Shown one piece after another: positions 1 through 64,000 of a stretch of 64,000 nucleotides of DNA. Made by a program: the position numbers and the translations under genes. This stretch comes from Bacilli bacterium (GTDB lineage Bacteria; Bacillota_I; Bacilli_A; RF39; UBA660). The DNA is taken from the NCBI GenBank assembly GCA_017612805.1, contig JAGAFD010000003.1, positions 62,001 to 126,000 of the forward strand. The letters are read 5' to 3'. The notes beneath the pieces were generated by a model, which did not search any database, had not been told where the DNA came from, and was given only the letters and a program-made list of their open reading frames with translations. Each line of letters begins with the position of its first letter. Positions within the stretch are counted from its first letter, which is position 1.

Positions 1-198
1 GGTGATATTTATATATGTATCCCAAGAATGCAAGAACAAGCGGCATCATACGGACATAGCGAAAAAAGAGAATTAGCTTTCTTAACATGTCATGGACTAT
101 TACATTTACTTGGTTATGATCATCAAACCAAAAAAGAAGAAGAAATAATGTTTGGATTACAGGAGTTGATTTTAAATGGCACAAATATCACGCGATGA
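1..198 (+). CDS. ybeY: Endoribonuclease YbeY, 3' part
   Basis: The frame is open from base 1 and stops at TGA 196-198; the start lies outside the window. The translated tail carries the YbeY zinc-site signature [11 protein letters not shown], whose three histidines bind the metal in the UPF0054/YbeY family (16S rRNA maturation and ribosome quality control). The 3' end overlaps the start of dgkA by 23 bp, so the two are probably one operon with era; the order ybeY-dgkA-era is common in Firmicutes. Family identification is secure; only the C-terminal third is visible. Confidence 0.9.
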
Positions 199-571
199 AA
201 TTAAGAAAAAAGGAATAATGCGTTTCTTAAGAACGTTTAAGTTTTCCTATGAAGGTTTAAAATATGCTTATGCTAATGAACAAAGTATGTTAACGCACCT
301 TATTTTAACCATTATCACGGTTATTATTGGTTTTATTTTCCATATTACATTATATGAATGGTTAATTATTTCCATTTGTTTAACGGTTATTTTAGCATTT
401 GAACTTATTAATACTGCTATTGAAGCAGCAGTCGATTTAGTTACCTTAGAGATTCATCCGTTAGCAAAGATTGCTAAAGACTGTGGTAGCGCAGCTACGG
501 GAGTATCTTCAATTATGGCAGCAATTATTATTTTTATTATTTTCTTACCATACATCTTAGCGTTATTTTAG
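176..571 (+). CDS. dgkA: Undecaprenol/diacylglycerol kinase
   Basis: A 131-residue integral membrane protein of the prokaryotic DgkA family. It has the expected three hydrophobic helices and the signature [15 protein letters not shown] around residue 77, where the Glu and Asn residues form the active site. In Gram-positives this enzyme phosphorylates undecaprenol, recycling the lipid carrier for cell-wall and capsule precursors. The ATG at 176 is preceded by AGGAG at 162-166 with good spacing, so it is preferred despite the 23-bp overlap with ybeY; an internal ATG at residue 15 is the alternative. Era follows after 9 bp. Confidence 0.92.
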
Positions 572-580
572 AGGTAGTAC

Positions 581-1462
581 ATGCGTAGTGGATTTGTAAG
601 TATTATTGGTCGACCTAATGTTGGTAAATCAACATTATTAAACCAAATTATTAATGAACATGTAGCGATTACTTCTAATAAAGCTGGAACAACTAGAAAT
701 ATTATTGAAGGTATCTATAATGAAGAAGATATCCAAATTGTCTTTGTTGATACCCCAGGTATTCATAAACCAATTACGAAGTTGGGTAAAGTATTAAATA
801 AACAAGCTTCCTCATTAACTAAAGATGTTGATGCAATTTTATTTGTAATTGATGCTTATGCAGGTTTAGGTACTGGTGATAAATATATTTTAGAAACTTT
901 AAAAAGTAATGATATTCCCATTATTTTAGTTTTAAATAAAATTGATATGTTAAATGAAGCCACTTTATTACAAAGAATAAATGAATATAAAGATATTTAT
1001 CCATTTAGTGAAATAGTGCCAATAAGCGCTAAAACCAAAGATAATGTTGCTCATTTAATTGAAGTAGTTAAAGGCTATTTAAAAGATAATGTTAAATATT
1101 TTGATGATGGTTATTTTACCTCTTCATCTAAATATTTTATGGTTAGTGAGTATGTAAGAGAAAAATTGTTAGAAAGAACGGAAGAAGAAATTCCGCATAG
1201 TATTACTTGTCTAACGACTAAATTTGAAGAACAAAAAGATATTATTAATATCAATGTTGATATTATTGTTGATCGTGATAGTATTAAAAAAATTGTTATA
1301 GGTAAAAATGGTGAACGATTAAAAGAAGTAGGTATCTTATCAAGACGTGATATGGAAAAACTATTAGGTAAAAAAGTTTACTTAGAATTATATGTTAAAA
1401 CCATTAAAAACTGGCGTGATAAAGAAAGATACTTTAATGAACTAGGATTTAAAGATTTTTAA
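581..1462 (+). CDS. era: GTPase Era
   Basis: A 293-residue protein, the normal length for Era. The GTPase domain shows G1 GRPNVGKST (10-18), the switch Thr pair at 37-38, DTPG (57-60), NKID (119-122) and SAK (149-151). The C-terminal KH RNA-binding domain has the GKNG loop at 241-244. Era binds 16S rRNA near its 3' end and acts in 30S subunit assembly. It lies in the classic ybeY-dgkA-era-yqzL-recO arrangement. Start ATG has a GAGGTAG-type ribosome binding site just upstream. Confidence 0.97.
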   Translation: MRSGFVSIIGRPNVGKSTLLNQIINEHVAITSNKAGTTRNIIEGIYNEEDIQIVFVDTPGIHKPITKLGKVLNKQASSLTKDVDAILFVIDAYAGLGTGDKYILETLKSNDIPIILVLNKIDMLNEATLLQRINEYKDIYPFSEIVPISAKTKDNVAHLIEVVKGYLKDNVKYFDDGYFTSSSKYFMVSEYVREKLLERTEEEIPHSITCLTTKFEEQKDIININVDIIVDRDSIKKIVIGKNGERLKEVGILSRRDMEKLLGKKVYLELYVKTIKNWRDKERYFNELGFKDF

Positions 1463-1517
1463 AAAATGCATAATATTTTCATAATTAACCCAATATATTA
1501 TTGTAAGGGTGATAATT

Positions 1518-1598
1518 ATGACAAAACAAGAAGCATGGGAAATGTTTAAAAAGACCGGAAAAATAGATTATTATTTAGAATATAAACGTAAGAAGTAG
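1518..1598 (+). CDS. yqzL: YqzL-like micro-protein (26 aa)
   Basis: A 26-codon gene starting ATG at 1518 with a GGGTGAT ribosome binding site. The product begins MTKQEAWEMFKKTGKIDYYL and ends in a basic KRKK tail. The pattern W-x-x-F-x-x-T-G-x-I-D-x-Y-L matches the YqzL family, tiny proteins of unknown function encoded between era and recO in Bacillus, and the position here is exactly the same. It ends 6 bp before recO. The sequence and location both support a real gene; no biochemical role is known. Confidence 0.75.
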   Translation: MTKQEAWEMFKKTGKIDYYLEYKRKK

Positions 1599-1604
1599 GT
1601 TAAG

Positions 1605-2333
1605 ATGATTAGCAAAGTAGAAGGATTTATCGTAAGTGAAACGCCTTATGGCGATAGTTCAAAAATAATTCATGTTTTAACTAAAGAACATGGTGTTATT
1701 GGTATTATGGCGAAAGGCTCAAAGAGCCTTAAAAGTAAGAATCGCGCCACTACTTTAAAGTTTACTTATGGTATCTTTAATATTTATTATAAAGAAAATA
1801 AATTATCTACTTTAATCGACGTGGAAGTAATTGATGAACTGGCTAATATTAAAAATGATATTACATTAATTAGTTATCTAAATTACTTAACTGAATTAAC
1901 TACCCAAGTTGCTAAGCAAAGCATTGATGAAGATATTTATGATATTTTTATTAATGCGGTATTATTAATAAATAAGAATCTTAATCCCATGGTAATTACT
2001 AATATTGTCGAAATTAAATATTTAAAATATTTAGGAGTATTCCTAAATTTAGACAATTGTTATAAATGTGGTTCCAATAAAGATATTGTCACCATTAGTT
2101 TTAATTATGGCGGTCTAATCTGTAAGGAATGTTACCATGATGAAGAGATTGTTGATTTAAAGATGATTAAGATATTAAGAAACTATTTATATATCGATTT
2201 AGCCAAAATATCTAAAATTGATTTAGACGAAACGATAGTTAAAAAGATTAACTTATTTATTGATTTATATTATGAACAATATACTGGTTTATATTTACAA
2301 AGTAAAAAATTTTTAAAGACGATAATTGACTAA
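1605..2333 (+). CDS. recO: DNA repair protein RecO
   Basis: A 242-residue RecO: an N-terminal OB-fold (residues 1-80), a helical middle and a C-terminal zinc finger with Cys152, Cys155, Cys173 and Cys176. RecO loads RecA at single-strand gaps together with RecR. The start ATG follows TAGGTTAAG and lies 6 bp after the yqzL-like stop. The stop codon TAA at 2331-2333 is part of the stem of the terminator that ends the ybeY-recO transcription unit. Confidence 0.94.
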   Translation: MISKVEGFIVSETPYGDSSKIIHVLTKEHGVIGIMAKGSKSLKSKNRATTLKFTYGIFNIYYKENKLSTLIDVEVIDELANIKNDITLISYLNYLTELTTQVAKQSIDEDIYDIFINAVLLINKNLNPMVITNIVEIKYLKYLGVFLNLDNCYKCGSNKDIVTISFNYGGLICKECYHDEEIVDLKMIKILRNYLYIDLAKISKIDLDETIVKKINLFIDLYYEQYTGLYLQSKKFLKTIID

Positions 2334-2352
2334 AATTATTAGTCTTTTTTTT
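2328..2352 (+). terminator. Intrinsic terminator after recO
   Basis: GACTAA (2328-2333), loop AATTA, TTAGTC (2339-2344), then eight T. The last two codons of recO lie in the 5' arm. Confidence 0.8.
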
Positions 2353-2387
2353 ATATTTGTGATAAAATAATAACCGAGGTGGGGTTA

Positions 2388-2873
2388 ATGAAGCTATTTA
2401 TAAGTTCAAGATTACCTGATTCCCTAGATCAAGAATATGTTGCATTAATGTATGATCATGGTCATGAATTATATACGGATTTAGAAACGTTAGAAGGCAA
2501 TATGACAATGTTTGAAGAATTAATTTATAATCATGTTTGTGGTACATGTAATGGTTCCGGGTTAGTAGATGTATCAGTTGAAGATATAACTTATACGCAA
2601 ACTTGTCCTGATTGTCACGGGAAAGGGGTACATTTTAAGATTAATTTAATAACTCCACAAGATCCACAAGATATCGTATTAGACGATATTATTATGGATA
2701 ATATCACTATTTTTTCAACTAATGGTGAAGTATTAACTGATGAGTTAATTATCAAACTATGTGAAGGCATGTATATTAATAGTGGTGAAAATGAGTACAA
2801 TATTGATACTTCGGATATGAAGTTAATATTAGGATATAAAGATAAAAAGAAGGATATGATTAAAAATGGCTAA
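2388..2873 (+). CDS. DnaJ-type CxxCxGxG zinc-finger protein, unknown function
   Basis: A 161-residue soluble protein. Two half-motifs, CGTCNGSG (51-58) and CPDCHGKG (73-80), form one DnaJ-like zinc-binding unit between an N-terminal region of ~45 residues and a C-terminal α/β-looking region. No J-domain is present. ATG 2388 is chosen because GAGGTG (2376-2381) is a well-placed ribosome binding site; a GTG at 2379 lies inside that site. The 3' end overlaps glyS by 8 bp, so translation is probably coupled. Function is not recognised; a glyS-linked regulatory or RNA-binding role is only a guess. Confidence 0.75.
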   Translation: MKLFISSRLPDSLDQEYVALMYDHGHELYTDLETLEGNMTMFEELIYNHVCGTCNGSGLVDVSVEDITYTQTCPDCHGKGVHFKINLITPQDPQDIVLDDIIMDNITIFSTNGEVLTDELIIKLCEGMYINSGENEYNIDTSDMKLILGYKDKKKDMIKNG

Positions 2874-4233
2874 AAATATGGAAGAACTAGTTAATTTTTG
2901 TAAGCAATATGGTTTTATATTTCAAGGTAGTGAAATTTATGGCGGTTTAGCTAATACTTGGGATTACGGACCATTAGGTTCAAGATTAAAAAATACCATT
3001 AAAGATTGCTGGCGTAAAAGATTTATTCAAGAAAGAAATAATGCTTATGAATTAGATGCCGATATTTTAATGCATCCAAGAGTTTGGGAAGCATCTGGAC
3101 ATGTATCAGGATTTTCTGATCCGCTAGCTGATTGTAAAGAATGTAAGACTAGACATCGCGTTGATAATCTAATTAATGATTTTTCTAATTCAACAATTGG
3201 TGATGGTATGACTCAAGAAGAAATGATGAATTATATCAAAGAAAATAAAGTACCATGTCCTAAATGTGGTAAATCTAATTTTACGGATATTCGTCAATTC
3301 AATTTAATGTTTGAAACTAACCGTGGTGTTATTAAAGATGATAAAAGTATTGTTTATTTAAGACCAGAAAATGCTCAAGGTGAATATGTAAACTTTTTGA
3401 ACGTTCAAAGAACAATGCGTGCTAAATTACCATTCTCAATTGGTCAAATTGGAAAAGCATTTAGAAATGAAATTACTCCAGGTAATTTTACTTTTAGAAC
3501 AATTGAATTTGAACAAATGGAATATCAAACATTCTGTAAAGAAGGTATGGATGATGAATTATATGCTTACTTTAAAGAATATGGTAAAAAATTCTTTATG
3601 GATTTAGGTTTACCAGAAAACAAATTAAGATATCATGATCATGAAAAATTAGTATTCTATGCTAAAGAAGCTTGTGATATTGAATATCAATTTAACTTTG
3701 GTTGGGGAGAAATAAATGGTACACACAATCGTACTAATTATGATTTAACGCGTCATACGGAATATTCTGGTGTTAAACAAGAATATTTGGATCCAGAAAC
3801 TAATGAAAAATATATTCCATATATTATTGAATCAACATATGGTCTAGATCGTACTGTTCTTGCGGTTTTAGATGAAGCTTTAACCGAAGAGGCATTACCA
3901 AATGGTGATACTCGAACCCTTTTAAAATTAAAGCCATTCTTAGCTCCATATAAGATTGCTGTTTTACCACTTATTAAGAAAAACCATAGTGAAAAAGCAC
4001 TAGATATTTATAACATGTTAAATAAAGTATATATGACTACCTATGATGAAACAGCTAACATTGGTAAAAGATATCGTCGTCAAGATGCAATTGGTACACC
4101 ATATTGTATAACTATTGATGATGAAACTATTAATAATAATACGGTTACATTAAGAGACCGTGATACCATGGAACAAATTACTTTAAATGTTGATGAATTA
4201 TTAAATTATTTTGCTGATAAATTTAACTTTTAA
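2866..4233 (+). CDS. glyS: Glycyl-tRNA synthetase (dimeric, class II)
   Basis: A 455-residue α2-type GlyRS (GlyQS), distinct from the two-subunit glyQ/glyS enzyme. It opens with the characteristic FCKQYGFIFQGSEIYGG and WDYGPLG segments, has a CxxC pair (CPKCGK) in the insertion, class II motif 2 near FRNEITPGNFTFR and motif 3 at GLDRTVLAVLDEA, and ends in an anticodon-binding domain. It charges tRNA-Gly in the cytoplasm. No T-box leader is visible upstream, because the start overlaps the preceding zinc-finger gene by 8 bp. Confidence 0.96.
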   Translation: MAKNMEELVNFCKQYGFIFQGSEIYGGLANTWDYGPLGSRLKNTIKDCWRKRFIQERNNAYELDADILMHPRVWEASGHVSGFSDPLADCKECKTRHRVDNLINDFSNSTIGDGMTQEEMMNYIKENKVPCPKCGKSNFTDIRQFNLMFETNRGVIKDDKSIVYLRPENAQGEYVNFLNVQRTMRAKLPFSIGQIGKAFRNEITPGNFTFRTIEFEQMEYQTFCKEGMDDELYAYFKEYGKKFFMDLGLPENKLRYHDHEKLVFYAKEACDIEYQFNFGWGEINGTHNRTNYDLTRHTEYSGVKQEYLDPETNEKYIPYIIESTYGLDRTVLAVLDEALTEEALPNGDTRTLLKLKPFLAPYKIAVLPLIKKNHSEKALDIYNMLNKVYMTTYDETANIGKRYRRQDAIGTPYCITIDDETINNNTVTLRDRDTMEQITLNVDELLNYFADKFNF

Positions 4234-4259
4234 AAACTAAATCATTGATTTAGTTTTTT
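4232..4259 (+). terminator. Intrinsic terminator after glyS
   Basis: AAAAACTAAATC (4232-4243), loop ATT, GATTTAGTTTTT (4247-4258). The sepF promoter begins 2 bp after it. Confidence 0.85.
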
Positions 4260-4260
4260 A

Positions 4261-4289
4261 TTGTATTTAAATTAATTAATTGATATAAT
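4261..4289 (+). promoter_or_regulatory. SigA-type promoter of sepF-divIVA
   Basis: TTGTAT at 4261-4266, a 17-bp spacer and a perfect TATAAT at 4284-4289, directly after the glyS terminator. It leaves a leader of about 35 nt. Confidence 0.7.
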
Positions 4290-4328
4290 GGAAATAGATT
4301 TATAAAGATATCAAAGGGAGGATAAAAA

Positions 4329-4721
4329 ATGGCAAAGAAGTCTGGATTTATCAAGAATTTATTTAATGGATCTGAAGAAGATGGTACTATTGAAGATGAA
4401 TTTTATAATGAAATAGAAACGAAAAAAGGTGAGGTTGACCCTGGTAACAAAATGATTTTAATTGAACCTCGTGCTTTTTCAGAAAGTCAACAAATAGCAA
4501 ATTATTTAAAAAACCGTAATAGTGTTGTGGTTAACTTAAAAAGAGTTACATCAGATCAAGCAAAAAGAATTATTGATTTCTTATCTGGTTGTATTTATGC
4601 AATTGGTGGAACCATGCAAAAAGTTGGTGTAGGAATTTATTTATGTGCACCTAAAAATATTTGCGTTGATGGTGAAATTTCTGAAGAAAAAGGGAAAGAT
4701 AGCGAAGAAGAAGATTGGTAG
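4329..4721 (+). CDS. sepF: Cell division protein SepF
   Basis: A 130-residue SepF. After a short N-terminal amphipathic membrane-targeting segment (GFIKNLFNG) and an acidic linker comes the SepF core (residues ~42-115), including LIEPRAFSESQQIANYLKN and FLSGCIYAIGGTMQKVG. SepF polymerises and tethers FtsZ to the membrane. The ribosome binding site AGGGAGG precedes ATG 4329. The gene is followed 31 bp later by divIVA, a conserved Gram-positive pairing, although the ylm genes usually between them are absent. Confidence 0.95.
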   Translation: MAKKSGFIKNLFNGSEEDGTIEDEFYNEIETKKGEVDPGNKMILIEPRAFSESQQIANYLKNRNSVVVNLKRVTSDQAKRIIDFLSGCIYAIGGTMQKVGVGIYLCAPKNICVDGEISEEKGKDSEEEDW

Positions 4722-4752
4722 ATTAATTACTTGTTAAGGAAGGAAGTGAAAC

Positions 4753-5187
4753 GTGAAAACATTTAAAACTAGCTTAAGCGGTTATAATAAAAATGAAGTT
4801 AAAGAATTTGTTAATGAAGTAACTTATAAATATGAAAATTTATTAACTGCATATAAAGCATTACAAAAAGAATTAGAACTTAAGAATAAAGAAATGGAAC
4901 GTTACACTAATATTGAAGCTTCCTTACAAAAAGCAATTATTGTTGCTGAAGAAACTACTAATCAAATGAAAAAATTAGCTAAAGATGAAGGTGCATCAAT
5001 TGTTAATGATGCGAAGAAAAATGCCTCACGTATTATTAATGATGCCTTAATTAAAGCTGATCACATTGAAAAAGATAGCATTGAATTAAAACGTAAGATT
5101 AAAGAATATAAACGTAAAATCAAAGAAATCATGAAAGAACAATTACAACTAATGGATGAAATCGATGATTATACTGATTTATATTAA
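4753..5187 (+). CDS. divIVA: DivIVA-family septum/curvature protein
   Basis: A 144-residue coiled-coil protein. The N-terminal DivIVA lipid-binding signature is visible: FKTSLSGYNKNEVKEFV, then heptad-rich helices to the C-terminus. It is shorter than Bacillus DivIVA (~164). It starts with GTG at 4753 behind AAGGAAG. DivIVA marks negatively curved membrane at septa and poles. Its 3' end overlaps the 3' end of the convergent sigma factor gene by 4 bp. Confidence 0.92.
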   Translation: MKTFKTSLSGYNKNEVKEFVNEVTYKYENLLTAYKALQKELELKNKEMERYTNIEASLQKAIIVAEETTNQMKKLAKDEGASIVNDAKKNASRIINDALIKADHIEKDSIELKRKIKEYKRKIKEIMKEQLQLMDEIDDYTDLY

Positions 5188-5870
5188 AGATGTTTGTTTT
5201 TAATAAAGAGTCTTAACAATTTTGTTAGGGCTCTTTTTTCAATTCGGGAAACATAACTTCGCGAAATATTTAATTCATTAGCTATTTCTTTTTGGGTTTT
5301 AGGTACCTTGTTATTTAAGCCATATCTTTTAATTAAGATATTTTTCTCTTTATTATTTAAGTTATTAAAATACTTCTTAATTAATTTTACATAATTCTTA
5401 TTTGCCACTTCTTCTTCAATCGATGTTTTATCATCTTTAATGATTTCTATTAAAGTAATTTCATTACCATCTTTATCAAAACCAATCGCATCATTTAAAC
5501 TAATAACATTTAAGTTTTTCTTGTTTTGACGATAGAACATTAAGATTTCGTTTTGAATACAACGGGCTGCATAAGTGGTGATTTTTACTTTTTTGTTATA
5601 TTCGTAAGTATCTATTCCTTTAATTAAACCAATGGTTCCAATACTAATTAAATCATCTAATTCACTATCATTAGTAGCAATTTTTTTAGCAATATGGGCG
5701 ACTAATCGTAAATTATGTTCAATTAAAATATCACGAGCTTCGCTATTACCTTGACGCATTAATAAAATATATTTTTCTTCATCTTCTTTCGATAACGGCT
5801 CTTTAAAAGATGTATTGGAATAAGTTCCAGCAAATATTAATAAACTTTTTAATATATTTAATAAAAACAT
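5184..5870 (-). CDS. sigK: SigK-like sporulation-type sigma-70 factor
   Basis: A 228-residue sigma factor closely resembling Bacillus SigK in order and wording. It has an N-terminal hydrophobic pro-like stretch (LLNILKSLLIFAGTYS), then IEHNLRLVAHIAKK (region 2), DLISIGTIGLIKGIDTY (region 2.1-2.2), TYAARCIQNEILMF (2.3-2.4) and the region 4 helix-turn-helix TQKEIANELNISRSYVSRIE. SigK or SigE directs mother-cell transcription in sporulating Firmicutes. ATG is preceded by AAGGAGTTAG on the minus strand. No prophage-like split is seen. No other sporulation gene is visible in this window, so its present role is unclear. Confidence 0.88.
   Translation of the reverse strand: MFLLNILKSLLIFAGTYSNTSFKEPLSKEDEEKYILLMRQGNSEARDILIEHNLRLVAHIAKKIATNDSELDDLISIGTIGLIKGIDTYEYNKKVKITTYAARCIQNEILMFYRQNKKNLNVISLNDAIGFDKDGNEITLIEIIKDDKTSIEEEVANKNYVKLIKKYFNNLNNKEKNILIKRYGLNNKVPKTQKEIANELNISRSYVSRIEKRALTKLLRLFIKNKHL
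5206..5239 (+). terminator. Terminator for divIVA inside the 3' end of sigK
   Basis: GAGTCTTAAC (5208-5217), loop of six, GTTAGGGCTC (5224-5233, two G-U pairs), then six T. It would stop divIVA transcription while lying in sigK coding DNA. Confidence 0.65.
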
Positions 5871-5885
5871 ATCTAACTCCTTAAT

Positions 5886-5911
5886 AAATATTATTTAAAA
5901 AAATAATATTT
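5886..5911. promoter_or_regulatory. Inverted repeat in the sigK / DUF2207 divergent promoter region
   Basis: AAATATTATT and AATAATATTT arms flank an A-rich centre between the divergent genes. A TATAAT -10 for the + strand gene is at 5917-5922. The repeat is A/T only, so it could be chance as easily as an operator. Confidence 0.35.
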
Positions 5912-5938
5912 AATGATATAATTTTGTTAGGTGATAAG

Positions 5939-7855
5939 ATGAAGAAGTTAAGTTATTTATTATTATTTGTTGCATCAATGTTTATCTTTAATATAACCGT
6001 TTTTGCCAATGATGTAGATTATACGATTAAAGGTTATTATGTTGATAGTAATATTGATGTTGCTGGGTCATTACATGTTAAAGAAATTATCGTTATGAAA
6101 GGTAGTTTCAATGGTTATGAACGTGATATTAAAATTAAAAGTCATGGGACATGGAGTGAAGGAGATCCGGTTAACTTTGAAGAATCCGCTATTTATAATG
6201 GTTTTACTTTAACGAATATAAAAGTTAGTGGTGCCAATATATCAAGAGATGAAAATAACTTTGACTTATTTACTAATAAAAATTTTATGCCATTTACGCA
6301 TGTAAATACGGCAAGTGTTGGTAATAATGCTTTATTTACGGTAGCAAGTATTGGTGATGAGCAAAAAAATATCCGTATGTATCATCCTAATAGTTCGGGT
6401 TTATATGCTTTTTTAATAGAATATACTGTTACTAATGTGGTGGTATTACATAATGATATTGCTGAATTCTATTGGAACTATATTGGTTCAGAATTTAGTG
6501 ATACCTTAAATAATGTTGAAGTAAGAGTACGTCTTCCACATTCAGATACTTCTGAAGATTTCCGTTTCTGGGCGCATGGTGAATTAACTGGTGAGAGTCA
6601 TGCTTATGTTGATGAAAATAATGAAAACATTGGGGTTATTGCTACCGCTAGTAAAATCCGCGCTAATAAAGTAATGGATATTCGTATGACATTTAATAAA
6701 GATATTATTAGTGTTCAAGAATTTTTAAAAAAGAGTGGTGTAGATGCAACTGATGAAATTTTAAAAATAGAAAAGAAACGTGCTGATGATGCTAATCGTC
6801 GTCGTTTTATAGCTAAAATAGCTAATTTATTCTTATTCTTAATTGATGTTTTCTATATCATTTCGTTATTCTTCTTAACAATTTATTTGTTCTTCAAATT
6901 AGATAAAGAATATAAAGCTCAGTTTGATCAAGATTATTATCGTGATTTCTTAGATCATTATCAACCAGAAGAATTAAATTATTTAATGAATCGAGTTATT
7001 GATAATAATGCTTTTTCGGCATCATTCTTAAACTTAATTTATAAGCATAAGATTGAAATTATTCCAACCGCTGATGAAAAAGATACCGCTTTTAAAATTG
7101 TTAGTCGTGAAGGTTTAACTACTCCTGAATCAATGTTAGTAAATTTATTATTTGATAAAGTTGGTGATGGTGATGCCTTTACCTTAAAATTATTAAAGAA
7201 GTATACAAAGAATTCTTCTAAAGCTCAAACTTTTGCTTCTAAATTTGCTAGTTGGAAAAGAGTAGTATTAAGTGAAGCCAAGAAGAAAAATATTTATGAA
7301 AAATATAGTGGTATTAGAACCCTTTGTATTTTACTAGCAATATTTGGCTTAATGATTAACTTCTTTGCTTTTGTCTTAGAAATGCAATTAATTTTAACTG
7401 TTGTATGTGGTATTTTTGGAGTTATCTTTATTATCTATGCATCAAGCTTTACTAGACGTACTAAAGAAGCTAACGAAGACTATGCTAAAGCTAAAGCATC
7501 TAAACGCTTCTTAAATGATTTTGGTTCATTTAAAGGTCAAGATATTCCTGATGTTAAATTATGGGATAAATACTTAGTATATGCAACTGCCTTTGGTATT
7601 GCTAATAAAGTAGAAAAGAATATGACTAAGTTATTAAAAGATCAAGATCTTAATAATCTTGATACAAGTTATTTAACAACTAACCATTTATTATTTGTTA
7701 ATAATAGTTTAAATATGAATCATGCAATTCAATCTTCAATTTCAAGTAGTATTGCATCAGCCGTATCTTCTGCGGTTGCATCTAGTGTATCTTCATCATC
7801 TTCTGGCTCTGGTGGCGGGTTCTCATCCGGCGGCGGAGGCGGCCATGGTTTTTAA
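5939..7855 (+). CDS. DUF2207 membrane protein, glycine-rich tail
   Basis: A 638-residue protein of the DUF2207 type. It has a signal peptide (KKLSYLLLFVASMFIFNITVFA), an extracellular β-rich domain to ~residue 270, a membrane helix at ~290-315, a cytoplasmic middle, two further hydrophobic helices near 465-505 and a low-complexity tail of Ser then Gly (GGGFSSGGGGGHGF). ATG 5939 is chosen: AGGTGAT lies just upstream, and the TTG at 5924 sits immediately after the -10 TATAAT (5917-5922). The leader would be only ~10 nt. Function of this family is unknown. Confidence 0.85.
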   Translation: MKKLSYLLLFVASMFIFNITVFANDVDYTIKGYYVDSNIDVAGSLHVKEIIVMKGSFNGYERDIKIKSHGTWSEGDPVNFEESAIYNGFTLTNIKVSGANISRDENNFDLFTNKNFMPFTHVNTASVGNNALFTVASIGDEQKNIRMYHPNSSGLYAFLIEYTVTNVVVLHNDIAEFYWNYIGSEFSDTLNNVEVRVRLPHSDTSEDFRFWAHGELTGESHAYVDENNENIGVIATASKIRANKVMDIRMTFNKDIISVQEFLKKSGVDATDEILKIEKKRADDANRRRFIAKIANLFLFLIDVFYIISLFFLTIYLFFKLDKEYKAQFDQDYYRDFLDHYQPEELNYLMNRVIDNNAFSASFLNLIYKHKIEIIPTADEKDTAFKIVSREGLTTPESMLVNLLFDKVGDGDAFTLKLLKKYTKNSSKAQTFASKFASWKRVVLSEAKKKNIYEKYSGIRTLCILLAIFGLMINFFAFVLEMQLILTVVCGIFGVIFIIYASSFTRRTKEANEDYAKAKASKRFLNDFGSFKGQDIPDVKLWDKYLVYATAFGIANKVEKNMTKLLKDQDLNNLDTSYLTTNHLLFVNNSLNMNHAIQSSISSSIASAVSSAVASSVSSSSSGSGGGFSSGGGGGHGF

Positions 7856-7878
7856 AAGTAACAATTCGTTACTTTTTT
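7854..7878 (+). terminator. Intrinsic terminator after the DUF2207 gene
   Basis: AAAAGTAAC (7854-7862), loop AATTC, GTTACTTTT (7868-7876) and further T. The first arm includes part of the stop codon. Confidence 0.8.
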
Positions 7879-7892
7879 AATTCGAGGGATAT

Positions 7893-8759
7893 ATGAAAGA
7901 ATTAAAAGAATTTATTGATTATTTAAAAAACAATTTAAATTATAGTGACTTAACAATTAAGAATTATGAGCGTGATATTAACGGCTATTTTGAATATTTA
8001 GAAGCTAAAGACGTTAATTATCAAACAATTGATAAGAATGATGTAATTGCTTATTTAAAGTTTTTAGATGAATGTAAATTAAGTAATGCCACTATTTCAC
8101 GTACTTTAAGTAGTTTAAGAACATTCTATAATTATTTAGTAAATCATGGAATTGTAGATACTAATCCTTTTAATCGTATTGCTAATCCGAAAAAAGAGAA
8201 GAAACTGCCAACATATTTATATGAAGATGAAATTCGTGATATTTTAGATAACTTAAGTGATAGTGATCACTTAAAAAGAAGGAACCGTTTAATAATGGAA
8301 CTATTTTATTCAACCGGAATGCGTTTAAGTGAATTATCTAATATTAAATTAAACGATATTAATGGTGATGAAATAAAAGTATTAGGTAAGGGTAGTAAAG
8401 AACGTATTGTTTATTTAGATAAAGTTGCTAATAGTTTATTAAAAGAATATTTAAAAAGTGATCGAACTTTATTTAATCCTCAAGAGAATTATTTAATTCT
8501 TAATAAAGATGGCAAGAAATTATCTAACCGTAGTATTGAAAATATTGTTAAAGAAATAATTAGGGAAGCATCAATAAAAAAACACGTAACTCCCCATACG
8601 ATTCGTCATACTTTTGCTACTCATTTATTGAATAATGGGTGTGATTTAAAAGTTGTTCAAGAACTACTTGGCCACGAATCGTTATCAACTACTCAAATCT
8701 ATACTCATGTTTCTAATGAACGTATTAAAGAAGTATATAATAATGCATTTAAAAGGTAA
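7893..8759 (+). CDS. xerC: XerC/XerD-type tyrosine recombinase
   Basis: A 288-residue tyrosine recombinase with a SAM-like N-terminal DNA-binding domain (1-95) and a catalytic domain carrying Arg144 (TGMRLSEL), Lys169, His235-x-x-Arg238 (HTIRHTFATHL), His261 (LLGHESLSTTQ) and nucleophile Tyr270 (IYTH). All six catalytic positions are present. Length and motif wording fit a chromosomal Xer dimer-resolution enzyme rather than a phage integrase. It sits just upstream of ppdK, whose 3' end is repeated downstream, so a link to those repeats is possible but unproven. Whether it is XerC or XerD cannot be told from sequence alone. Confidence 0.88.
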   Translation: MKELKEFIDYLKNNLNYSDLTIKNYERDINGYFEYLEAKDVNYQTIDKNDVIAYLKFLDECKLSNATISRTLSSLRTFYNYLVNHGIVDTNPFNRIANPKKEKKLPTYLYEDEIRDILDNLSDSDHLKRRNRLIMELFYSTGMRLSELSNIKLNDINGDEIKVLGKGSKERIVYLDKVANSLLKEYLKSDRTLFNPQENYLILNKDGKKLSNRSIENIVKEIIREASIKKHVTPHTIRHTFATHLLNNGCDLKVVQELLGHESLSTTQIYTHVSNERIKEVYNNAFKR

Positions 8760-8796
8760 AGAAAATGTAAAATTGTGTAAAATCATACACTCTTTA

Positions 8797-8824
8797 TTGC
8801 AGGATTATATTTAGATGTTATAAT
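8797..8824 (+). promoter_or_regulatory. Promoter of ppdK
   Basis: TTGCAG (8797-8802), 16-bp spacer, TATAAT (8819-8824). The leader is about 26 nt, with AAAGGTGAT before ATG 8857. Confidence 0.7.
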
Positions 8825-8856
8825 AAGTAAGATGACAAAAAAAGAAAGGTGATATT

Positions 8857-11490
8857 ATGACTAAATATGTATATCTATTTACAGAAGGTAATGCCGATAT
8901 GCGTAATTTACTTGGTGGAAAAGGTGCTAACTTAGCTGAAATGACTAACATTGGTCTTCCTGTACCTCAAGGTTTTACAATTACTACTGAAGCATGTACA
9001 AAGTACTATGAAGATGGTAGAGAAATTAATGATGAAATTCAATCACAAATTAATGAATACATCACTAAGATGGAAGAAATTACTGGAAAGAAATTTGGCG
9101 ATTTAGAAAATCCATTATTAGTATCAGTTAGATCTGGTGCAAGAGCATCAATGCCTGGTATGATGGATACAATTCTTAACTTAGGTTTAAATGAAGACGT
9201 AGTTAACGTTTTAGCACAAAAATCTAATAATCCAAGATGGGCTTGGGATTGCTATCGTCGTTTTATTCAAATGTATTCTGACGTTGTTATGGAAGTTGGA
9301 AAGAAATACTTTGAAGAATTAATCGATAAAATGAAGGCTGAAAAAGGCGTTAAACAAGACGTTGAATTAACAGCTGAAGATTTAAAAGAATTAGCTAACC
9401 AATTTAAAGCTGAATATAAAGAAAAAATAGGTAGTGATTTCCCTAATGATCCAAAAGAACAATTAATGGGAGCTATTAAAGCGGTATTCCGTTCTTGGGA
9501 TAATCCTCGTGCTAATGTTTACAGAAGAGATAATGATATTCCTTATTCTTGGGGTACTGCTGTAAACGTACAATCAATGGCTTTTGGTAATATGGGTGAT
9601 GATTGTGGTACTGGTGTTGCATTTACTCGTGACCCAGGTACTGGTGAAAAAGGTTTATTTGGTGAATTCTTAACTAACGCTCAAGGTGAAGACGTTGTTG
9701 CTGGAGTTAGAACACCAATGAAGATTGCTGAAATGGAAGAAAAATTCCCAGAAGCATTTGAACAATTCAAAAATGTATGTAAAACGTTAGAAGAACATTA
9801 TCGTGATATGCAAGATATGGAATTTACTGTTGAACATGGTAAACTTTATATGTTACAAACAAGAAACGGTAAACGTACTGCTAAAGCTGCATTAAAAATT
9901 GCTTGTGATTTAGTAGATGAAGGTATGCGTACTGAAGAAGAAGCTGTATTAATGATTGATCCAAGAAACTTAGATACATTATTACATCCTCAATTCGATG
10001 CTACTGCACTAAAAGAGGCTACTGTTTTAGGTAAAGGTTTAGGTGCATCTCCAGGTGCTGCTTGTGGTAAAATCGTATTTACTGCTGAAGATGCAGAGGC
10101 TTGGGCTAGCCGTGGTGAAAAAGTTGTATTAGTTCGTCTTGAAACTTCTCCAGAAGATATTACTGGTATGAAAGTTGCTCAAGGTATCTTAACTGTACGT
10201 GGTGGTATGACATCTCACGCTGCTGTAGTTGCTCGTGGTATGGGTACTTGCTGTGTATCTGGTTGTGGCGACATTATTATGGATGAAGCTAATAAACAAT
10301 TTAGTCTAGCTGGTGTTACTTTCCATGAAGGTGATGAAATTTCTATCGATGGTACAACTGGTAATATTTATCAAGGTTTAATTAAAACCGTTGATGCTAC
10401 GATTGCTGGTGAATTTGGTCGTGTTATGGCATGGGCTGATAAATATCGTAGATTAAAAGTTAGAACTAATGCTGATACACCAAGAGATGCTAAAAAAGCT
10501 CATGAATTAGGTGCTGAAGGTATTGGTTTATGTCGTACAGAACACATGTTCTTTGAAGAAGATAGAATTGCTGCTTTCCGTGAAATGATTTGTGCTGACA
10601 CTGTTGAAGAACGCGAAGCTGCTCTTGATAAGATTTTACCTTATCAACAATCTGACTTCGAACAATTATATGAAGCATTAGAAGGTGACTCAGTTACTAT
10701 TCGTTACTTAGATCCACCTCTACATGAATTCGTACCTACTGAAGAAGCTGATATTGAAAAATTAGCTGCTGCTCAAGGTAAGAGTGTTGAATATATTAAA
10801 AATTTAATTACTTCATTACATGAAGTTAACCCAATGATGGGTCATAGAGGATGCCGTTTAGCAGTTACTTATCCAGAAATTGCTAAAATGCAAACTAAAG
10901 CTGTTATTCGTGCAGCAATCAATGTTAAGAAGAATCATCCAGATTGGAATGTAGTTCCAGAAATTATGATTCCACTTGTATGTGAAATTAAAGAATTAAA
11001 ATATGTTAAAGATGTAGTAGTTAATACTGCTGATGAAGAAATTAAAAATGCTGGTGTTGAATTAAAATACCAAGTTGGTACAATGATTGAAATTCCTCGT
11101 GCTGCTTTAACTGCCGATGAAATTGCTACACAAGCTGACTTCTTCTGCTTCGGTACTAACGATTTAACACAAATGACATTTGGTTTCTCAAGAGATGATG
11201 CTGGTAAATTCTTAGGTGCTTACTATGATACTAAGATTTTCGAAAATGATCCATTTGCTAAATTAGACCAAACTGGTGTTGGTAAATTAATGAAAATGGC
11301 TATCGAATTAGGTAAACCAGTTAATCCAAATTTACATGTTGGTATCTGTGGTGAACATGGTGGCGATCCTTCTTCTGTAGAATTCTGTCATAATATCGGA
11401 CTTGATTATGTATCTTGTTCTCCATTCAGAGTTCCAATTGCAAGACTTGCTGCTGCACAAGCTGCAATTAAAGCAAATGAGAATAAATAA
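8857..11490 (+). CDS. ppdK: Pyruvate, phosphate dikinase
   Basis: An 877-residue PPDK, full length. The N-terminal ATP-grasp nucleotide-binding domain runs to ~340, the central phosphohistidine domain has GGMTSHAAVVARGMG with His454, and the C-terminal pyruvate-binding TIM barrel ends with GICGEHGGD containing Cys831, both at the positions known from the Clostridium enzyme. It interconverts pyruvate + ATP + Pi and PEP + AMP + PPi, and in anaerobes often runs glycolytically. Codon choice is more GC-rich than in its neighbours, consistent with high expression. The last ~40 bp recur twice downstream (see repeats). Confidence 0.97.
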   Translation: MTKYVYLFTEGNADMRNLLGGKGANLAEMTNIGLPVPQGFTITTEACTKYYEDGREINDEIQSQINEYITKMEEITGKKFGDLENPLLVSVRSGARASMPGMMDTILNLGLNEDVVNVLAQKSNNPRWAWDCYRRFIQMYSDVVMEVGKKYFEELIDKMKAEKGVKQDVELTAEDLKELANQFKAEYKEKIGSDFPNDPKEQLMGAIKAVFRSWDNPRANVYRRDNDIPYSWGTAVNVQSMAFGNMGDDCGTGVAFTRDPGTGEKGLFGEFLTNAQGEDVVAGVRTPMKIAEMEEKFPEAFEQFKNVCKTLEEHYRDMQDMEFTVEHGKLYMLQTRNGKRTAKAALKIACDLVDEGMRTEEEAVLMIDPRNLDTLLHPQFDATALKEATVLGKGLGASPGAACGKIVFTAEDAEAWASRGEKVVLVRLETSPEDITGMKVAQGILTVRGGMTSHAAVVARGMGTCCVSGCGDIIMDEANKQFSLAGVTFHEGDEISIDGTTGNIYQGLIKTVDATIAGEFGRVMAWADKYRRLKVRTNADTPRDAKKAHELGAEGIGLCRTEHMFFEEDRIAAFREMICADTVEEREAALDKILPYQQSDFEQLYEALEGDSVTIRYLDPPLHEFVPTEEADIEKLAAAQGKSVEYIKNLITSLHEVNPMMGHRGCRLAVTYPEIAKMQTKAVIRAAINVKKNHPDWNVVPEIMIPLVCEIKELKYVKDVVVNTADEEIKNAGVELKYQVGTMIEIPRAALTADEIATQADFFCFGTNDLTQMTFGFSRDDAGKFLGAYYDTKIFENDPFAKLDQTGVGKLMKMAIELGKPVNPNLHVGICGEHGGDPSSVEFCHNIGLDYVSCSPFRVPIARLAAAQAAIKANENK

Positions 11491-11496
11491 AAACTA
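11455..11496 (+). repeat. ppdK 3'-end repeat, copy 1 (in the gene)
   Basis: This is the genuine end of ppdK, encoding AQAAIKANENK plus stop and 6 bp beyond. It matches copy 2 (12607-12648) at 37 of 42 positions with the stop codons aligned, and copy 3 (13875-13909) over most of its length. Confidence 0.85.
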
Positions 11497-11501
11497 AATA
11501 C

Positions 11502-11534
11502 AAAGACTAAGTATCACACAACTTAGTCTTTTTT
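11502..11534 (+). terminator. Intrinsic terminator after ppdK
   Basis: AAAGACTAAGT (11502-11512), loop of eight, ACTTAGTCTTT (11521-11531) and T-run. A TATAAT -10 follows at 11539-11544 for the next gene. Confidence 0.85.
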
Positions 11535-11563
11535 GTGTTATAATAAGTCACATGGGTGGTTTT

Positions 11564-12454
11564 ATGGAACGAATAGATTTAAAAAACAAATTCTTTCACA
11601 GCATATTAACAGGTAGTTCTTTTTATGAATCACCTGATAATAAACTTGCTATAGAAAAACTAGAAAGTATATTACAAAGTAATAAATTATATTCAAGAAA
11701 ATCCTTGCTGGATAATGATTATCTTGAAAAATATATACCTTTTAGTTATGATATTTTTTATAACGAACCAACTGAAATTTGTTTAGCTGCTTATCCAAAT
11801 ATTGGAGAGTATAGCTTTATACGTGAAGGGAACTCTATAATAGACGCATACTATTATTTTGTTAAAAGTGATAAAAGAATGTGTTTAATATTTGATAATC
11901 AAATATTAAATGATTATCAGATAAGAAAAGGGAAACTACATAATGAATATTATTTGACAGGTGACTTAGATATTAGTAAATATTTAGTAGGTATTGGCCA
12001 TGCAGGGTTAGAAATAAGAAAAAATTTGTTGATTCTATATTACTATTTTAAATATTATAATAATGAAATTAGTTTAGATGATTTTTTAGTAAATACTGGT
12101 GAAGGTGTTGCTTCTTATAAACGTGATTATTATGATTTAAATAATATAAAGAATATTGCAGAAATTATCGATTGCAGACCATGGGCAGAGTACTTGCTAA
12201 GTGATGGAAAAAGAAAAGTAGAGTTTGCATTAAATAGTGCTGAACACTATTTAGTGGAATATGATATTTATAATGCCCTAATAAATATTTCTGAAAAGTA
12301 TAATGTTAAACTTTATGATGGCTGTGGAGTTTTAATACAGGACAGAAATAAAAGAATAGAAGAAATTAAAGAAATGATTAACTATGTATTACAACAGCTA
12401 GATGCCACAGAAGAAGATAGAACTAAATATTTAATGCAAAAAAAATATATATAA
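11564..12454 (+). CDS. Unknown protein, paralogue of 15644-16534; possible ADP-ribosyltransferase-like fold
   Basis: A 296-residue soluble protein starting MERIDLKNKFFHSIL. ATG 11564 is preferred over ATG 11552 because GGGTGG precedes it and the paralogue starts at the equivalent residue (MEQIDYRDKFFHGI). Shared blocks are the FFH[SG]I start, an L-E-x-I-L-x-[ST]-x-x-L-Y-S-R segment, DYQ-[IV]-RKG, NEYYLTG-x-[IL]-D, KYLVGIGH and a D-[ED]-FL...GEG motif. The H...IL..G.LYSR...E...GI layout resembles ART-fold proteins such as DarT-like enzymes, but this is inference only. It occupies the islet between ppdK 3'-end copies 1 and 2. No signal peptide or membrane helix is seen. Confidence 0.6.
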   Translation: MERIDLKNKFFHSILTGSSFYESPDNKLAIEKLESILQSNKLYSRKSLLDNDYLEKYIPFSYDIFYNEPTEICLAAYPNIGEYSFIREGNSIIDAYYYFVKSDKRMCLIFDNQILNDYQIRKGKLHNEYYLTGDLDISKYLVGIGHAGLEIRKNLLILYYYFKYYNNEISLDDFLVNTGEGVASYKRDYYDLNNIKNIAEIIDCRPWAEYLLSDGKRKVEFALNSAEHYLVEYDIYNALINISEKYNVKLYDGCGVLIQDRNKRIEEIKEMINYVLQQLDATEEDRTKYLMQKKYI

Positions 12455-12606
12455 TTTATAATTATTATTAATTAATATACTAAAATATTTTAGTCTTATT
12501 AATACCAAAGAATTGTTTAGTATATACTACTGTATTATAAGGGATGCTTAAGATGCTAAAAAGTGTTCAAAATAGTGCAAATTTCACTATCCCGAATGGA
12601 GCAGTT

Positions 12607-12648
12607 GTACAAGCTGCAATTAAAGCAAAGAAGAATAATTAATAACTA
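12607..12648 (+). repeat. ppdK 3'-end repeat, copy 2
   Basis: Encodes VQAAIKAKKNN followed by an aligned stop. It is preceded by sequence that could read F-T-I-P, echoing F-R-V-P of PPDK further upstream. No complete gene ends here, so it is a detached copy of the gene end. Confidence 0.8.
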
Positions 12649-12650
12649 CA

Positions 12651-12682
12651 AAAATTAAGTTGGAAATATACTTAATTTTTTA
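12651..12682 (+). terminator. Intrinsic terminator after repeat copy 2
   Basis: AAAATTAAGT (12651-12660), loop of nine, ACTTAATTTT (12670-12679) and more T. It lies just after the duplicated gene end, as the real terminator lies after ppdK. Confidence 0.75.
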
Positions 12683-12712
12683 TTGATTTGTATGTTGCAT
12701 ATATGCTACAAT
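12683..12712 (+). promoter_or_regulatory. Promoter with palindromic operator candidate
   Basis: TTGATT (12683-12688), 18-bp spacer, TACAAT (12707-12712). The perfect palindrome GCATATATGC (12697-12706), within the wider near-palindrome from 12694, sits between -35 and -10, a suitable place for autorepression by the HTH protein encoded next. Confidence 0.55.
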
Positions 12713-12730
12713 ATATATGAGGTAATGATT

Positions 12731-12982
12731 ATGAAAAATATAAGTACTGAAATAATAAATGATAACGAGTTTGATTTAATATGTGAATATATAAAATTAA
12801 GAAATAAATCAAATATTAGTCAATCTGAATTAGCAAAGAGAGTTGGTATAGCTAGATCAACAGTTGCAAGAATGGAAAAAAATTTACATTCGATATCACT
12901 TGGAACATTTACTAAACTATTAGAAGCAATGAATTATAAATTAGAAATAGTTGAAAAGGAGGATAGTAATGAACCAGGATAA
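12731..12982 (+). CDS. XRE-family HTH regulator (antitoxin/repressor-like)
   Basis: An 83-residue Cro/C1-type DNA-binding protein. The helix-turn-helix is SQSELAKRVGIARSTVARME (about residues 30-49), followed by SLGTFTKLLEAMNYKLEI, typical of HigA-like and phage-repressor proteins. ATG 12731 has GAGG at 12719-12722; the upstream TTG at 12683 overlaps the -35 box and is not the start. It overlaps the next gene by 14 bp, indicating a two-gene operon. It probably represses its own promoter. Confidence 0.85.
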   Translation: MKNISTEIINDNEFDLICEYIKLRNKSNISQSELAKRVGIARSTVARMEKNLHSISLGTFTKLLEAMNYKLEIVEKEDSNEPG

Positions 12983-13823
12983 AATGTATTTAATTAATAA
13001 ATTATTTAATGATAAAACTATAAGAACAGTATGGGATAAAGATGAAGAAAAATATTATGTAAGTGTTACAGATGTTGTGGGAGCAGTTTCAGAAAGTAAA
13101 GATGGTAGAAAGTATTGGAATAAGTTAAAACAGCGTTTAAAAGAAGAAGGAAATGAGTCGGTGACAAATTGTCACCAACTGAAATTAAAATCTTCAGATG
13201 GTAAATATTATGCAACTGATGTTGTTGATATTGAAGGAATGTTTAGACTTATTGAATCAGTACCAAGTAAGAATGCAGAACCTATTAAACAATGGCTAGC
13301 TAAATTAGGTAGTGAAAGAATTGATGAAGTATTTGATCCTTCAATAGCTACTCAAAGATCAATTGATTTATATCGAGCTAAAGGTTTTGATGAAAAATGG
13401 ATTACCGAACGAATAAAAGGTATTCAAAATAGAAAAGAATTAACAGATGTATGGAAAGATGGAGGAATAACTGAACAAAAAGAATATGCGATCTTAACTA
13501 ATGAAATATATAAAGAATGGGCTGGCATGAAAGCAAATGAATATAAAGAATTCAAAGGATTAAAAAAAGAAAATTTAAGAGATAATATGAGTCGTATAGA
13601 AGAACTCTTAACAGATTTAGGAGAAGAAGCTACTAAAGAATTAGCTAAAGAACATAAACCAAAAGGTTTAGAAGCAAATAAAAAAATAGCTAAGTTAGGT
13701 GGACATGCTGCCAAATCAGCAAGAGATGATTTAGAAAAAAATCTAGGAAGAACAGTAATAACATCTAATAACAATTTAAATTATAGGTATATAGATGATA
13801 ATAGAAAAATAGAAAATAAGTAA
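12969..13823 (+). CDS. BRO-N / DinD-like phage antirepressor-type protein
   Basis: A 284-residue protein. Residues ~15-125 fit a BRO-family N-terminal domain (IRTVWDKDEEKYYVSVTDVV, then DVVDIEGMFRLIESVP and PIKQWLAKLGSERIDE). The C-terminal half has GMKANEYKEFKGLKKENLRD and NKKIAKLGGHAAKSARDDLE, the wording of DinD (DNA-damage-inducible protein D). ATG 12969 follows a strong AAGGAGG. It is paired with the XRE gene inside the islet between ppdK-end copies 2 and 3. Such proteins are typical of phages and mobile islands; the exact role of DinD proteins is poorly known. Confidence 0.78.
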   Translation: MNQDKMYLINKLFNDKTIRTVWDKDEEKYYVSVTDVVGAVSESKDGRKYWNKLKQRLKEEGNESVTNCHQLKLKSSDGKYYATDVVDIEGMFRLIESVPSKNAEPIKQWLAKLGSERIDEVFDPSIATQRSIDLYRAKGFDEKWITERIKGIQNRKELTDVWKDGGITEQKEYAILTNEIYKEWAGMKANEYKEFKGLKKENLRDNMSRIEELLTDLGEEATKELAKEHKPKGLEANKKIAKLGGHAAKSARDDLEKNLGRTVITSNNNLNYRYIDDNRKIENK

Positions 13824-13874
13824 AAAGTGAATAAATAAGTTGTTTTAGTCTATTTCGTTCCAAACCTTTATGAG

Positions 13875-13909
13875 GTACAAGCTGCAATCAAAGCAAAGAA
13901 TAATTAATA
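13875..13909 (+). repeat. ppdK 3'-end repeat, copy 3
   Basis: Encodes VQAAIKAKNN and an aligned stop. It differs from copy 2 by one T/C change and a 3-bp deletion, and both detached copies share GTACAAGCTGCAAT where ppdK has GCACAAGCTGCAAT. Copies 2 and 3 are therefore closer to each other than to ppdK. Confidence 0.8.
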
Positions 13910-13913
13910 GTTT

Positions 13914-13939
13914 AAGACTAGTTAAAACTAGTCTTTTTT
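13914..13939 (+). terminator. Intrinsic terminator after repeat copy 3
   Basis: AAGACTAGT (13914-13922), loop TAAA, ACTAGTCTT (13927-13935) and T-run; TATAAT for the next gene at 13942-13947. Confidence 0.85.
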
Positions 13940-13970
13940 GTTATAATCTTTTTAAAGCGGAGTGATGATT

Positions 13971-14384
13971 GTGAAAACGGTATCGGTTATTGGAAGCTTT
14001 AGAAAAGATAATCATTATTTAAAAGTTACTGAGGTTATTAATAAGCTTAAGTCAAATGATATTAATGTATTATCACCAGATGGTACGGAAGTTGTTGATA
14101 GTGTGGATGATTTTGTTATATTTGCTAGTGATGATAATAATCTAACTCCAAACGAAATTGAAGCTGCAACGTTAGAAAAAATTCTAGCATCTGACATTGT
14201 GTATGTATGTGATGTTGATGGTTATATTGGTCGTACTACTGCATATGAAATCGGATGTTGTGAAGTTAAAAATAAAGAAATATATTTTTTAGAATATCCA
14301 ATGGACTTTGAAATTAATACTCCTGTAAACATTTTAGCTCCTGATACATTAGTAAAGCGTCTTACAAATAATTATAAAAAATAA
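13971..14384 (+). CDS. Nucleoside 2-deoxyribosyltransferase-like protein
   Basis: A protein of ~137 residues beginning KTVSVIGSFRKDNHYL. The β1 segment VSVIGSFR, the segment ASDIVYVCDVDGYIGRTTAYEIGCC with a Tyr-Glu pair, and a following KNKEIYFLE strand fit the nucleoside 2-deoxyribosyltransferase/LOG-like Rossmann superfamily, in which the Glu is catalytic. The substrate is unknown. The start is uncertain: GTG 13971 has GCGGAG at good distance, while ATG 13965 is too close to it. The gene is flanked by its own terminator-promoter junctions. Confidence 0.6.
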   Translation: MKTVSVIGSFRKDNHYLKVTEVINKLKSNDINVLSPDGTEVVDSVDDFVIFASDDNNLTPNEIEAATLEKILASDIVYVCDVDGYIGRTTAYEIGCCEVKNKEIYFLEYPMDFEINTPVNILAPDTLVKRLTNNYKK

Positions 14385-14387
14385 AAT

Positions 14388-14416
14388 AAAAACTAGGTAA
14401 AACTAGTCTTTTTTTG
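14388..14416 (+). terminator. Weak intrinsic terminator
   Basis: ACTAG (14392-14396), loop of six, CTAGT (14403-14407), then a T-run interrupted by one C. The stem is short compared with neighbours. A TATAAT-like -10 for the next gene follows at about 14418. Confidence 0.5.
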
Positions 14417-14440
14417 CTATAATTTTTATAGGTGACAATA

Positions 14441-15556
14441 ATGAAAGTAAAAAACAATTATAATGAATGTTTAACAAATCTTGCATGTTCAATTAGAAAG
14501 TATTTTGATTTAGATTATAAACATAATACTATTGATTATATTGATAAGATTTTAGAAGAATATAAACCTAAAAATGTCGTAACTATTTTATGTGATGGAA
14601 TGGGTTCTAATATTATGGATCGTATGCTTGATAAAGATGCCTTCTTAATAAAAAATCGTATTAAAACCATTACTACTGTTTTTCCGGCAACCACAACTGC
14701 AGCAACTACATCTATGACAACCGGGTTAAATCCTGTTGAAACCGGAATGATTGGTTGGGATATGTATTATAAAGATATTGATAAAACAATTATTGTATTT
14801 AAACATTATGATAAAGAAGATGCAAAACGCCAACCTTTAAAAGAAGCAAAAGACTATTATGATAAGCACATGATAGTAAAAACCATTAGTGAAGAGATCA
14901 CTGAATCGGGTTTATATAAAGGTTATAATATATTACCGCTTGGTGAGAAATCTTATTCTAGTATAGATGATATGTATAATCAAATCGAAAAGTTATGTAA
15001 TGAAGATGGTAAAAAATATATCTATGCTTATGATGAAGATCCTGATCATACAATGCATGAAATAGGTTGTGACAAACCAAAGATCAAAGCAATAATAGAA
15101 GATATTAATCAAAGGATTGAAACATTAAGTAGTAAGTTATCCGATACCATAATCTTGGTGGTAGCAGATCATGGCCATCATAATGTTAATAATTTATTTA
15201 TAAAAGATTATCCTGATATTGAAGAATGTTTATTAAGAAATACATCAATCGAAGTAAGGGCAGTTAATTTCTTTATTAAACCGGATAAAAAAGAAATGTT
15301 TGAAGCCTTATTTAATAAATATTTTGGTAACGATTTTGATTTATATTCCAAAGAAGATGTTATTAATTCTAAGTTATTTGGCGATGGTCAAGAAAATGAA
15401 ATATTTAGCGATGCATTAGGTGATTATTTAGCAATTGCTAAGACCGATAAAACTTTGTTATATAATGGTGATGAAGTTTTAAAATCACAACATGCTGGAT
15501 ATACTGATGATGAAATATTAGTGCCATTAATAGTGATTAAAACTAATAAGAGTTAA
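14441..15556 (+). CDS. Alkaline phosphatase-superfamily phosphodiesterase
   Basis: A 371-residue enzyme of the type I phosphodiesterase/nucleotide pyrophosphatase branch. Metal and nucleophile sites are visible: ILCDGMGSN (first Asp), the nucleophile Thr region TVFPATTTAATTS, the PDHTMHEIG site (Asp, His) and VADHGHHN (Asp, His). It has no signal peptide, so it is probably cytoplasmic. ATG 14441 follows AGGTGA; a GTG at 14432 lies within that site. The substrate is unknown (sugar nucleotides or phosphodiesters are typical of the family). Confidence 0.82.
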   Translation: MKVKNNYNECLTNLACSIRKYFDLDYKHNTIDYIDKILEEYKPKNVVTILCDGMGSNIMDRMLDKDAFLIKNRIKTITTVFPATTTAATTSMTTGLNPVETGMIGWDMYYKDIDKTIIVFKHYDKEDAKRQPLKEAKDYYDKHMIVKTISEEITESGLYKGYNILPLGEKSYSSIDDMYNQIEKLCNEDGKKYIYAYDEDPDHTMHEIGCDKPKIKAIIEDINQRIETLSSKLSDTIILVVADHGHHNVNNLFIKDYPDIEECLLRNTSIEVRAVNFFIKPDKKEMFEALFNKYFGNDFDLYSKEDVINSKLFGDGQENEIFSDALGDYLAIAKTDKTLLYNGDEVLKSQHAGYTDDEILVPLIVIKTNKS

Positions 15557-15560
15557 TTAT

Positions 15561-15586
15561 AAGACTAGAAACATCTAGTCTTTTTT
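15561..15586 (+). terminator. Intrinsic terminator
   Basis: AAGACTAGA (15561-15569), loop AACA, TCTAGTCTT (15574-15582) and T-run. Confidence 0.85.
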
Positions 15587-15589
15587 ATA

Positions 15590-15618
15590 TTGTTATATTT
15601 CATTAATTATGATATAGT
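15590..15618 (+). promoter_or_regulatory. Promoter of the second unknown paralogue
   Basis: TTGTTA (15590-15595), 17-bp spacer, TATAGT (15613-15618). It overlaps a TTG in the coding frame, ruling that TTG out as the start. Confidence 0.65.
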
Positions 15619-15643
15619 AAAAAACAATTTTGAGGGTGATACT

Positions 15644-16534
15644 ATGGAGCAAATTGATTATCGAGATAAATTTTTTCACGGTATTTTAATAGATGAAGTT
15701 TGCCGTGATGATGTTGTTTATGAAAAGTTAGAAAACATCTTAAAAACCGGGGTATTATATAGTCGTGGTGCATTCAAAGATCATAATATTAGTAATGGTT
15801 ATTTATCATACTCTTATGATCATTTTTGGAACCATGAAAATGAAGTTTGCCTAGCTGCGTATCCTGAGATTGGTAAATATAGTTTCAAAAATAAAGGCGG
15901 TATTGATGTTGATGCTTATTTATTGTTTGCTTGTAGAACGAGTTTAATTTTTAGTGATGAATTATTAAAAGATTATCAAGTACGAAAAGGTGCGTTAGAT
16001 AATGAATATTATTTAACTGGCAATATCGATTTAAATAAATATTTAGTAGGTATTGGTCATCCAGGATTACATGTCAGAATGGAATTAAATATATTATATT
16101 ATTATTTTAAATATTGTAATAATGAAATAACTTTGGATGAATTCTTATTAAGATCGGGCGAAGGCTTGGGAGCAAATCCGGATAAATATGATTTAAAAAA
16201 AATTCCTAATTCGGCTGAAGTTATTAACGAATGGGCGCGTTATACCCGCGATAAGATTGATGGTAAAAGGAAATTAGAATTAGAAGTTTATGATCCAGAA
16301 TATTATTTATATGAGCAAGAATGGTATTCGCGTGTTAAAGAAATTGCTGATCGATATAATGTTAAATTATATGATAGTAACGGTATTTTCATTAAAGATA
16401 AAGATACTATGTTAAATGAAGTAAAAGAAATGATTGCTTATGTATTAGAAGAGTATTATAGAACTGATGAAGAACGACTAGCCTATAAAATTAAAAAGCT
16501 AGAAGCTCAAGGTGTTAAATATTATATCGAGTAA
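15644..16534 (+). CDS. Unknown protein, paralogue of 11564-12454
   Basis: A 296-residue protein that aligns along its whole length with the product at 11564-12454. Blocks kept in both are FFH-G/S-I at the N-terminus, ILKTGVLYSR, EVCLAAYPEIG, DYQVRKG, NEYYLTGNIDLNKYLVGIGHPGL and ILYYYFKYCNNEI. ATG 15644 follows GAGGGTGAT. This copy is not bordered by ppdK-end repeats. Conservation of His and Glu blocks hints at an enzyme, with ART-fold kinship only an inference. No transmembrane or secretion signal is seen. Confidence 0.65.
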   Translation: MEQIDYRDKFFHGILIDEVCRDDVVYEKLENILKTGVLYSRGAFKDHNISNGYLSYSYDHFWNHENEVCLAAYPEIGKYSFKNKGGIDVDAYLLFACRTSLIFSDELLKDYQVRKGALDNEYYLTGNIDLNKYLVGIGHPGLHVRMELNILYYYFKYCNNEITLDEFLLRSGEGLGANPDKYDLKKIPNSAEVINEWARYTRDKIDGKRKLELEVYDPEYYLYEQEWYSRVKEIADRYNVKLYDSNGIFIKDKDTMLNEVKEMIAYVLEEYYRTDEERLAYKIKKLEAQGVKYYIE

Positions 16535-16540
16535 ATGCTT

Positions 16541-16579
16541 TTGATAAGTATTCTTAATATGTTACAATGTAATTGTAAC
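16541..16579 (+). promoter_or_regulatory. Orphan promoter with perfect inverted repeat
   Basis: TTGATA (16541-16546), 16-bp spacer, TACAAT (16563-16568). The -10 lies inside a 19-bp perfect palindrome, GTTACAAT-GTA-ATTGTAAC (16561-16579), a strong operator candidate. The next 70 bp hold only a 7-codon frame and a terminator, so the controlled gene seems lost or is very small. Confidence 0.55.
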
Positions 16580-16586
16580 CAGGAGA

Positions 16587-16610
16587 ATGAAAGTTATGGA
16601 TGGCGATTAG
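16587..16610 (+). other. 7-codon reading frame MKVMDGD
   Basis: ATG at 16587 behind CAGGAG, in the short transcript from the orphan promoter, ending TAG 16608-16610. It could be a leader peptide or the remains of a deleted gene. It is too short for a family assignment. Confidence 0.3.
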
Positions 16611-16624
16611 ATAATATAAAAATT

Positions 16625-16650
16625 AAAAACTAGATTAATCTAGTTTTTTT
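16625..16650 (+). terminator. Intrinsic terminator
   Basis: AAAAACTAGA (16625-16634), loop TTAA, TCTAGTTTTT (16639-16648). TATAAT for the next gene is at 16655-16660. Confidence 0.85.
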
Positions 16651-16676
16651 ATGCTATAATCAAAATAGGTGGTAGT

Positions 16677-17294
16677 ATGAAGAAATCAAGCAATTATTAT
16701 CTTATCGCATTTTTAGTTATTGCATTATTATTATGCACTTTATTATTAGATTCAAGCTTAGGTTCAAGAATAGTTACGATAATTACAGTAGGAACAGCAC
16801 TTTTAGGTGCAGTATCGGTATTAGTACAATATAAAAGAGATAAAAATATAAGTCAAGCAACATTTATTTTAGAGTATGCTAAATATTTTTATGAATTATC
16901 AAATGTTGAAGAAACCATGTTTTTATTGGATGAATATCGTAATGGTAATAAAGATGCTGTTAAAAAGATTAATTATAATGGAATTGTTAATTACTTAGTA
17001 TGGTGTGAAGAGTTATCTTCTTTAATTCAAAGAGGAATATTAGATTTTGAAACAATTGATAATTTATTCTCATATAATTTCTTTTTAATTACCAATAATA
17101 AATATATTCAAGAAAAAGAATTAGTACCACAAGCTGAATTCTATAAAGGTGTTTATTATTTACATTATGCATGGACTAAATATAAGAAAAATACTAAACA
17201 AGCAATAATCAATGAAGAAGAATCATTAGATAAAGTTACCAATTATTTAACTAATGTAAAAAAAGGTAATTTTTATAATAAAAATATTTATTAA
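16677..17294 (+). CDS. Two-helix membrane protein, DUF4760-like
   Basis: A 205-residue protein with two N-terminal membrane helices (residues ~7-25 and ~30-50) and a cytoplasmic helical domain of ~150 residues rich in Tyr, Glu and Lys. The general layout, with a membrane hairpin followed by a helical segment about limb length and residue counts like EYAKYFYEL...LLDEYR, resembles DUF4760-type proteins, but I cannot confirm that. It starts at ATG 16677 after TAGGTGG, 17 bp from its -10 box, and is followed 21 bp later by a HIT-like gene in what may be one operon. Function unknown. Confidence 0.65.
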   Translation: MKKSSNYYLIAFLVIALLLCTLLLDSSLGSRIVTIITVGTALLGAVSVLVQYKRDKNISQATFILEYAKYFYELSNVEETMFLLDEYRNGNKDAVKKINYNGIVNYLVWCEELSSLIQRGILDFETIDNLFSYNFFLITNNKYIQEKELVPQAEFYKGVYYLHYAWTKYKKNTKQAIINEEESLDKVTNYLTNVKKGNFYNKNIY

Positions 17295-17315
17295 TTATTA
17301 AAGGAGATATTAATT

Positions 17316-17741
17316 ATGAATAACTTAGACTTTATGAGTAAATTTAAACCTGATACCAGATGTATTAAAGAGTTTAAATACTGGATTGTATGTATTAGAG
17401 GAAAGCAAAGAACTCTAGGTGATGCTGTTATTTTATTAAAAAGAGAAGTACCAAATGTTGGTGGTATGCTTCCTGAAGAAGGAGCAGAATTTACTGAAGT
17501 AGTTAAATGGTATGAAGATACTTGCATTAATAAATTTGGGGCAGTTAAGTTTAATTATGTTATTATGATGATGAAGGATTACTTTGTACATTATCATGCT
17601 TTTCCAAGATACGATCAAGATATAAGTATGTTTGATACTAAATGGCAAGATGAAGATTGGCCAGGTGCAGTAAATTTTAAAGAAGGCATCATTCTTGATG
17701 AAGAAAAATTATTAGCAATAAAAGATTATATGAAAGATTAA
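17316..17741 (+). CDS. HIT (histidine triad)-like protein
   Basis: A 141-residue protein. The segment TLGDAVILLKREVP, then FNYVIMMMKDYFVHYHAFPRY, fits the HIT fold, with the terminal H-x-H-x-F-P-R-Y in place of the canonical H-x-H-x-H. The middle and last histidine positions differ (V-H-Y-H-A-F), so nucleotide hydrolase activity may be altered or lost. The ribosome binding site AAGGAG precedes ATG 17316. It follows the membrane-protein gene by 21 bp. Confidence 0.7.
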   Translation: MNNLDFMSKFKPDTRCIKEFKYWIVCIRGKQRTLGDAVILLKREVPNVGGMLPEEGAEFTEVVKWYEDTCINKFGAVKFNYVIMMMKDYFVHYHAFPRYDQDISMFDTKWQDEDWPGAVNFKEGIILDEEKLLAIKDYMKD

Positions 17742-17750
17742 TGATTCATG

Positions 17751-17779
17751 AAAGTAGATGCAAAAGTCTACTTTTTTTA
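17751..17779 (+). terminator. Intrinsic terminator
   Basis: AAAGTAGA (17751-17758), loop of eight, TCTACTTT (17767-17774) and T-run. TATAAT for mntP at 17783-17788. Confidence 0.85.
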
Positions 17780-17816
17780 TGTTATAATAAAAGTGATAAT
17801 AGATTAGGAGGCAAAC

Positions 17817-18383
17817 ATGGAAATATATGAAATCATCGGAATAAGTCTTGGCCTTGCAATGGATGCTTTTGCAGCATCAGTATGTAAGGGATTATCAATT
17901 AAAAAAATTGATTGGAAAAAAATAATTATTATTGTTCTTTATTTTAGTGTATTTCAAGCATTAATGCCTGTTTTAGGATATTTTTTTGGCACTACATTTA
18001 GTTCTTTTGTAGAAAAAGTTGATCATTATATTGTTTTTATATTATTATTAATAATTGGTGGAAAAATGATTTACGATGCTATTCTAAATAAAAAAGATAA
18101 AAAAAGTGATGGTATTAATTTTAAAGAAATGTTTTTATTAGCTATTGCTACAAGTATTGATGCATTAGCTGTTGGGGTAACTTTTGCTTTTTTAGAAATT
18201 AATTTATTATTAGCAATAACAATTATTGGTATAATTACTTTTATTTTATCAGGAATAGGGGTAGTAATTGGTAATAAGTTTGGTGGTAAATATCAAAATA
18301 AAGCTAAATTAGCCGGAGGAATTATTTTGATATTAATTGGTTTAAAAATATTATTACAACATTTAGGTATTCTGCCTTTTTAA
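17817..18383 (+). CDS. mntP: Putative manganese efflux pump MntP
   Basis: A 188-residue, six-helix membrane protein. The two inverted repeats each show the MntP signature: LGLAMDAFAASVCKG near the start and ATSIDALAVGVTFAF in the second half, with the Asp residues needed for Mn2+ export. Length and topology are normal for the family (formerly DUF204/YebN). The ribosome binding site TAGGAGG precedes ATG 17817. No yybP-ykoY riboswitch is visible: the leader is only about 25 nt. Confidence 0.93.
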   Translation: MEIYEIIGISLGLAMDAFAASVCKGLSIKKIDWKKIIIIVLYFSVFQALMPVLGYFFGTTFSSFVEKVDHYIVFILLLIIGGKMIYDAILNKKDKKSDGINFKEMFLLAIATSIDALAVGVTFAFLEINLLLAITIIGIITFILSGIGVVIGNKFGGKYQNKAKLAGGIILILIGLKILLQHLGILPF

Positions 18384-18409
18384 AAAACTAGAGTAATCTA
18401 GTTTTTTTT
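18383..18409 (+). terminator. Intrinsic terminator after mntP
   Basis: AAAAACTAGA (18383-18392), loop GTAA, TCTAGTTTTT (18397-18406) and T-run, which runs into the next promoter's -35 box. Confidence 0.85.
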
Positions 18410-18436
18410 GACACTTTGGTAAAAAAGTGGTACAAT
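18408..18436 (+). promoter_or_regulatory. Near-consensus SigA promoter
   Basis: TTGACA (18408-18413), 17-bp spacer, TACAAT (18431-18436). The -35 shares its first two bases with the T-run of the mntP terminator. Confidence 0.85.
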
Positions 18437-18462
18437 ACCTACCAGTTTTAGGGGGATTTTTT

Positions 18463-19728
18463 ATGGGGAGACCATTACAAACAATATATAAATATTTCTA
18501 TGATTATTCTGAAGCAGAAATTGATAATGTAATAAAAAATTTACCTTTAGAAGATCGTATTATTATAAGAGATCGTTATGGTTATGATTTACATCGCCCT
18601 AGCACTTTAAAAACATGGAATGAAGAAAAACAAAAAATATTTTATAAATCTATTTTACCTAAAATAAAAAATATCCTAAAAAATCAATCAATTAATAAAA
18701 TTGATAATCCCATCTTTATTGAACCTTTAGGATTACCATTAAAAGTAATTGAATTAATTAAAAAAGGTAAAAATAATAATGAAATATGTACTGAATTAAA
18801 TATTGATATCAATCAATTATCAAGTATTTTATTAAATTTAAAAAATAGTGGTTTAACATTTTCTCGTCATTATTATTCTAATGGTACTATTAAATATCAA
18901 ACTATTAATGATCATCTAAATATGATTGATATTAATACTTATAATCGTGAAAAAACCATTATTACGGATGTTAATGAAGATAAAATAAAATTATTAGTTA
19001 TGGCTGATTTACATTTTGGAAATAGTTTAGAACGTTTAGATTTAATTGATCGTGCTTATAATTATTGTATAAATAATAAAATAAATACTATTCTTTGTTG
19101 CGGTGATTTGATTGATGGCTCTTATACTAAAGGAAGTCAAAGTATTTCAGATATTTATCATCAAATTGAACATTTTATTAAAGATTATCCATATGATAAA
19201 AATATTTTAACTTTCTGTGTTGGTGGCGATCATGATTTATGTGCTTTACATAAGCGTTCACTAAATATGGTTGAAATATTACAAAATTATCGTCATGATG
19301 TTATCATGTGTGGTTATAATAATGTTGGTATTATTATTAAAAATGATAGTATTGATTTATATCATCAAATATATGATCATAAATTATATCGTGAATTAAA
19401 AGCACCAATAGCTTTTCATGGTCATGCTCATAAATTTATCACTGATTGTTCTAATAAATTATTATTTGTATCGGTTCCATCAATATCAAATATTATGCAA
19501 CCAATACCAAGTGTATTAGAAGTAACCTTATCATTTAATAGGGGTTTTATAAGTGATTGTACAATCAAAAATATTTGCTTTGATCCAAAAGAAATTGTGT
19601 TGAGTTCATCTTCTTATAAGCTATCAAGAAATATTGATAAGTCGATAACGATTGTTAAAAATGTCGAAGATTATAAAAAATATACTCTTATTGAAGATGT
19701 TAAAACTTTATCTAATAAAATGAACTAG
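18463..19728 (+). CDS. Metallophosphoesterase with an N-terminal helix-turn-helix-like region
   Basis: A 421-residue protein. The C-terminal phosphoesterase domain (from about residue 175) has the calcineurin-like metal motifs DLHFG, CGDLIDG, GGDHD (variant of GNHD) and FHGHAH. The N-terminal ~170 residues are helical and include KVIELIKKGKNNNEICTELN-type sequence, reminiscent of a winged or helix-turn-helix fold such as sigma region 4. No signal peptide is present. ATG 18463 follows AGGGGGAT; earlier in-frame GTG lies in the promoter. Substrate unknown. The TAG stop is inside the terminator stem. Confidence 0.8.
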   Translation: MGRPLQTIYKYFYDYSEAEIDNVIKNLPLEDRIIIRDRYGYDLHRPSTLKTWNEEKQKIFYKSILPKIKNILKNQSINKIDNPIFIEPLGLPLKVIELIKKGKNNNEICTELNIDINQLSSILLNLKNSGLTFSRHYYSNGTIKYQTINDHLNMIDINTYNREKTIITDVNEDKIKLLVMADLHFGNSLERLDLIDRAYNYCINNKINTILCCGDLIDGSYTKGSQSISDIYHQIEHFIKDYPYDKNILTFCVGGDHDLCALHKRSLNMVEILQNYRHDVIMCGYNNVGIIIKNDSIDLYHQIYDHKLYRELKAPIAFHGHAHKFITDCSNKLLFVSVPSISNIMQPIPSVLEVTLSFNRGFISDCTIKNICFDPKEIVLSSSSYKLSRNIDKSITIVKNVEDYKKYTLIEDVKTLSNKMN

Positions 19729-19746
19729 AGTAATCTAGTTTTTTTA
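19723..19746 (+). terminator. Intrinsic terminator containing the stop codon
   Basis: AACTAGA (19723-19729), loop GTAA, TCTAGTT (19734-19740), T-run. TAG 19726-19728 ends the upstream gene; TATAAT follows at 19750-19755. Confidence 0.8.
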
Positions 19747-19774
19747 TGTTATAATTTATTCAAGGAGTGTTTTT

Positions 19775-20455
19775 ATGAAAAAAATAAGTTTAATTATATT
19801 AGTTTTATTTTCCTTATTTATTTTAACAGCTTGTGATAAAAAAGATAATCTTAAATCATCATCATCATTAAAAACAAATGAAGTAAGTAGTGATCCAAAA
19901 GATATTACTGCCGATGATGATGAAATAATTGATGATGAAATTATTGATTATGAAGATGAAGAAGACAATTATTATATCGCTGATGAAAAAGTTACAGTTG
20001 ATGAAGTAATTAATTGTGATGGTTGTGTATATGCTTATTTTAGTGATGAAGGCGATCAAGCAAAAACTATTGGTTCAACATTGTCTTCTAGTGATTATAC
20101 AACGGATATTAATAATTTAAAAACTGCTGGTGGTAAGCAAAGACATAATTTCTTTGGCTTAGTATTAAATGATAATAAGATCATAAGAGCTTATGCCTGT
20201 ATTTTAAAAGATAGTAAAATTTATTGTATTGAAGGTTCTACTAATGGTGCTTATCATAACAGTAATGTTGCTATTTTAAGTCAAATATTTGGTGCTGAAG
20301 AATGTAAAACTATTTCAGCTGGTAATACCTATTGGTGCACTGATGGAAATTATAGTGGTGATTCGCAAACTAGTGGTTATACTAACTTACATTATGAAAC
20401 TAGTTGCACTATTTATGGTGCTGATGCTAATACTGGTAAATTAATTTGTCATTAA
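19775..20455 (+). CDS. Lipoprotein, unknown function
   Basis: A 226-residue lipoprotein with a signal peptide ending LFILTAC (lipobox, Cys20). It is followed by a Ser-rich linker and an acidic stretch (DDDEIIDDEIIDYEDEED) and a C-terminal domain with several Cys (DGCVYAYF, RAYACILKD, YCIEGS, GAEECKT, YWCTDG, SCTIYG) that may form disulphides. The domain resembles minor-pilin-like extracellular domains in spacing but no family is recognised. It starts at ATG 19775 behind AAGGAG. Confidence 0.8.
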   Translation: MKKISLIILVLFSLFILTACDKKDNLKSSSSLKTNEVSSDPKDITADDDEIIDDEIIDYEDEEDNYYIADEKVTVDEVINCDGCVYAYFSDEGDQAKTIGSTLSSSDYTTDINNLKTAGGKQRHNFFGLVLNDNKIIRAYACILKDSKIYCIEGSTNGAYHNSNVAILSQIFGAEECKTISAGNTYWCTDGNYSGDSQTSGYTNLHYETSCTIYGADANTGKLICH

Positions 20456-20499
20456 AAATAATATTGTGTTAAAATAAATACTTGATTGGAGATGATTTC

Positions 20500-21090
20500 A
20501 TGAATCCTTGGCAAATAATGGGAGTTTTAGCAATACCAATAAGTGATTCGGTTCATCCTTTAAAAGCAACTGAAGAATGGTGTCGTTGGTTAAATTATCT
20601 ATCAAAAAGTGATGATGCAAAGTTTAATGAACTAAGTAATAAAACAGATTTTCTATTAACTAAAAATGATAGTAAATGGTTAGAACAAGTTAAATTAGAA
20701 AGAAGAATTGCTACTAAGCTTCGTCCTAAAAAAGAATTAACAAAAGAAGAAATTAAAGAAATTAATGCTTATTTTGAAAAAGCATCAATTGAAGAATTAA
20801 TTAAAAGAAAACTTACTAAAGAAGAATATAAATCTGGTTTAATAGCTGCTAAAGATTTTCTTGCTAATCATACTGAAAGCGAAGCAAGAGATTGGTGTGC
20901 TTTAAAAATTAATAATTATAAATCATTAACTATGGTTGAATCGTTTATACTAAGAGAAATTCAAAAGCATCTGTATTTTTTATCTTTTAAAAAATTTGAT
21001 GACGAAGTTAGATATCAATTAACTGCTAATAGAGCAATGCGTAATCGCTCGGAAAGTGCCGCTTTTTCATCAACAAGCGTTATTAAATAA
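20500..21090 (+). CDS. Unknown soluble protein
   Basis: A 196-residue helical protein beginning MNPWQIMGVLAIPISDSVHP and rich in Lys and Glu. Two Trp-rich segments (EEWCRWLNYL and EARDWCALK) are its only striking marks. It lacks a signal peptide and membrane helices. ATG 20500 has TTGGAG eight bases upstream; an earlier ATG at 20482 is weaker. No family recognised. A terminator follows directly. Confidence 0.65.
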   Translation: MNPWQIMGVLAIPISDSVHPLKATEEWCRWLNYLSKSDDAKFNELSNKTDFLLTKNDSKWLEQVKLERRIATKLRPKKELTKEEIKEINAYFEKASIEELIKRKLTKEEYKSGLIAAKDFLANHTESEARDWCALKINNYKSLTMVESFILREIQKHLYFLSFKKFDDEVRYQLTANRAMRNRSESAAFSSTSVIK

Positions 21091-21117
21091 AAGACTAGAG
21101 TAATCTAGCTTTTTTTA
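21090..21117 (+). terminator. Intrinsic terminator
   Basis: AAAGACTAGA, loop GTAA, TCTAGCTTTT with one A-C mismatch, T-run; TATAAT for the next unit at about 21120. Confidence 0.7.
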
Positions 21118-21145
21118 TGATATAATGAATAAAGAGGTAACATTT

Positions 21146-21242
21146 ATGAGAGAAACATTAATTAATAATTTTTTTAAGAATATTCAGTTAAAATGATTAA
21201 TCAAGGTGGAATTGAATGTGCTGCTATTAGAAAGAGGATGTG
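21146..21242 (+). pseudogene. Possible broken small gene
   Basis: A -10 box and GAGGTAA precede ATG 21146, but the frame ends after MRETLINNFFKNIQLK (16 codons); a second frame overlapping the stop starts ATG 21194 and reads MINQGGIECAAIRKRM. Joined by a one-base frameshift these could have been one peptide. It may instead be an untranslated leader of the phosphoesterase gene. Confidence 0.3.
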
Positions 21243-21247
21243 ATTAA

Positions 21248-22081
21248 ATGAAGATTGCCATTATTTCTGATATTCATGCTAATTTAGAAGCTTTAACTAA
21301 AGTGTTAGCAGATATTAAAAGTCGCGGTATTGATAAAATTTATTGTTTAGGGGATATTATAGCTAAAGGAACCCATCAACAAGAATGTGTAGATTTAGTA
21401 AGAGCTAATTGTGAAGTAGTAATTAAAGGTAATTGTGAAGATTATTATACTAGTGGTGTTGATTTAACTAGTAATGATGAACAAGTAATTTATAATTATA
21501 AATGGGTTAGTGATAAATTGAATGATGAAACTAAAGCTTATCTTAAATCATTACCATTATGCCACGAGTTTTATTTAAGTGGTCGCCTAGTAAGATTAAT
21601 ACATGCTCATCCTGCTGATCCATGTGGCATTGTAGCTAATATTGATTCATTTAATAAATATTATGAATTAGTACTACCAAGTAATAATACCATTTCCCAA
21701 GCTAAAGCAGATGTATTAATATATGGCCATATTCATACCCCTTATGTTCAAAAAATGTATAATCGTTATATTATTAATGCTGGTTCGGTTGGTAATGCTA
21801 TTGATGTATTTAGAAATGAAGAAAAAGATGGTAATATTTTAAATACTACCGTAGCTAATTATCTAATATTAACCGGTAATTTAGATTCTAAGGATATATC
21901 TGATCCATTCTCGTTTGAATTAGTGAGTATTGCTTATGATATTGATAAAGAATTAAAAACTTATACTGATAATTATAAACTTGATTTATATATTTCCGAA
22001 TTAAAAGAAGGTAAATATCGTGATCAAGTAAAAATAGATAATTCTCTTATCGAACGCGGTATTAATATTGATGAAGCTTAA
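21248..22081 (+). CDS. YfcE/MJ0936-type metallophosphoesterase
   Basis: A 277-residue calcineurin-like phosphoesterase. Metal-binding motifs are SDIHAN (residues ~7-12), LGDIIAKG, KGNCED (variant GN-H/C-D), a central HAHPAD and IYGHIHTPY near the middle. It has no signal peptide and is cytoplasmic. This protein family often cleaves phosphodiesters. ATG 21248 follows AGAGGATGTG. Residues 190-277 add a lineage-specific tail after the catalytic fold. The next gene overlaps or follows by only 13 bp. Confidence 0.85.
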   Translation: MKIAIISDIHANLEALTKVLADIKSRGIDKIYCLGDIIAKGTHQQECVDLVRANCEVVIKGNCEDYYTSGVDLTSNDEQVIYNYKWVSDKLNDETKAYLKSLPLCHEFYLSGRLVRLIHAHPADPCGIVANIDSFNKYYELVLPSNNTISQAKADVLIYGHIHTPYVQKMYNRYIINAGSVGNAIDVFRNEEKDGNILNTTVANYLILTGNLDSKDISDPFSFELVSIAYDIDKELKTYTDNYKLDLYISELKEGKYRDQVKIDNSLIERGINIDEA

Positions 22082-22094
22082 GAAGGTGGATATT

Positions 22095-22514
22095 ATGCAA
22101 AAATCAACAGTATATGTTTCTATGAATGATACTAACAATCTTGATTGTAGTTATGCCATTATAGAAAAAGAAAGTAAAAACGCCATTATTATTTTTAAAG
22201 GGTTAGAATGTATTATTCTTGATTATGATCTTTTAATAAATGATAATTATAATAATCATTATTTATTATTAAAACATTATGAAAATACTACTAAAGCCTA
22301 TAAAGATTTTATGAAACTTATTGGTAAGATGTGTAAGAAAAGTGTTGATTCCAAATATTTTAAAAAACCAATTGATGAAGATAACTGGATGGTATTTGAA
22401 AATGATACTAATGAACATATGATAACTATAGAAGAAAAAGCTAATTATTTAACTAGAAAAAATGATTTAATTAATTTTATCAATGATAATAAAGATAAGT
22501 TTATTAAGGAATAA
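22095..22514 (+). CDS. Unknown protein in the phosphoesterase operon
   Basis: A 139-residue soluble protein beginning MQKSTVYVSMNDTNNLDCSY, with a β-strand-like N-terminus and helical C-terminus. No motif is recognised. ATG 22095 follows AAGGTGG; ATG 22068 would overlap the upstream gene and has no ribosome binding site. It is in tight linkage with the metallophosphoesterase gene and ends inside a terminator stem. Confidence 0.6.
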   Translation: MQKSTVYVSMNDTNNLDCSYAIIEKESKNAIIIFKGLECIILDYDLLINDNYNNHYLLLKHYENTTKAYKDFMKLIGKMCKKSVDSKYFKKPIDEDNWMVFENDTNEHMITIEEKANYLTRKNDLINFINDNKDKFIKE

Positions 22515-22530
22515 TTCTTATCTTTTTTTA
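22491..22530 (+). terminator. Terminator at the end of the phosphoesterase operon
   Basis: AAAGATAAG (22491-22499) pairs with CTTATCTTT (22518-22526), with a T-run; the 18-nt loop contains the stop codon TAA (22512-22514). Confidence 0.7.
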
Positions 22531-22610
22531 TTACGTAAATTCTTTATCTTTAAAAAATATAATGATATAATAATTTTATTAAGAATGGGATATGTTTGAG
22601 GTATTATTAT

Positions 22611-23891
22611 ATGAAGAAAAATATTAATAAAATACTTACTTTTATCAATAAACATTTTTTAGGCACTTATGTAGCAGCAAATCTTTTTTTTGTTGTTTTA
22701 ACTAGTTATTTTTATTGTAAGCAAATATCTTCATATTATAATAATTCAAGAATGTATATCTCTTTTTTAATTCTAAATATAATTTTTATTATTGCCCATA
22801 TTATAACGAAAGTTATTAGAAAAGAGAAAATTAGATTTCAAATATTTGATCTTTTCTTTGTCTTTATTTTTGCTTTTAGTTTATTATCCGCAATCTTATC
22901 GATTAATACTGAATCAGCCTTCTTTGGTTTCCGTGGTAGGTATGAAGGTTTCTTTCAAATCATGTATTATTTTTCATTGTTTTTTTTAGCATCGTTTTTA
23001 AATAAAAAAGATCGTAAAACAATTGCATTTATTATTATGATATGTGGTTTAATTGAAGTTATTTATGCTCACTGTCAAGTATTTAAACTATTCCATGTAT
23101 TTGTTCAGTATCATCGTGGCAAACCATGGGCAACTGGTTTTGTATCTAATCCTAATTTCTTTGGAACATTATGTGTTTTATCATTATGTATTGCTATTAG
23201 TTTCTTCTTTGATGTTAAAAAAACTGATTTAAAAGTTATCTATGGTATTTTAATAGTTATTTTAATGAGTGGTTTATTAATTAGTAATACTTTAAGTGCT
23301 TTAGTTGGTTTAATTGCTGCTTTATTCTATTTAATATATTATGCTATTAAAAATAAAAAACTTAAACTATTTATTATTACTTTAATACTATTATCAATAA
23401 TTACAGTTGTTCAAACTAAAATTGGTAAAACTAATTTATTAAAAGATTTAATTAAAACTAAAAATCAATCTGTTGAAATAGCTAAAGGTAATGTACAAGA
23501 TAAGTATGGTTCTAATCGTATTTATATTTGGAAAAATGCCATTAAAATAGTTCCAGATAATATTTCTTATGGTGTCGGAATTGATAATTTCTATTATGCT
23601 TTTGGGGATCGCCCATTAACGCTTAAGGGTTGGTTTTTTGATAAAGCTCATAATGAATATTTACAAATCTTAGTATGTGAAGGAATCTATGCTTTAACCG
23701 CTTATTTATTATTCTTTGGTAGTATTGCATACTTTGGTTTAAAGCAAAGTATTAAAAATAAAGAAGTAATACTTTTATTACCAATTATTGCTTATTTAGT
23801 ACAAGCTTTCTTTAACATTAGTGTTATTGAAGTAGCGCCATTCTTTTATGCTTTTTTAGGTTTATGTGTAAACCGTGATTATGTCGAATAA
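22611..23891 (+). CDS. O-antigen ligase / Wzy-type polysaccharide polymerase
   Basis: A 426-residue multi-pass membrane protein of the O-antigen ligase family. About ten hydrophobic helices are visible, with the family landmarks GRYEGF before the long loop, ATGFVSNPNFFGT in the middle and the extracytoplasmic segment SNRIYIWKNAIKIV...GVGIDNFYYAF...AHNEYLQILVCEG. In Gram-positives these enzymes polymerise or ligate capsular repeat units outside the membrane. ATG 22611 follows TGAGGT; TTG 22596 lies before that site. First gene of a seven-gene polysaccharide block. Confidence 0.85.
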   Translation: MKKNINKILTFINKHFLGTYVAANLFFVVLTSYFYCKQISSYYNNSRMYISFLILNIIFIIAHIITKVIRKEKIRFQIFDLFFVFIFAFSLLSAILSINTESAFFGFRGRYEGFFQIMYYFSLFFLASFLNKKDRKTIAFIIMICGLIEVIYAHCQVFKLFHVFVQYHRGKPWATGFVSNPNFFGTLCVLSLCIAISFFFDVKKTDLKVIYGILIVILMSGLLISNTLSALVGLIAALFYLIYYAIKNKKLKLFIITLILLSIITVVQTKIGKTNLLKDLIKTKNQSVEIAKGNVQDKYGSNRIYIWKNAIKIVPDNISYGVGIDNFYYAFGDRPLTLKGWFFDKAHNEYLQILVCEGIYALTAYLLFFGSIAYFGLKQSIKNKEVILLLPIIAYLVQAFFNISVIEVAPFFYAFLGLCVNRDYVE

Positions 23892-23915
23892 ATATATTTT
23901 AAGGAGGTTTTTGAT

Positions 23916-24644
23916 ATGAAAAAAGTTAGTGTTATTATTCCTATGTATAATGCATCTAATTATATTTTAGAATGCTTAAATAGTGTTGTTAATCAAACAT
24001 ATAAAAACCTTGAAATAATCTTAGTTGATGATCATTCTAATGATGATACTTTAAAAAAAGTAGCAATTATTAAAGATGATCGTATTAAGTTAATTAAACT
24101 CAAAAAAAATAGTGGGGCAGCAATTACGAGAAATAAAGGCATTGAGGCCGCTACTGGTGATTATTTATGTTTCTTAGATAGTGATGATTTATGGGATGAA
24201 GAAAAGATTGCTAAACAAGTTAATTTTATTAAAGATAAAGCTTTTATCTATTCTAAATATTATTATTTAAGGAAAAATAAAACCCATTTAGCTGATGTTC
24301 CTACTTCATATACTTATGAAAAGTTATTAAAAAATTCGGGTATATTTACATCAACGGTAATGCTTAATATGGCATATTTAACTAAAGAAGATATTTATAT
24401 GCCAAATATTAAAAGAGGTCAGGATTATGGTTGTTGGTATCGCGTATTAAAAAAAGTAGGTATTGCTTATGGTATGAATGATGCTTTAGCATATTATCGT
24501 GTTGGTAATGTATCATTATCTTCCAATAAAATTAAAGCGGCTAAAAGAACCTGGGATTTATATAAAACCCAAGATTTACCTTTTTATAAAAGAGTTATTT
24601 GTTTTATTTGTTATGCTTTTAATGCTGTTAAAAGAAGATTATAG
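23916..24644 (+). CDS. Glycosyltransferase family 2
   Basis: A 242-residue GT-A fold enzyme. It has VSVIIPMYNASNYI at the N-terminus, EIILVDDHSNDDT for nucleotide binding, RNKGIEAATGDYLCFLDSDD with the DxD metal motif, and a C-terminal acceptor region including RGQDYGCWYRV. Probably adds one sugar to a lipid-linked capsular precursor. Start ATG follows an excellent AAGGAGGT. It shares the operon with the polymerase and the next transferases. Confidence 0.9.
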   Translation: MKKVSVIIPMYNASNYILECLNSVVNQTYKNLEIILVDDHSNDDTLKKVAIIKDDRIKLIKLKKNSGAAITRNKGIEAATGDYLCFLDSDDLWDEEKIAKQVNFIKDKAFIYSKYYYLRKNKTHLADVPTSYTYEKLLKNSGIFTSTVMLNMAYLTKEDIYMPNIKRGQDYGCWYRVLKKVGIAYGMNDALAYYRVGNVSLSSNKIKAAKRTWDLYKTQDLPFYKRVICFICYAFNAVKRRL

Positions 24645-24653
24645 GGGGATTTT

Positions 24654-25673
24654 ATGAAAGTCGGGTTAATTGGTAATCTAGGTAATGGTAAAAAAGCTTT
24701 TAATGGTCAAACTATTAAAACCAGAGAAATAAATAATTACTTAGTAAAATATTTTAAAGTAACATCTCTTGATACATCGAAGTATTCTAAAAACATCTTT
24801 AGAATCTTTTTTGCAATTAAAAAATTATTAAAAACTAATGAAGTAATTATTGTTATGCCCGCTAATCGTGGTTATCAAATAATTACGCCGATAATTATGT
24901 TTTTAAATAAACGCTATCATCGTAAGTTAATCGAAATTGTTATTGGTGGTTCTAGATATCAATTATTCGATAAACATTGTTATTTAAAAAAACTAGCTAA
25001 AAAATATCAAACTATTTATGTTGAAACTAATTTAATGAAAAAAGAATATCTAAAAAGAGGATTTAATAATGTATGGGTTTTACCTAATGTTAAAGCATTA
25101 AAGATAGGTAAATATCATTCTACTAAAGATCAAATTAAATTATGTGTATGCTCTCGAATTATTAAAGAAAAAGGTATTGAAGAAGCAATTAATGCAGTTA
25201 TAAAAGCTAATAAAGCTTTAAATAAAGCGGTATTTAGTTTAGATATTTATGGTGATATTAAACCAAGTTATGAAAAGAAGTTTAATAATATTTTATTAAA
25301 TGTTCCTAATTATATAAAATATCAAGGAAAAATAGCTTATCAAAAAGCTTCACTTGTTTTAAATAAATATGATTTAATGTTATTTTTAACTTATTATCCT
25401 AATGAAGGTTTTGCCGGTTCAATTATTGATGCTTTTTATGCTGGAATTCCCGTAATTACTACCAAATGGAATAGTAATGAAGAAATAATTAAAGATGGGG
25501 TTAATGGCCTTTTAGTTAGTATTAAAAATGTTGATGAGGTAGCAAGTAAATTAATAATGTTATATAATAATAAAGAGTTAATTGATGCGATGAAAAAGAA
25601 TTGCTTACAAGAAGTAGCTAATTATCAAATTGATAAAGTATTAAGTATTTTAGTTGATGATATAAAGAAGTGA
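24654..25673 (+). CDS. Glycosyltransferase family 4
   Basis: A 339-residue GT-B enzyme. The N-terminal acceptor half starts KVGLIGNLGNGKKAFNGQTIKT and the C-terminal donor half has LCVCSRIIKEKGIEEAI, PSYEK, and NEGFAGSIIDAFYAGIPVITT with the E-x7-E-type nucleotide site. Family 4 enzymes are retaining. It starts ATG 24654 behind GGGGGAT, 9 bp after the previous stop. Sugar unknown. Confidence 0.88.
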   Translation: MKVGLIGNLGNGKKAFNGQTIKTREINNYLVKYFKVTSLDTSKYSKNIFRIFFAIKKLLKTNEVIIVMPANRGYQIITPIIMFLNKRYHRKLIEIVIGGSRYQLFDKHCYLKKLAKKYQTIYVETNLMKKEYLKRGFNNVWVLPNVKALKIGKYHSTKDQIKLCVCSRIIKEKGIEEAINAVIKANKALNKAVFSLDIYGDIKPSYEKKFNNILLNVPNYIKYQGKIAYQKASLVLNKYDLMLFLTYYPNEGFAGSIIDAFYAGIPVITTKWNSNEEIIKDGVNGLLVSIKNVDEVASKLIMLYNNKELIDAMKKNCLQEVANYQIDKVLSILVDDIKK

Positions 25674-25680
25674 TTATGAT

Positions 25681-26640
25681 ATGAAAAATGAATTAATATC
25701 CGTTATTATTAATGTTTATAATGGGGAAGATTATCTTAAAAAATGTTTAGATAGTATTATTAATCAAACTTATCAAAACTTAGAGATTATTATTGTTAAT
25801 GATGGTTCTACGGATAATACTTTAAAGATTATTAATAGTTATCAAGATAAACGAATAAAAGTTATTACCACTAAGAACCAAGGCTTATCATTATCAAGAA
25901 ATGTTGGAATTGATGCAGCTACTGGTAATTATTTATATTTTGTTGATGTTGATGACTTTATTGAATTAGATACCATTAAATATTTATATCAATTAATTAA
26001 AAAACATCATCAAAAAATTGCAATTGCTAATTATATGAATTTTTATGATTATGATTTTGTGGTTGATAAGAAAAAAGAAGAAATTGAAATATTAGATGCT
26101 CAATCATTAATTGAAAATGTTTTATATATGAAAGGCCGTTATGGCACGATATGGAATAAATTATTTCATAAAGATTTATTTAAAACTATTCGTTTTGAAA
26201 ATCGGATTGTTAATGATGTTGTTGTAATATATAAATTGTATTTAGAAGCTGGTAGTGCTGTTTTTAGTAATCAAATTAAGTATTATTATTATAATCGATG
26301 TGATAGTATATCGGGTATTCGTAAACCAGCCCGCACTCTAGATATGTATCAAGCTTCATTAGAACGTTTTGATTATTTAAATCAAGCATTAGGTAACTTT
26401 ATTGCTAATGATATTGGAATCTTATTAATGATTTATAATATTTATTTAAAAGATTATTCAAAAATAAAAAAGGAATATCAAAAATTAAATATCAAAGGCG
26501 AATATCAAAAACATTATCAATTAAAAAAAGTATTAAAAGCTGATATTAAATTTGATGATAAAATAAAATTAATTATTTTTAGAATTAGTCCAAGGTTATC
26601 GAAAATAATTACTAAACTATATTTATTTATAAAAAAATAG
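25681..26640 (+). CDS. Glycosyltransferase family 2 (second)
   Basis: A 319-residue GT-A enzyme with ISVIINVYNGEDYLKKCL, IIIVNDGSTDNT, RNVGIDAATGNYLYFVDVDDF and a long C-terminal helical extension of ~100 residues with basic Lys-rich runs, typical of capsular or EpsJ-like transferases. It is spaced 7 bp from the family 4 gene. The ribosome binding site is weak (GTGATTATG), so translation may be coupled to the upstream gene. Confidence 0.88.
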   Translation: MKNELISVIINVYNGEDYLKKCLDSIINQTYQNLEIIIVNDGSTDNTLKIINSYQDKRIKVITTKNQGLSLSRNVGIDAATGNYLYFVDVDDFIELDTIKYLYQLIKKHHQKIAIANYMNFYDYDFVVDKKKEEIEILDAQSLIENVLYMKGRYGTIWNKLFHKDLFKTIRFENRIVNDVVVIYKLYLEAGSAVFSNQIKYYYYNRCDSISGIRKPARTLDMYQASLERFDYLNQALGNFIANDIGILLMIYNIYLKDYSKIKKEYQKLNIKGEYQKHYQLKKVLKADIKFDDKIKLIIFRISPRLSKIITKLYLFIKK

Positions 26641-26665
26641 TATTTATAAGAAAAGAGGTGTTTAT

Positions 26666-27661
26666 ATGAAAAATGAAAAAATCGATTTTGTTATTACATG
26701 GGTTGATGATCGTGATCAAACCTGGTTAAAAGAGCGCCATAAATATGCCAAAAAATATGATAATATTGATAATCGAGATATTCGTTTCCGTAATTATGAC
26801 ACCTTAAAATATTGGTTTAGAGCAGTTGAAAAGAATGCTCCTTGGGTTAATAAAATTCATTTTATAACTAGTGGTCATCTACCAGAATGGATAAATACAA
26901 AAAATCCTAAATTACATATTGTTAAACATGCTGATTATATGCCAAGTGATGCTTTGCCAACCTTTAATTCGAACGCTATTGAATTAAAGATTCATGAAAT
27001 CAAAGGTTTATCTGAACAATTTGTATTATTTAATGATGATATGTTTTTATTAAAAAAAGTTAGTAAAAAAGATTTCTTTAAAAAAGGCATACCATGTAAC
27101 ACGATGGCTTTAGCACCAATCATTCCTTTTCCTGGTGATCAGTTTTATCAAATGTTAGCTAATAACATGGAAATAATTAATAAATATTTTAATTATCATG
27201 ATTATAAGAAAAAAAATCTTTTAAAAATATTATCATTAAAACAAGGTAAATACTTATTAAAAACCCTTCCTTTTTTAATCTATAATAAATATCCCGGATT
27301 TACTAATTTTCATGTATGTAATTCCTTTTTAAAAAGTACCTTTAAAGAAGTATGGCAAAAAGAAAGTAACATGTTAAATCAAACAGTATATTCTAAATTT
27401 AGAAATAATCATGATAATGTTAGTCAATGGTTATTTAATTATTGGCAATATGCTTCAGGAAAATTCTATCAAAGAAATTATCACTTTGGAATAAATATTA
27501 ATATTGATAATAAAAAAGCAATTAAGATTATTAAAAAACGCCAATATAAATTTATTTGCTTATCCGATTGCGAATATCAAAAAGATTATAATCTTGTTAA
27601 AGAAGCAATTACTGATGCTTTTGAAAAAATCTATCCGGATAAATCAGAATTTGAAATCTAG
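26666..27661 (+). CDS. Stealth-family sugar phosphotransferase
   Basis: A 331-residue protein with the Stealth conserved regions. CR1 is IDFVITWVDDRDQTW at residues ~6-20; CR2 includes DTLKYWFRAVEKNAPWVNKIHFITSGHLPEW, LPTFNSNAIE and FVLFNDDMFLL; CR3/CR4-like segments follow. Stealth proteins are D-hexose-1-phosphate transferases that build phosphodiester-linked capsules and occur in pathogens and commensals. Its presence suggests a capsule joined by phosphodiester bonds. ATG has AAGAGGTG upstream. Confidence 0.88.
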   Translation: MKNEKIDFVITWVDDRDQTWLKERHKYAKKYDNIDNRDIRFRNYDTLKYWFRAVEKNAPWVNKIHFITSGHLPEWINTKNPKLHIVKHADYMPSDALPTFNSNAIELKIHEIKGLSEQFVLFNDDMFLLKKVSKKDFFKKGIPCNTMALAPIIPFPGDQFYQMLANNMEIINKYFNYHDYKKKNLLKILSLKQGKYLLKTLPFLIYNKYPGFTNFHVCNSFLKSTFKEVWQKESNMLNQTVYSKFRNNHDNVSQWLFNYWQYASGKFYQRNYHFGININIDNKKAIKIIKKRQYKFICLSDCEYQKDYNLVKEAITDAFEKIYPDKSEFEI

Positions 27662-27678
27662 TTAAATGAGAGAAAAGT

Positions 27679-29178
27679 ATGAGAACAAAATATTCAATTA
27701 AAAATTTTATTCTACAATTTATTACTAATATAATTTCGATTATATTTCTTTTTGTGTCTCAAACTTTATTAATTAAATTACTAGGTGTTGAATATAATGG
27801 CTTAAATGGTTTATTTACTAATATTATTATACTGCTTAATTTATTAGAATTAGGGATTGGTAGTTCAATAACTTACAATTTATATAAACATATTAAGAAT
27901 AACGATACCGATATCATTAAATCAATTATGTATTTTTATAAGAAAGCTTATTATATTATTTCATTTGTCGTGTTATTAGTTGGTTTATCATTTTTACCAA
28001 TTTTAAAGTTTATTGTTAAAGATGTATCAGTTGATATCAATATTTATATTGTATATATCTTATTTGTGACAGCGACCGTTGCAACCTATATTTTATCTTA
28101 TAAACGCAATATTATTATTGCGGATCAAAAGAACTATTTAATTAATATTATTCAAATAATTAATATTATTATCGTAAATTTATTCCAAGTATTAATCTTA
28201 TGGTTCACAAAAAATTATTATTTATTTTTAATTATTAAAATTATTTGTATTTTATTAGAAAATTTAATAATTAATTTTAAAGCTTCAAGGATGTATCCAT
28301 ATTTAAAAGAAAAGGATATTAAACCCCTTAATCCCGAAATTAAAGAATCCATTATTAGTAGAGTAAAAGCATTAATCTTACATAAAGTATCATGGTCGGT
28401 TACTAATGGAACCGATAATATTTTAATATCAGCATTTTTAGGAATTAAAACGGTTGGTTTATATACTTGTTATAATTATATAATCTCATCAGTAAAAAAA
28501 ATATTTGGTAATATCATTCAAACTTCAACATCGAGTATTGGTAATCTATTAGTGGAAAATGATTATGAAAAAAATTATTTAGCATTTAAAAGAATTCATC
28601 TTTTAAATTTTTGGATTGCTGTTACTACATCTACTTGCTTATTACTAATTACTGAGCCTTTTATTACACTTTGGATCGGTAAAAAATATTTATTAGATTT
28701 TTCCGTTTTAATTGTTTTAGTATTATGTTATTTTCAATCAATTATGCGTTCAACATATATTGCTTTTAAAGATGCTGCAGGCATTTGGGTTGAAGATAAA
28801 TATGTTCCATTAGTACAATTAACTATTAACTTAATTGCTTCAATAATTTTATTAAAAATATTTGGTTTAATTGGGGTATTTATGGGAACCTTTATTAGCC
28901 ATTTAGTGGTATGGTTTTATTCTTATCCAGTATTTATATATCATAAGTTATTTAATCGAAGTATTAAAAAATATTATGGGGAAGTATTATTAAATTTAGG
29001 GGTATTTTTAATAGTAATAGGGATCACTTATCTTATTAATTTATATACTATCAATATTATTACAACGATTATTATTAGTTTTTTAATTCCTAATTTATTA
29101 TTAATAATTATATATAATCGTAGTAGTGAATTTAAATACTACTTACAATTATTATTAAAAATAATAAAGAAAAAATAA
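27679..29178 (+). CDS. Wzx-type polysaccharide flippase (MOP superfamily)
   Basis: A 499-residue protein with about 12-14 hydrophobic helices and the MOP layout: paired helices starting FILQFITNIISIIFLFVSQ, LGVEYNGLNGLFTNI and a long central region LHKVSWSVTNGTDNILISAF. It likely flips the completed lipid-linked repeat unit across the membrane for the polymerase at 22611. Start ATG 27679 has GAGAAAAG. It ends the first part of the polysaccharide cluster. Confidence 0.86.
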   Translation: MRTKYSIKNFILQFITNIISIIFLFVSQTLLIKLLGVEYNGLNGLFTNIIILLNLLELGIGSSITYNLYKHIKNNDTDIIKSIMYFYKKAYYIISFVVLLVGLSFLPILKFIVKDVSVDINIYIVYILFVTATVATYILSYKRNIIIADQKNYLINIIQIINIIIVNLFQVLILWFTKNYYLFLIIKIICILLENLIINFKASRMYPYLKEKDIKPLNPEIKESIISRVKALILHKVSWSVTNGTDNILISAFLGIKTVGLYTCYNYIISSVKKIFGNIIQTSTSSIGNLLVENDYEKNYLAFKRIHLLNFWIAVTTSTCLLLITEPFITLWIGKKYLLDFSVLIVLVLCYFQSIMRSTYIAFKDAAGIWVEDKYVPLVQLTINLIASIILLKIFGLIGVFMGTFISHLVVWFYSYPVFIYHKLFNRSIKKYYGEVLLNLGVFLIVIGITYLINLYTINIITTIIISFLIPNLLLIIIYNRSSEFKYYLQLLLKIIKKK

Positions 29179-29188
29179 CCGGTTTTTG

Positions 29189-29218
29189 TTGTATTAACAA
29201 GTAGTTTATTGGTATAAT
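29189..29218 (+). promoter_or_regulatory. Promoter of surface protein 1
   Basis: TTGTAT (29189-29194), 18-bp spacer, TATAAT (29213-29218). The same layout occurs before the paralogue at 33870-33899. Confidence 0.7.
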
Positions 29219-29249
29219 AAATATATAGTAGAAAGTGTAGTTGATTGAT

Positions 29250-32200
29250 ATGGTAAAAAAATTATCAATAAAAATAATCCTTTCAATATTCTTGATAATA
29301 ATGTTTTCTTTTTCAATGATTGGAATTAGTAGGGCAGTATCTGATGCTAAACGTTTTGAAGTAACGGATGTTTCATTAGCAGAAAAATCCGAAACTACTG
29401 AAGCAGAAATAAATTTGGTGGAAGGTAAAATTGAAACTAATCTAACATTCCATAAGGTAAATGATTATGCTGTTTATAAAATAACATTCAAGAATAATGA
29501 TAATAAAGAATTCTTTATTAGATCAATTACCAATGATAATACTAATCCATACGTAACATATTCTTATGAACAAGAGCAAGATGATAACGTTAAATCTGGT
29601 GATACAGTTGATATATTACTTAAATTAACTTATAACAATGAAGTTAAAGATTTAAATAAACGTGATGTTCAAGAAACTGTTAAGTTTAACTTTGATATGC
29701 AAGACGAAGAAGGTAATATGGTATTATCTGATGAAAAAGTCAATTCGCGTTTAAGTGTTAATGTTTTAGAATATGCTATTTTAACTTTAGCGATATTAAT
29801 CGCTTTAGTGTTTATCTTTTTCAAAAGTAAAAAAGCTAGAAAAGCCGCTATTGCATGCTTAGTTTTATTAACGCCATTCATTGTTAAAGCGGTTGATTCA
29901 AGTTTTGAAATAGTTATTACAACGAATGTCAAACTTCATGATAAGATGGCAATGGTTGTTGAAGTAAACGGTAAGCAAGAAGTAATTGCGGTGCCATATG
30001 GTGAAGCCCCAAAAGTAGAATTGCCAGAACCAGAAAAAGAAGGTTATGACTTTGTTGGCTGGTTTGAAGAAGATAAGAAAAGTGAATATGATTTTGAAAA
30101 AGAAGTAGCAGAAGATATAAGCATTAAAGCTAAATATAAACCAATTGATTATACCATTAGTTATGATTATGATGGTGGTGAAGCTAAAAACCCAGTAACT
30201 TACAATATTGAAACTAATAGTATTACTTTAACTAATCCAACTAAAGAAGGTTATAGTTTTAGTGGATGGACTGGATCAAACGGTAAAACTTATCAAACTA
30301 GAGTTACTATCGATAAAGGTTCAATTGGTAACCTAACATTTACTGCCAATTTTTCAGCAAAAGAAGATACTAAATATACGGTAGTTCATAAATATAAAAA
30401 CTTAGAAGGTGATGGTTATTCTGAAGAATTCACCGAAGAATTAACTGGTACTACTGGAACAGTAGTAAAACCATCTACAAGAACCGTAACTGGTTTTGTT
30501 AATCCAAGTTTAAAGAACTTAACTATTGCTGGTGATGGTTCTTCTAAACTAGAATATATTTATGAAAGAAAAATGGTAACCCTTGCTTATTCCGAAGATG
30601 TTATTAGTAACAAACCAGCTGGTTCATATAAATATGGAACTCCTATTACAATTAATGCTAAAGATAAAGTAGGTTATACTTTTAAAGAATGGAGCTATAA
30701 TGCGGTTTTTATTCCTGCTTTTATTGATGCAGATAATAACAATGCAATTTCGGCTGGTGATATCGTAATTATTGGAACGGATTGGTTCTTTGTAATAGCA
30801 CCACCAGAAAATAGTCAAGTTAAATTAATAACTCGATTAGGTATTGATACTAATGGAAATCAATCAGAAACAGCTAATCAATATACTTTCTCATCGATGA
30901 TACAGATGAAATATTATTGGGAAGAAAATCCAAATGATTATTCTCCATTTGGCGATTCTTCTCATCCATATGTATATCGTACAACAATTAACCGTGATAG
31001 CATAGCCGGTGATCCGAATGTTACAGGTGCTGGTATTAATCAAATAGTCAATCATTATAAAGATAATTTAGACAATCTTGGAATAATATCAATAGTTGAT
31101 GCAAGATTAATGAGTTATGAAGAAGCAGAAGCATTAGGCTGTTCAAATGCTGATAAATCATGTCCTGAATTTATTAGTAATTATAGTTCGACTTGGCTTG
31201 GATCTGTTGGTGGTACTAATCCTCAATATATGTGGTATATCTGGAGAAAATTAGCTTTAGCAAGTTTAACTATGAATAGGTATTCTATTCGTCCAGTTAT
31301 AGTTGTTAATGAAAAAGATATATCCACTTTAAATAAAGTTAATTCGCTATCAACTTTCAATTTAGAAGATGATACTAATATAACTGCTATCTATAATCCA
31401 AATAAGAATACGCCATATACCGTAATTCATAAAATGCAAGATCAAGATGATGAAAGCGTTTATAATATTGTTGAAAGTATTGAAGGCACTGGTTTCACCG
31501 GTGATTTAATTCGCCCAATTGTTAATACTTCATATTATCATTATGGTGATTATATTCTTCCATATACGCAAACAGTTGAAATTGCTGCTGATGGATCAAC
31601 GGTAGTTGAATATGTATATCAATATAAATATTATAATATTACGTTAGATCCAAGTGGTGGTTATGTTAATACAGAATCTATAAAGGTTGAAAAAGGAAGT
31701 TCAATATCGGTATCTAATCCAAAATTATCCAATTACATATTTAAAGGATGGTATACTGAAGCAGAAGGGGGAACTTTAGTTGTTGAACCAAGTAAATCAT
31801 TTACTCCAACTAGAACTCAAACTCTATATGCTCATTGGGAATTTGATGCTTCTCCAAAGGGATTTTTAATTGATTATGATGATAATAATGCAGTGTCTAT
31901 TGGAGATGCTGTAAGAATTGGAAGCGATGATTTCTACTATATTGGAAGAGATGAAAACAATAATTTAAAATTATTAAGTAAATATAATTTAGAATCTGGT
32001 GATAATCGTCAAAAAGGAAAAAACAGTAATACTGTTGAAAGCCGCTGGTTCTTTTCACGTACGAATTATTGGCAAGATGAATCACTAGGTTATACTTTCA
32101 CAACCGAAGGTGATGGATCTTTATCATATGTATATCGTACATCCGAAAATCAAGCAGTACCTGAAAATAGTATAAACATTGTTAATTATGTATACTATCT

Positions 32201-33827
32201 TAGAGATTCACTTGGAGTAGATGTTATCGATGCTAGGTTAATGTCTTACAGTGAAGCAATAGCTGCGGGATGTGGTACTTCTAGTAGATGTCCTTCATTT
32301 ATGAATCCTCCATTTAATAATAGTTCTCCTTATTATTGGTTAGGTACAGTTGATTCTTCTTCTGGTAAAGTAGCAGTCATTTATTATAATGATGCGATAA
32401 ATCAATCATTCTTGAGATTCATAGATTATAATGTTAATTATACTGCCGTTCGTCCAGTTATTGTGGTACCTGAACGTCAAATATCAATGCCATGGGATAG
32501 TAATAAGATGGCTCATTTAGTTGATATAAATAATGATTCTGATTATTCAATCGGAGATAAAATAATAATAGGTGAAGAAGAATTTTACATTGTAGGTCGA
32601 AATTTTAATAAACATGAGTTGAATATATTGCCAAAATACAATATAAGTTATCATTACGGCAATTATGTTCAATCGTCAGATTCATCTGATGTAACGTTTT
32701 CAAGCTTCCCATATTGGAGCAGAGAGTATACGCCTAACATAGATAATTATCAGTATACTACTGATGATTCCGGTTATTATTATATGTATCGTGATAAATA
32801 TGGTAAAGCAGTACCTGAAAATAACTTAACTAATTATATTGAAAATTATGTTGATTATCTTCAATCTACATATTTAATTCATATAAAAGATGCAAAATTG
32901 ATGTCTTATAGTGAAGCAGTTAATTTGGGATGTAGTTTTGATGAAGAAAATACATGTCCAGAATATATGACTAATCAATCGTTTTGGCTTGGATCTATTG
33001 ATTATGACCCGGATTCTTCCGACAATCTAGACGAGGTAGTTTTTTACATAGATGAATATAATAATTGCATATGGATAAATGTTTATGATAGTGGTGCGGG
33101 TATCCGTCCGATGTTAACTATTTCCGAAAATGATGTTGAAATGTCATGGGGTAATACTAATAGAGCAGGTACTGAGGTTACGATTGGTAATGACGAGTTT
33201 TATATTATTGGTCAAGATGTTAATGGCAATTATAAGTTAATAACTAAATACAATTTGGATGCAAATTATCGCCAATCTGAAAGCAATAGTGTTGGAACTA
33301 TATTTGCAACAACTAATTATTGGAGTACCGGCGGAACTTCTAGTTCATCTGCATCTTCAAATAATGACTGTATTGACGCTTATTGTGACGGCTTTAGTGG
33401 TTATCGATATATTTATCGTGATAAAGATAATAAGGATGTTCCAGAAAACATAGTAAAAAATTATGTTAATAATTATGCTAATTATCTTAAAACAACATAT
33501 AATCTTGGTGTTATTGATGCAAGATTAATGAGCTATCGTGAGGCTAATTTATTAGGATGCTCTAATATACCTGCGTCTTGTCCGGATTATATTGGTACTA
33601 ATCCACCTTATTGGATTGGAAATTTAAGATCTAGTATTAGCATTTGGGCTATTTATGAAAAATGGAATTGTTATGGAACGGCAGCTTGTTCTGGTTCTCC
33701 TAATAATTACGCTGGTGGTAATCTATCTGCAGATTATTTTGAATATGGCGTTGGTGGTAGCCAATCTGAGATAGAAAATGGTATTCGTCCAGTAATCATT
33801 GTACCGGCATCGGCAGTTCCAAATTAA
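29250..33827 (+). CDS. Giant surface protein 1: InlB B-repeats plus repeated WLGS/GIRP modules
   Basis: A protein of about 1,525 residues. Residues 5-30 are a signal-anchor helix, 35-175 an Ig-like domain, and 178-196 plus 202-218 are two more hydrophobic segments around a basic KSKKARK loop. Then come Flg_new/InlB-type repeats (GYDFVGWFEE..., GYSFSGWTGS...), a MucBP-like segment (YTVVHKYKNLEG...) and four ~200-residue modules (from about 491, 870, 1093 and 1311). Each module reads IGxDxFYxIG, NYW, YVYR, DARLMSYxEA, a Cys-rich hinge, FWLGS and GIRPVI. The first interrupts an InlB repeat. No LPxTG anchor is present. Start ATG 29250 or TTG 29241. Confidence 0.85.
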   Translation: MVKKLSIKIILSIFLIIMFSFSMIGISRAVSDAKRFEVTDVSLAEKSETTEAEINLVEGKIETNLTFHKVNDYAVYKITFKNNDNKEFFIRSITNDNTNPYVTYSYEQEQDDNVKSGDTVDILLKLTYNNEVKDLNKRDVQETVKFNFDMQDEEGNMVLSDEKVNSRLSVNVLEYAILTLAILIALVFIFFKSKKARKAAIACLVLLTPFIVKAVDSSFEIVITTNVKLHDKMAMVVEVNGKQEVIAVPYGEAPKVELPEPEKEGYDFVGWFEEDKKSEYDFEKEVAEDISIKAKYKPIDYTISYDYDGGEAKNPVTYNIETNSITLTNPTKEGYSFSGWTGSNGKTYQTRVTIDKGSIGNLTFTANFSAKEDTKYTVVHKYKNLEGDGYSEEFTEELTGTTGTVVKPSTRTVTGFVNPSLKNLTIAGDGSSKLEYIYERKMVTLAYSEDVISNKPAGSYKYGTPITINAKDKVGYTFKEWSYNAVFIPAFIDADNNNAISAGDIVIIGTDWFFVIAPPENSQVKLITRLGIDTNGNQSETANQYTFSSMIQMKYYWEENPNDYSPFGDSSHPYVYRTTINRDSIAGDPNVTGAGINQIVNHYKDNLDNLGIISIVDARLMSYEEAEALGCSNADKSCPEFISNYSSTWLGSVGGTNPQYMWYIWRKLALASLTMNRYSIRPVIVVNEKDISTLNKVNSLSTFNLEDDTNITAIYNPNKNTPYTVIHKMQDQDDESVYNIVESIEGTGFTGDLIRPIVNTSYYHYGDYILPYTQTVEIAADGSTVVEYVYQYKYYNITLDPSGGYVNTESIKVEKGSSISVSNPKLSNYIFKGWYTEAEGGTLVVEPSKSFTPTRTQTLYAHWEFDASPKGFLIDYDDNNAVSIGDAVRIGSDDFYYIGRDENNNLKLLSKYNLESGDNRQKGKNSNTVESRWFFSRTNYWQDESLGYTFTTEGDGSLSYVYRTSENQAVPENSINIVNYVYYLRDSLGVDVIDARLMSYSEAIAAGCGTSSRCPSFMNPPFNNSSPYYWLGTVDSSSGKVAVIYYNDAINQSFLRFIDYNVNYTAVRPVIVVPERQISMPWDSNKMAHLVDINNDSDYSIGDKIIIGEEEFYIVGRNFNKHELNILPKYNISYHYGNYVQSSDSSDVTFSSFPYWSREYTPNIDNYQYTTDDSGYYYMYRDKYGKAVPENNLTNYIENYVDYLQSTYLIHIKDAKLMSYSEAVNLGCSFDEENTCPEYMTNQSFWLGSIDYDPDSSDNLDEVVFYIDEYNNCIWINVYDSGAGIRPMLTISENDVEMSWGNTNRAGTEVTIGNDEFYIIGQDVNGNYKLITKYNLDANYRQSESNSVGTIFATTNYWSTGGTSSSSASSNNDCIDAYCDGFSGYRYIYRDKDNKDVPENIVKNYVNNYANYLKTTYNLGVIDARLMSYREANLLGCSNIPASCPDYIGTNPPYWIGNLRSSISIWAIYEKWNCYGTAACSGSPNNYAGGNLSADYFEYGVGGSQSEIENGIRPVIIVPASAVPN

Positions 33828-33840
33828 TAAATAGATAAAA

Positions 33841-33869
33841 ATTATATTCGATAAGAATATAATTTTTTA
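33841..33869 (+). terminator. Intrinsic terminator after surface protein 1
   Basis: ATTATATTC (33841-33849), loop GATAA, GAATATAAT (33855-33863), T-run. Confidence 0.85.
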
Positions 33870-33899
33870 TTGTATTATAACTAGTTTTATTGATATAAT
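33870..33899 (+). promoter_or_regulatory. Promoter of surface protein 2
   Basis: TTGTAT (33870-33875), 18-bp spacer, TATAAT (33894-33899), the same -35, spacer length and downstream GTAGA-AGTGTAG-like leader as surface protein 1. Confidence 0.7.
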
Positions 33900-33921
33900 A
33901 ATTATATGGTAGAGAGTGTAG

Positions 33922-36900
33922 ATGATTAATATGTTTAAAAAAATAGCATTTAAAAAAGTTTTAACAGTATGTTTACTTTTATTATATGCATCAGCAATTA
34001 TTATTATCAGTCGAATTGATAAAGTAGCTGCTGATATTAAAGTGTTTCAACTTGTTAATGCGAAGATAGCTGAAAAATCAGAAAAAGCTCAAGTAGATGT
34101 TAAATTTAATGAAAAAACAGTTAATACTAATTTTACATTTCATCAAGTAAATGATTATATTATTTATAATTTAACTTTTAAAAATAATGATAAGAAAGAT
34201 TATATTATTAAGGAAATATATGATGATAATGAAAATCCTTATGTAATTTATTCTTATGATCAATTTAAAGATAAAAAAATTAAGGCTGGTGGAACAATCA
34301 CCATACCTGTTAAAATAACTTACGATTCGGAAGTAAATGATTTAGATAAACGTCATATTTCAGATAGTGTTAAATTCTCATTTAATATTATGGATAAAGA
34401 AGGAAATATGGTTATTGCTAACTCACCAACTAATTCGCGTTTAGTTCAAAATATTATTGGGTGGGCGATATTAGCAATCGTCGTTTTAATTGTTGTTATT
34501 ATCTTGATTGTACGAAACAAAAAGAAAAATAAAGCAATCCCAAGTATGTTAGTTTTATCACTATTTTTAATACCAATTATTACTCATGCGGTTGATTCTA
34601 GTTATGATTTAACTTTAAAAGCCAATATTAAATTACATGATAAATTAGCTATGACGGTTGTTCAAGATGGTAAGGAAGAAGTCATTGCCGTTCCTTTTGG
34701 TGAAACGCCAGAAATTCCTGAAGAACCAGTTAAAAAAGGTTATGAATTTGTTGGTTGGTATGCTGATGATGAAGAATATGATTTTGATTCTGAAGTTTCT
34801 GAAGATATTGAATTAACTGCAAAATATAAAATCAATAATTATAGTATTAGTTATAATTTAGACGAAGGAACAGTAGCTAAAGCTAATCCAACAAATTATA
34901 ATGTAGAATCAAAAAGTATTACGCTTAATAATCCAACTAAAGAAGGTTATAGTTTTAGTGGTTGGACTGGATCAAATGGTAAAGCATATCAAACAAGGGT
35001 TACTATTGATACTGGTACAGTAGGAGATTTAACTTTTACTGCTAATTTCTCACCAAGAACTGATATTCCTTATACCGTTGTTCATAAATATAAGAATTAT
35101 AATGGTGATGGTTATGATGATGTATATGTAGAAAAATTAGTTGGCTCTACTGATTCAATTGTTCAACCAGCACCAAGACCAATTGATGGATATGTTAATC
35201 CTTCACTTAAAAATTTAAAAATAACCCTTGATGGAAAAGCATCAATTGAATATATCTATGAAAGAGCTTTTTATACTTTATCGTATAATAGTGATGTTAT
35301 TAGTAATAGAGCTCCAGGTTTATATAAATATGGCACAACAGTTGCTGTTAGTGCTATTGATAAAGTCGGGTATACCTTTAATAAATGGGGTATAAATGTT
35401 GAAAGTGTTCCTGCATTTATTGATATGGATGGTAATAATAGTATTACTGTCGGTGATATTGTTACCATTGGTTCAGAATGGTTTTATGTAGCATTACCAG
35501 TTGAAAATGGTGAAGTAAAACTATTACCTAAATATAATGTTGATAAAGATGGTCGCCAAAATATTGATGCTAAAAAAACTACATTTAGTAACACAAATTA
35601 TTGGGATTATGGTAATCCTAATGCATATAGTTCACCAATATATGCTTATACAACTGAAACAGACCGTTATGGGTATAATTTAAATCTTTTATATTCAACT
35701 ATAACTAAATATAAAGATTATTTAAATAGTATTAGTAAGATTACTATAAAAGAAGCACGACCAATGAAATTTAATGAAGCAATAAGTATGAAACAAACTT
35801 ATGGTTTCTGTCCAGTAACTGATGATTCACAAAGCTTCTGGACTGGGTCAGTATTTAATCGCTCTCATGCATATGCAGTTCGTATAAATTGTTCAACATC
35901 ATATTATAATGCCAAAACTTCTTTATATGGTATTCGTCCATTAATAATTATTAATGAGACAGATATTTCAATTTTAAATGAAACAAGTTCTGTATCATCA
36001 TTTACTATGAATGGTAATGTCAATCTTGTTCCATCATATAAACCAAATAAGAATACTCCATATTCAGTTGTTCATAAAAAACAAGATATGGATGATGAAA
36101 CTGTTTATGTAATAGCTGATAGGGAAGATAAAACTGGAATTACTGGTGATGTTATTCGTCCGTCAGTTAAGAATAATTATGGATCTAATTATACAATTCC
36201 ATCTTCCCAAACAGTTAGTATTGCCGCTGATGGATCAACTGTAGTAGAGTATATTTATAATTATAAATATTATAATATTACCCTAAATCCAAATGGTGGA
36301 ACAGTTAATAATGAATCGATTAAAGTTACTAAAGGAAGCGCAGTTTCATTATCAACCCCAATACTTGTTGGTTTTACATTCGTAGGATGGTATACTGAAG
36401 CAGAAGGCGGAACTTTAGTTGTTGGACCAGACGAATCATTTACGCCAACTAGTAGTCAAACTTTATATGCTCATTGGGAGAAAGCCCCAGCAACTGTCTC
36501 AATATATGCAGTAGATACCGATGGAGATAGAGTACTATCATCTGGTGATAAAGTAGTAATAGGTGATGATGTATTTTATTATGTTAGTAAGGATGGTAAT
36601 ACTAATAACATAAAACTAATTGCGAAATATGTACTTGATTATAATGATCGCCAAACAGCTAATAAAGATGATTTTTATACTACAGCGTTTGCAAGCGCTA
36701 GGTATTGGGAAAGTGGATATACCTCAGATGAAGACTATTCGTTTTCAACTGATGAAGATGGTGAATATATGATCTATAGAACCAATAAAAATCAAGATAT
36801 CTCTGAAAACCGCTTAACCAATCATGTTAATAATTATGCTGAATATCTAAGAATTACTTATAACATTAATTTAATTGATGCAAGAATACCTTATTATTAT

Positions 36901-37764
36901 GAAACTTATGCTATGATGACAATGGAACATGATTATCATGATTATACTACTCAATCGCATTGGCTTGGATCTATTGATTGCTTAGAAAATAATTGTCAAG
37001 TTTATTATTATGGCCCTGATGATATATATATGGATTTACTTAGTCCTTGGAATGCTAATACTGCTGGAATTCGACCTTTAGTTATTATTCCTGAAGAAAT
37101 AGTTAGTATTCCATGGGGTTCTACTGAAGATGCTGGTAGTGAAGTAACGATTGGTAATGATATATTCTATATTGTTGGTAAAGATTATAATGGAAATATA
37201 AAACTATTACCTAAATATAATTTAGATAGTAATTATCGTCAATCAGAAGCTAATGCTGTTACATTACAGTTTTCTACAACGAATTATTGGGCAACTACTG
37301 GAAGTTCAAATGCTGAAGTTCCAGAAACTGCATGCTATGATGCATATTGTGAAAAAACAGAGTATTTTAGATATGTATACCGAGATATTGAAAATAACGA
37401 TGTTTCTGATAATAATTTAACAATTTATGTTAATAACTATGCAAGTTATTTGAAAACTACATATAATCTTGATGTTATTGATGCAAGATTAATGAGTTAT
37501 GGTGAAGCAATATTATTAGGATGTAATTATGAAAGTGGTTCATGTCCATCATATATTACAAGTCATTCTTTCTGGCTTGGAACTATGTTTAGTGAACGTG
37601 GTATATGGCATGTTAACCAACCGAAAGTAAGTCTTATTACAGGTGGAAACACATATCAAAACATAATGAGTGATCATTATGATGATCTTGAAGTGATTAA
37701 TTACCTAAATTTAGGGGTTCGTCCACTAATTATTGTTCCACCATCAGCAATTCAAAATCATTAA
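33922..37764 (+). CDS. Giant surface protein 2, paralogue of surface protein 1
   Basis: A 1,280-residue paralogue with the same architecture: signal-anchor, Ig-like domain, two hydrophobic segments near 176-197 and 203-224, InlB repeats, a MucBP-like segment and three WLGS/GIRP modules (from about 498, 858 and 1072) instead of four. The first module is again inserted in an InlB repeat. Its last module is strikingly similar to the last module of protein 1 (NYWxTxG, YVNNYASYLKTTYNL, DARLMSY), suggesting duplication or gene conversion. The stop is directly before its terminator. ATG 33922 and ATG 33931 are both possible. Confidence 0.85.
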   Translation: MINMFKKIAFKKVLTVCLLLLYASAIIIISRIDKVAADIKVFQLVNAKIAEKSEKAQVDVKFNEKTVNTNFTFHQVNDYIIYNLTFKNNDKKDYIIKEIYDDNENPYVIYSYDQFKDKKIKAGGTITIPVKITYDSEVNDLDKRHISDSVKFSFNIMDKEGNMVIANSPTNSRLVQNIIGWAILAIVVLIVVIILIVRNKKKNKAIPSMLVLSLFLIPIITHAVDSSYDLTLKANIKLHDKLAMTVVQDGKEEVIAVPFGETPEIPEEPVKKGYEFVGWYADDEEYDFDSEVSEDIELTAKYKINNYSISYNLDEGTVAKANPTNYNVESKSITLNNPTKEGYSFSGWTGSNGKAYQTRVTIDTGTVGDLTFTANFSPRTDIPYTVVHKYKNYNGDGYDDVYVEKLVGSTDSIVQPAPRPIDGYVNPSLKNLKITLDGKASIEYIYERAFYTLSYNSDVISNRAPGLYKYGTTVAVSAIDKVGYTFNKWGINVESVPAFIDMDGNNSITVGDIVTIGSEWFYVALPVENGEVKLLPKYNVDKDGRQNIDAKKTTFSNTNYWDYGNPNAYSSPIYAYTTETDRYGYNLNLLYSTITKYKDYLNSISKITIKEARPMKFNEAISMKQTYGFCPVTDDSQSFWTGSVFNRSHAYAVRINCSTSYYNAKTSLYGIRPLIIINETDISILNETSSVSSFTMNGNVNLVPSYKPNKNTPYSVVHKKQDMDDETVYVIADREDKTGITGDVIRPSVKNNYGSNYTIPSSQTVSIAADGSTVVEYIYNYKYYNITLNPNGGTVNNESIKVTKGSAVSLSTPILVGFTFVGWYTEAEGGTLVVGPDESFTPTSSQTLYAHWEKAPATVSIYAVDTDGDRVLSSGDKVVIGDDVFYYVSKDGNTNNIKLIAKYVLDYNDRQTANKDDFYTTAFASARYWESGYTSDEDYSFSTDEDGEYMIYRTNKNQDISENRLTNHVNNYAEYLRITYNINLIDARIPYYYETYAMMTMEHDYHDYTTQSHWLGSIDCLENNCQVYYYGPDDIYMDLLSPWNANTAGIRPLVIIPEEIVSIPWGSTEDAGSEVTIGNDIFYIVGKDYNGNIKLLPKYNLDSNYRQSEANAVTLQFSTTNYWATTGSSNAEVPETACYDAYCEKTEYFRYVYRDIENNDVSDNNLTIYVNNYASYLKTTYNLDVIDARLMSYGEAILLGCNYESGSCPSYITSHSFWLGTMFSERGIWHVNQPKVSLITGGNTYQNIMSDHYDDLEVINYLNLGVRPLIIVPPSAIQNH

Positions 37765-37769
37765 TTAAT

Positions 37770-37802
37770 AAAAGATTATATCCGAAAGATATAATCTTTT
37801 TT
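37770..37802 (+). terminator. Intrinsic terminator after surface protein 2
   Basis: AAAAGATTATATC (37770-37782), loop CGAAA, GATATAATCTTTT (37788-37800), T-run. Confidence 0.9.
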
Positions 37803-37873
37803 ATTAAATAACTTTGTAAATAGCATAATCTGTTATATAATATTATTAGTTAATAAAATGAAGGAAAATATAT

Positions 37874-38866
37874 ATGAATAAAGTATTAATAACTGGAGCA
37901 GCTGGGTTTATAGGATATTATTTATCTAAAGAATTAATTGATAATAATTATCAAGTTATTGGTATTGATAATTTAAATGATTATTATGATGTTTCTTTAA
38001 AAAAAGATCGTATTAATAATATTTCGGATAATAAGAATTTTATTTTTATTAATGAAGATATTAATAATATTGAACAAATAAAAAATATATTTATTGAATA
38101 TAAACCGGATATAGTTATTCATTTAGCTGCTTATGGTGGAGTTAGATATTCACTTGAAAAACCAGATGTTTATATCAAAAATAATATTGATGGTTTTTAT
38201 AATATTTTAAAAATTGCTAGTGATTTTAAAGTTAAGCATTTTGTCTTTACATCATCATCTTCTATTTATGGTAATATTAATGGTATTCCGTCTAAAGAAG
38301 AAGATGCTAAGATTAATCAAGAAAGTTTATATGCTTCAACAAAAATGTGTGATGAAGTAATTGCTTATAGTTTTTCTAAATTATATGATATGCCAATTAC
38401 GGCAATTCGACCATTTACGGTATATGGCCCTTTAGGAAGACCAGATATGGCATATTTTAGTTTTACTAATAAACTTATTAATAAAGAAGAAATAACTTTA
38501 TATCATAATGGTAATTTAAAAAGAGATTATACTTATATAACGGATGCTATTAATGGTATTTATAGTATTATTATTAATAAACCTAACGAACTTTATAATG
38601 TTTATAATATTGCTGGTTCAAAACAATATAGTACAAATGAATTAGTTAGTATTTTAAAAGAAGCGATGATTGAAAATAACTTAGTTAATAGTGATTTTGA
38701 TTTTGATTCATTAATTAAATATAGTGATATGAAAAAAGGCGAAGTTAATGAAACATATGCTGATATTTCTAAAATTAATCAAGCTTTTAACTATGTTCCA
38801 AAGGTAGATTTAAAAACAGGAATAAAAGAATTTATTAAATGGTATAAGAAATATTATACAAAATAA
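37874..38866 (+). CDS. NAD-dependent epimerase (UDP-glucuronate 4-epimerase-like)
   Basis: A 330-residue extended SDR enzyme. It has GAAGFIGYYL at the Rossmann loop, the IDNLNDYYDVSLKKDR segment typical of UDP-glucuronate epimerases, a serine-rich FTSSSSIYG active-site strand and the catalytic pair Y-x3-K in YASTK, and ends with WYKKYY. It would supply a UDP-sugar, for example galacturonate, for the polysaccharide locus. ATG follows AAGGAAAATA. Confidence 0.88.
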   Translation: MNKVLITGAAGFIGYYLSKELIDNNYQVIGIDNLNDYYDVSLKKDRINNISDNKNFIFINEDINNIEQIKNIFIEYKPDIVIHLAAYGGVRYSLEKPDVYIKNNIDGFYNILKIASDFKVKHFVFTSSSSIYGNINGIPSKEEDAKINQESLYASTKMCDEVIAYSFSKLYDMPITAIRPFTVYGPLGRPDMAYFSFTNKLINKEEITLYHNGNLKRDYTYITDAINGIYSIIINKPNELYNVYNIAGSKQYSTNELVSILKEAMIENNLVNSDFDFDSLIKYSDMKKGEVNETYADISKINQAFNYVPKVDLKTGIKEFIKWYKKYYTK

Positions 38867-38906
38867 AAAAATGTGATATAATGCTTATAAGAATAGGGTT
38901 GATAAA

Positions 38907-39404
38907 ATGGATAAAAGAAGTAGATGTTATAAATTATTAGTAGTATTACTAATGGCAATGTTTTTAACTGGATGCCGTCGTGTTAAACAATATATTAGTA
39001 CTGATGATATGATTGTTAAATTTAAATCAGTAGAAAAATATGATATTAAATATGATACACAATTTTATCGTACTATTAGAGAAGTAGGTATGATTGTTGG
39101 TCCTGATTTCAAGATTGGTTTTGAACAACCAACGGAAATAAAAAATGAAAAAGAGTTTGAAAAATTAAAAGGACAATATAAAGATCAAGAAGATTTCAAA
39201 GAAGTAAAATATAGTGGTTATGAAGGATTTATGTTTTATACTGCGCCATATATTCGTTACGAGATCTATTTAAATATTGATAATAAACATGTATTACGTT
39301 TAAATATTTATTCGGCTAATGATCCTAAAGAATTTCAAACTAAAGCATTAAATTCTAAAGAAGTTCAATATATCTTAAAACATTTAAAAGTTAAATTTAA
39401 ATAA
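38907..39404 (+). CDS. Lipoprotein, unknown function
   Basis: A 165-residue lipoprotein with basic N-terminus and lipobox FLTGC (Cys23) after the LLVVLLMAM core. The rest is a β-rich soluble domain of ~135 residues. No conserved motif is recognised. -10-like TATAAT lies at about 38876. A perfect 13-bp-stem terminator follows it. Confidence 0.75.
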   Translation: MDKRSRCYKLLVVLLMAMFLTGCRRVKQYISTDDMIVKFKSVEKYDIKYDTQFYRTIREVGMIVGPDFKIGFEQPTEIKNEKEFEKLKGQYKDQEDFKEVKYSGYEGFMFYTAPYIRYEIYLNIDNKHVLRLNIYSANDPKEFQTKALNSKEVQYILKHLKVKFK

Positions 39405-39406
39405 TC

Positions 39407-39438
39407 AAAATAACTAGTTTGATAACTAGTTATTTTTT
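39407..39438 (+). terminator. Strong intrinsic terminator
   Basis: AAAATAACTAGTT (39407-39419), loop TGAT, AACTAGTTATTTT (39424-39436), T-run. The 13-bp stem is the longest in this window. Confidence 0.92.
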
Positions 39439-39476
39439 AATAATTATTTTATGATATAATTAAACTAGGTGATGGT

Positions 39477-40838
39477 ATGAAAAAGAAAATAATGATTATC
39501 ACAATTATTGTTATTGGTCTAATTATAGGAGTTATTGGTTTTATTTGCTGGAATAATCGAACGGTAACAACAATAACGGTTGATATCAATCCAAGTATTA
39601 AAATAAATTTAAAAAAAGATAATAAAGTTAAATCGGTTATTGCTTTAAATGATGATGCTAAAGATATTATTAGTAAAGATTTAAAAGGAAAGAACTTAGA
39701 TGATGCTTTTGAAATAATCGTTAATAATTTAATTGAAAAGGAATATATTACTACCGAAGAATTAGTTGATGTCATTATCTATACGGAAGGTAATGTAACT
39801 AATGAGGAGATTAATCGTAAAATTTCTAAAACAATGGGTGATAATAATATTGCCACTAATATTATTATGATTGATACTATCACTAAGGAAGATAAAGAAA
39901 TTGCTAAAAAGTATAATGTAAGTTTAGGTAAAGCCGCTTATATTAATACTATTATTGATGAAAATAGTAATATTAAGATTGAAGTTTTAACTGACAAATC
40001 GGTAAGTGATTTAAAAGAATCAAAAGTTACTGGTAATTATTGCGAAGATGGTTATACCCTTGAAGGTGATTGGTGTTTAAAAGAGATTAGAAGAGAAGCT
40101 GCTTCCAGTGGTATGATATGTCCAGCTGGTTATAATGATCATGATGGCATTTGTTATGCTGAAATTGATAGTAAAGAAAGTGATGAGCTTTCTTGCCCTG
40201 GCGGATTTACTTTAAAAGATAATAAATGTATAAGTACTAATGATATGGAAGCTAATCCTGAATATGCATGCTCTAAAGGAGAATTAGTTACTGATCCAGT
40301 TGGTTTAAAAAGAGGTATTAAAACCCCGGTTTGTGTTGATAAAAGTACTGGTAAAAAACCAACGCTAAGGTGTTTATTAAATCCTGGTCATATCATGATT
40401 AATGGTAAATGCTATAATGGACCAGCGCCAGTTATTAATGGTGGTTGTCCTAATGGTGATACACTTCGTAATGGTGGTTGTTATTCAAAAGATGATGAAG
40501 ATCAATGGCAATGCCCAAGCGGAGATATCTATGAAAAATCTAAAGGTACTTATGTAGAGTTATGCCCAGATACTTTAACATATATTACACCAACAATAAC
40601 TGGATATACTTGTCCAGAAGGATATACGGTTAAAGATAAAAAATGTGTTCATGAGGACATTGTTGATCCTTATCATTTACGAGATTGTATTAGCGGTTAT
40701 ACACTAACGGATTCTAATCGTTGTGTTAATTATAATAAGACTGTACCTAAAACCGAAGGATTAGTTTGTAACAATGAAGATGCTCGTGTAAAAAATAATA
40801 TGTGTGTTATATATGATGTTATTGAAGCAAAGCATTAA
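39477..40838 (+). CDS. RsgI-like anti-sigma factor ectodomain fused to cysteine-rich repeats
   Basis: A 453-residue single-pass membrane protein (helix residues ~5-25). Residues ~32-180 fit the RsgI periplasmic region: TTITVDINPSIKINLKKDNKV, KSVIALNDDAKDII and LKGKNLDDAFEIIVNNLIE. The C-terminal half consists of repeated C-P-x-G-[YF]-x(n)-C-Y/I units, about eight (CPAGYNDHDGICYAEI, CPGGFTLKDNKCIST, ..., CPEGYTVKDKKCVHE). RsgI proteins sense extracellular polysaccharide and sequester SigI; here no SigI is adjacent and the cytosolic anti-sigma segment is very short. Function may be sensor only. Confidence 0.78.
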   Translation: MKKKIMIITIIVIGLIIGVIGFICWNNRTVTTITVDINPSIKINLKKDNKVKSVIALNDDAKDIISKDLKGKNLDDAFEIIVNNLIEKEYITTEELVDVIIYTEGNVTNEEINRKISKTMGDNNIATNIIMIDTITKEDKEIAKKYNVSLGKAAYINTIIDENSNIKIEVLTDKSVSDLKESKVTGNYCEDGYTLEGDWCLKEIRREAASSGMICPAGYNDHDGICYAEIDSKESDELSCPGGFTLKDNKCISTNDMEANPEYACSKGELVTDPVGLKRGIKTPVCVDKSTGKKPTLRCLLNPGHIMINGKCYNGPAPVINGGCPNGDTLRNGGCYSKDDEDQWQCPSGDIYEKSKGTYVELCPDTLTYITPTITGYTCPEGYTVKDKKCVHEDIVDPYHLRDCISGYTLTDSNRCVNYNKTVPKTEGLVCNNEDARVKNNMCVIYDVIEAKH

Positions 40839-40863
40839 AAAGACTGATTATCAGTCTTTTTTT
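40837..40863 (+). terminator. Intrinsic terminator
   Basis: AAAAAGACTGA (40837-40847), loop TTA, TCAGTCTTTTT (40851-40861). TATAAT at 40868-40873. Confidence 0.88.
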
Positions 40864-40895
40864 ATGTTATAATCAGTTTAGTAGGAAGTGATATA

Positions 40896-41657
40896 ATGCC
40901 AACAATTAAAAACGGAAATTATCAAATTATTGATGTTTGTAGTAATGAAGCTGATGCCGGTTGTTTAAAAAAATATTATGAAGATAATAAGTGCGATGAT
41001 TATTGCATTATATCAATTAGAATGGGATTAGCTATTGGTGATATTAAAACTAATCATTTAGATATTGTTAGAGAATTATATAATGATCCTAATTATACTT
41101 ATCAAGATGACCTTGATAGTTTAATTAATAGTATTAATAAAGACATCAAGATTCGTATCTGGTCTTCTAAAATGGACAGTAATAGTTATTTATTATTACT
41201 TTATTTAACTAGTTTATTAAGTAGTTATGATAATCAAATATCAGTAATTTTTACTACTGATTACAATCTTGATGCAATTACTTTAGGTTGCTGTTGTGAT
41301 CGTGAAGTAAATGAATTATTAAAGTATGAAAAAGTATTATCGATTAATGAGCTTCATGATTATCAAAAAACTTGGGAAGATGTAGTTAATGTTAATAGTG
41401 AAATAAGAATTTTAGAAAATAATACAATTGTTAATAAAAACTATGCCGATTATGATGATTTAATTTTAAATAAATTATCCCAAATAGGGGAATGTAAGGT
41501 TTATGAATTAGTGGCTAAGTTATTATTAGATAATTCATTAAATATGTATGATGATTTTATTGATAGTTTCTTAGTTAAAAGGTTAATTAATCATCATAAA
41601 ATAGTTATTGTTCAAGCTGATGAAAGGTTTTACCATAATATAATTAAAAAAGACTAG
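40896..41657 (+). CDS. DUF1835/DUF3658-like protein
   Basis: A 253-residue soluble protein. The N-terminal half (CSNEADAGCLKKYY...CIISIRMGLAIGD) and the central KIRIWSSKMDSNSYLLLLYL, then an N-N-W-E-D-V-V segment and a C-terminal helical region with LNKLSQIGECKVYEL and FLVKRLINHHKI are consistent with the DUF1835/DUF3658 family by wording. That assignment is moderate. It ends with the residues KKD and TAG in the first arm of a bidirectional terminator shared with the convergent gene. Confidence 0.6.
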   Translation: MPTIKNGNYQIIDVCSNEADAGCLKKYYEDNKCDDYCIISIRMGLAIGDIKTNHLDIVRELYNDPNYTYQDDLDSLINSINKDIKIRIWSSKMDSNSYLLLLYLTSLLSSYDNQISVIFTTDYNLDAITLGCCCDREVNELLKYEKVLSINELHDYQKTWEDVVNVNSEIRILENNTIVNKNYADYDDLILNKLSQIGECKVYELVAKLLLDNSLNMYDDFIDSFLVKRLINHHKIVIVQADERFYHNIIKKD

Positions 41658-41675
41658 GATATCTAGTCTTTTTTA
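41645..41675. terminator. Bidirectional terminator shared by convergent genes
   Basis: AAAAAAGACTAG (41646-41657), loop GATAT, CTAGTCTTTTTT (41663-41674). The + gene ends at the first TAG, and the - gene ends at the mirrored TAG, so both proteins finish KKD. Confidence 0.85.
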
Positions 41676-42463
41676 GTATAATCTTTAGTTAATTCATCAA
41701 CTATTTCAAAACGATATTTTTGATTAGTTAAATTATCTTTACGATTAGGATCAATTTTTTCAAAAAACATTTTAGCAGGTCTAGCCCAGATATTTGAATC
41801 TTCGCGTTCATAAATATTACGATAGATTACCGTATATTCTTTAGTTTCAGAATCCATACAAATATCTTCAATATAATAATAGTTACCTTTAAAATGTCTT
41901 ACTACTTTACCAATATAATCTTTATAAACCATTGAGCCTTGACGGCCATCACTATTTTGATAAGTTTTAGTTTTTTTAGCACTATAAGAATTTTCTTTTT
42001 TAACTTTATGATCTAATTTTTCAAAAATAACTTGTGCTATTTGAATCTTTGGGGTAATCGTATAAGAATTAGTTGAATTATTAGTTAATGTTAAATTTAG
42101 TTTTCCTTTAAAACCGGGATTTAAATGTTGTACTGGAATAGTTATTCCTAAACGGTTAAAAGAAGTTCTTCCTCTAATTTCCCCACAAATATTATCCGGC
42201 ATATTAAAACTATCTTCTAATACTACTAGAATTGTTTCACCTGGTTTTAATGTATAACCTTCACTAATATTTACTTCTTCATACATATTATTTAAATCTT
42301 GGCCATCAATTAGTGAAATACTGCCTTTTTGTTTTTTAAAAGTTAAAATATATTTATCAAGTGTAACATCATAACTAGATGCATGAATATTTTGATTATT
42401 AGCATTCTCAATTAAGATGTTTTTACTTAAATATTTTTTGATTGTAGCGTAACTTAATACCAT
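41663..42463 (-). CDS. dCTP deaminase/dUTPase-like protein fused to DUF1653
   Basis: A 266-residue fusion. Residues ~1-155 are a dCTP deaminase/dUTPase jelly-roll with IRGRTSFNRLGITIP (99-112) and PGFKGKLNL. Residues ~184-256 are a DUF1653-type domain (GKVVRHFKGNYYYIEDI, SETKEYTVIYRNIY, ARPAKMFFEKI). In E. coli Dcd the general base Glu138 lies in VLEFYN; the aligned residue here is Thr125 (NLTLTNN), so ordinary deamination may not occur. ATG 42463 (minus) has a GGGGGAATATA leader. It could be a dUTPase-like or nucleotide-sensor variant. Confidence 0.8.
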   Translation of the reverse strand: MVLSYATIKKYLSKNILIENANNQNIHASSYDVTLDKYILTFKKQKGSISLIDGQDLNNMYEEVNISEGYTLKPGETILVVLEDSFNMPDNICGEIRGRTSFNRLGITIPVQHLNPGFKGKLNLTLTNNSTNSYTITPKIQIAQVIFEKLDHKVKKENSYSAKKTKTYQNSDGRQGSMVYKDYIGKVVRHFKGNYYYIEDICMDSETKEYTVIYRNIYEREDSNIWARPAKMFFEKIDPNRKDNLTNQKYRFEIVDELTKDYTKKD

Positions 42464-42517
42464 ATTATATTCCCCCTATAGAATCTATATAAATTATACC
42501 ATAAATAAATTTGATAA

Positions 42518-42557
42518 TTCAATTATTATTGAACTAAAATAATATCTAGCTTATAAT
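42518..42557 (+). promoter_or_regulatory. Promoter with palindrome upstream of the zinc-ribbon gene
   Basis: TTGAAC (42529-42534), 17-bp spacer, TATAAT (42552-42557). The palindrome TTCAAT-TATT-ATTGAA (42518-42533) overlaps the -35 and could be an operator. Confidence 0.55.
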
Positions 42558-42589
42558 TAAATTACATAAGAAACATATGGAGGAATTTT

Positions 42590-43111
42590 ATGAAATGTAT
42601 TAATTGTGGATGTGAAATGCCCGAAGGAAATCAAATTTGTAATATCTGTGGTTATGAACCAGCTGGTTTAAATGCTGATGTAAAGCCTAAAAAGAATGTT
42701 TTACCAATCATTATTATCATTGTTGCTTTTGTAGCAATATTTATAATTGGTAATGTAATGACTCTCTTTATTTTCTTATTTGCTTTTAATAGTACTAATA
42801 AAGATTTTTATGGTACATGGAATTGTAATAATAACACCATTACTTTAAAGATTGATAAAAAGACTTTCATTATGGAAAATGCTACTTCTTATATTGAAGC
42901 AAAATACGAAGTAACTAATATTGAAGCCGATGATATCGCTACAAAAAGTAATTTAAAAGTAACTTCTAAAGTTCGAAAAATCAATGGTATTTCTTATACT
43001 GAACCAACGGTTAATACTTATCAAATTGCTATTAATAAGAATAATAAAGATGAACTTGCTATGATTAATTCTAAAACTAATAGTATGTATCTTTGTAATA
43101 AAGAAAAATAG
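42590..43111 (+). CDS. Zinc-ribbon membrane protein
   Basis: A 173-residue protein: an N-terminal zinc ribbon with CINCGCEM and CNICGYEP (two CxxC pairs), a single membrane helix (residues ~37-62, ILPIIIIIVAFVAIFII-like) and an extracellular β-rich domain of ~110 residues. Zinc-ribbon plus single helix proteins are common in Firmicutes and usually uncharacterised. ATG follows TGGAGGA. Confidence 0.75.
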   Translation: MKCINCGCEMPEGNQICNICGYEPAGLNADVKPKKNVLPIIIIIVAFVAIFIIGNVMTLFIFLFAFNSTNKDFYGTWNCNNNTITLKIDKKTFIMENATSYIEAKYEVTNIEADDIATKSNLKVTSKVRKINGISYTEPTVNTYQIAINKNNKDELAMINSKTNSMYLCNKEK

Positions 43112-43136
43112 GCTAGTTAAAGCTAGTCTTTTTTTG
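43108..43136 (+). terminator. Intrinsic terminator
   Basis: GGCTAG (43111-43116), loop of six, CTAGTC (43123-43128) with one G-U pair, then T-run. TATAAT at 43138-43143. Confidence 0.78.
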
Positions 43137-43137
43137 T

Positions 43138-43190
43138 TATAATAAAAATGTTAAAAAACTTTGCGGCATTTTCCAAAGTTTTTTGGTAGA
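43138..43190 (+). ncRNA. Possible tiny attenuated transcript
   Basis: TATAAT (43138-43143) is followed after ~10 bp by an 11-bp perfect stem AAAAAACTTTG (43153-43163), loop of ten, CAAAGTTTTTT (43174-43184). A transcript from this -10 would end after ~35 nt. It may be an attenuator for the next gene or an abandoned promoter. Confidence 0.35.
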
Positions 43191-43237
43191 AATGATTCAT
43201 TAACTAAAATATAATGGTGAATAAGAAAGGAGATATT

Positions 43238-44176
43238 ATGAAATTAGGAGAAAAGATTTATAAATTAAGAAAAGCTAAAAAATTATCTCAAGAAGAATTA
43301 GGTGAAAAACTAGATGTTACTAGACAAACTATTTCTAATTGGGAATTAGGTGAAACTAATCCAAACCCAGAACAATTAAAAAAACTATCTCAAGAATTAA
43401 ATATCTCAATTGATGAATTATTAGATAATGATTTAAAAGATGTCATAATTGAAAAAGTATCAAATACTGAAAGTATTACTAAATTAACATTTGATTTTAT
43501 TAAAGGTTTTTTAATTGCCCTTGGTTTAGTAGTTGTTTTATTATTTGGTTTAATCTTAGTTTATATGGTAAAGAAAACTGATAATGCTAAGAAAACGACT
43601 ATTGAAGAATCAATATATTGTAATATTTATGATGAGTTTCATAGTTTAGGAATGACTTATTATGAAGAAACCGGTGAAATTATTGAAGCAGGTGGAGATA
43701 CTTATTTTACGGATGTATTAGAGTTAGAAAAATATCATGATGCTCATCAAATTTTTAATATTATTAATGATTATGTTAAGAAAAATAATGGTAGTTGTAC
43801 AAGATTTGTTAATCGCGATTTAAGTTCTTTAGTAGAATTATCTATTAAAGATAATACTTTAACAAATACTTCAGCAACCCTTATTTTAAGAAAAATTAGT
43901 GATGATAATTTTGGCTTTGATTTTGGGGAAACTTATTATTTAGAAGTATATGATTATGATAATAATAAGTGGAACTCAGTAAGTGAAAAATGTAGTAACT
44001 GTGCTTTTAATGCTATTGGTTATCATATTGATAAACGCCATGATAAAGAATTAAAAGTCAATTGGGAAATGATGTATGGTAAATTAGATAAGGGATTATA
44101 TCGTATTGTAAAACCAATCAGTTTTGATTTTAATCTAGATGAGTTTTATCTATATGCTGAATTTGAAATAGACTAG
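43238..44176 (+). CDS. XRE-type HTH regulator with membrane helix and extracellular domain
   Basis: A 312-residue protein. The HTH domain at the N-terminus is LGEKIYKLRKAKKLSQEELGEKLDVTRQTISNWELGETNP (two HTH helices around residue 22-45), followed by a linker, a membrane helix (residues ~95-118, FLIALGLVVVLLFGLILVYMV) and a C-terminal extracellular or peripheral domain (~190 residues). Such one-component transmembrane regulators respond to external signals. ATG 43238 has AAGGAGATATT. Its stop TAG is in the terminator stem. Confidence 0.82.
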   Translation: MKLGEKIYKLRKAKKLSQEELGEKLDVTRQTISNWELGETNPNPEQLKKLSQELNISIDELLDNDLKDVIIEKVSNTESITKLTFDFIKGFLIALGLVVVLLFGLILVYMVKKTDNAKKTTIEESIYCNIYDEFHSLGMTYYEETGEIIEAGGDTYFTDVLELEKYHDAHQIFNIINDYVKKNNGSCTRFVNRDLSSLVELSIKDNTLTNTSATLILRKISDDNFGFDFGETYYLEVYDYDNNKWNSVSEKCSNCAFNAIGYHIDKRHDKELKVNWEMMYGKLDKGLYRIVKPISFDFNLDEFYLYAEFEID

Positions 44177-44193
44177 ATATTCTAGTCTTTTTT
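44169..44193 (+). terminator. Intrinsic terminator with stop codon in stem
   Basis: GACTAGA (44171-44177), loop TAT, TCTAGTC (44181-44187), T-run; CDS stop TAG at 44174-44176. TATAAT for the next unit at 44198-44203. Confidence 0.85.
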
Positions 44194-44308
44194 ATTATAT
44201 AATTTAAATGTAATTAAAAATTAATGACAATTTATTTAATTAGTGTTAAAATAGTTTTTACATTTAGAGAATAATATGGTATTTAAATGTTTTAGTAACA
44301 GAGGAGCT

Positions 44309-44323
44309 ATGAATTTTACATGA
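44309..44323 (+). CDS. Mini-ORF MNFT overlapping next gene start
   Basis: GAGGAG (44301-44306) gives an ATG at 44309 after only 2 nt, whose four-codon frame ends TGA inside the ATGA that starts the next gene. The real gene ATG (44320) is 13 nt from that site, so translation coupling through this mini-ORF is plausible. Confidence 0.4.
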   Translation: MNFT

Positions 44324-45003
44324 AAGTAAATGCTAAAAAGGAAGAAAAAATCATTAACCAGGTTGTTGATACATTAGGAATTAAATATCATCCTTATGAT
44401 GTATTAAGTTCAGTTATGAATTCATCAAATTTAATTTGTTTTACTATTCAAAAAAACTTAATTTATTTTTACCCAAGAAATGATGGATCGGTAAAAAATG
44501 CTTGTATTTTTTCAAATAATAATCGGGTAATTACTAATGAACATAATTTTCAAGAAATAACCAATTTAGATGAAATCTTAATTGAAATGGTACGGATATA
44601 TAATATTGCTTTAGATGAAAATATTGTTTTAGATCCATATGCATTTATGCTAGAATTAACACCACCCCTTAATAAAGAATATCATGGTAATGGAACTCTT
44701 GTATTATCGGATAAAGCAATTGTTTCTAAAAGCTTAGGGCGTTTAGCTATTAAAGATGCTCAAAAAGAATATATCAATCATTTCCTTGATCATTTTATGG
44801 GATGGAACTTTGGTGTTTCAATTAATCGTAATGAAGAGTTAAGAGAAGATTTAAATGAATTAAATAAAAGGGTTATTAAATTAGGTATAAGAAAATATGC
44901 CGGACCAGGGAGAAATATTATCGGTTCGGAACACGAAGCCCATAATGGCTTACAAACCTATAATCTTCCTTTAGATATGAATAAGTACTTAAAATTAAAG
45001 TAA
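44320..45003 (+). CDS. Unknown protein
   Basis: A 227-residue soluble protein, beginning MKVNAKKEEKIINQVVDTLG. Its C-terminal part has FMGWNFGVSINRNEELRED and a tail with KYAGPGRNIIGSEHEAHNG, a glycine-rich motif seen in no family I recognise. No signal or membrane segment is present. The start ATGA overlaps the mini-ORF stop. It has its own terminator. Confidence 0.65.
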   Translation: MKVNAKKEEKIINQVVDTLGIKYHPYDVLSSVMNSSNLICFTIQKNLIYFYPRNDGSVKNACIFSNNNRVITNEHNFQEITNLDEILIEMVRIYNIALDENIVLDPYAFMLELTPPLNKEYHGNGTLVLSDKAIVSKSLGRLAIKDAQKEYINHFLDHFMGWNFGVSINRNEELREDLNELNKRVIKLGIRKYAGPGRNIIGSEHEAHNGLQTYNLPLDMNKYLKLK

Positions 45004-45040
45004 TTAAATGTATAAAACGTAAAAATAATATCAAGAAAAC

Positions 45041-45067
45041 AGGGATTTTTAAGTAAATCCTTTTTTT
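45041..45067 (+). terminator. Intrinsic terminator
   Basis: GGATTT (45043-45048), loop TTAAGT, AAATCC (45055-45060), T-run. TATAAT at 45073-45078. Confidence 0.75.
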
Positions 45068-45103
45068 AGTGTTATAATTATTATTGTAAGGGAGTCGATA
45101 AAA

Positions 45104-46072
45104 ATGAATTATAAAAAGATTGTAATAATAGGTGGAGGCATCCTAGGAAGTCAAATTGCTTTCCAAACTGCTTATTCTGGATTTGATGTAACCGTATTAA
45201 TCCATGAAAATGATGATCGTAATGCGATTAAAAAAAGTTTTAATAAATTAGCTAATACTTATGTTGAAACTATTAATGCAATGGCTTCAAAAGATGGTAT
45301 TGATAACTGGGCAAGGGGAATTGCTGAAGTAGATAGCTTTGATAAGAAAGCTTGCTTAGATCAAGTTGATAGGGCTTTAGCAAGTATTGAAATTACTACT
45401 AGCCAAGAAGAAGCTTTAGCTAATGCCGATTTAGTAATTGAATCAATTACCGAAAATATTGATGTTAAAAAAGCTTTATATGAAGAGATTGCACCAAAGC
45501 TTGAAGAAAAGACGGTTATTGTAACTAACTCATCAACGCTATTACCATCAAAGTTAGCGCCTTCTACAAAAAGACCTGAAAAATTCTTAGCACTACATTT
45601 TGCTAACCATATTTGGAAAAATAATATTGCCGAAGTAATGGGTCATGATAATACTGAACAAAAGTATTTTGATGAAATTGTTGCTTTTGCAAAAAGCATT
45701 CATATGGTACCACTTGCTGCTTTAGAAGAAAAATCTGGTTATTTACTAAATTCAATGTTAGTACCATTCTTATTATCCGCAATGGATTTACTTGCAAATG
45801 GTGTATCTGATGCCGAAACGATTGATAAAGCATGGACTTTAGGTACGGGTGCGCCAAATGGACCATTTGAGATTTTAGATGTTGTTGGTTTAATAACTGC
45901 TAGAAATATTGTTTTAGCTTATCAAAAAGTACCTAATATCTTTGATCCATTATTAAAGAAAATGATGTTACCATATAACTTCGATGGTATGTTAAAAATA
46001 TTAGATGAATATATTGATGCTGGAAAACTAGGTAAAGCTAGTGGTGAAGGCTTCTATAAATATGATCGCTAA
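45104..46072 (+). CDS. 3-hydroxyacyl-CoA dehydrogenase-like
   Basis: A 322-residue NAD-binding enzyme of the 3-hydroxyacyl-CoA dehydrogenase family. N-terminal IIGGGILGSQIAFQTAYSG is the Rossmann motif, the catalytic region includes NSSTLLPSKLA, LALHFANHIWKN (catalytic His), LNSMLVPFLLSAMDL, and the C-terminal dimer domain ends GKASGEGFYKYDR. Reaction: reversible oxidation of L-3-hydroxyacyl-CoA to 3-ketoacyl-CoA. No thiolase or crotonase is nearby; substrate preference cannot be read. TAA stop is followed at once by a TTGACA promoter. Confidence 0.82.
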   Translation: MNYKKIVIIGGGILGSQIAFQTAYSGFDVTVLIHENDDRNAIKKSFNKLANTYVETINAMASKDGIDNWARGIAEVDSFDKKACLDQVDRALASIEITTSQEEALANADLVIESITENIDVKKALYEEIAPKLEEKTVIVTNSSTLLPSKLAPSTKRPEKFLALHFANHIWKNNIAEVMGHDNTEQKYFDEIVAFAKSIHMVPLAALEEKSGYLLNSMLVPFLLSAMDLLANGVSDAETIDKAWTLGTGAPNGPFEILDVVGLITARNIVLAYQKVPNIFDPLLKKMMLPYNFDGMLKILDEYIDAGKLGKASGEGFYKYDR

Positions 46073-46101
46073 TTGACAATTTTTAAAAATAATTGTATGA
46101 T
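46073..46101 (+). promoter_or_regulatory. Consensus-like promoter overlapping a terminator
   Basis: TTGACA (46073-46078), 17-bp spacer, TATGAT (46096-46101). The predicted start near 46108 falls in the 5' arm of the following hairpin. Confidence 0.85.
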
Positions 46102-46132
46102 AAAGCCCGGATTAAATGAAAGGGGCTTTTTT
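46102..46132 (+). terminator. Terminator/promoter overlap hairpin
   Basis: AAAGCCC (46102-46108), loop of about thirteen, GGGCTTT (46123-46129), T-run. It ends the dehydrogenase transcript. The downstream transcript starts inside the first arm and so cannot fold this hairpin. The 3' arm also contains the downstream Shine-Dalgarno AAAGGGG. Confidence 0.7.
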
Positions 46133-46133
46133 T

Positions 46134-46817
46134 ATGTTAAAAGTTTATCAAACTTCTAAAAAATTAGAAAATGCGGTTATTAATATTGAAGCATTACAAA
46201 AAGAATTAGCAGTATACGAGGTAATGGAAAGAAGTATTCTTAATCGCTTTAAAGAAGTAAATTCTATTAAAAGTATGAATACTGAAGAATTAAGAATATT
46301 AGTATATATTGAACGTTTAAGATATGAATTAGCTAAGAATAATCTTGATAAAACTTATGAAGAATATCGTTTAAATAAGGATAATAATCCAAAGAATGCT
46401 TATGAATTATTTACTTATACAATGAATAACAAACTGGGTTATTTAAAAGTAGAAGAATTATATCAATATTATTTAGATATACAAAGTAAAAGTGAAAATA
46501 AGTCATTTATGAAAGATTTTATTCATAGTATTGATTATTATTTAAACTATATTTATGCTAACAAAAAACTACCAATTTCTGAGGAAGAATTAGCCAAGTT
46601 TAAAAAATATCATAGTTATTTCCAATGTCGTTATGAATTTGAATATACTGCTAATTATTCCCTTGAAACTAGTTTTAAAGATGATTTAAAAAACGATGCA
46701 TTTAAAACTAATCATAATCCCAAATTATCATATATTGATAATATTAATGAATTTAATCCTGAAACATGTAAAGCTTTATTATATTCATGTATAAAAAAGC
46801 GTTTAAAAACATATTAA
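46134..46817 (+). CDS. Unknown protein
   Basis: A 227-residue soluble, Tyr/Lys/Asn-rich helical protein, beginning MLKVYQTSKKLENAVINIE. Central segments include ELRILVYIERLRYELAKN and KDFIHSIDYYLNYIYANKKL. No family recognised. ATG 46134 has AAAGGGG eight bases upstream; ATG 46116 has no site. Followed by the rplS promoter. Confidence 0.62.
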   Translation: MLKVYQTSKKLENAVINIEALQKELAVYEVMERSILNRFKEVNSIKSMNTEELRILVYIERLRYELAKNNLDKTYEEYRLNKDNNPKNAYELFTYTMNNKLGYLKVEELYQYYLDIQSKSENKSFMKDFIHSIDYYLNYIYANKKLPISEEELAKFKKYHSYFQCRYEFEYTANYSLETSFKDDLKNDAFKTNHNPKLSYIDNINEFNPETCKALLYSCIKKRLKTY

Positions 46818-46820
46818 TAC

Positions 46821-46849
46821 TTGCTATTTATAAGGTTTTTTGGTACAAT
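46821..46849 (+). promoter_or_regulatory. Promoter of rplS
   Basis: TTGCTA (46821-46826), 17-bp spacer, TACAAT (46844-46849). Confidence 0.7.
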
Positions 46850-46855
46850 GAATGT

Positions 46856-46928
46856 GCTTTATGAAAAAAGCAATAATCCGCTGGATATTTATCTATGATT
46901 TGGAAGATATAAAGAAAGGATGATCGTG
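46856..46928 (+). promoter_or_regulatory. Likely ribosomal protein L19 leader
   Basis: A ~70-nt leader before rplS with three possible hairpins: GCTTT...AAAGC, ATCC-GCT-GGAT and TTATCT...AGATA. Low-GC Gram-positives carry an autoregulatory L19 leader at this place (Rfam L19_leader family), so it is probably a copy, but I have not aligned it. Confidence 0.5.
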
Positions 46929-47270
46929 ATGGCTAACTTAGTTGATAAAATCAACAAAAAGCATGAAAGAAAAGACATTCCTGAATTTCGTGTAGGTGAC
47001 ACTGTACGTGTTGACTTATGGGTAAAAGAAGGAAAAAAAGAAAGAATTCAAGCTTTTGAAGGGATCGTAACTAGCCGTAAAGGTGGAAGTGTTAATGAAA
47101 CATTCTCTGTATATAAAAAGAGTGGTTCAATTGGTGTAACAAGAATTATTCCAGTAAATGCTCCAACTATTGACAAAATTGTTGTTGTAAAGAAAGGTAA
47201 AGTTAGAAGATCTAAATTAAACTTCTTAAAAGGATTAAAGAAGGATTACAAAACTAAAGAAAGAAATTAA
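46929..47270 (+). CDS. rplS: 50S ribosomal protein L19
   Basis: A 113-residue L19, the standard length. Landmarks are the RKDIPEFRVGDTVRVDLWVKEG start, ERIQAFEGIVTSRKGG and FSVYKKSGSIGVTRIIPVNAPTIDKI. It sits at the 30S/50S interface. ATG 46929 has AAAGGA at eight bases; ATG 46920 lies on the site itself. A perfect terminator follows, so it appears to be a single-gene transcript. Confidence 0.97.
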   Translation: MANLVDKINKKHERKDIPEFRVGDTVRVDLWVKEGKKERIQAFEGIVTSRKGGSVNETFSVYKKSGSIGVTRIIPVNAPTIDKIVVVKKGKVRRSKLNFLKGLKKDYKTKERN

Positions 47271-47290
47271 GATTTAATCTTAATTTTTTT
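47266..47290 (+). terminator. Intrinsic terminator after rplS
   Basis: ATTAAGAT (47266-47273), loop TTA, ATCTTAAT (47277-47284), T-run. The rplS stop codon lies in the first arm. Confidence 0.85.
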
Positions 47291-47324
47291 TTGTGTTTAT
47301 GATATCATTATAGTGGTGATGATC

Positions 47325-47849
47325 ATGGATGAACAAATAGAAAATAATAATAAAAAAAAGAGTGTATGGTATAAAGATATAATCGGTTATTTAATAATTA
47401 TCGTTATCGTTATTTTAATTCGTACCTTTATTTTTACCCCAGCCGTAGTAGATGGTCCTTCGATGGAACCAACTCTTAAAACTAAAGAATGGTTAGTAGT
47501 TTTAAAATTTACTAAGATTAAGAAAAATGATGTTATTGTATTTAAATATAATAAAAAACATTTAGTTAAAAGAGTAATAGGTCTTCCTGGTGATACGATT
47601 GAATGTATTGATGGACAAATCTATATTAATGATAAACATTTTGAAGATGAATTTAATATTGAAGATAATTCATGTACTGGTAAAATCATTTTAAATGATG
47701 ATGAATATTTTGTATTAGGTGATAATCGTGAAGTTAGTATGGATTCAAGAATGATTGGACCTATTAAAAAAGATCAAATTCTAGGAACATCTAACTTTAG
47801 ATTATTTCCAATTAAAAAGATTGGTAAATTTAATAAAGCTAAGGATTAA
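47325..47849 (+). CDS. lepB: Signal peptidase I
   Basis: A 174-residue type I signal peptidase. One N-terminal helix, then catalytic Ser46 (DGPSMEPTL), Lys82 (LVKRVIGLPGD), and box E GDNREVSMDSRMIGPI. It cleaves secretory signal peptides at the outer membrane face. ATG 47325 follows GGTGAT and is preferred over GTG 47313. It starts an operon with a hydrolase and two unknown genes. Confidence 0.94.
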   Translation: MDEQIENNNKKKSVWYKDIIGYLIIIVIVILIRTFIFTPAVVDGPSMEPTLKTKEWLVVLKFTKIKKNDVIVFKYNKKHLVKRVIGLPGDTIECIDGQIYINDKHFEDEFNIEDNSCTGKIILNDDEYFVLGDNREVSMDSRMIGPIKKDQILGTSNFRLFPIKKIGKFNKAKD

Positions 47850-47851
47850 AT

Positions 47852-48658
47852 ATGGCAAATAAAACAAGTATTACAATTAAATTGGATGATATTTCCATTG
47901 ACTATCTAACTTTTGGTAATGGCAAAAAGCACTTAATAATCATTCCTGGTGTTGGGGATGCTTTATTGAATGTTAAAAATCTTGCTAATTTTTATAAAAA
48001 TAAATATAAAATGTTTAAAGATTATTATAAAATAACGGTTATTAGTCGTAGAAATAATATGCCAGCTAATTTTACTACTTTAGATATGGCACAAGATATC
48101 ATTAAGTTATTAGAACATTTAAATATTAATGAAGTTGATTTAATGGGAATTTCCCAAGGGGGAATGATTGCTCAATTAATTGCTATAAAAAAGCCGGAAT
48201 TAGTTAATAAATTAGTATTAATTGTAACAGCACCTTGTATTAATAAAACGATGGAATATGGTGTTAATAACTGGCTTAAAATGATTGATAATCAAGAATA
48301 TAAGTTGTTATTAAAAGATACGGCATTAAAAACTTATGTTAGTAGAAATACTAAAAAGTATTTAAAAATGTTTGAGTTATATACTAAACTATTAAATAAA
48401 AAAGCTTATGAAAAATATCAAATAATGTTAAAAGCTTGTTTAAAACATAATACTTTAAAAGAATTAAATAATATTAAAGCGGATACATATATTATTGGAG
48501 CTAAATTAGATCAAGTTGTGGGATTTGAAGGCTCGGTATTATTAAAAGATGGTATTAAAAAAGCTAAATTAAAACTATATGAAGATTATTCACATGGTGT
48601 TTATAATGAAGTTAAAGATTTTAACAAAGATGTTTTAACATTTCTAAGGGGAAAATAA
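47852..48658 (+). CDS. Alpha/beta hydrolase
   Basis: A 268-residue α/β hydrolase. The nucleophile elbow is MGISQGGM (G-x-S-x-G), with the oxyanion strand HLIIIPGVGD, and a C-terminal Asp/His region (AKLDQVVG and DYSHGVYNE). It is cytoplasmic with no signal. Substrate unknown. Only 3 bp separate it from lepB, and it is followed by an unknown gene 2 bp later. Confidence 0.82.
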   Translation: MANKTSITIKLDDISIDYLTFGNGKKHLIIIPGVGDALLNVKNLANFYKNKYKMFKDYYKITVISRRNNMPANFTTLDMAQDIIKLLEHLNINEVDLMGISQGGMIAQLIAIKKPELVNKLVLIVTAPCINKTMEYGVNNWLKMIDNQEYKLLLKDTALKTYVSRNTKKYLKMFELYTKLLNKKAYEKYQIMLKACLKHNTLKELNNIKADTYIIGAKLDQVVGFEGSVLLKDGIKKAKLKLYEDYSHGVYNEVKDFNKDVLTFLRGK

Positions 48659-48659
48659 A

Positions 48660-49148
48660 ATGGATGAGAATATAAAAAATAGTATTAAAGCTAGAAAAGA
48701 AGCATTTACTAATGCTTATATTATCGAAGATCAATCACTATTAAAAATGATTGATGATTTATTTAATAAGATTAATGAATTTGGCACTACTTGTCGTGAT
48801 GTAATGGATTTTGAAACTAAGTTTGCTATTAGTCCACTTAATCAAGAATATATTGATTTATTTACTAAAATAGCAACTACTTCTAAACCAATTATTTATG
48901 AAAGTAATGAGGATGTTAAAAGTGATGCAGAATATTTAAAAGATGAAATCATGGATGATTTAAAATATGCATCTAAAGAAATAACCCGTCCAGTAAGAAG
49001 AAATATTAAAGCAAAATTATATGATAAAGTAAGGGATATACCAGGCGTTAGCCAAGTAATGCTTGCAAAGCAATATCATGATTTAGGTAAAAGTATTACT
49101 GGTGGATATCAAAACGATGATGAGGAAGATGAAAATGAAACAGAATAA
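48660..49148 (+). CDS. Unknown helical protein, YlbF-like layout
   Basis: A 162-residue acidic-tailed protein. Helical repeats with an internal SPLNQEYIDLFTKIA and RPVRRNIKAKLYDKVRDIPG. The N-terminal 80 residues somewhat recall the YlbF/YmcA family but with no firm signature. No ribosome binding site beyond GGGGAA at the hydrolase end, so it may be translationally coupled. The 3' end overlaps the next gene by about 14 bp. Confidence 0.55.
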   Translation: MDENIKNSIKARKEAFTNAYIIEDQSLLKMIDDLFNKINEFGTTCRDVMDFETKFAISPLNQEYIDLFTKIATTSKPIIYESNEDVKSDAEYLKDEIMDDLKYASKEITRPVRRNIKAKLYDKVRDIPGVSQVMLAKQYHDLGKSITGGYQNDDEEDENETE

Positions 49149-49470
49149 GTTATATCAAGTACCAGAAACTTTTAATAGTAATTTATTATATGTTGCTAAT
49201 ATTAACCATTATGTGATTAATCAAAATGGGACTAAAGAAGTAGTAACATTAAATAATAAATTATTATTTGTTACTGTTGGTGATAATATCTACCGTGAGA
49301 TTTTTAGTGGAATTATTGTTAATAATAATAACCAAGATATCAATTTTTTGACGGACATAAAATTCTTTAATGACTATTTTCCCGGATGCTTAAATAATCA
49401 AATTCCTAAAATAAGTTTAATCTATATGTTAGATGAAATTAATAATCAAAAATTACTAGAGAAAAAGTAA
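49135..49470 (+). CDS. Unknown small protein
   Basis: A 111-residue protein starting MKQNKLYQVPETFNSN with a GAGGAAG site six bases upstream. β-rich by look, with no motif recognised. An alternative start is ATG 49129. It overlaps the preceding gene by 14 bp and ends in a terminator stem. Confidence 0.55.
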   Translation: MKQNKLYQVPETFNSNLLYVANINHYVINQNGTKEVVTLNNKLLFVTVGDNIYREIFSGIIVNNNNQDINFLTDIKFFNDYFPGCLNNQIPKISLIYMLDEINNQKLLEKK

Positions 49471-49478
49471 TTTTTTTT
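49448..49478 (+). terminator. Intrinsic terminator at the end of the lepB operon
   Basis: AAAAATTACT (49448-49457), loop of eight, AGTAATTTTT (49466-49475), T-run, overlapping the last codons of the gene. Confidence 0.75.
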
Positions 49479-49531
49479 ATTGTATATATTTTTTAATTTT
49501 GCTAAACTAAAAGTATAATAAGGTGTTAGTT

Positions 49532-50269
49532 ATGAAGTTAAAGAAGAAAGTAAAAATATATATTGCAACGGTTATTTTTTGTATATCGGTTATTGGTATT
49601 ACGTATTCGATAACCAATATTGGTATCTGGGCTTATAGCGTTAAGAAAAATGAGATAATTATTACTGAATTAAAAAAAGAAATTATTGTTAATGATGCTA
49701 AAACCATTATTAATTTTGATAACTTAAAAAGTAAGAACAGTGATACGGTTGCTTATTTAAAAGTACCTGGTACGAACATTGATTATATTGTTTTAAAGGG
49801 GAAAGATAATTCCTATTATTTAAAACATAACTTTAATAAAGAATATAATATTGCCGGTTGGATATTTGCTGATTACCATAATAGCGTTGATGGAACGGAT
49901 AAAAACTTAATTATTTATGGCCATAATACTAAAGATAATTCCATGTTTGGTAGTTTAAAAAATATTTTAACCGATAATTATTATGATTATGCTTCTAAAG
50001 AAATTACTTTTATCACTGAAAAAGGCACATATACTTATGAAGTATTTTCAACTTATGAAGTTAAACCAGAAGAATATTATATTAATACTAAATTTGCTAG
50101 TGATACTGAGTATGTTGATTTTTTAAATACGATTAGTAATCGTTCACGATATGCATATGACAAAAATTTGGATAAAGATTCAAAAATTTTAACGCTATCA
50201 TCTTGTAAGGGTAGTGGAGAAAAGCGTATTGTTTTACATGCAGTATTAACCGGTTTGGAGGAAGAATAA
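49532..50269 (+). CDS. srtB: Class B sortase
   Basis: A 245-residue sortase with an N-terminal membrane anchor (residues ~6-30). Catalytic His131 (IIYGHNTKDNSMF), Cys225 (LTLSSCKGSG) and Arg232 (GEKRIVLHAV) are present. The GWIFADYHNSVDGTDKNLIIYGHN block matches class B. It attaches substrates with NPxTx-like motifs to peptidoglycan. No substrate with a recognisable sorting signal is visible in this window. It is followed by a 3-helix membrane protein after 1 bp. Confidence 0.9.
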   Translation: MKLKKKVKIYIATVIFCISVIGITYSITNIGIWAYSVKKNEIIITELKKEIIVNDAKTIINFDNLKSKNSDTVAYLKVPGTNIDYIVLKGKDNSYYLKHNFNKEYNIAGWIFADYHNSVDGTDKNLIIYGHNTKDNSMFGSLKNILTDNYYDYASKEITFITEKGTYTYEVFSTYEVKPEEYYINTKFASDTEYVDFLNTISNRSRYAYDKNLDKDSKILTLSSCKGSGEKRIVLHAVLTGLEEE

Positions 50270-50270
50270 T

Positions 50271-50534
50271 ATGATTATCATTATTAGTTTAATCGTAATT
50301 GGTGGTCTTATCAATGGCGCTATTCATGAATCGGAAGGTTTATTAAAAGCTTTAGATAAATTATATGGCGGATTTTATTCAATGGCGAGTGTAATTTTAT
50401 GTGTAGTAGCCTTTTTGTTATATGGTAAAACGGCTATGTTTATTGCGCTTGGGGCCTTTTTAGGATCAGTATTAGTATTTAGTTTAATCTTTAGTATATT
50501 TTATAAATTAATGAAAAATTTGAATAAAGATTGA
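50271..50534 (+). CDS. Small membrane protein next to srtB
   Basis: An 87-residue protein with two to three hydrophobic helices and the Gly-rich segment IIIISLIVIGGLINGAIHES at its start. It ends in KLMKNLNKD. The start is at ATG 50271 just after the sortase stop and shares the AGGAAGAATA site. Possibly sortase-associated; function unknown. Confidence 0.65.
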   Translation: MIIIISLIVIGGLINGAIHESEGLLKALDKLYGGFYSMASVILCVVAFLLYGKTAMFIALGAFLGSVLVFSLIFSIFYKLMKNLNKD

Positions 50535-50579
50535 TATTCCTACTAATTAAGTAGTATAATTAGCTTGTGGTGATTTAAT

Positions 50580-50981
50580 ATGCATATATCAACTAAAGGA
50601 CGTTATGCGTTAATTATAATGACAGAACTTGCTAAACATCAAAGCGAAGATAAATATATTACTTTAAAAGAAATAGCTTCTAATAATAAATTATCAATTA
50701 AATACTTGGAACGAATTATGGGTAGTTTAAATAAAGCTGACTACTTTTTTTCGTCACGCGGTATTGATGGTGGCTATAAGTTAAAACACGAATTAGCTTA
50801 CTATAAAATTGGTGATATTATTCGTCTAGCTGAAGGCGATATTAAAGTAGTTGATTGTTTAGGTAATAGTCTTTTTAGCTGTCCTGCTAAAAAGAAATGT
50901 AAGACATATACATTATGGAATGATTTAAATAATTTAATTAACGATTACTTAGATAGTAAAACTTTAGAAGATATTATATAG
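50580..50981 (+). CDS. Rrf2-family regulator, likely SUF repressor
   Basis: A 133-residue Rrf2/IscR-type protein. The winged HTH is ALIIMTELAKH, TLKEIASNNKLSIKYLERIMGSL and the wing GIDGGYKL. Three cysteines, Cys93, Cys101 and Cys107, lie where IscR and relatives bind a [2Fe-2S] cluster, though spacing is C-x7-C-x5-C rather than C-x5-C-x5-C. It is 11 bp before sufC and is best read as the regulator of that operon, sensing cluster supply. Confidence 0.85.
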   Translation: MHISTKGRYALIIMTELAKHQSEDKYITLKEIASNNKLSIKYLERIMGSLNKADYFFSSRGIDGGYKLKHELAYYKIGDIIRLAEGDIKVVDCLGNSLFSCPAKKKCKTYTLWNDLNNLINDYLDSKTLEDII

Positions 50982-50992
50982 GAGGAATTAAA

Positions 50993-51745
50993 ATGTTATT
51001 AAATATTAATAATTTATATACTAAATCAACTGATGAAGAACAAAAGGCTATTTTAAAAGGACTTAATTTAGCAATTAATCCCGGTGAAATTCATGTTATT
51101 ATGGGACCTAATGGTTCTGGCAAATCAACATTAGCTAATACGATTTTTCATTCACCAAAATACGAAATAACTAGTGGAAATATCTATTTTGATGGTAATG
51201 ATATAACTAATAGTAACCCAACAGATATTGCTAAACTAGGTATTTTTATGTCTTTTCAAAATCCGGTAACGATTCCTGGTATTACTAATGCCAATTTTTT
51301 AACATCATTAATTAAAACTAATATTAATAAAGATATTTCAATTTTTGATGCTCAAAAAATGATTAAAGAGCAAATGAATAAGTTAGCAATTGATTCTTCA
51401 TTTTTATCCCGTGAATTTAATGTTGGTTTTTCTGGTGGTGAGAAAAAGAAAAATGAAATCTTACAATTAATGCTTTTAAATCCTAAATTAGCAATATTAG
51501 ATGAAACTGATTCAGGCTTAGATGTAGATGCTATTAAAACGGTAAGTAATGGTATTAACTTATTCCATAATGAACAAAATAGTGTTTTAATTATTACGCA
51601 TTCTAATAAAATATTAGAAGATTTAAAAGTTGATAAGGTTCATATCTTAGTTGATGGAAAAATTATTAAATCTGGTGATGCTGCTTTAGCTTTAGAAATT
51701 GAAAAAGAAGGATATCAAAAATATAATCATGAAAACAACGATTAA
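50993..51745 (+). CDS. sufC: SufC ABC-type ATPase
   Basis: A 250-residue SufC: Walker A GPNGSGKST (35-43), signature FSGGEKKKNEI, Walker B LAILDETDSGLDVDAI. The TDSGLD signature is typical of SufC. Together with SufB and SufD it forms the Fe-S scaffold. ATG 50993 follows AGGAGG. Coding end overlaps sufB start by 17 bp. Confidence 0.95.
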   Translation: MLLNINNLYTKSTDEEQKAILKGLNLAINPGEIHVIMGPNGSGKSTLANTIFHSPKYEITSGNIYFDGNDITNSNPTDIAKLGIFMSFQNPVTIPGITNANFLTSLIKTNINKDISIFDAQKMIKEQMNKLAIDSSFLSREFNVGFSGGEKKKNEILQLMLLNPKLAILDETDSGLDVDAIKTVSNGINLFHNEQNSVLIITHSNKILEDLKVDKVHILVDGKIIKSGDAALALEIEKEGYQKYNHENND

Positions 51746-53126
51746 TGATCTTAATTTTGATAATATTTATAATATTAAAACTAAAGATAAAGCACTTAAT
51801 AAAGAATATGGTTTAACTAAAGAAATAGTAACTAAAATATCCCAATATAAAGAAGAACCTACTTGGGTTTTAGAGCTACGTTTAAAAGCTTTAGAAACCT
51901 TCTTTGCCTTAGATAATCCTGATTGGGGACCGGATATTAGTTATTTAGATATTAATGAAATAGCAACATTTGTTAATCCTGATTTTAAAGAAGAAACTTC
52001 TTGGGATGATGTTCCAGAAGATATTAAAAATGTTTTTAATAAATTAGGTATTCCAGAAGCAGAAAAACAAAATATGTATGGTGTTGGTGCCCAATATGAT
52101 AGTCAAATGGCATATCACAATTTAGCAAACAAGTTAAAAGAAAAAGGTGTTATATATACTAATTTTGATCATGCAATTAAGGAGTATCCCGAATTAATAA
52201 AGAGTTATTTTACTAAATTAGTCCCAATTACTGATCATAAATATATTGCCCTTCATTATGCTTTATTTTCTGGTGGTTCATTTGTTTATATTCCAAAAGG
52301 GGTAAAACTAGATCGTCCGCTACAAAGTTATTTTAGATTAAATTCACCTGGTGCTGGGCAATTTGAACATACCCTTATTATTGTTGATGATGATGCATCC
52401 TTAGAATTTATTGAAGGCTGTTCAGCTCCTGGTTATAACAAACTAAATTTACATGCTGGTTGTGTTGAATTATTTGTTGGAGAAAATGCTTCTCTTAAAT
52501 TTTCAACGATTGAAAACTGGTCTAAAAACATGTTAAATTTAAATACCAAAAAAAGTATCGTTAAAAGTGGTGGTTCGATTGAATGGATTATGGGATCATT
52601 TGGTTCTAAAGTATCTATGTTATATCCATTATCTATTTTAACCGGGGATAATATTAATTATCGTTTTACATCACTTTCTTTTGCGGGAGCTAATCAAAAC
52701 TTAGATACTGGTTTAAAAGTAGTAGTAAATGGTAATAATAATTGTGTTTATGTTGATTCTAAATCAATCTCTAAAGATGGGGGAATAAATACTTTTAGAA
52801 GTAATGTGGAAGTATTAAAAAAATCGGTTAATTCAACTCTTAAACTAGATTGTTCTTCCTTAATGTTAGATTCAATATCTAAATGTGATACCATTCCCGT
52901 GAGTAATATTAAGAATAGTCATACTACTTATTCGCATGAAGCTAGTGTTGGTAAAATCAATGATGAATTAATATATTATTTAGAAACTAGGGGATTTAGT
53001 AAAGATGAAGCAACTAAATTAATTGTTGAAGGCTTTGCTGAACCAATCACAAAATATTTCCCAGTTGAATATGCGGTGGAAATGAATCGCTTAATTAATA
53101 TGGAATTAGAAGGGACGATTGGGTGA
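51729..53126 (+). CDS. sufB: SufB Fe-S scaffold subunit
   Basis: A 465-residue SufB with the C-terminal β-helix core and the invariant-looking segments FSGGSFVYIPKGVKLDRPLQSYFR, FEHTLIIVDDDASLEFIEGCSAP (with Cys), NWSKNMLNLNTKKS and the C-terminal HEASVGKINDELIYYLETRGFS. ATG 51729 is the only plausible start; it overlaps the end of sufC, implying coupled translation. Its gene and sufD overlap by a few bases at the stop codon region. Confidence 0.95.
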   Translation: MKTTINDLNFDNIYNIKTKDKALNKEYGLTKEIVTKISQYKEEPTWVLELRLKALETFFALDNPDWGPDISYLDINEIATFVNPDFKEETSWDDVPEDIKNVFNKLGIPEAEKQNMYGVGAQYDSQMAYHNLANKLKEKGVIYTNFDHAIKEYPELIKSYFTKLVPITDHKYIALHYALFSGGSFVYIPKGVKLDRPLQSYFRLNSPGAGQFEHTLIIVDDDASLEFIEGCSAPGYNKLNLHAGCVELFVGENASLKFSTIENWSKNMLNLNTKKSIVKSGGSIEWIMGSFGSKVSMLYPLSILTGDNINYRFTSLSFAGANQNLDTGLKVVVNGNNNCVYVDSKSISKDGGINTFRSNVEVLKKSVNSTLKLDCSSLMLDSISKCDTIPVSNIKNSHTTYSHEASVGKINDELIYYLETRGFSKDEATKLIVEGFAEPITKYFPVEYAVEMNRLINMELEGTIG

Positions 53127-53131
53127 TTAAT

Positions 53132-54124
53132 ATGCAACATATTTTAAATGAAATACCAATTAAAACCACTAATTCTTTTAAGGTTAATAATTGTGTAATT
53201 GATCTTGATTTATTAAAGCCCACGGCCTTTAAAAATTATGATACTTTCATTGATTTAAAGGTTACAAATAATTATAGTTTTACTTCTAAACTAGGTTTAA
53301 AAGTTAATGATGGTGTTAAAGTAGATCTAAATATTAATGCATCATATGATCAACCAATCATCTTAAAATATCATTTAACTAATGATACTTTATATGAAGA
53401 AATTAATATTAAACTAACGAACTGTAATAATCAAATTATCTTCTTATATGATAGTGATGATAATAAAAACATACTTTATAACAGTATTAATCTTAATTTA
53501 GAAAATGCTCATCTTAATTTAAGTTACATTAACTTATTAAGTTCTAAAAGCACGCATTTACTGGCTATTAATACTATTACTAATAAAGATTCAATCTTAA
53601 ATACTAATTTATTTGATCTAGGTGGTAATATTAAAATTAGTAATTATTATGGTGTTACTAATAAACTGGCTACTAATAATTTAAAAGTTATTTACCAAGG
53701 AATTAATAATGATCTATTAGATATGAATTATCACTTAATAAATCAAGAAAAACAAGCATCAAGTGATATTTTGGTTACTGGTTTATTAGATGACTGTGCA
53801 ACTAAAACTTTGAAAAGTACGATTAAGTTTATGGCCGGAGCTACTGCTTCAATTGGTCATGAAAAAGAAGATGTGATTATTTTTAGTGATGATGTTACCA
53901 ATACTTCTGTACCATTGCTATTATGTGATGAAGAAGATGTTGTGGGAACCCATTCGGTATCATCTGGAAACATTAATGAAGAAGCCCTATATTATTTAAC
54001 TACTCGTGGTATAACAATTAAAGAAGCTACTAAATTATTAATCATGGCTAAGTTTAATCCAATTATCAATAATATTAGTGATGATGATATTAAAGAATTA
54101 ATAATTAATAATATAAAAGATTAA
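53132..54124 (+). CDS. sufD: SufD-like Fe-S scaffold subunit
   Basis: A 330-residue SufB/SufD family protein, shorter than SufB. It has a variable N-terminal half and a β-helix C-terminal half ending in VVGTHSVSSGNINEEALYYLTTRGITIKEATKLL. The HSVSSG segment replaces the SufB HEASVG, as usual for SufD. GGGTGAT precedes ATG 53132. Its TAA stop is in a terminator stem. Confidence 0.85.
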   Translation: MQHILNEIPIKTTNSFKVNNCVIDLDLLKPTAFKNYDTFIDLKVTNNYSFTSKLGLKVNDGVKVDLNINASYDQPIILKYHLTNDTLYEEINIKLTNCNNQIIFLYDSDDNKNILYNSINLNLENAHLNLSYINLLSSKSTHLLAINTITNKDSILNTNLFDLGGNIKISNYYGVTNKLATNNLKVIYQGINNDLLDMNYHLINQEKQASSDILVTGLLDDCATKTLKSTIKFMAGATASIGHEKEDVIIFSDDVTNTSVPLLLCDEEDVVGTHSVSSGNINEEALYYLTTRGITIKEATKLLIMAKFNPIINNISDDDIKELIINNIKD

Positions 54125-54143
54125 GTAAAAACTTAATCTTTTT
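54115..54143 (+). terminator. Intrinsic terminator after the suf operon
   Basis: AAAAGATTAAGT (54115-54126), loop AAAA, ACTTAATCTTTT (54131-54142), with stop codon in the stem. TATAAT at 54148-54153. Confidence 0.88.
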
Positions 54144-54174
54144 ATGTTATAATGGAATAGAAAGTAGTGATTAT

Positions 54175-54441
54175 ATGGTTATTTTTTCAACAATCTATTT
54201 TATTTTTAGTTATATTCAAACCATTCCTCAAATTATTAAATTGCTTCGTACTAAATCCAGTAATGATTATAGTTTAGGGATGATTTTATTTCAATTTATT
54301 GGGGTTACATCATGGACTATTTTTATCTTAACCTCTAATCAAAAAACAATAGTTGTAGTTGGGGCATTAATTGATGAAGTATTAATGATCTTAGTCGACT
54401 TATTAATATTAATATATTATAATTTTAAAAAGAAAAGATGA
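54175..54441 (+). CDS. SemiSWEET-type sugar transporter
   Basis: An 88-residue three-helix membrane protein with the PQ-loop motif: FSYIQTIPQIIKLLRTKSSNDYSLGM in helix 1 (P-Q pair and the RTK loop) and a helix 3 ending in a basic KKKR tail. SemiSWEETs dimerise to make a sugar uniporter. Start ATG 54175 follows AAGTAGTGATT. It is 5 bp from the next gene. Confidence 0.82.
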   Translation: MVIFSTIYFIFSYIQTIPQIIKLLRTKSSNDYSLGMILFQFIGVTSWTIFILTSNQKTIVVVGALIDEVLMILVDLLILIYYNFKKKR

Positions 54442-54445
54442 TGTT

Positions 54446-54745
54446 ATGAAATATTATCGTGAGTGTCGTATTAACAATGGAATTAAACATAAACATAATT
54501 ACATAATACCTTATAATTTCTTAATGAAAGGTGTTGGTAAAGGTTTAATTGGTAATTATTATCAAGTTAATTATTTTAAAGTAATGAAATGTAATCAATG
54601 TTATTCCTTTATTGAAATAGACATGTTAGATAGTTTAGATCCTACTTTAGAAACAATTATTGGTTATAACTATACCAAGATAACCGAAAGTATTTATTGT
54701 ACTAAATTTGTTTTTCCTGAATTAGAATACGTCGTTAAAAAATAA
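54446..54745 (+). CDS. Unknown small CxxC protein
   Basis: A 99-residue protein with a CxxC pair (MKCNQCYSFIEIDM, residues ~50-55) and a few other Cys. It may be metal-binding but no family is recognised. It starts ATG 54446 four bases after the SemiSWEET stop behind AAAAGATG and is followed by the TrpF-HAD gene. Confidence 0.55.
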   Translation: MKYYRECRINNGIKHKHNYIIPYNFLMKGVGKGLIGNYYQVNYFKVMKCNQCYSFIEIDMLDSLDPTLETIIGYNYTKITESIYCTKFVFPELEYVVKK

Positions 54746-54766
54746 AACTTGAAAGGATTAAACCCT

Positions 54767-56041
54767 ATGGTAAAAGTAAAAATATGTGCTAATAAAAGTG
54801 TAAATGATGCAAAAATGTGTATTGCTGCTAAAGCTGATATAATTGGTATTTTAGTTGGTCAAGAACATAGCAGTACGGATTTTGTATCAAAAGAAGTTGC
54901 TAAAGAAATCTGTGATTATGCCAAAAATTTTATTGATGTTGCTTTAGTAACGCATATTACTAATGCTGATGAAATTATTAGTTTAACAAATTATATTGGT
55001 AATAATATCATTCAATTACATTCGGATATTAAAGAAAGTGAAGTATTAAAAATTCATGAAGCTTTACCACATGTAAAACTGATTCGTTTGATTCATATTG
55101 CTAGTGGTGGAACAGTTTGTACGGATTATCAAAATATGGTATATGCCGATTATTATTTATTAGATAGTTTTAATTTAAGTACTAATCAAGTTGGTGGAAC
55201 TGGCCTTACTCATGATTGGCATAAGAGTAGTGAAATTATAAAAACGCTCGATAAACCGGTTTTCTTAGCAGGGGGACTAAATCCTAATAATGTCAAAAAA
55301 GCTATTAAAACGGCTAATCCATATGGGGTAGATGTTAATAGTGGTTGTAAGAATGAAGCTGGGGTTAAAGATGCCAATAAAGTAAAAGACTTTGTTAATA
55401 ATGCTAAATATCCTAAAAAATTAATTTTTGATTTAGATAATACATTATTATTCTTATCACCAGAATGGAAAGCTTGCTATGATCGCTTTATTACTAATAA
55501 TAATTATCCCATTACATCGGAAGCATTATTTAAAACAATCGGTACTATTGAAAAGCATCATCCGGATGAAGTAATGACGGTTGATTACTTAATTAATGAA
55601 ATCTATGCAAGGGCTAATATTAAGATATCTCGTGAAGCTTATAAAGAATTAGAAAATGATTATATTCATGTTCCATTATTACATGTTCCCGAAGTTAAAA
55701 ATTTATTAACTTATTTATCGAGTAAATATGAAATAATTGCCTATACTAACTGGTTTACGAATGATCAATTGGATCGCTTAAGATTAAATGGCCTATTAGA
55801 ATACTTTTCACATGTATATGGATGGGATATTCTACCAGCAAAACCGTCTAAAAGAGGTATTTTATCAATTGTTAAAGAAGATAATATTACGGATTATACT
55901 TTTATTGGTGATGCGATAGATTATGATTTAGCATTACCTAAGCAATTAGGTATGAATGTAATATTTTATAATCGTAAAAATATTAATCAAAATATTTATA
56001 AAGAAGTAAGAAATATTACTGATTTAAAGAATATATTATAA
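54767..56041 (+). CDS. TrpF-like barrel fused to HAD-family hydrolase
   Basis: A 424-residue two-domain protein. Residues 1-210 follow phosphoribosylanthranilate isomerase (TrpF): catalytic Cys7 (VKVKICA), GGTG (143-146), LAGGL (167-171), GVDVNSG (187-193) and Asp133 in the YLLDS segment. Residues ~218-424 form a HAD domain starting with DLDNTLL (222-228), with a downstream TNW threonine motif and the GDAIDYD metal loop. No other trp gene is near. ATG 54767 has GAAAGG 9 bp upstream; an earlier TTG lies on the site. Confidence 0.82.
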   Translation: MVKVKICANKSVNDAKMCIAAKADIIGILVGQEHSSTDFVSKEVAKEICDYAKNFIDVALVTHITNADEIISLTNYIGNNIIQLHSDIKESEVLKIHEALPHVKLIRLIHIASGGTVCTDYQNMVYADYYLLDSFNLSTNQVGGTGLTHDWHKSSEIIKTLDKPVFLAGGLNPNNVKKAIKTANPYGVDVNSGCKNEAGVKDANKVKDFVNNAKYPKKLIFDLDNTLLFLSPEWKACYDRFITNNNYPITSEALFKTIGTIEKHHPDEVMTVDYLINEIYARANIKISREAYKELENDYIHVPLLHVPEVKNLLTYLSSKYEIIAYTNWFTNDQLDRLRLNGLLEYFSHVYGWDILPAKPSKRGILSIVKEDNITDYTFIGDAIDYDLALPKQLGMNVIFYNRKNINQNIYKEVRNITDLKNIL

Positions 56042-56068
56042 AAGAATTGAATAATTCAATTCTTTTTT
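56041..56068 (+). terminator. Intrinsic terminator
   Basis: AAAGAATTGAA (56041-56051), loop TAA, TTCAATTCTTT (56055-56065), T-run. Confidence 0.88.
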
Positions 56069-56075
56069 GCTTTAC

Positions 56076-56103
56076 TTGACAAAATGTAAATAAAGTATAT
56101 AAT
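56076..56103 (+). promoter_or_regulatory. Near-consensus promoter
   Basis: TTGACA (56076-56081), 16-bp spacer, TATAAT (56098-56103), upstream of the gene at 56131. Confidence 0.82.
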
Positions 56104-56130
56104 AGCAAATACCAAGAAGGGGTGTAGATT

Positions 56131-56928
56131 ATGGAAAGAAGATTTAGTTCAGAAGAATTAGAAAAAGCATTTTATCCAATTACTAAGAAAAAGTTTGATT
56201 ATTTATGTGGTTTATTTGGGGTTAAAGCCGATGTGGCTGAGAATGGCCGATTTATTCATTTTGAATATCTTGATAAGACTTACGAAATAGGAATTGAGCC
56301 TGATTGTGATGTAAGGCCTCATATTGGAAGTACTTATTATCCACATTCGATAGCTGTTCAAAAAAGAGGTTATCGTTATAATTCTAAGAATGATAAGCAA
56401 TATAGCGTTTTATCAACTGTAGAAGCACCAGCAATTAATGTTTTAGCAAAAGATGTTGTATCCAAAGAAATTAATGAAGAAACCTACACTATTAATATTC
56501 ATTGGAACGAATGCCCTTATTATGATACTAGTAAATCACATGATATTTCAGTTACTACAAGTTGTATTGTTGATGAAAAACAAACTACTAAAACGATTGA
56601 TTTAAGTTTTTATAGTGTTAACGGTGAAAAAAATTATGATATTAGAGTTACTAGTGCTAATTTTGCACAATTAAATAATATTGTTATTAGAGATAAACAA
56701 ACTCAAAAAGTTAATGTTTATGCGCGTATTGATGAATATGCTTTTGCAGATATTAATGCAATTATCAATCGTGAACTTGGAATGAGTGATGTTGATCATT
56801 ATATGGAAGATATCTTACCAGTATTCCAATTAATTAGTGATTACATTGATTGTGATATAAAAAGTATCATTAGTGATACTAAAAAAGAAATTTATGAAAA
56901 ACGTCTTGAATTAAAAAATAGAGCTTAA
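56131..56928 (+). CDS. Unknown protein
   Basis: A 265-residue soluble protein with a β-rich N-terminal and central region (FIHFEYLDKTYEIGIEPD, YSVLSTVEAPAINVLAKDVV) and a helical C-terminus. No signature is recognised. Strong promoter and AAGGGGTG ribosome binding site imply expression. Its TAA stop lies in the loop of a bidirectional terminator. Confidence 0.6.
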   Translation: MERRFSSEELEKAFYPITKKKFDYLCGLFGVKADVAENGRFIHFEYLDKTYEIGIEPDCDVRPHIGSTYYPHSIAVQKRGYRYNSKNDKQYSVLSTVEAPAINVLAKDVVSKEINEETYTINIHWNECPYYDTSKSHDISVTTSCIVDEKQTTKTIDLSFYSVNGEKNYDIRVTSANFAQLNNIVIRDKQTQKVNVYARIDEYAFADINAIINRELGMSDVDHYMEDILPVFQLISDYIDCDIKSIISDTKKEIYEKRLELKNRA

Positions 56929-56940
56929 GCTCTATTTTTC
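56914..56940. terminator. Bidirectional terminator between convergent genes
   Basis: AAAATAGAGC (about 56915-56924), loop TTAA, GCTCTATTTT (56929-56938), with A-run and T-run on both sides. The + gene stop is in the loop and the - gene stop in the 3' arm. Confidence 0.82.
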
Positions 56941-57501
56941 TTTTTTGAATATTCCATCTTCATAATATTCAATATCACCATTTGGTCTTAAAACATAAAA
57001 GCGATTATCTAATTTTTCTTTTTTAGTAATAATTTTTGTAGGTGATGAAACTGCTACGGAGTTATCAGGCATATCTTCATATACCACGGTATTAGCTCCA
57101 ATACGACAGTTATTGCCAATTTTAATATTACCAATAATTTTAGCACCAGCACCAATATAACAATTATCACCAATGATTGGATTTCCAATATTTTTACTTC
57201 CTTTAGTTCTAATTGCTCCAATGGTTACATTTTGAAATATTACGGCGTTTTTACCAATCTTAGTTTGATCAGAAATGAAAATACCACTTAAACCATGTGG
57301 AAAGTAAGGAGTATTTTTAAATGTAGTATTGATGCCAATATAACTATTTTTCTTTTCAATATAATGAGAATATACGGTTGCACAAATACCGCTTTGTTTT
57401 TTCTTATTAACTAAGTAAGTTTTTAATTGCCATATGTTTTTAAATCTTAAGAATACGAAAATACTTAAGATATCTTTAAAAAAATCTTTTAAAATAATCA
57501 T
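56932..57501 (-). CDS. Serine acetyltransferase-like hexapeptide protein
   Basis: A 189-residue left-handed β-helix acyltransferase. The N-terminal ~60 residues are short and helical; the repeated hexapeptide region contains FPHGLSGIFISDQTKIGKN, NIGNPIIGDNCYIGAG and GNNCRIGANTVVYEDMPDNS, typical of CysE/serine acetyltransferases and related capsule acetyltransferases. The catalytic-region H is present (PHGLSG). The full CysE N-terminal helical domain is reduced, so the acceptor is uncertain. Start ATG 57501 (minus) follows GGTGAT. Confidence 0.78.
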   Translation of the reverse strand: MIILKDFFKDILSIFVFLRFKNIWQLKTYLVNKKKQSGICATVYSHYIEKKNSYIGINTTFKNTPYFPHGLSGIFISDQTKIGKNAVIFQNVTIGAIRTKGSKNIGNPIIGDNCYIGAGAKIIGNIKIGNNCRIGANTVVYEDMPDNSVAVSSPTKIITKKEKLDNRFYVLRPNGDIEYYEDGIFKKEK

Positions 57502-57565
57502 TTTTATCACCAATTTAATTATATCATGAATTGAAGTTATGTTATAATATTAATTAGGTGATAAT

Positions 57566-58330
57566 ATGTACGGAGCAATCTATGGTGATTTAGCTGGAAG
57601 TATTTATGAGTACGATCAATTTAAAAAAGTTTTTGGTATTAATCCGGATACTTTAGTTACTAAAGAATCTTTTTATAGTGATGATACTATTTTAACTATT
57701 GCGGTTTTAGAAGCTTTATTAAATGATTTTGATTATGATCAATACTTAAGAATGTATATTAAAAAATATCAAGATTATTTACCAGCTTATAAGCCTTATT
57801 TTGATACTGTTTTTTCACCTAATATGATGAAATGGGCTCGTGGTAATGAAATGGGTCAAAGTACTGGTAATGGGGCAATGATGCGTATTTCACCAGTAGG
57901 TTTTATGTGTAATAGCTTACAAGATGTCATCTATCATGCCCGCTTAGCAACCATTCCATCACATAATAGTGAAGAAGCAATTGAAGCAGCTAAAAAGATT
58001 GCTTTAGTAATCTTTTATTTAAGAAATGGTTATTCTAAAGAAGAGATTTTTACCAGATTAAATATTAAACCTAAATATCAACCCTTTTCTAAATTTAATC
58101 TTACTTGTAGTGAAACCATTAATAATTGCTTATACGCTTTATATGTATCAACTAGCTTTGAAGATGCAATTAGAACAACCCTTTTAATGGGTGGTGATAC
58201 CGACACTAATTGCTGTATTGTTGGTAGTATGGCGGAAAGCTTATATGGTTTAACGGATGATATTATTGATACCGTAGATAGTCATATTCCCAAAGAATTT
58301 ATTAAAGTATTAAGGAGAGCTTATGAATAG
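57566..58330 (+). CDS. ADP-ribosylglycohydrolase family protein
   Basis: A 254-residue protein of the ADP-ribosyl-(dinitrogenase reductase) glycohydrolase family. YSDDT (37-41) and GGDTDTN near residue 205 are the two Mg-binding motifs, with GNGAMMRISPVG in the middle. It removes ADP-ribose from proteins, RNA or small molecules. The start is ATG 57566 behind TAGGTGAT. It is transcriptionally joined to guaD, which overlaps it by 8 bp. Confidence 0.88.
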   Translation: MYGAIYGDLAGSIYEYDQFKKVFGINPDTLVTKESFYSDDTILTIAVLEALLNDFDYDQYLRMYIKKYQDYLPAYKPYFDTVFSPNMMKWARGNEMGQSTGNGAMMRISPVGFMCNSLQDVIYHARLATIPSHNSEEAIEAAKKIALVIFYLRNGYSKEEIFTRLNIKPKYQPFSKFNLTCSETINNCLYALYVSTSFEDAIRTTLLMGGDTDTNCCIVGSMAESLYGLTDDIIDTVDSHIPKEFIKVLRRAYE

Positions 58331-58799
58331 TTATATGAAATTAGCTGATAGTTTAGCTAAAGAAAATTTACTTACTAATGCAGGTGGTCCCTTTGGGGCA
58401 GTCATTGTTAAAGATGGTAAAGTAGTAGGAAGAGGTTCTAATCAAGTATTAGCTAGTAATGACCCAACGGCTCATGCCGAAGTAATGGCTATTCGTAATG
58501 CTTGTAGTAATTTAAAAACTCATGATTTAACCGGATGTATCTTATATACATCATGTTATCCATGTCCCATGTGTTTATCAGCAATTATATGGGCTAATAT
58601 TAAAAAAGTATATTATGGTAATACCAAACAAGATGCTGATAAAATTGGTTTTCGCGATGACTTTATTTATGAATATATTGATGATTTAATTTCAGATAAT
58701 GAAAATAAAAAAATCTTAGATTTAGAAAATATTGATCGTGATTTAACGATTGTTACTTTTAATGAATATTTTCATAAACAAGATAAAGAATTGTATTAA
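58323..58799 (+). CDS. guaD: Guanine deaminase-type CDA-fold enzyme
   Basis: A 158-residue nucleoside/base deaminase. H51-A-E53 and P80-C81-x-x-C84 bind zinc with E53 as proton shuttle, and IGFRDDFIYEYI toward the C-terminus matches guanine deaminase of the GuaD/CDA branch. It converts guanine to xanthine. It overlaps the ADP-ribosylglycohydrolase gene by 8 bp, so translation is coupled. Confidence 0.82.
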   Translation: MNSYMKLADSLAKENLLTNAGGPFGAVIVKDGKVVGRGSNQVLASNDPTAHAEVMAIRNACSNLKTHDLTGCILYTSCYPCPMCLSAIIWANIKKVYYGNTKQDADKIGFRDDFIYEYIDDLISDNENKKILDLENIDRDLTIVTFNEYFHKQDKELY

Positions 58800-58828
58800 A
58801 AAAAGTCTTAATATTTTAAGACTTTTTA
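58799..58828. terminator. Bidirectional terminator between convergent genes
   Basis: AAAAAGTCTTAA (58800-58811), loop TATT, TTAAGACTTTTT (58816-58827). The minus-strand gene stop is in the second arm. Confidence 0.85.
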
Positions 58829-59715
58829 TTTGACCCTAAAGAATGGATAAGGTTATCAGATTTACCAAACTTTAAGAATTCTTCAACATCACTATAATTA
58901 TCATAATATTCTTTTATTTCCTTACCAATTAATGCATTAATATATTTGCCGGGTGATGTAATAAATTGTTTTTTATATGCATCATAATCTAAAATTTGGT
59001 ATCTTTTATTTAATGTTGAATAATAACAATCAGTTACAAAGGTAGGTTCTATTTTTTTATCAATATCTTCAATATTTAAACCGTAAATTAAATCGAATTC
59101 AGGAATTATGGCATCCTTGAAACAAGAACCCCAAGTTTTTTTTGAAAGAATTACGGATTTATCGCCTAATAATTTAGCAATTTCTGGATTATAATAAATT
59201 AAACTATCAAGGGTAATTGTTTCAGTTATGCATTCAGGATTATCAGTGATTGTTAAAATAGTATCAGAACAACTACTTGAATAAATATCTTTATAAATAG
59301 CATCTGTGTAAATATTGCTTTGTTTAATTAAATAAATGTTATCACTAATATATGAATATGATGGAATGCGATCTTTAAAATGATAATCATAGTCAAAACT
59401 TACACTATTAAATTTTTTAGGATTAATTTTTATTCCTAAAATATTCTTACTATTAATAACCACAAATGTATCAAATTCATCTGTTTTTATTTTACTTAAT
59501 TGGATAATTGCTTTAAAACCATCTGGGACTAAAAAAGAAGTAATAGCAAATGGTAATTCCGTATTACGAATTTCAATTAATGATCTATCATCATGATTAT
59601 TATTAAATTCTTTAATTTCATATTTACTTTGGTCATATTTAAATACCATTATATCGTCATCATTCATTTCTTTATTGATGCTTTCATCTAGATTTTTATA
59701 TACTTTTTTTGCCAT
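58816..59715 (-). CDS. Unknown protein
   Basis: A 299-residue soluble protein, β-rich with many Ile, Asp, Tyr. Segments such as TELPFAITSFLVPDGFKAIIQLSKIKTDEFDTFVV and the NPEIAKLLGDKSVILSKKTWGSCF do not fit any family I recognise. ATG 59715 (minus) follows AAGGAGAG. The divergent upstream promoter on the minus strand is at 59747-59775. Confidence 0.6.
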   Translation of the reverse strand: MAKKVYKNLDESINKEMNDDDIMVFKYDQSKYEIKEFNNNHDDRSLIEIRNTELPFAITSFLVPDGFKAIIQLSKIKTDEFDTFVVINSKNILGIKINPKKFNSVSFDYDYHFKDRIPSYSYISDNIYLIKQSNIYTDAIYKDIYSSSCSDTILTITDNPECITETITLDSLIYYNPEIAKLLGDKSVILSKKTWGSCFKDAIIPEFDLIYGLNIEDIDKKIEPTFVTDCYYSTLNKRYQILDYDAYKKQFITSPGKYINALIGKEIKEYYDNYSDVEEFLKFGKSDNLIHSLGSNKKS

Positions 59716-59746
59716 GCTTTTTAAACTCTCCTTTAATTAATTATTT

Positions 59747-59775
59747 ATTATAACTTGATATTTATATAGTGTAAA
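59747..59775 (-). promoter_or_regulatory. Minus-strand promoter
   Basis: On the minus strand: TTTACA, 17-bp spacer, TATAAT (59752-59747). The divergent + gene has a separate TATAAT at 59790-59795. Confidence 0.6.
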
Positions 59776-59815
59776 TAATTTTTTTATATTATAATAGATT
59801 TAGATAGGTGATAAC

Positions 59816-60520
59816 ATGACAGATGATTTAAGATATTTGATTGATTTAGTAAAAGAAGCAAGTTTAATGATAACTGATGAATTTATTGTTAAAGCTAAAG
59901 ACGATCATGGAGATTTAGTTACCAATTTTGATTTAGCAATCGAAAAGTTTATGATTGAAAAGCTTAATGAAAAATATCCTAATTTTGATATTATTAGTGA
60001 AGAATACCATAGTGATAAAGCATTAACGGATAATTGCTTTACTATTGATCCAATTGATGGAACGATTAATTTTGCACATAATATTCCAATTTGGGCAATT
60101 CAAATTGCCATGATTAAGAAAGGTAATGTCGTAGCTAGTGTTATCTATGCACCAAAATTAGATGAACTTTATTATGCGGACAGTAATGGCGCTTACTTAA
60201 ATGGATTACCAATTCATGTTAATAATATTCCACCAAGAAATGGTTTATATTGTATTGAAGGTAATGGTGGAGCATTTAAGAATAATGATAACTTTTTACC
60301 GCGTAATTACCGTGACTTCCATTGTGCATCACTAAGCTTTGCTTATGTTGCGTGTGGACGTTTAAATGGTATTATATTTAATTTTCATACATATTGGGAT
60401 TATGTTCCGGGAATGTATTTAATTAAACAGGCTGGGGGAATAACTTATGATGAAGAAAATCGCCATTTAGCAGCTAATAATGAAGAGTATTTATCATTAT
60501 TAAAAGCCAATATAAATTAA
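59816..60520 (+). CDS. Inositol monophosphatase-family enzyme
   Basis: A 234-residue phosphatase of the IMPase/FBPase-like family: ISEEYHSD, DPIDGTINFAH (metal loop), and WDYVPGMYLIKQAGGI near the C-terminus. It hydrolyses phosphomonoesters (inositol phosphate, NADP or 3'-phosphoadenosine types); the substrate cannot be told. ATG 59816 follows TAGGTGAT. It starts a short operon with the next two genes. Confidence 0.86.
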   Translation: MTDDLRYLIDLVKEASLMITDEFIVKAKDDHGDLVTNFDLAIEKFMIEKLNEKYPNFDIISEEYHSDKALTDNCFTIDPIDGTINFAHNIPIWAIQIAMIKKGNVVASVIYAPKLDELYYADSNGAYLNGLPIHVNNIPPRNGLYCIEGNGGAFKNNDNFLPRNYRDFHCASLSFAYVACGRLNGIIFNFHTYWDYVPGMYLIKQAGGITYDEENRHLAANNEEYLSLLKANIN

Positions 60521-60537
60521 GAAAGGGAATAAGAGTT

Positions 60538-60894
60538 ATGAGTGTTGAAAAAGATAATAAAAAGAATAAAGAATTATTAATAATTGCGTGCGTTTTAGCT
60601 ATTAGTGGTTTCATTTCTTATTTAGCGATTATATTACTTGCTTCTTATGCATTTGGTGAAGGAACTAAGTTTGGCATTATTATGGCGGTTGCAACAGTTT
60701 ATTTTTGTTTAATTGAATTTTTTGCTTTAAAAGTCGAAGTTGATGCTGGTTATTATGAATGTCGTAAATGTCATCATAAATTTAGTATTAGCTATTTTAA
60801 AGCATTATTTGCTCCCCATATTTTGACAACAAGATATATTAAATGCCCTGAATGTGGTCAAAACACTTGGGCTAAAAAAACTATTTCAAAATAA
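60538..60894 (+). CDS. Two-helix membrane protein with zinc ribbon
   Basis: A 118-residue protein with two helices (residues ~14-34 and ~42-60, ACVLAISGFISYLAIILLAS-like) and a C-terminal ribbon CRKCHHKF...CPECGQN. ATG 60538 has AAAGGGAATAAG upstream. Role unknown; Zn-ribbon membrane proteins are frequent but uncharacterised. Confidence 0.7.
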   Translation: MSVEKDNKKNKELLIIACVLAISGFISYLAIILLASYAFGEGTKFGIIMAVATVYFCLIEFFALKVEVDAGYYECRKCHHKFSISYFKALFAPHILTTRYIKCPECGQNTWAKKTISK

Positions 60895-60908
60895 TTACTG
60901 GAGGAATT

Positions 60909-61454
60909 ATGACTAGTGATGAAACAAGAAAGTTAATTGATAAAGGATTAACTACTTACTTTAAAATATGTAATGGCTGGTGGTATGATGAGCATCCAGA
61001 AGATAAAACATTATTAATTAACAATTTGGATGCGGTAATGGCCTTTATTAATGCTAGAAATTTAAAAGTATCAAGAATGGGTTATAATGATTATAAATAT
61101 TTATTAATATTAGCTGATCGCAATCGCGATATTGAGAATGGTAGAATTGTTTTTTCAGCTGACAACATTCAATTAAGTATGTTTAATGATCGTCATGTAT
61201 TTGTTACTAATATTAATAAAGAAGGTATTTCCGGAAGTCTTGGTACCAAATCAATTAGTATAATAAGCTTTGATAATGATGGCATCAAGGATATTGATGC
61301 ACCAGGAATAACTAGTTTAAGAGGATGCAGTAACGAAGCAATAATTATGAAAGTTGCTGCTTATCAAAAATGGCATTATCCGAATGCTTTAATTCCGGTA
61401 ATAACTAAAAAACCAGTAGAAACTTCCGATACGATGAGAACAATAAAAGTGTAG
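60909..61454 (+). CDS. Unknown protein in the IMPase operon
   Basis: A 181-residue α/β soluble protein starting MTSDETRKLIDKGLTTYFKI, with a GISGSLGTKSISIISFDNDG block in the middle. No family recognised. GGAGG before ATG 60909 and a spacing of 14 bp after the ribbon gene suggest it belongs to the operon. Its TAG stop is inside a terminator stem. Confidence 0.6.
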   Translation: MTSDETRKLIDKGLTTYFKICNGWWYDEHPEDKTLLINNLDAVMAFINARNLKVSRMGYNDYKYLLILADRNRDIENGRIVFSADNIQLSMFNDRHVFVTNINKEGISGSLGTKSISIISFDNDGIKDIDAPGITSLRGCSNEAIIMKVAAYQKWHYPNALIPVITKKPVETSDTMRTIKV

Positions 61455-61472
61455 TTATAGCTACATTTTTTA
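61446..61472 (+). terminator. Intrinsic terminator with stop codon in stem
   Basis: AGTGTAG (61448-61454), loop TTATAG, CTACATT (61461-61467), T-run. TATAAT at 61492-61497. Confidence 0.65.
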
Positions 61473-61513
61473 ATTTTAAATATTATTATGTTATAATGAA
61501 GTAGGTGAGCACA

Positions 61514-62413
61514 ATGAAGGTTATTACGGTTGGTAAAAGTTATATTGATATAGACGGTTATGCATCAGCAATAGCTTATCAAAAATTATTAACCTTACAA
61601 GGTATTGAAGCTAAATTTGTTAGTAATGCCATGTTAAATTACAGTATAACTAATAGTTTATTAAATACTGGTTATGGCATTGATGATTATCAAGTAACGG
61701 ATAATGACGAATTTATTATTCTTGACTTATCTAATAAAACTTATTTTCCAGAATTTGTTAATGAAGACAAAATCGTTGAAATTATTGATCATCATCCTGG
61801 ATTTGAAACTTATTGGAGTAAACGTTTAGGAAATAAAGCTTTAATAAAACCAATTGGTTCGGTGGCAACGTTAATTGTAGAAAAATATGAACAAGCCAAT
61901 TTATTTAATCAAATCGATACGAACCTTGCTAAATTATTAATGGCAGCAATATTAGATAATACTCTAAATTTTACTGCTAAGATAACGACATCAAAAGATA
62001 TTGAAACTTATCAAAAATTAACTAACCTTATTAATAATGAGGATTTTGCTTCTAACTATTTTTTAGAAGTTGAAAATACGATTATAACTAATTTAAATGA
62101 AGCAATAAAAAACGATATAAAAATAACTCATATTAATGATTGGCTTCCTGATTCTTTTGGTCAACTAACAATCTGGGATGCTAGTTTAATTAAAGAAACA
62201 GAATTAAGAAAGATTATGGATTCTTATAGTGATAAATGGTTAATGAATCTTATATCATTAAAAGATAATACCAGTTATTTAATTGTTTCAAATAATATGG
62301 TATTAGATAAACTAAATCAATTTTTAAAAGGTGATAATATTGATTTGGGATTAATCTTAAAACCAGCAATGTTAAGAAAAGAAATTATGCAAAAAGCTAT
62401 TCAACAAGAATAG
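61514..62413 (+). CDS. DHH-family phosphoesterase, PpaC-like
   Basis: A 299-residue protein of the DHH superfamily, with D-x-D at DIDG (12-15), Asp71 (IILDLSN), DHH-P (92-95) and a later ILDNTLNF Asp. The N-terminal half fits family II manganese-dependent inorganic pyrophosphatase; the C-terminal half (DHHA2-like, residues ~200-290) has weak agreement. It might be a PPase or an oligoribonucleotide/cyclic-dinucleotide hydrolase. ATG 61514 follows AGGTGA; GTG 61505 lies on that site. Confidence 0.78.
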   Translation: MKVITVGKSYIDIDGYASAIAYQKLLTLQGIEAKFVSNAMLNYSITNSLLNTGYGIDDYQVTDNDEFIILDLSNKTYFPEFVNEDKIVEIIDHHPGFETYWSKRLGNKALIKPIGSVATLIVEKYEQANLFNQIDTNLAKLLMAAILDNTLNFTAKITTSKDIETYQKLTNLINNEDFASNYFLEVENTIITNLNEAIKNDIKITHINDWLPDSFGQLTIWDASLIKETELRKIMDSYSDKWLMNLISLKDNTSYLIVSNNMVLDKLNQFLKGDNIDLGLILKPAMLRKEIMQKAIQQE

Positions 62414-62420
62414 TTTTTTT
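62391..62420 (+). terminator. Intrinsic terminator inside gene end
   Basis: CTATTC (62397-62402), loop AACAA, GAATAG (62408-62413), T-run, with A-run on the left side. TATAAT for the next gene at 62425-62430. Confidence 0.75.
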
Positions 62421-62455
62421 ATGATATAATGATATTAGTTTAAAGGAGATTAAAT

Positions 62456-63142
62456 ATGAAAGAAATATTAATTATTACAGGTGGAACTAGTGGTTTAGGT
62501 AAAGAAATATTAAAGGAAGCTATTAAACGTGGTTATTTTGTTTGTAATTTAGCTAGAAATATTTCTAAAATGCAAGAACTAGCAAATGAATATCAAGATA
62601 ATTATCAAGGTTTTATTGGTGATATCACCGATGAGGATTTTGTAACATCATCAATTAAAAAGATTAATGAATTAGGTAATATTACTTGTTTAATTAATTG
62701 TGCTGAAAAAGCTTATTTCAAAAAAGCTACCGATTATCAAGCTGATGAAATTAATAATTCTTTAATGGGTCTTAAAGGGATGATTTTATGTACTAGAGAA
62801 GTCCTAAAAGCTAAAGAAGAGAAAGATGTTAAGATTGTTAATATTATGTCTTCAGCTGCTTTAAAAGGTAATAAAAATGAAACGATATATTGCGCTGCTA
62901 AATGGGGTGAAAGAGGTTATACTGAAGCATTAAAAGCTGAATATAAAGGTAGTAGTGTTAAGGTTATAGGAGTTTATCCTGGTGGTATGAATACGGAATT
63001 TTGGAGCGAAAGCAGAGATTATGTTAGTGTAGATAAAGCTAGTACTTTCATGAACCCAGCTGATGTTGCGCAAGTTATTTTAGATAATTTAAGTTATGAT
63101 ACATTAAAAGTATCTGATATTACTATTGAAAGAAATGCATAA
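62456..63142 (+). CDS. Short-chain dehydrogenase/reductase
   Basis: A 228-residue classical SDR: NAD(P)-binding TGGTSGLGKE (8-17), the internal strand CLINCAEKAYF, and the catalytic serine-Tyr-Lys (NIMSSAALKG and YCAAK). Substrate unknown. Start ATG 62456 follows AAAGGAG. The gene is followed by a short gap before a GNAT gene. Confidence 0.85.
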   Translation: MKEILIITGGTSGLGKEILKEAIKRGYFVCNLARNISKMQELANEYQDNYQGFIGDITDEDFVTSSIKKINELGNITCLINCAEKAYFKKATDYQADEINNSLMGLKGMILCTREVLKAKEEKDVKIVNIMSSAALKGNKNETIYCAAKWGERGYTEALKAEYKGSSVKVIGVYPGGMNTEFWSESRDYVSVDKASTFMNPADVAQVILDNLSYDTLKVSDITIERNA

Positions 63143-63217
63143 AGGATTAATATGAAGAATGATTATAAAAAAGTATGAAAAATTATCACAATTTTTTACA
63201 CAATAAGGAGCTGTAAG

Positions 63218-63739
63218 ATGAATTACACAATCGAAAAATTAAGTAATGAAAATGCTTGTGAATATGCTTATGTTAATTCCCGTGCTTGGTTAGAATCATA
63301 TCAAGGTATTATTGATCAAGCTTATTTAGAAAATCTTAATACTGATGAAGCATTAAAAGCTTTTTGTGAAAAACTAAAAGGTTATATAAAAGATGATCCT
63401 AATAATTATTTTTTACTTCGTGTTGATGGAAGACCAGTTGGGGTTTTAGGAATCAGAAAACCCAAATACGAAGATTATCAAGATTGTGGTGAATTAGGAG
63501 CAATCTATTTATTAAATGAAGTTAAAGGAAAAGGTTATGGTAAAATTCTTTTTGAAAAAGCCAAAGAAGAATTAAGAAAAATGGGCTATAACAAAATGGT
63601 TAATGGTTGTATTGATGGTAATCCATCCAATGAATTTTATAAACATATGGGTGGGAAGTTTGTTAAACAAATTCCTTTTAAAGTTCATAATAGTAATCAA
63701 GAGTTAGTTGAAAATATTTATTACTATGAAAAGATTTAA
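63218..63739 (+). CDS. GNAT-family N-acetyltransferase
   Basis: A 173-residue GNAT: acetyl-CoA loop LNEVKGKGYGKILFEKAKEE (Q/R-x-x-G-x-G/A type), start with a typical IEKLSNENACEYAYVNSRAW, and C-terminal ENIYYYEKI. It probably acetylates a small molecule or protein N-terminus. ATG 63218 follows AAGGAGCTG. Confidence 0.86.
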   Translation: MNYTIEKLSNENACEYAYVNSRAWLESYQGIIDQAYLENLNTDEALKAFCEKLKGYIKDDPNNYFLLRVDGRPVGVLGIRKPKYEDYQDCGELGAIYLLNEVKGKGYGKILFEKAKEELRKMGYNKMVNGCIDGNPSNEFYKHMGGKFVKQIPFKVHNSNQELVENIYYYEKI

Positions 63740-63755
63740 GTTATGAGGTGTTAAT

Positions 63756-63977
63756 ACGCAAGAAAAATATATAATTATTCATGGTAGTTTTGAAGCAACC
63801 ATCTTTTGCCATGAATATGATCACTTAAATGGCATCTTGCATATGGATCGTATTAAAGATAGCTCGTTAATGACTTTAGAAGAAATGAAAAAATATCGTA
63901 CTAATAATCCTTATCAAATAATTGATAAAGATAAAACTTTTGAATATGAAAATATGGGAATGAAAGTAGGTAAATAA
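63756..63977 (+). pseudogene. def: Peptide deformylase, C-terminal remnant
   Basis: The frame from 63756 reads TQEKYIIIHGSFEATIFCHEYDHLNG, with C-H-E-x-D-H-x-x-G the zinc motif of peptide deformylase, and stops TAA 63975-63977. The N-terminal GxGxAAPQ and EGCLS motifs are missing. There is no ATG or GTG: the codon at 63756 is ACG, six bases after GAGGTG. This looks like a 5'-truncated gene. A full-length deformylase presumably exists elsewhere in the genome. Confidence 0.7.
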
Positions 63978-63980
63978 TAT

Positions 63981-64000
63981 ATGGAAATTGATTTTAATAA
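63981..64000 (+). CDS. Start of next gene (partial)
   Basis: ATG 63981 begins MEIDFN and runs off the window end. It lies 3 bp after the deformylase remnant. Only the first six codons are visible. Confidence 0.3.

Follow-up and report, generated by a model that had tools for sequence, protein, structure and literature searches.

The third InlB B-repeat (B3) of each of two neighbouring surface proteins, P1 and P2, is shown at the level of sequence to be split by one complete module of about 200 amino acids, and related proteins in other genera, compared in the same way, are shown to keep B3 unbroken; the empty site is thus seen. P1 and P2 are probably anchored in the membrane and extend outside the cell as rods built of B-repeats and MucBP-like domains, in which a C-type-lectin-like module nested in the B3 loop would form a side binding head.

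Genes and domain layout

The two genes lie adjacent on the same strand of the window—the whole stretch of 64,000 nucleotides analysed here, from an uncultured gut-type bacterium—and encode large surface proteins that are tandem paralogues: P1 (29241–33827, + strand; 1528 aa) and P2 (33922–37764, + strand; 1280 aa). Immediately upstream are glycosyltransferases, an O-antigen-ligase-like protein and a Stealth protein, and immediately downstream is an epimerase. P1 opens with an N-terminal domain and a membrane hairpin, followed by the uninterrupted repeats B1 (29943–30143) and B2 (30147–30356), a MucBP-like domain (30360–30563, residues 374–441), B3 with the inserted module M1, a second MucBP-like domain (31401–31625, residues 721–795), the uninterrupted repeat B4 (31626–31844), and three modules in tandem that are not nested—M2 (31866–32489), M3 (32517–33140) and M4 (33141–33821)—all on the + strand. 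P2 has the same order minus one module, ending in two tandem modules (M2, 36511–37107; M3, 37108–37758; both + strand) against the three of P1. B1, B2 and B4 are ordinary members of the InlB B-repeat family (PF09479 Flg_new / PF18998 Flg_new_2). The label MucBP-like comes from repeat alignment and weak fold matches and carries no Pfam score; for the domain preceding B3 in P1 it rests on the P1–P2 alignment and weak MucBP fold matches.

Sequence evidence for a split B3

The first part of the P1 repeat (30564–30701, + strand, residues 442–487) ends in ...GYTFKEWSYN, module M1 occupies 30720–31325 (+ strand, residues 494–695), and the second part follows at 31344–31400 (+ strand, residues 702–720; SLSTFNLEDDTNITAIYNP), with linkers at residues 488–493 before the module and 696–701 after it. 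The corresponding parts of P2 are 35260–35397 (residues 447–492), module M1 at 35416–35970 (residues 499–683), and 35989–36045 (residues 690–708), all on the + strand. An earlier note on this DNA had described the third B-repeat of P1 as interrupted by a module of about 200 residues, running from FIDADNNN to KDIS, after which the repeat resumes, with an interruption at the same place in the paralogue; the sequences that it quoted are present, in frame and correctly placed, and the P2 layout agrees with its reading. The span that it gave to the feature, 29944–31425, does contain the split repeat with the module inside; B1, B2 and one MucBP-like domain fall within it as well.

When the flanks of B3 are joined, PF18998 matches them continuously over profile positions 15–72 of 73, at 35.7 bits in P1 and 38.4 bits in P2, both above the cut-off of 23.6. 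With the first half alone the match stops at profile position 44 and scores 27.0 bits in P1 and 23.7 bits in P2. A general B-repeat profile applied with untrimmed linkers gave a weaker separation, about 1–3% of controls reaching the joined score, and a B3-subtype profile was therefore built from 14 uninterrupted repeats of other genomes. Using this profile, the score of P1 rises from 48.8 to 61.7 bits once the 19-residue second part is joined, a value equalled by none of 2113 other segments of P1 and P2 and by 3 of 2000 shuffles; that of P2 rises from 33.7 to 39.9 bits, equalled by 25 of 2113 other segments (1.2%) and by 9 of 2000 shuffles.

Unbroken B3 repeats in related proteins

Homologues of the N-terminal domain were found in 30 of 150 sampled genera of the family. 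The closest is encoded in genome G361 (RUG14709; locus L044, on the same contig as L076); it has the N-terminal domain of P1 and P2 and the same B1-B2-MucBP-B3 order, its B3 is intact (residues 438–502, profile positions 1–70), and its sole module is C-terminal. B3-type repeats are likewise unbroken in L118, L120, L122, L125, L128, L129, L130 and L132. The unbroken B3 of the homologues is closed by a TFxLxxxxxIxPxYxP segment, with a MucBP-like domain right after it. MucBP-like neighbours served as anchors in aligning the B-repeats and nested fragments. The homologous proteins compared, about 21 in number, contain some 113 B-repeats, of which only B3 of P1 and B3 of P2 are interrupted by a domain.

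The N-terminal region of L044/L076 corresponds by homology to window positions 29241–29939. Two membrane segments lie in mid-protein in this orthologue, with the B-repeats after them, and a sortase-like PKTGD motif stands before the first segment; in P1 and P2 both segments are retained and the motif is missing.

A wider search was made with the nested region as query. Among the best five candidates per genome in 386 other genomes of the family, the matches listed cover either the flanks or the module, and the one other genome of the genus gave no match. Two matches seemed to span the junction, and both were rejected as nested cases on reading: that in G324 is an intact repeat, and that in G306 is a module in a pilin-like fragment. 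Residues 692–727 of L130, considered as a half repeat, are instead a divergent intact repeat. A search for related loci found none with query A2; query A3 found five genome loci and none among viral contigs.

The inserted module

No Pfam or NCBIfam model covers the module. Its structure was modelled via a homologue from L075, with 12 relatives, giving a model with pLDDT 88.9 and pTM 0.86. In the PDB the top match is to Legionella Lcl, in its C-terminal domain (8q4e; prob 0.93, TM 0.57 by target, E 0.058), and further matches are to fimbrial and C-type-lectin chains, all PDB matches having E > 0.001; among viral models the top match is to a DUF6273 protein (prob 1.00, E 3.7e-5, TM 0.58 by query). 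A C-type-lectin-like fold of the DUF6273/DUF1566 kind is thereby strongly indicated for the module, the fold being recognised on the homologue and with weak PDB E-values. Module and DUF6273 have a common signature, a closing WLxS...G[IV]xP, and the modules of the window carry a GC...CP cysteine pair. All seven of these modules miss the PF19789 gathering cut-off (the best E, 0.014, being reached by one of the seven), and hhalign places module and DUF6273 together at a probability of 1% (E 0.049, C-terminal part only); this linkage is too weak for the module to be counted as a member of DUF6273 (PF19789). DUF6273 itself is present in 74 of 117 sampled genomes of the family, with up to 25 copies in one; the window's own genome has no PF19789 match, and there are seven GIRP modules there instead.

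An EF-hand-like loop is present in five of the seven modules of the window, always at the module start (0.2 expected in shuffled sequence), and none was found elsewhere in P1 and P2. That of P1 M1 lies at 30726–30761 (+ strand; DADNNNAISAGD). The last module of each protein—P1 M4 and P2 M3—is without the loop, and these two are more closely related to each other than to any other module (55% identity, support 99/98).

Relatives of the module are found C-terminally in pilin-like proteins (L045, L046), adjoining B-repeats and DUF6273 domains (L047, with DUF6273 neighbours also in L050), and fused to GH3 glycosidase-like domains (L051, L052). This distribution over pilin-like, GH3-like and B-repeat proteins is as expected for a portable binding domain. 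In L045 and L046 (G225; L075, L077) the module family is C-terminal in type IV pilin-like proteins (FTLIELLAIIVILAIIAVI...), a domain order suggesting modular pilins with lectin-like heads. In L051 (ORF from ~3648) and L052 (ORF from ~3170) the modules adjoin other GVRP-ending domains.

Contig C1 of the window's own genome (G000) encodes a reverse transcriptase with a DGR-type motif (IGNYTSQ, YMDD; L074:369–1418), has a template-repeat-like stretch just upstream of it (L074:138–248), and starts inside the apparent end of a variable repeat. These features likely belong to a diversity-generating retroelement whose target gene is cut by the contig end. Compared with P1, P2 and the rest of the window, the template-like stretch gave no significant match, and the modules were accordingly rejected as DGR variable regions.

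Insertion site and predicted structure

Alignment to InlB places the insertion about 3 residues past the GYxFxxW strand, which is β-3. The β-3 strand and loop of InlB comprise residues 354–372, which are not clearly visible in the density of one crystal chain (PMC8900821), and the insertion site therefore corresponds to a flexible loop in the known InlB structure. The B-repeat of InlB (structures 2y5p and 7nms) has a short loop at this place, whereas B3 of P1 and P2 is discontinuous in sequence.

The nested region of P1 was modelled, a check that the earlier note had proposed. In both flanks of the insert, strands are predicted at the positions that a B-repeat requires (residues 479–485, 705–707 and 712–720), with moderate confidence; the pTM of the whole is only 0.48, low-confidence stretches of M1 are at 182–210, 221–230 and 282–312, and a fold search with the whole nested-region model gave no significant match. 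The module is most likely an adhesive side-branch, around which B3 would close.

Identity between P1 and P2 falls to 32% in the second part of B3, compared with 57% in the first part and 60–71% in the other B-repeats; this second part may thus be under relaxed constraint, and a relaxed or broken B3 is possible. The stronger form of this reading is that the insertion broke B3, its halves serving as linkers that flank the module in an arrangement kept by descent. We regard this as unlikely. It would account for the second half being the least conserved piece of the pair, for the modest joined score of P2 (39.9 bits, equalled by 1.2% of random segments) and for model confidence that is only moderate near the junctions; however, both halves still hold the positions of the intact-repeat profile after the duplication, the first half is conserved about as well as its neighbours, and strands are predicted on both flanks.

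It is very improbable that there is no nesting, with the segment after the module belonging to the module or to the next MucBP-like domain and the first half being a truncated repeat. The second part is indeed short (19 aa) and scores by itself 12.7 bits in P1 and 6.4 bits in P2, but the tandem modules M2–M4 and the homologues stop at GIRP...IxVxE, without any such segment, and the unbroken B3 of the homologues closes with the same TFxLxxxxxIxPxYxP segment.

History of the insertion

The position of the insertion is identical in P1 and P2, and the junction linkers are conserved (PAFIDxDxNN before the module, DISxLN after it). Because site and linkers are shared, we infer one insertion ahead of the P1/P2 duplication, and a single event predating the tandem duplication that gave the two genes is most likely on these alignments. 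The earlier note had suggested that the module can be accepted in a loop of the repeat, its presence in both copies being part of the case; insertion in the loop after β-3 agrees with the suggestion, and the two copies do not count as independent acceptances if one event is the simplest account. The module tree neither shows nor rejects a single insertion: the C-terminal modules group together with bootstrap values of 93–94, below the threshold of 95, and the two M1 copies fall outside that group on long branches with support of 57/12. Independent insertions of related modules into the same loop of P1 and P2 are most improbable, for although the tree gives no sister pairing of the M1 copies, and their branches are long, their position is identical, their junction linkers are conserved, they are 40% identical to each other, and they sit in tandem paralogues of otherwise matching order.

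Proposed working of P1 and P2

In C-type-lectin-like domains the N- and C-termini lie next to each other. An insert of this kind would be tolerated, with B3 still able to close, because the adjoining ends suit a hairpin loop. We propose that the module entered the loop after β-3 of B3 once, ahead of the tandem duplication, and that it would now project sideways from the rod at B3 as a putative binding head, with the remaining modules, in tandem at the far end, as heads at the rod tip. The EF-hand-like loop at the module entry, putatively Ca2+-binding, may stiffen the junction. The stretch from WLGS to GIRP is the most variable between module copies, and may form a putative binding surface for a glycan or a protein carried by host or neighbouring cells. 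A bolder extension seems doubtful: that whole domains naturally dock in the loop after β-3 in InlB B-repeats, and that the nested module, with a Ca2+-binding entry loop, turns B3 into a side-arm, the position of which, and hence adhesion, would depend on calcium or on tension along the rod.

Comparison with known systems

In RrgA, the tip adhesin of the Streptococcus pneumoniae pilus-1, and in GBS104 and Mfa5, a stalk domain harbours a nested VWA domain (PMC5333627, PMC7835359). P1 and P2 resemble these surface adhesins in that a guest domain interrupts a stalk domain between strands, the sequence before and after the guest each supplying one half of the host; they differ in both partners, the host being a beta-grasp-like B-repeat and the guest predicted to be C-type-lectin-like, and no VWA domain was matched in P1 or P2. 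Judged from the sequences and the empty site, the nesting works like that of the RrgA type, and no homology is claimed.

DUF6273 (PF19789) is a C-type-lectin-like domain and a DGR target in phages (PMC10743442, PMC11792537), the fold of the phage proteins that contain it having been assigned from AlphaFold models (PMC10743442). The module is like DUF6273 in its predicted fold and its W-L-x-S...G-[IV]-x-P closing, and both are found in the L047 and L050 proteins; unlike DUF6273, the modules of the window score below the Pfam cut-off. The C-terminal domain of Lcl (8q4e, DUF1566) binds glycosaminoglycans (PMC11162425) and is the best solved-structure match of the module homologue, at an E-value of only 0.058. 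Lcl is trimeric and carries this domain at the tip of a collagen-like stalk; the P1/P2 module is known from its sequence and predicted fold.

The nesting in P1 and P2 is a real and rare domain insertion, and the design of a nested binding domain is already known in other adhesins. The word unusual, used of it in the earlier note, fits within the B-repeat family, where P1 and P2 stand alone among the repeats compared, and does not extend to the general design, which RrgA, GBS104 and Mfa5 have too. In the literature searched we came across no InlB B-repeat described as hosting a nested domain, which does not prove that none exists.

Many bacterial surface proteins contain B-repeats, and little is understood about these repeats. 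A natural insertion together with a visible empty site shows which loop of a B-repeat can carry a whole domain. The nesting in P1 and P2 explains how rods of B-repeats can branch, and it points to a family of C-type-lectin-like modules so far absent from Pfam.

Follow-up and report, generated by a model that had tools for sequence, protein, structure and literature searches.

A Dcd-fold protein of Bacilli with both catalytic positions replaced and a C-terminal DUF1653 domain

What can a protein of the dCTP deaminase (Dcd) type do once its catalytic Glu has been replaced and a DUF1653 domain has been joined to its C-terminus? This question was raised by a gene in the window, as we call the whole analysed stretch of 64,000 nucleotides from contig JAGAFD010000003.1, which belongs to a draft Bacilli genome of 1.05 Mb in 10 contigs, ~94% complete. 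An earlier note, made from the sequence alone, had pointed to the combination. The gene, its signals and the parts of its product were placed as follows.

41663–42463, minus strand: coding sequence of the fusion protein, 266 aa with an ATG start, alone on its strand and convergent with the gene at 40896–41657 (plus strand)
42471–42477, minus strand: RBS-like AGGGGGA, 7 bases 5' of the ATG
42493–42522, minus strand: sigma-70-like promoter, TTGAAT-18-TATAAT with TG ahead of the -10, weak when taken alone (9 promoter-like sites versus 9.6 expected in shuffles)
41643–41677, no strand assigned: terminator-like hairpin between the convergent genes (the 2 found are one hairpin read on both strands; 0.2 expected)
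42014–42463, minus strand: Dcd/dUTPase-fold domain, aa 1–150; PF22769 at 5.6e-27 (aa 2–150) and TIGR02274 at 110.3 bits (cut-off 92.8)
41918–42013, minus strand: linker, aa 151–182, containing YQNSDGRQGS, similar to the lid at the C-terminus of Dcd
41705–41905, minus strand: DUF1653 domain, aa 187–253, the most conserved part of the protein; PF07866 at 1.2e-15, 58.1 bits versus a 23.5-bit cut-off
42146–42172, minus strand: GRTSFNRLG, aa 98–106, the phosphate-binding motif; R110, S111 and R115 of E. coli Dcd correspond to R99, T100 and R104
42119–42121, minus strand: Asn115, at the position of E. coli Dcd Asp128 and of the dUTPase motif-3 Asp
42089–42091, minus strand: Thr125, at the position of E. 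coli Dcd Glu138

The Dcd-type and DUF1653 profiles both matched within one ORF at a level well beyond chance, in the arrangement that the earlier note had described, and the GRTSFNRLG that it had read in the Dcd-like half is present. Elsewhere in the window, a gene at 43214–44176 (plus strand) encodes an HTH_3 DNA-binding domain and a Big_14 bacterial Ig-like domain in one protein, an odd pairing of a cytoplasmic-type with a surface-type domain.

Homologous fusions, which the earlier note had suggested looking for, do exist. The uninterrupted fusion ORF was found at 10 loci with 9 distinct sequences, the proteins of L003 and L007 being identical and encoded on contigs of equal length, and the fusion is thus not an assembly error. 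Full-length matches occurred in at least 6 of 385 genomes of the order (G000, G372, G337, G130, G015 and G032), representing four genera, and nearly all of the remaining listed matches in the 385 genomes covered the DUF1653 part alone. Four further fusion loci were listed from GTDB contigs, in uncultured Bacilli/Erysipelotrichaceae MAGs, one of them from sheep rumen. Among plasmids 48 records matched, none over 80% of the query; among phage records 215 matched, two of them over 80% of the query, namely MT835477.1, treated below, and Aeromonas phage APT65, the protein of which keeps both Asp and Glu.

We then compared the 9 distinct fusion orthologs, aligned with residue numbers taken from the checked E. 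coli K-12 Dcd sequence. The position of Glu138 was occupied by Thr in seven orthologs, by Ala in one and by Ser in one, in agreement with the earlier claim that the catalytic Glu is gone. Two further changes had escaped that note: the motif-3 Asp, at the position of Asp128, was Asn in 7/9 and His in 2/9, and the HVTA pocket loop had two residues missing, with no HxTA, in 9/9. The shortened loop carries, in all nine, an invariant Gln112-His113 pair that is absent from E. coli Dcd. The phosphate motif GRTSxNRLG, with its phosphate-binding role in Dcd, was present in 8/9, L005 being the exception; the position of Arg110 (R99) was Arg in every ortholog and that of Arg115 (R104) in eight, with Cys in L005, which has also lost R97 and the YQN of the tail, the latter being lost in L009 as well.

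Could another acidic residue take over? The window protein had no Asp or Glu in aa 97–131, and between aa 85 and 147 no column was acidic in all nine fusions, so that, as far as the alignment tells, a substitute Asp or Glu from these segments appears unlikely; one reaching in from elsewhere in an adjacent subunit may still substitute. In trimeric dUTPases motif V is a C-terminal GGFGST, as seen in L094; the fusion protein had no such motif, its YQNSDGRQGS tail being followed by DUF1653. Zinc-deaminase sites carry a PCxxC motif, and since the window protein has just two cysteines, C93 and C202, it has no such site. Taken together, the replacements make it very probable that catalysis has been lost, and the earlier suggestion that the protein may bind a nucleotide without deaminating it is favoured by them.

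The protein nevertheless passed the cut-off of TIGR02274, the NCBI dCTP-deaminase equivalog model. The same cut-off was passed by the MT835477.1 protein (locus L036), which also lacks both residues, and by the double-domain protein of L084, in which Asp and Glu are absent from each domain; the cut-off thus tests fold and not activity, which is a warning for annotation. Judged by its alignment, the name 'dCTP deaminase' fails on two defining residues when meant as membership and holds when meant as fold.

For that fold, phmmer against the PDB gave M. tuberculosis Dcd-Dut and E. coli Dcd, with the C-terminal part matching 3be3, a solved relative of the DUF1653 part that is an uncharacterised protein (E 0.0012). 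An AlphaFold2 model based on a 49-sequence alignment had a pLDDT of 87.9 and a pTM of 0.61, versus a pLDDT of only 54.9 with 6 sequences; in the Dcd half, pLDDT was ≥95 in 13 of 15 ten-residue blocks, and in the linker it was 54 and 52 at aa 161–180. Using Foldseek and VIA-align, aa ~1–165 of the model superposed on Dcd, the shared fold giving Z 18.4–20.5 at 24–27% identity for E. coli Dcd and the bifunctional Dcd-Dut of M. tuberculosis and M. jannaschii, and Z 19.6–20.5 for five E. coli Dcd entries (top 2j4h, Z 20.5). With these enzymes the fusion protein shares the phosphate motif, but it differs in the replaced Glu138 and Asp128, the HVTA loop shorter by two residues and the attached DUF1653. 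Values of Z 20.2 and 19.6 were obtained to 2j4q and 1xs4, by their entry titles E. coli E138A Dcd with dTTP and with dCTP, respectively, and a Dcd without Glu138 is thus still able to bind nucleotide. Our statements on the pocket were derived from alignments.

Mutants described in the literature bear on the second replacement. Passages of PMC5519681 and PMC4827122 report that the Asp-to-Asn change in M. tuberculosis dUTPase (D83N) and in human dUTPase (D102N), respectively, abolished catalysis with ligand binding unaffected. HVTA is described in a section of PMC4827122 as the dTTP allosteric loop, the peptide that moves on thymine binding, and the loop at this place is there given as 2–3 residues shorter in eukaryotic dUTPases. 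By analogy, the E138A and Asp-to-Asn mutants and the HVTA data together support a protein that would bind nucleotide with no turnover and no dTTP switch.

Selection was evaluated from invariant columns and from Nei–Gojobori dN/dS in 9 chosen of 36 possible pairs, the latter values being rough because synonymous sites were near saturation in several pairs. For the Dcd half, dN/dS was 0.09–0.27 in eight pairs and 0.54 in the very close pair L010–L011; for DUF1653 it was 0.03–0.17 in 8 calculable pairs. Of the 8 pairs giving a value for both domains, 7 had the lower one in DUF1653. The linker gave 0.38–0.86 in 6 of 8 calculable pairs, with 0.12 and 0.20 in the other two. These sequence comparisons suggest that both domains are under purifying selection. 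Invariant columns made up 53% of aa 183–256 (DUF1653) versus 31% of aa 1–150 (Dcd), and within the Dcd half they were denser in the stretch that holds the pocket motifs, with 27 of 55 in aa 94–148, including G98-R99-T100-S101 and Q112-H113, versus 20 of 93 in aa 1–93.

A split relative of the fusion was found in MT835477.1 (L036), a single phage record from human faeces marked UNVERIFIED, where a DCD-like gene, a gene for a 143-aa protein and a gene for a 76-aa DUF1653 protein lie in one row on one strand. Its DCD-like protein is 31% identical to the fusion protein, carries Asn and Gly where Asp and Glu would stand, respectively, and shows the same two-residue gap and QHxN; its DUF1653 is encoded two genes downstream. 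It differs in that the genes are split, with the 143-aa protein (coiled-coil/membrane by eye) between them, and in a K at the first phosphate Arg. When the phylum was searched with L036-type proteins, 6 of 295 genomes matched at E 0.001, only the window's own match being strong. In viral contigs no relative was found with the fusion alignment, the L036 protein or the L036 membrane protein as query, and a mixed alignment gave 7 matches.

Among 41 non-fusion alignment rows, only L036 and L063 (Helicobacter trogontum prophage type, P0002) were without an acidic residue at either site, and L128 had lost only the Glu. A tree of 49 DCD domains, from which near-copies among seven named rows had been dropped beforehand, separated the fusions, L036 and L063 from the remaining domains by a branch supported at 97/90 and joined L036 to the fusions with support 89/74; the branches are long and the placement is thus unsure. 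Such a topology would fit one loss of catalysis preceding the fusion. Three viral DCD loci (L103, L109 and L124) gave no ORF. A separate phage DCD group with TPIEPGW, from viral contigs (L064–L069, L127 and L129), carries a Glu where Dcd has Asp128 and lacks the one at 138; it comprises 8 alignment rows, and the 7 entered in the tree formed one clade.

We next considered what else the fusion genomes encode. A separate PF00692 protein above cut-off was present in all six, with the motif-3 Asp kept each time (IIDSDYY, LIDSDYY or IIDADYY); motif V reads GGFGSTD in four of them, the versions of G015 and G032 having diverged. By sequence these proteins resemble ordinary trimeric dUTPases. A search of 12 genomes for dimeric dUTPases gave no match above cut-off. 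In a PF22769 sample of 288 genomes of the order, with fusion genomes G337 and G372 outside it, the fusion was the sole match at E 0.001 in all four fusion genomes sampled (G000, G015, G032 and G130). No neighbour gene was common to all fusion loci; several flanking genes were common to L003/L006, to L005/L006 and also to L010/L011 (read as L048/L049), and a sugar-epimerase-like family lay near three loci. PADLOC and Pfam were run on 90 proteins flanking 9 of the loci. The 25 of 99 flanking Pfam families that were listed are mostly housekeeping (epimerase, NUDIX, HD, ComEC-like, VanZ and FtsW), with no phage structural family among those 25.

The best explanation, to which we give roughly even credence, is that the fusion is a non-catalytic, probably trimeric, nucleotide-binding regulator that displays DUF1653, where we infer the ligand, the trimer and the role of DUF1653. 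The Dcd-fold half would most likely still be homotrimeric, as is usual for the family, and would still bind a nucleoside triphosphate through the conserved GRTS..RLG; with the catalytic Glu and the motif-3 Asp both replaced, the bound nucleotide would be neither deaminated nor hydrolysed. With two residues fewer and the invariant Gln-His in the loop that forms the base pocket and dTTP switch, the protein probably prefers a different base and has probably lost the switch. The trimer would present three DUF1653 domains, which could act as an output or as a second ligand site, so as to form a nucleotide-dependent adaptor or sensor. Because this design is kept in relatives, nucleotide is probably sensed or held instead of converted, with the removal of dUTP probably left to the separate dUTPase, the gene for which is present. 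Counted against this explanation are the motif losses in L005 and L009, a hint that some members may bind nucleotide less strictly, the deletion of two residues, which could close the pocket, and the possibility that aa 94–148 are conserved for the core or for contacts within the trimer and not for a ligand. The lack of a neighbour gene common to the fusion loci, the single and UNVERIFIED state of the L036 record and the unsure tree placement also weigh on that side.

Besides Dcd itself and L036, two known arrangements come close to the fusion protein. The dUTPases of staphylococcal phages, which bind the Stl repressor of SaPI, belong to the same superfamily, and dUTPases with extra domains have been proposed, in a part of PMC5593958, to be nucleotide-dependent switches. 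Those are, however, active enzymes with motif VI, whereas the fusion protein is Dcd-type, lacks the catalytic residues, carries DUF1653 and lies on a bacterial contig without evident prophage; an action like that on Stl would be a hypothesis by analogy. The other is a dGTP triphosphohydrolase of genome G178 (L043, 386–1747, minus strand; 182.7 bits versus the TIGR01353 cut-off of 152.35), which shares the joining of DUF1653 to a dNTP-handling protein; in it DUF1653 is N-terminal and the enzyme is an HD phosphohydrolase, unlike the Dcd fold of the fusion protein.

Other explanations have to be weighed against this regulator. Possible, though in our opinion probably wrong, is that the Dcd half is a trimerisation scaffold only, with no nucleotide bound and DUF1653 doing all the work, as would agree with DUF1653 being the more conserved half by invariant columns and dN/dS, with the loss of the second phosphate Arg in L005 and with the poorly constrained lid-like tail. 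A mere scaffold does not, however, account for the denser invariant columns in the stretch of the pocket motifs, or for R99 and T100 being invariant in all nine. The kept phosphate motif, the invariant Q112 and H113, the low dN/dS of both domains and the passing of TIGR02274 would also suit a protein that is still an enzyme, such as an altered deaminase or nucleotide hydrolase that takes a different base and relies on other residues, e.g. Gln112-His113. This we consider unlikely, as Asp and Glu were lost in 9/9, aa 97–131 of the window protein hold no acidic residue and the equivalog cut-off tests fold only; moreover, the variable replacements (N/H and T/A/S) are unlike a new catalytic centre. 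Were the missing residues instead supplied by a second Dcd-type subunit, as may occur in three-domain Dcd sets of the order, complementary active-site losses would have a precedent in relatives, and a second Dcd gene might have been missed in an assembly ~94% complete. That reading is very improbable, given that the fusion was the sole PF22769 match in the fusion genomes sampled and that their other PF00692 proteins resemble ordinary trimeric dUTPases by sequence.

The earlier note had also linked Dcd-like proteins to phage defence. For this protein the idea was not supported, and a nucleotide-depleting or nucleotide-sensing anti-phage protein is quite improbable. Its spread is patchy, in at least 6 of 385 genomes and 4 genera, it has a phage-like split relative, and 31 PADLOC families matched at E 1e-4 among the 90 flanking proteins; but each of these families was found in at most 3 of the 90, and several look like broad-domain models fitting housekeeping neighbours (ComEC-like competence proteins and HTH regulators). 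In a PADLOC release that presumably contains a dCTP-deaminase defence model, the fusion protein and seven related proteins gave no relevant match, the best for the fusion being Cas2 at E 0.055, and phage defence was set aside for the protein itself, the catalytic residues of which are lost as well. The anti-phage dCTP deaminases tested so far are, as far as is known, of the zinc type, and a site of that kind is missing from the window protein. PMC12697855 treats the zinc-type enzymes as a family separate from E. coli Dcd. Barely credible, finally, is a decaying gene without function: several motifs are lost in L005, but dN/dS was well below 1 in both domains save for the 0.54 of one close pair, the ORF was intact at 10 loci and an RBS-like site precedes it.

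Beyond the regulator as such, we tentatively propose a wider reading, which we regard as rather doubtful. A lineage of dedicated receptors for dNTPs or modified nucleotides would have arisen by loss of the two catalytic residues, perhaps in a single event, with its hold on the phosphates retained and its base pocket rebuilt round Gln-His. Together with DUF1653, encoded near it in the phage-like element and fused to it as an output in rumen-type Bacilli, it would take its signal from the nucleotide pool. If true, nature would here have arrived at what the D-to-N and E138A mutants show in the laboratory, binding with no turnover. As put forward in a part of PMC5593958, dUTPases may be signalling proteins with dUTP as a second messenger. 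The staphylococcal signalling dUTPases are also active enzymes; in a conserved member that lacks the catalytic residues and carries a further domain, the two roles would be uncoupled, rendering the signalling idea directly testable and giving a first handle on DUF1653.

In the literature searched, DUF1653 was almost unmentioned, with one paper each under its name and under COG4728, which we take to be the same family. The earlier view that DUF1653 is usually encoded alone stood in part: short ORFs make up most copies, yet among the 69 phage ORFs obtained from 72 loci (3 gave none), 12 (10 distinct) exceeded 140 aa, with AAA_28, DUF3310 and Lar as fusion partners, and cellular copies are fused to the dGTPase of G178 and, C-terminally, to amylase-like enzymes at L052, L055 and L056 (genomes G668, G660 and G611; L052 recognised through NCBIfam matches under the cut-offs, the other two by eye). 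From these varied cellular and phage fusions it follows that DUF1653 is a mobile accessory domain, and that fusion to it is not rare, contrary to the claim that it appears unusual. The fusions to amylase-like enzymes, Lar and DUF3310 rule out a purely nucleotide-linked domain, and a particular link with dNTP proteins is no more than suggested. With a home-made DCD profile, a dUTPase-type gene was found in 6 of 72 phage DUF1653 loci; with Pfam, dUTPase made up 3 of 116 immediate neighbours, and NRDD, radical-SAM/Fer4 and Thy1 occurred once each. By the DCD profile, which matched 2 of the 116 immediate neighbours and 4 of the 786 remaining ORFs, enrichment beside phage DUF1653 was not significant (p = 0.17), and adjacency to dUTPase in phages was set aside as evidence.

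Multi-domain Dcd proteins were also seen in the order. In 11 of 288 genomes, the source genome of the window not being among them, three DCD domains were encoded in two adjacent ORFs (L075–L085; genomes G125, G117, G121, G194, G020, G099, G227, G028, G055, G210 and G211). In all eleven, ORF1 keeps D128 and E138 and has lost R110/R115, the second domain (B) of ORF2 keeps R110/R115 and has lost Asp and Glu, and the first domain (A) of ORF2 has lost R115 and E138, with the Asp kept in 2. Since Dcd active sites lie between subunits, as described in a part of PMC4827122, these complementary losses look like a natural obligate pseudo-heterotrimeric Dcd with one composite active site, as far as sequence can suggest. 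Tandem DCD pairs occurred at L042 (1364–2409), L073 (1754–2804) and L074 (1637–2676) of genomes G320, G212 and G193, where one copy keeps the Asp and has Glu138 changed to Gln and the other keeps the Glu and has Asp128 changed to His; G102 (L072) showed a third combination, in which Ala has replaced R115 in one copy and E138 in its partner. In genome G209, a protein at L088 (591–1769, minus strand) joins a guanylate-kinase-like domain to a DCD-like domain, followed by a C-terminal coiled coil and membrane helix (by eye); its DCD-like domain keeps the Asp, has Leu in place of the Glu and has lost the phosphate Args, and its PADLOC match to VakA (8.6e-07) covers the kinase part only.
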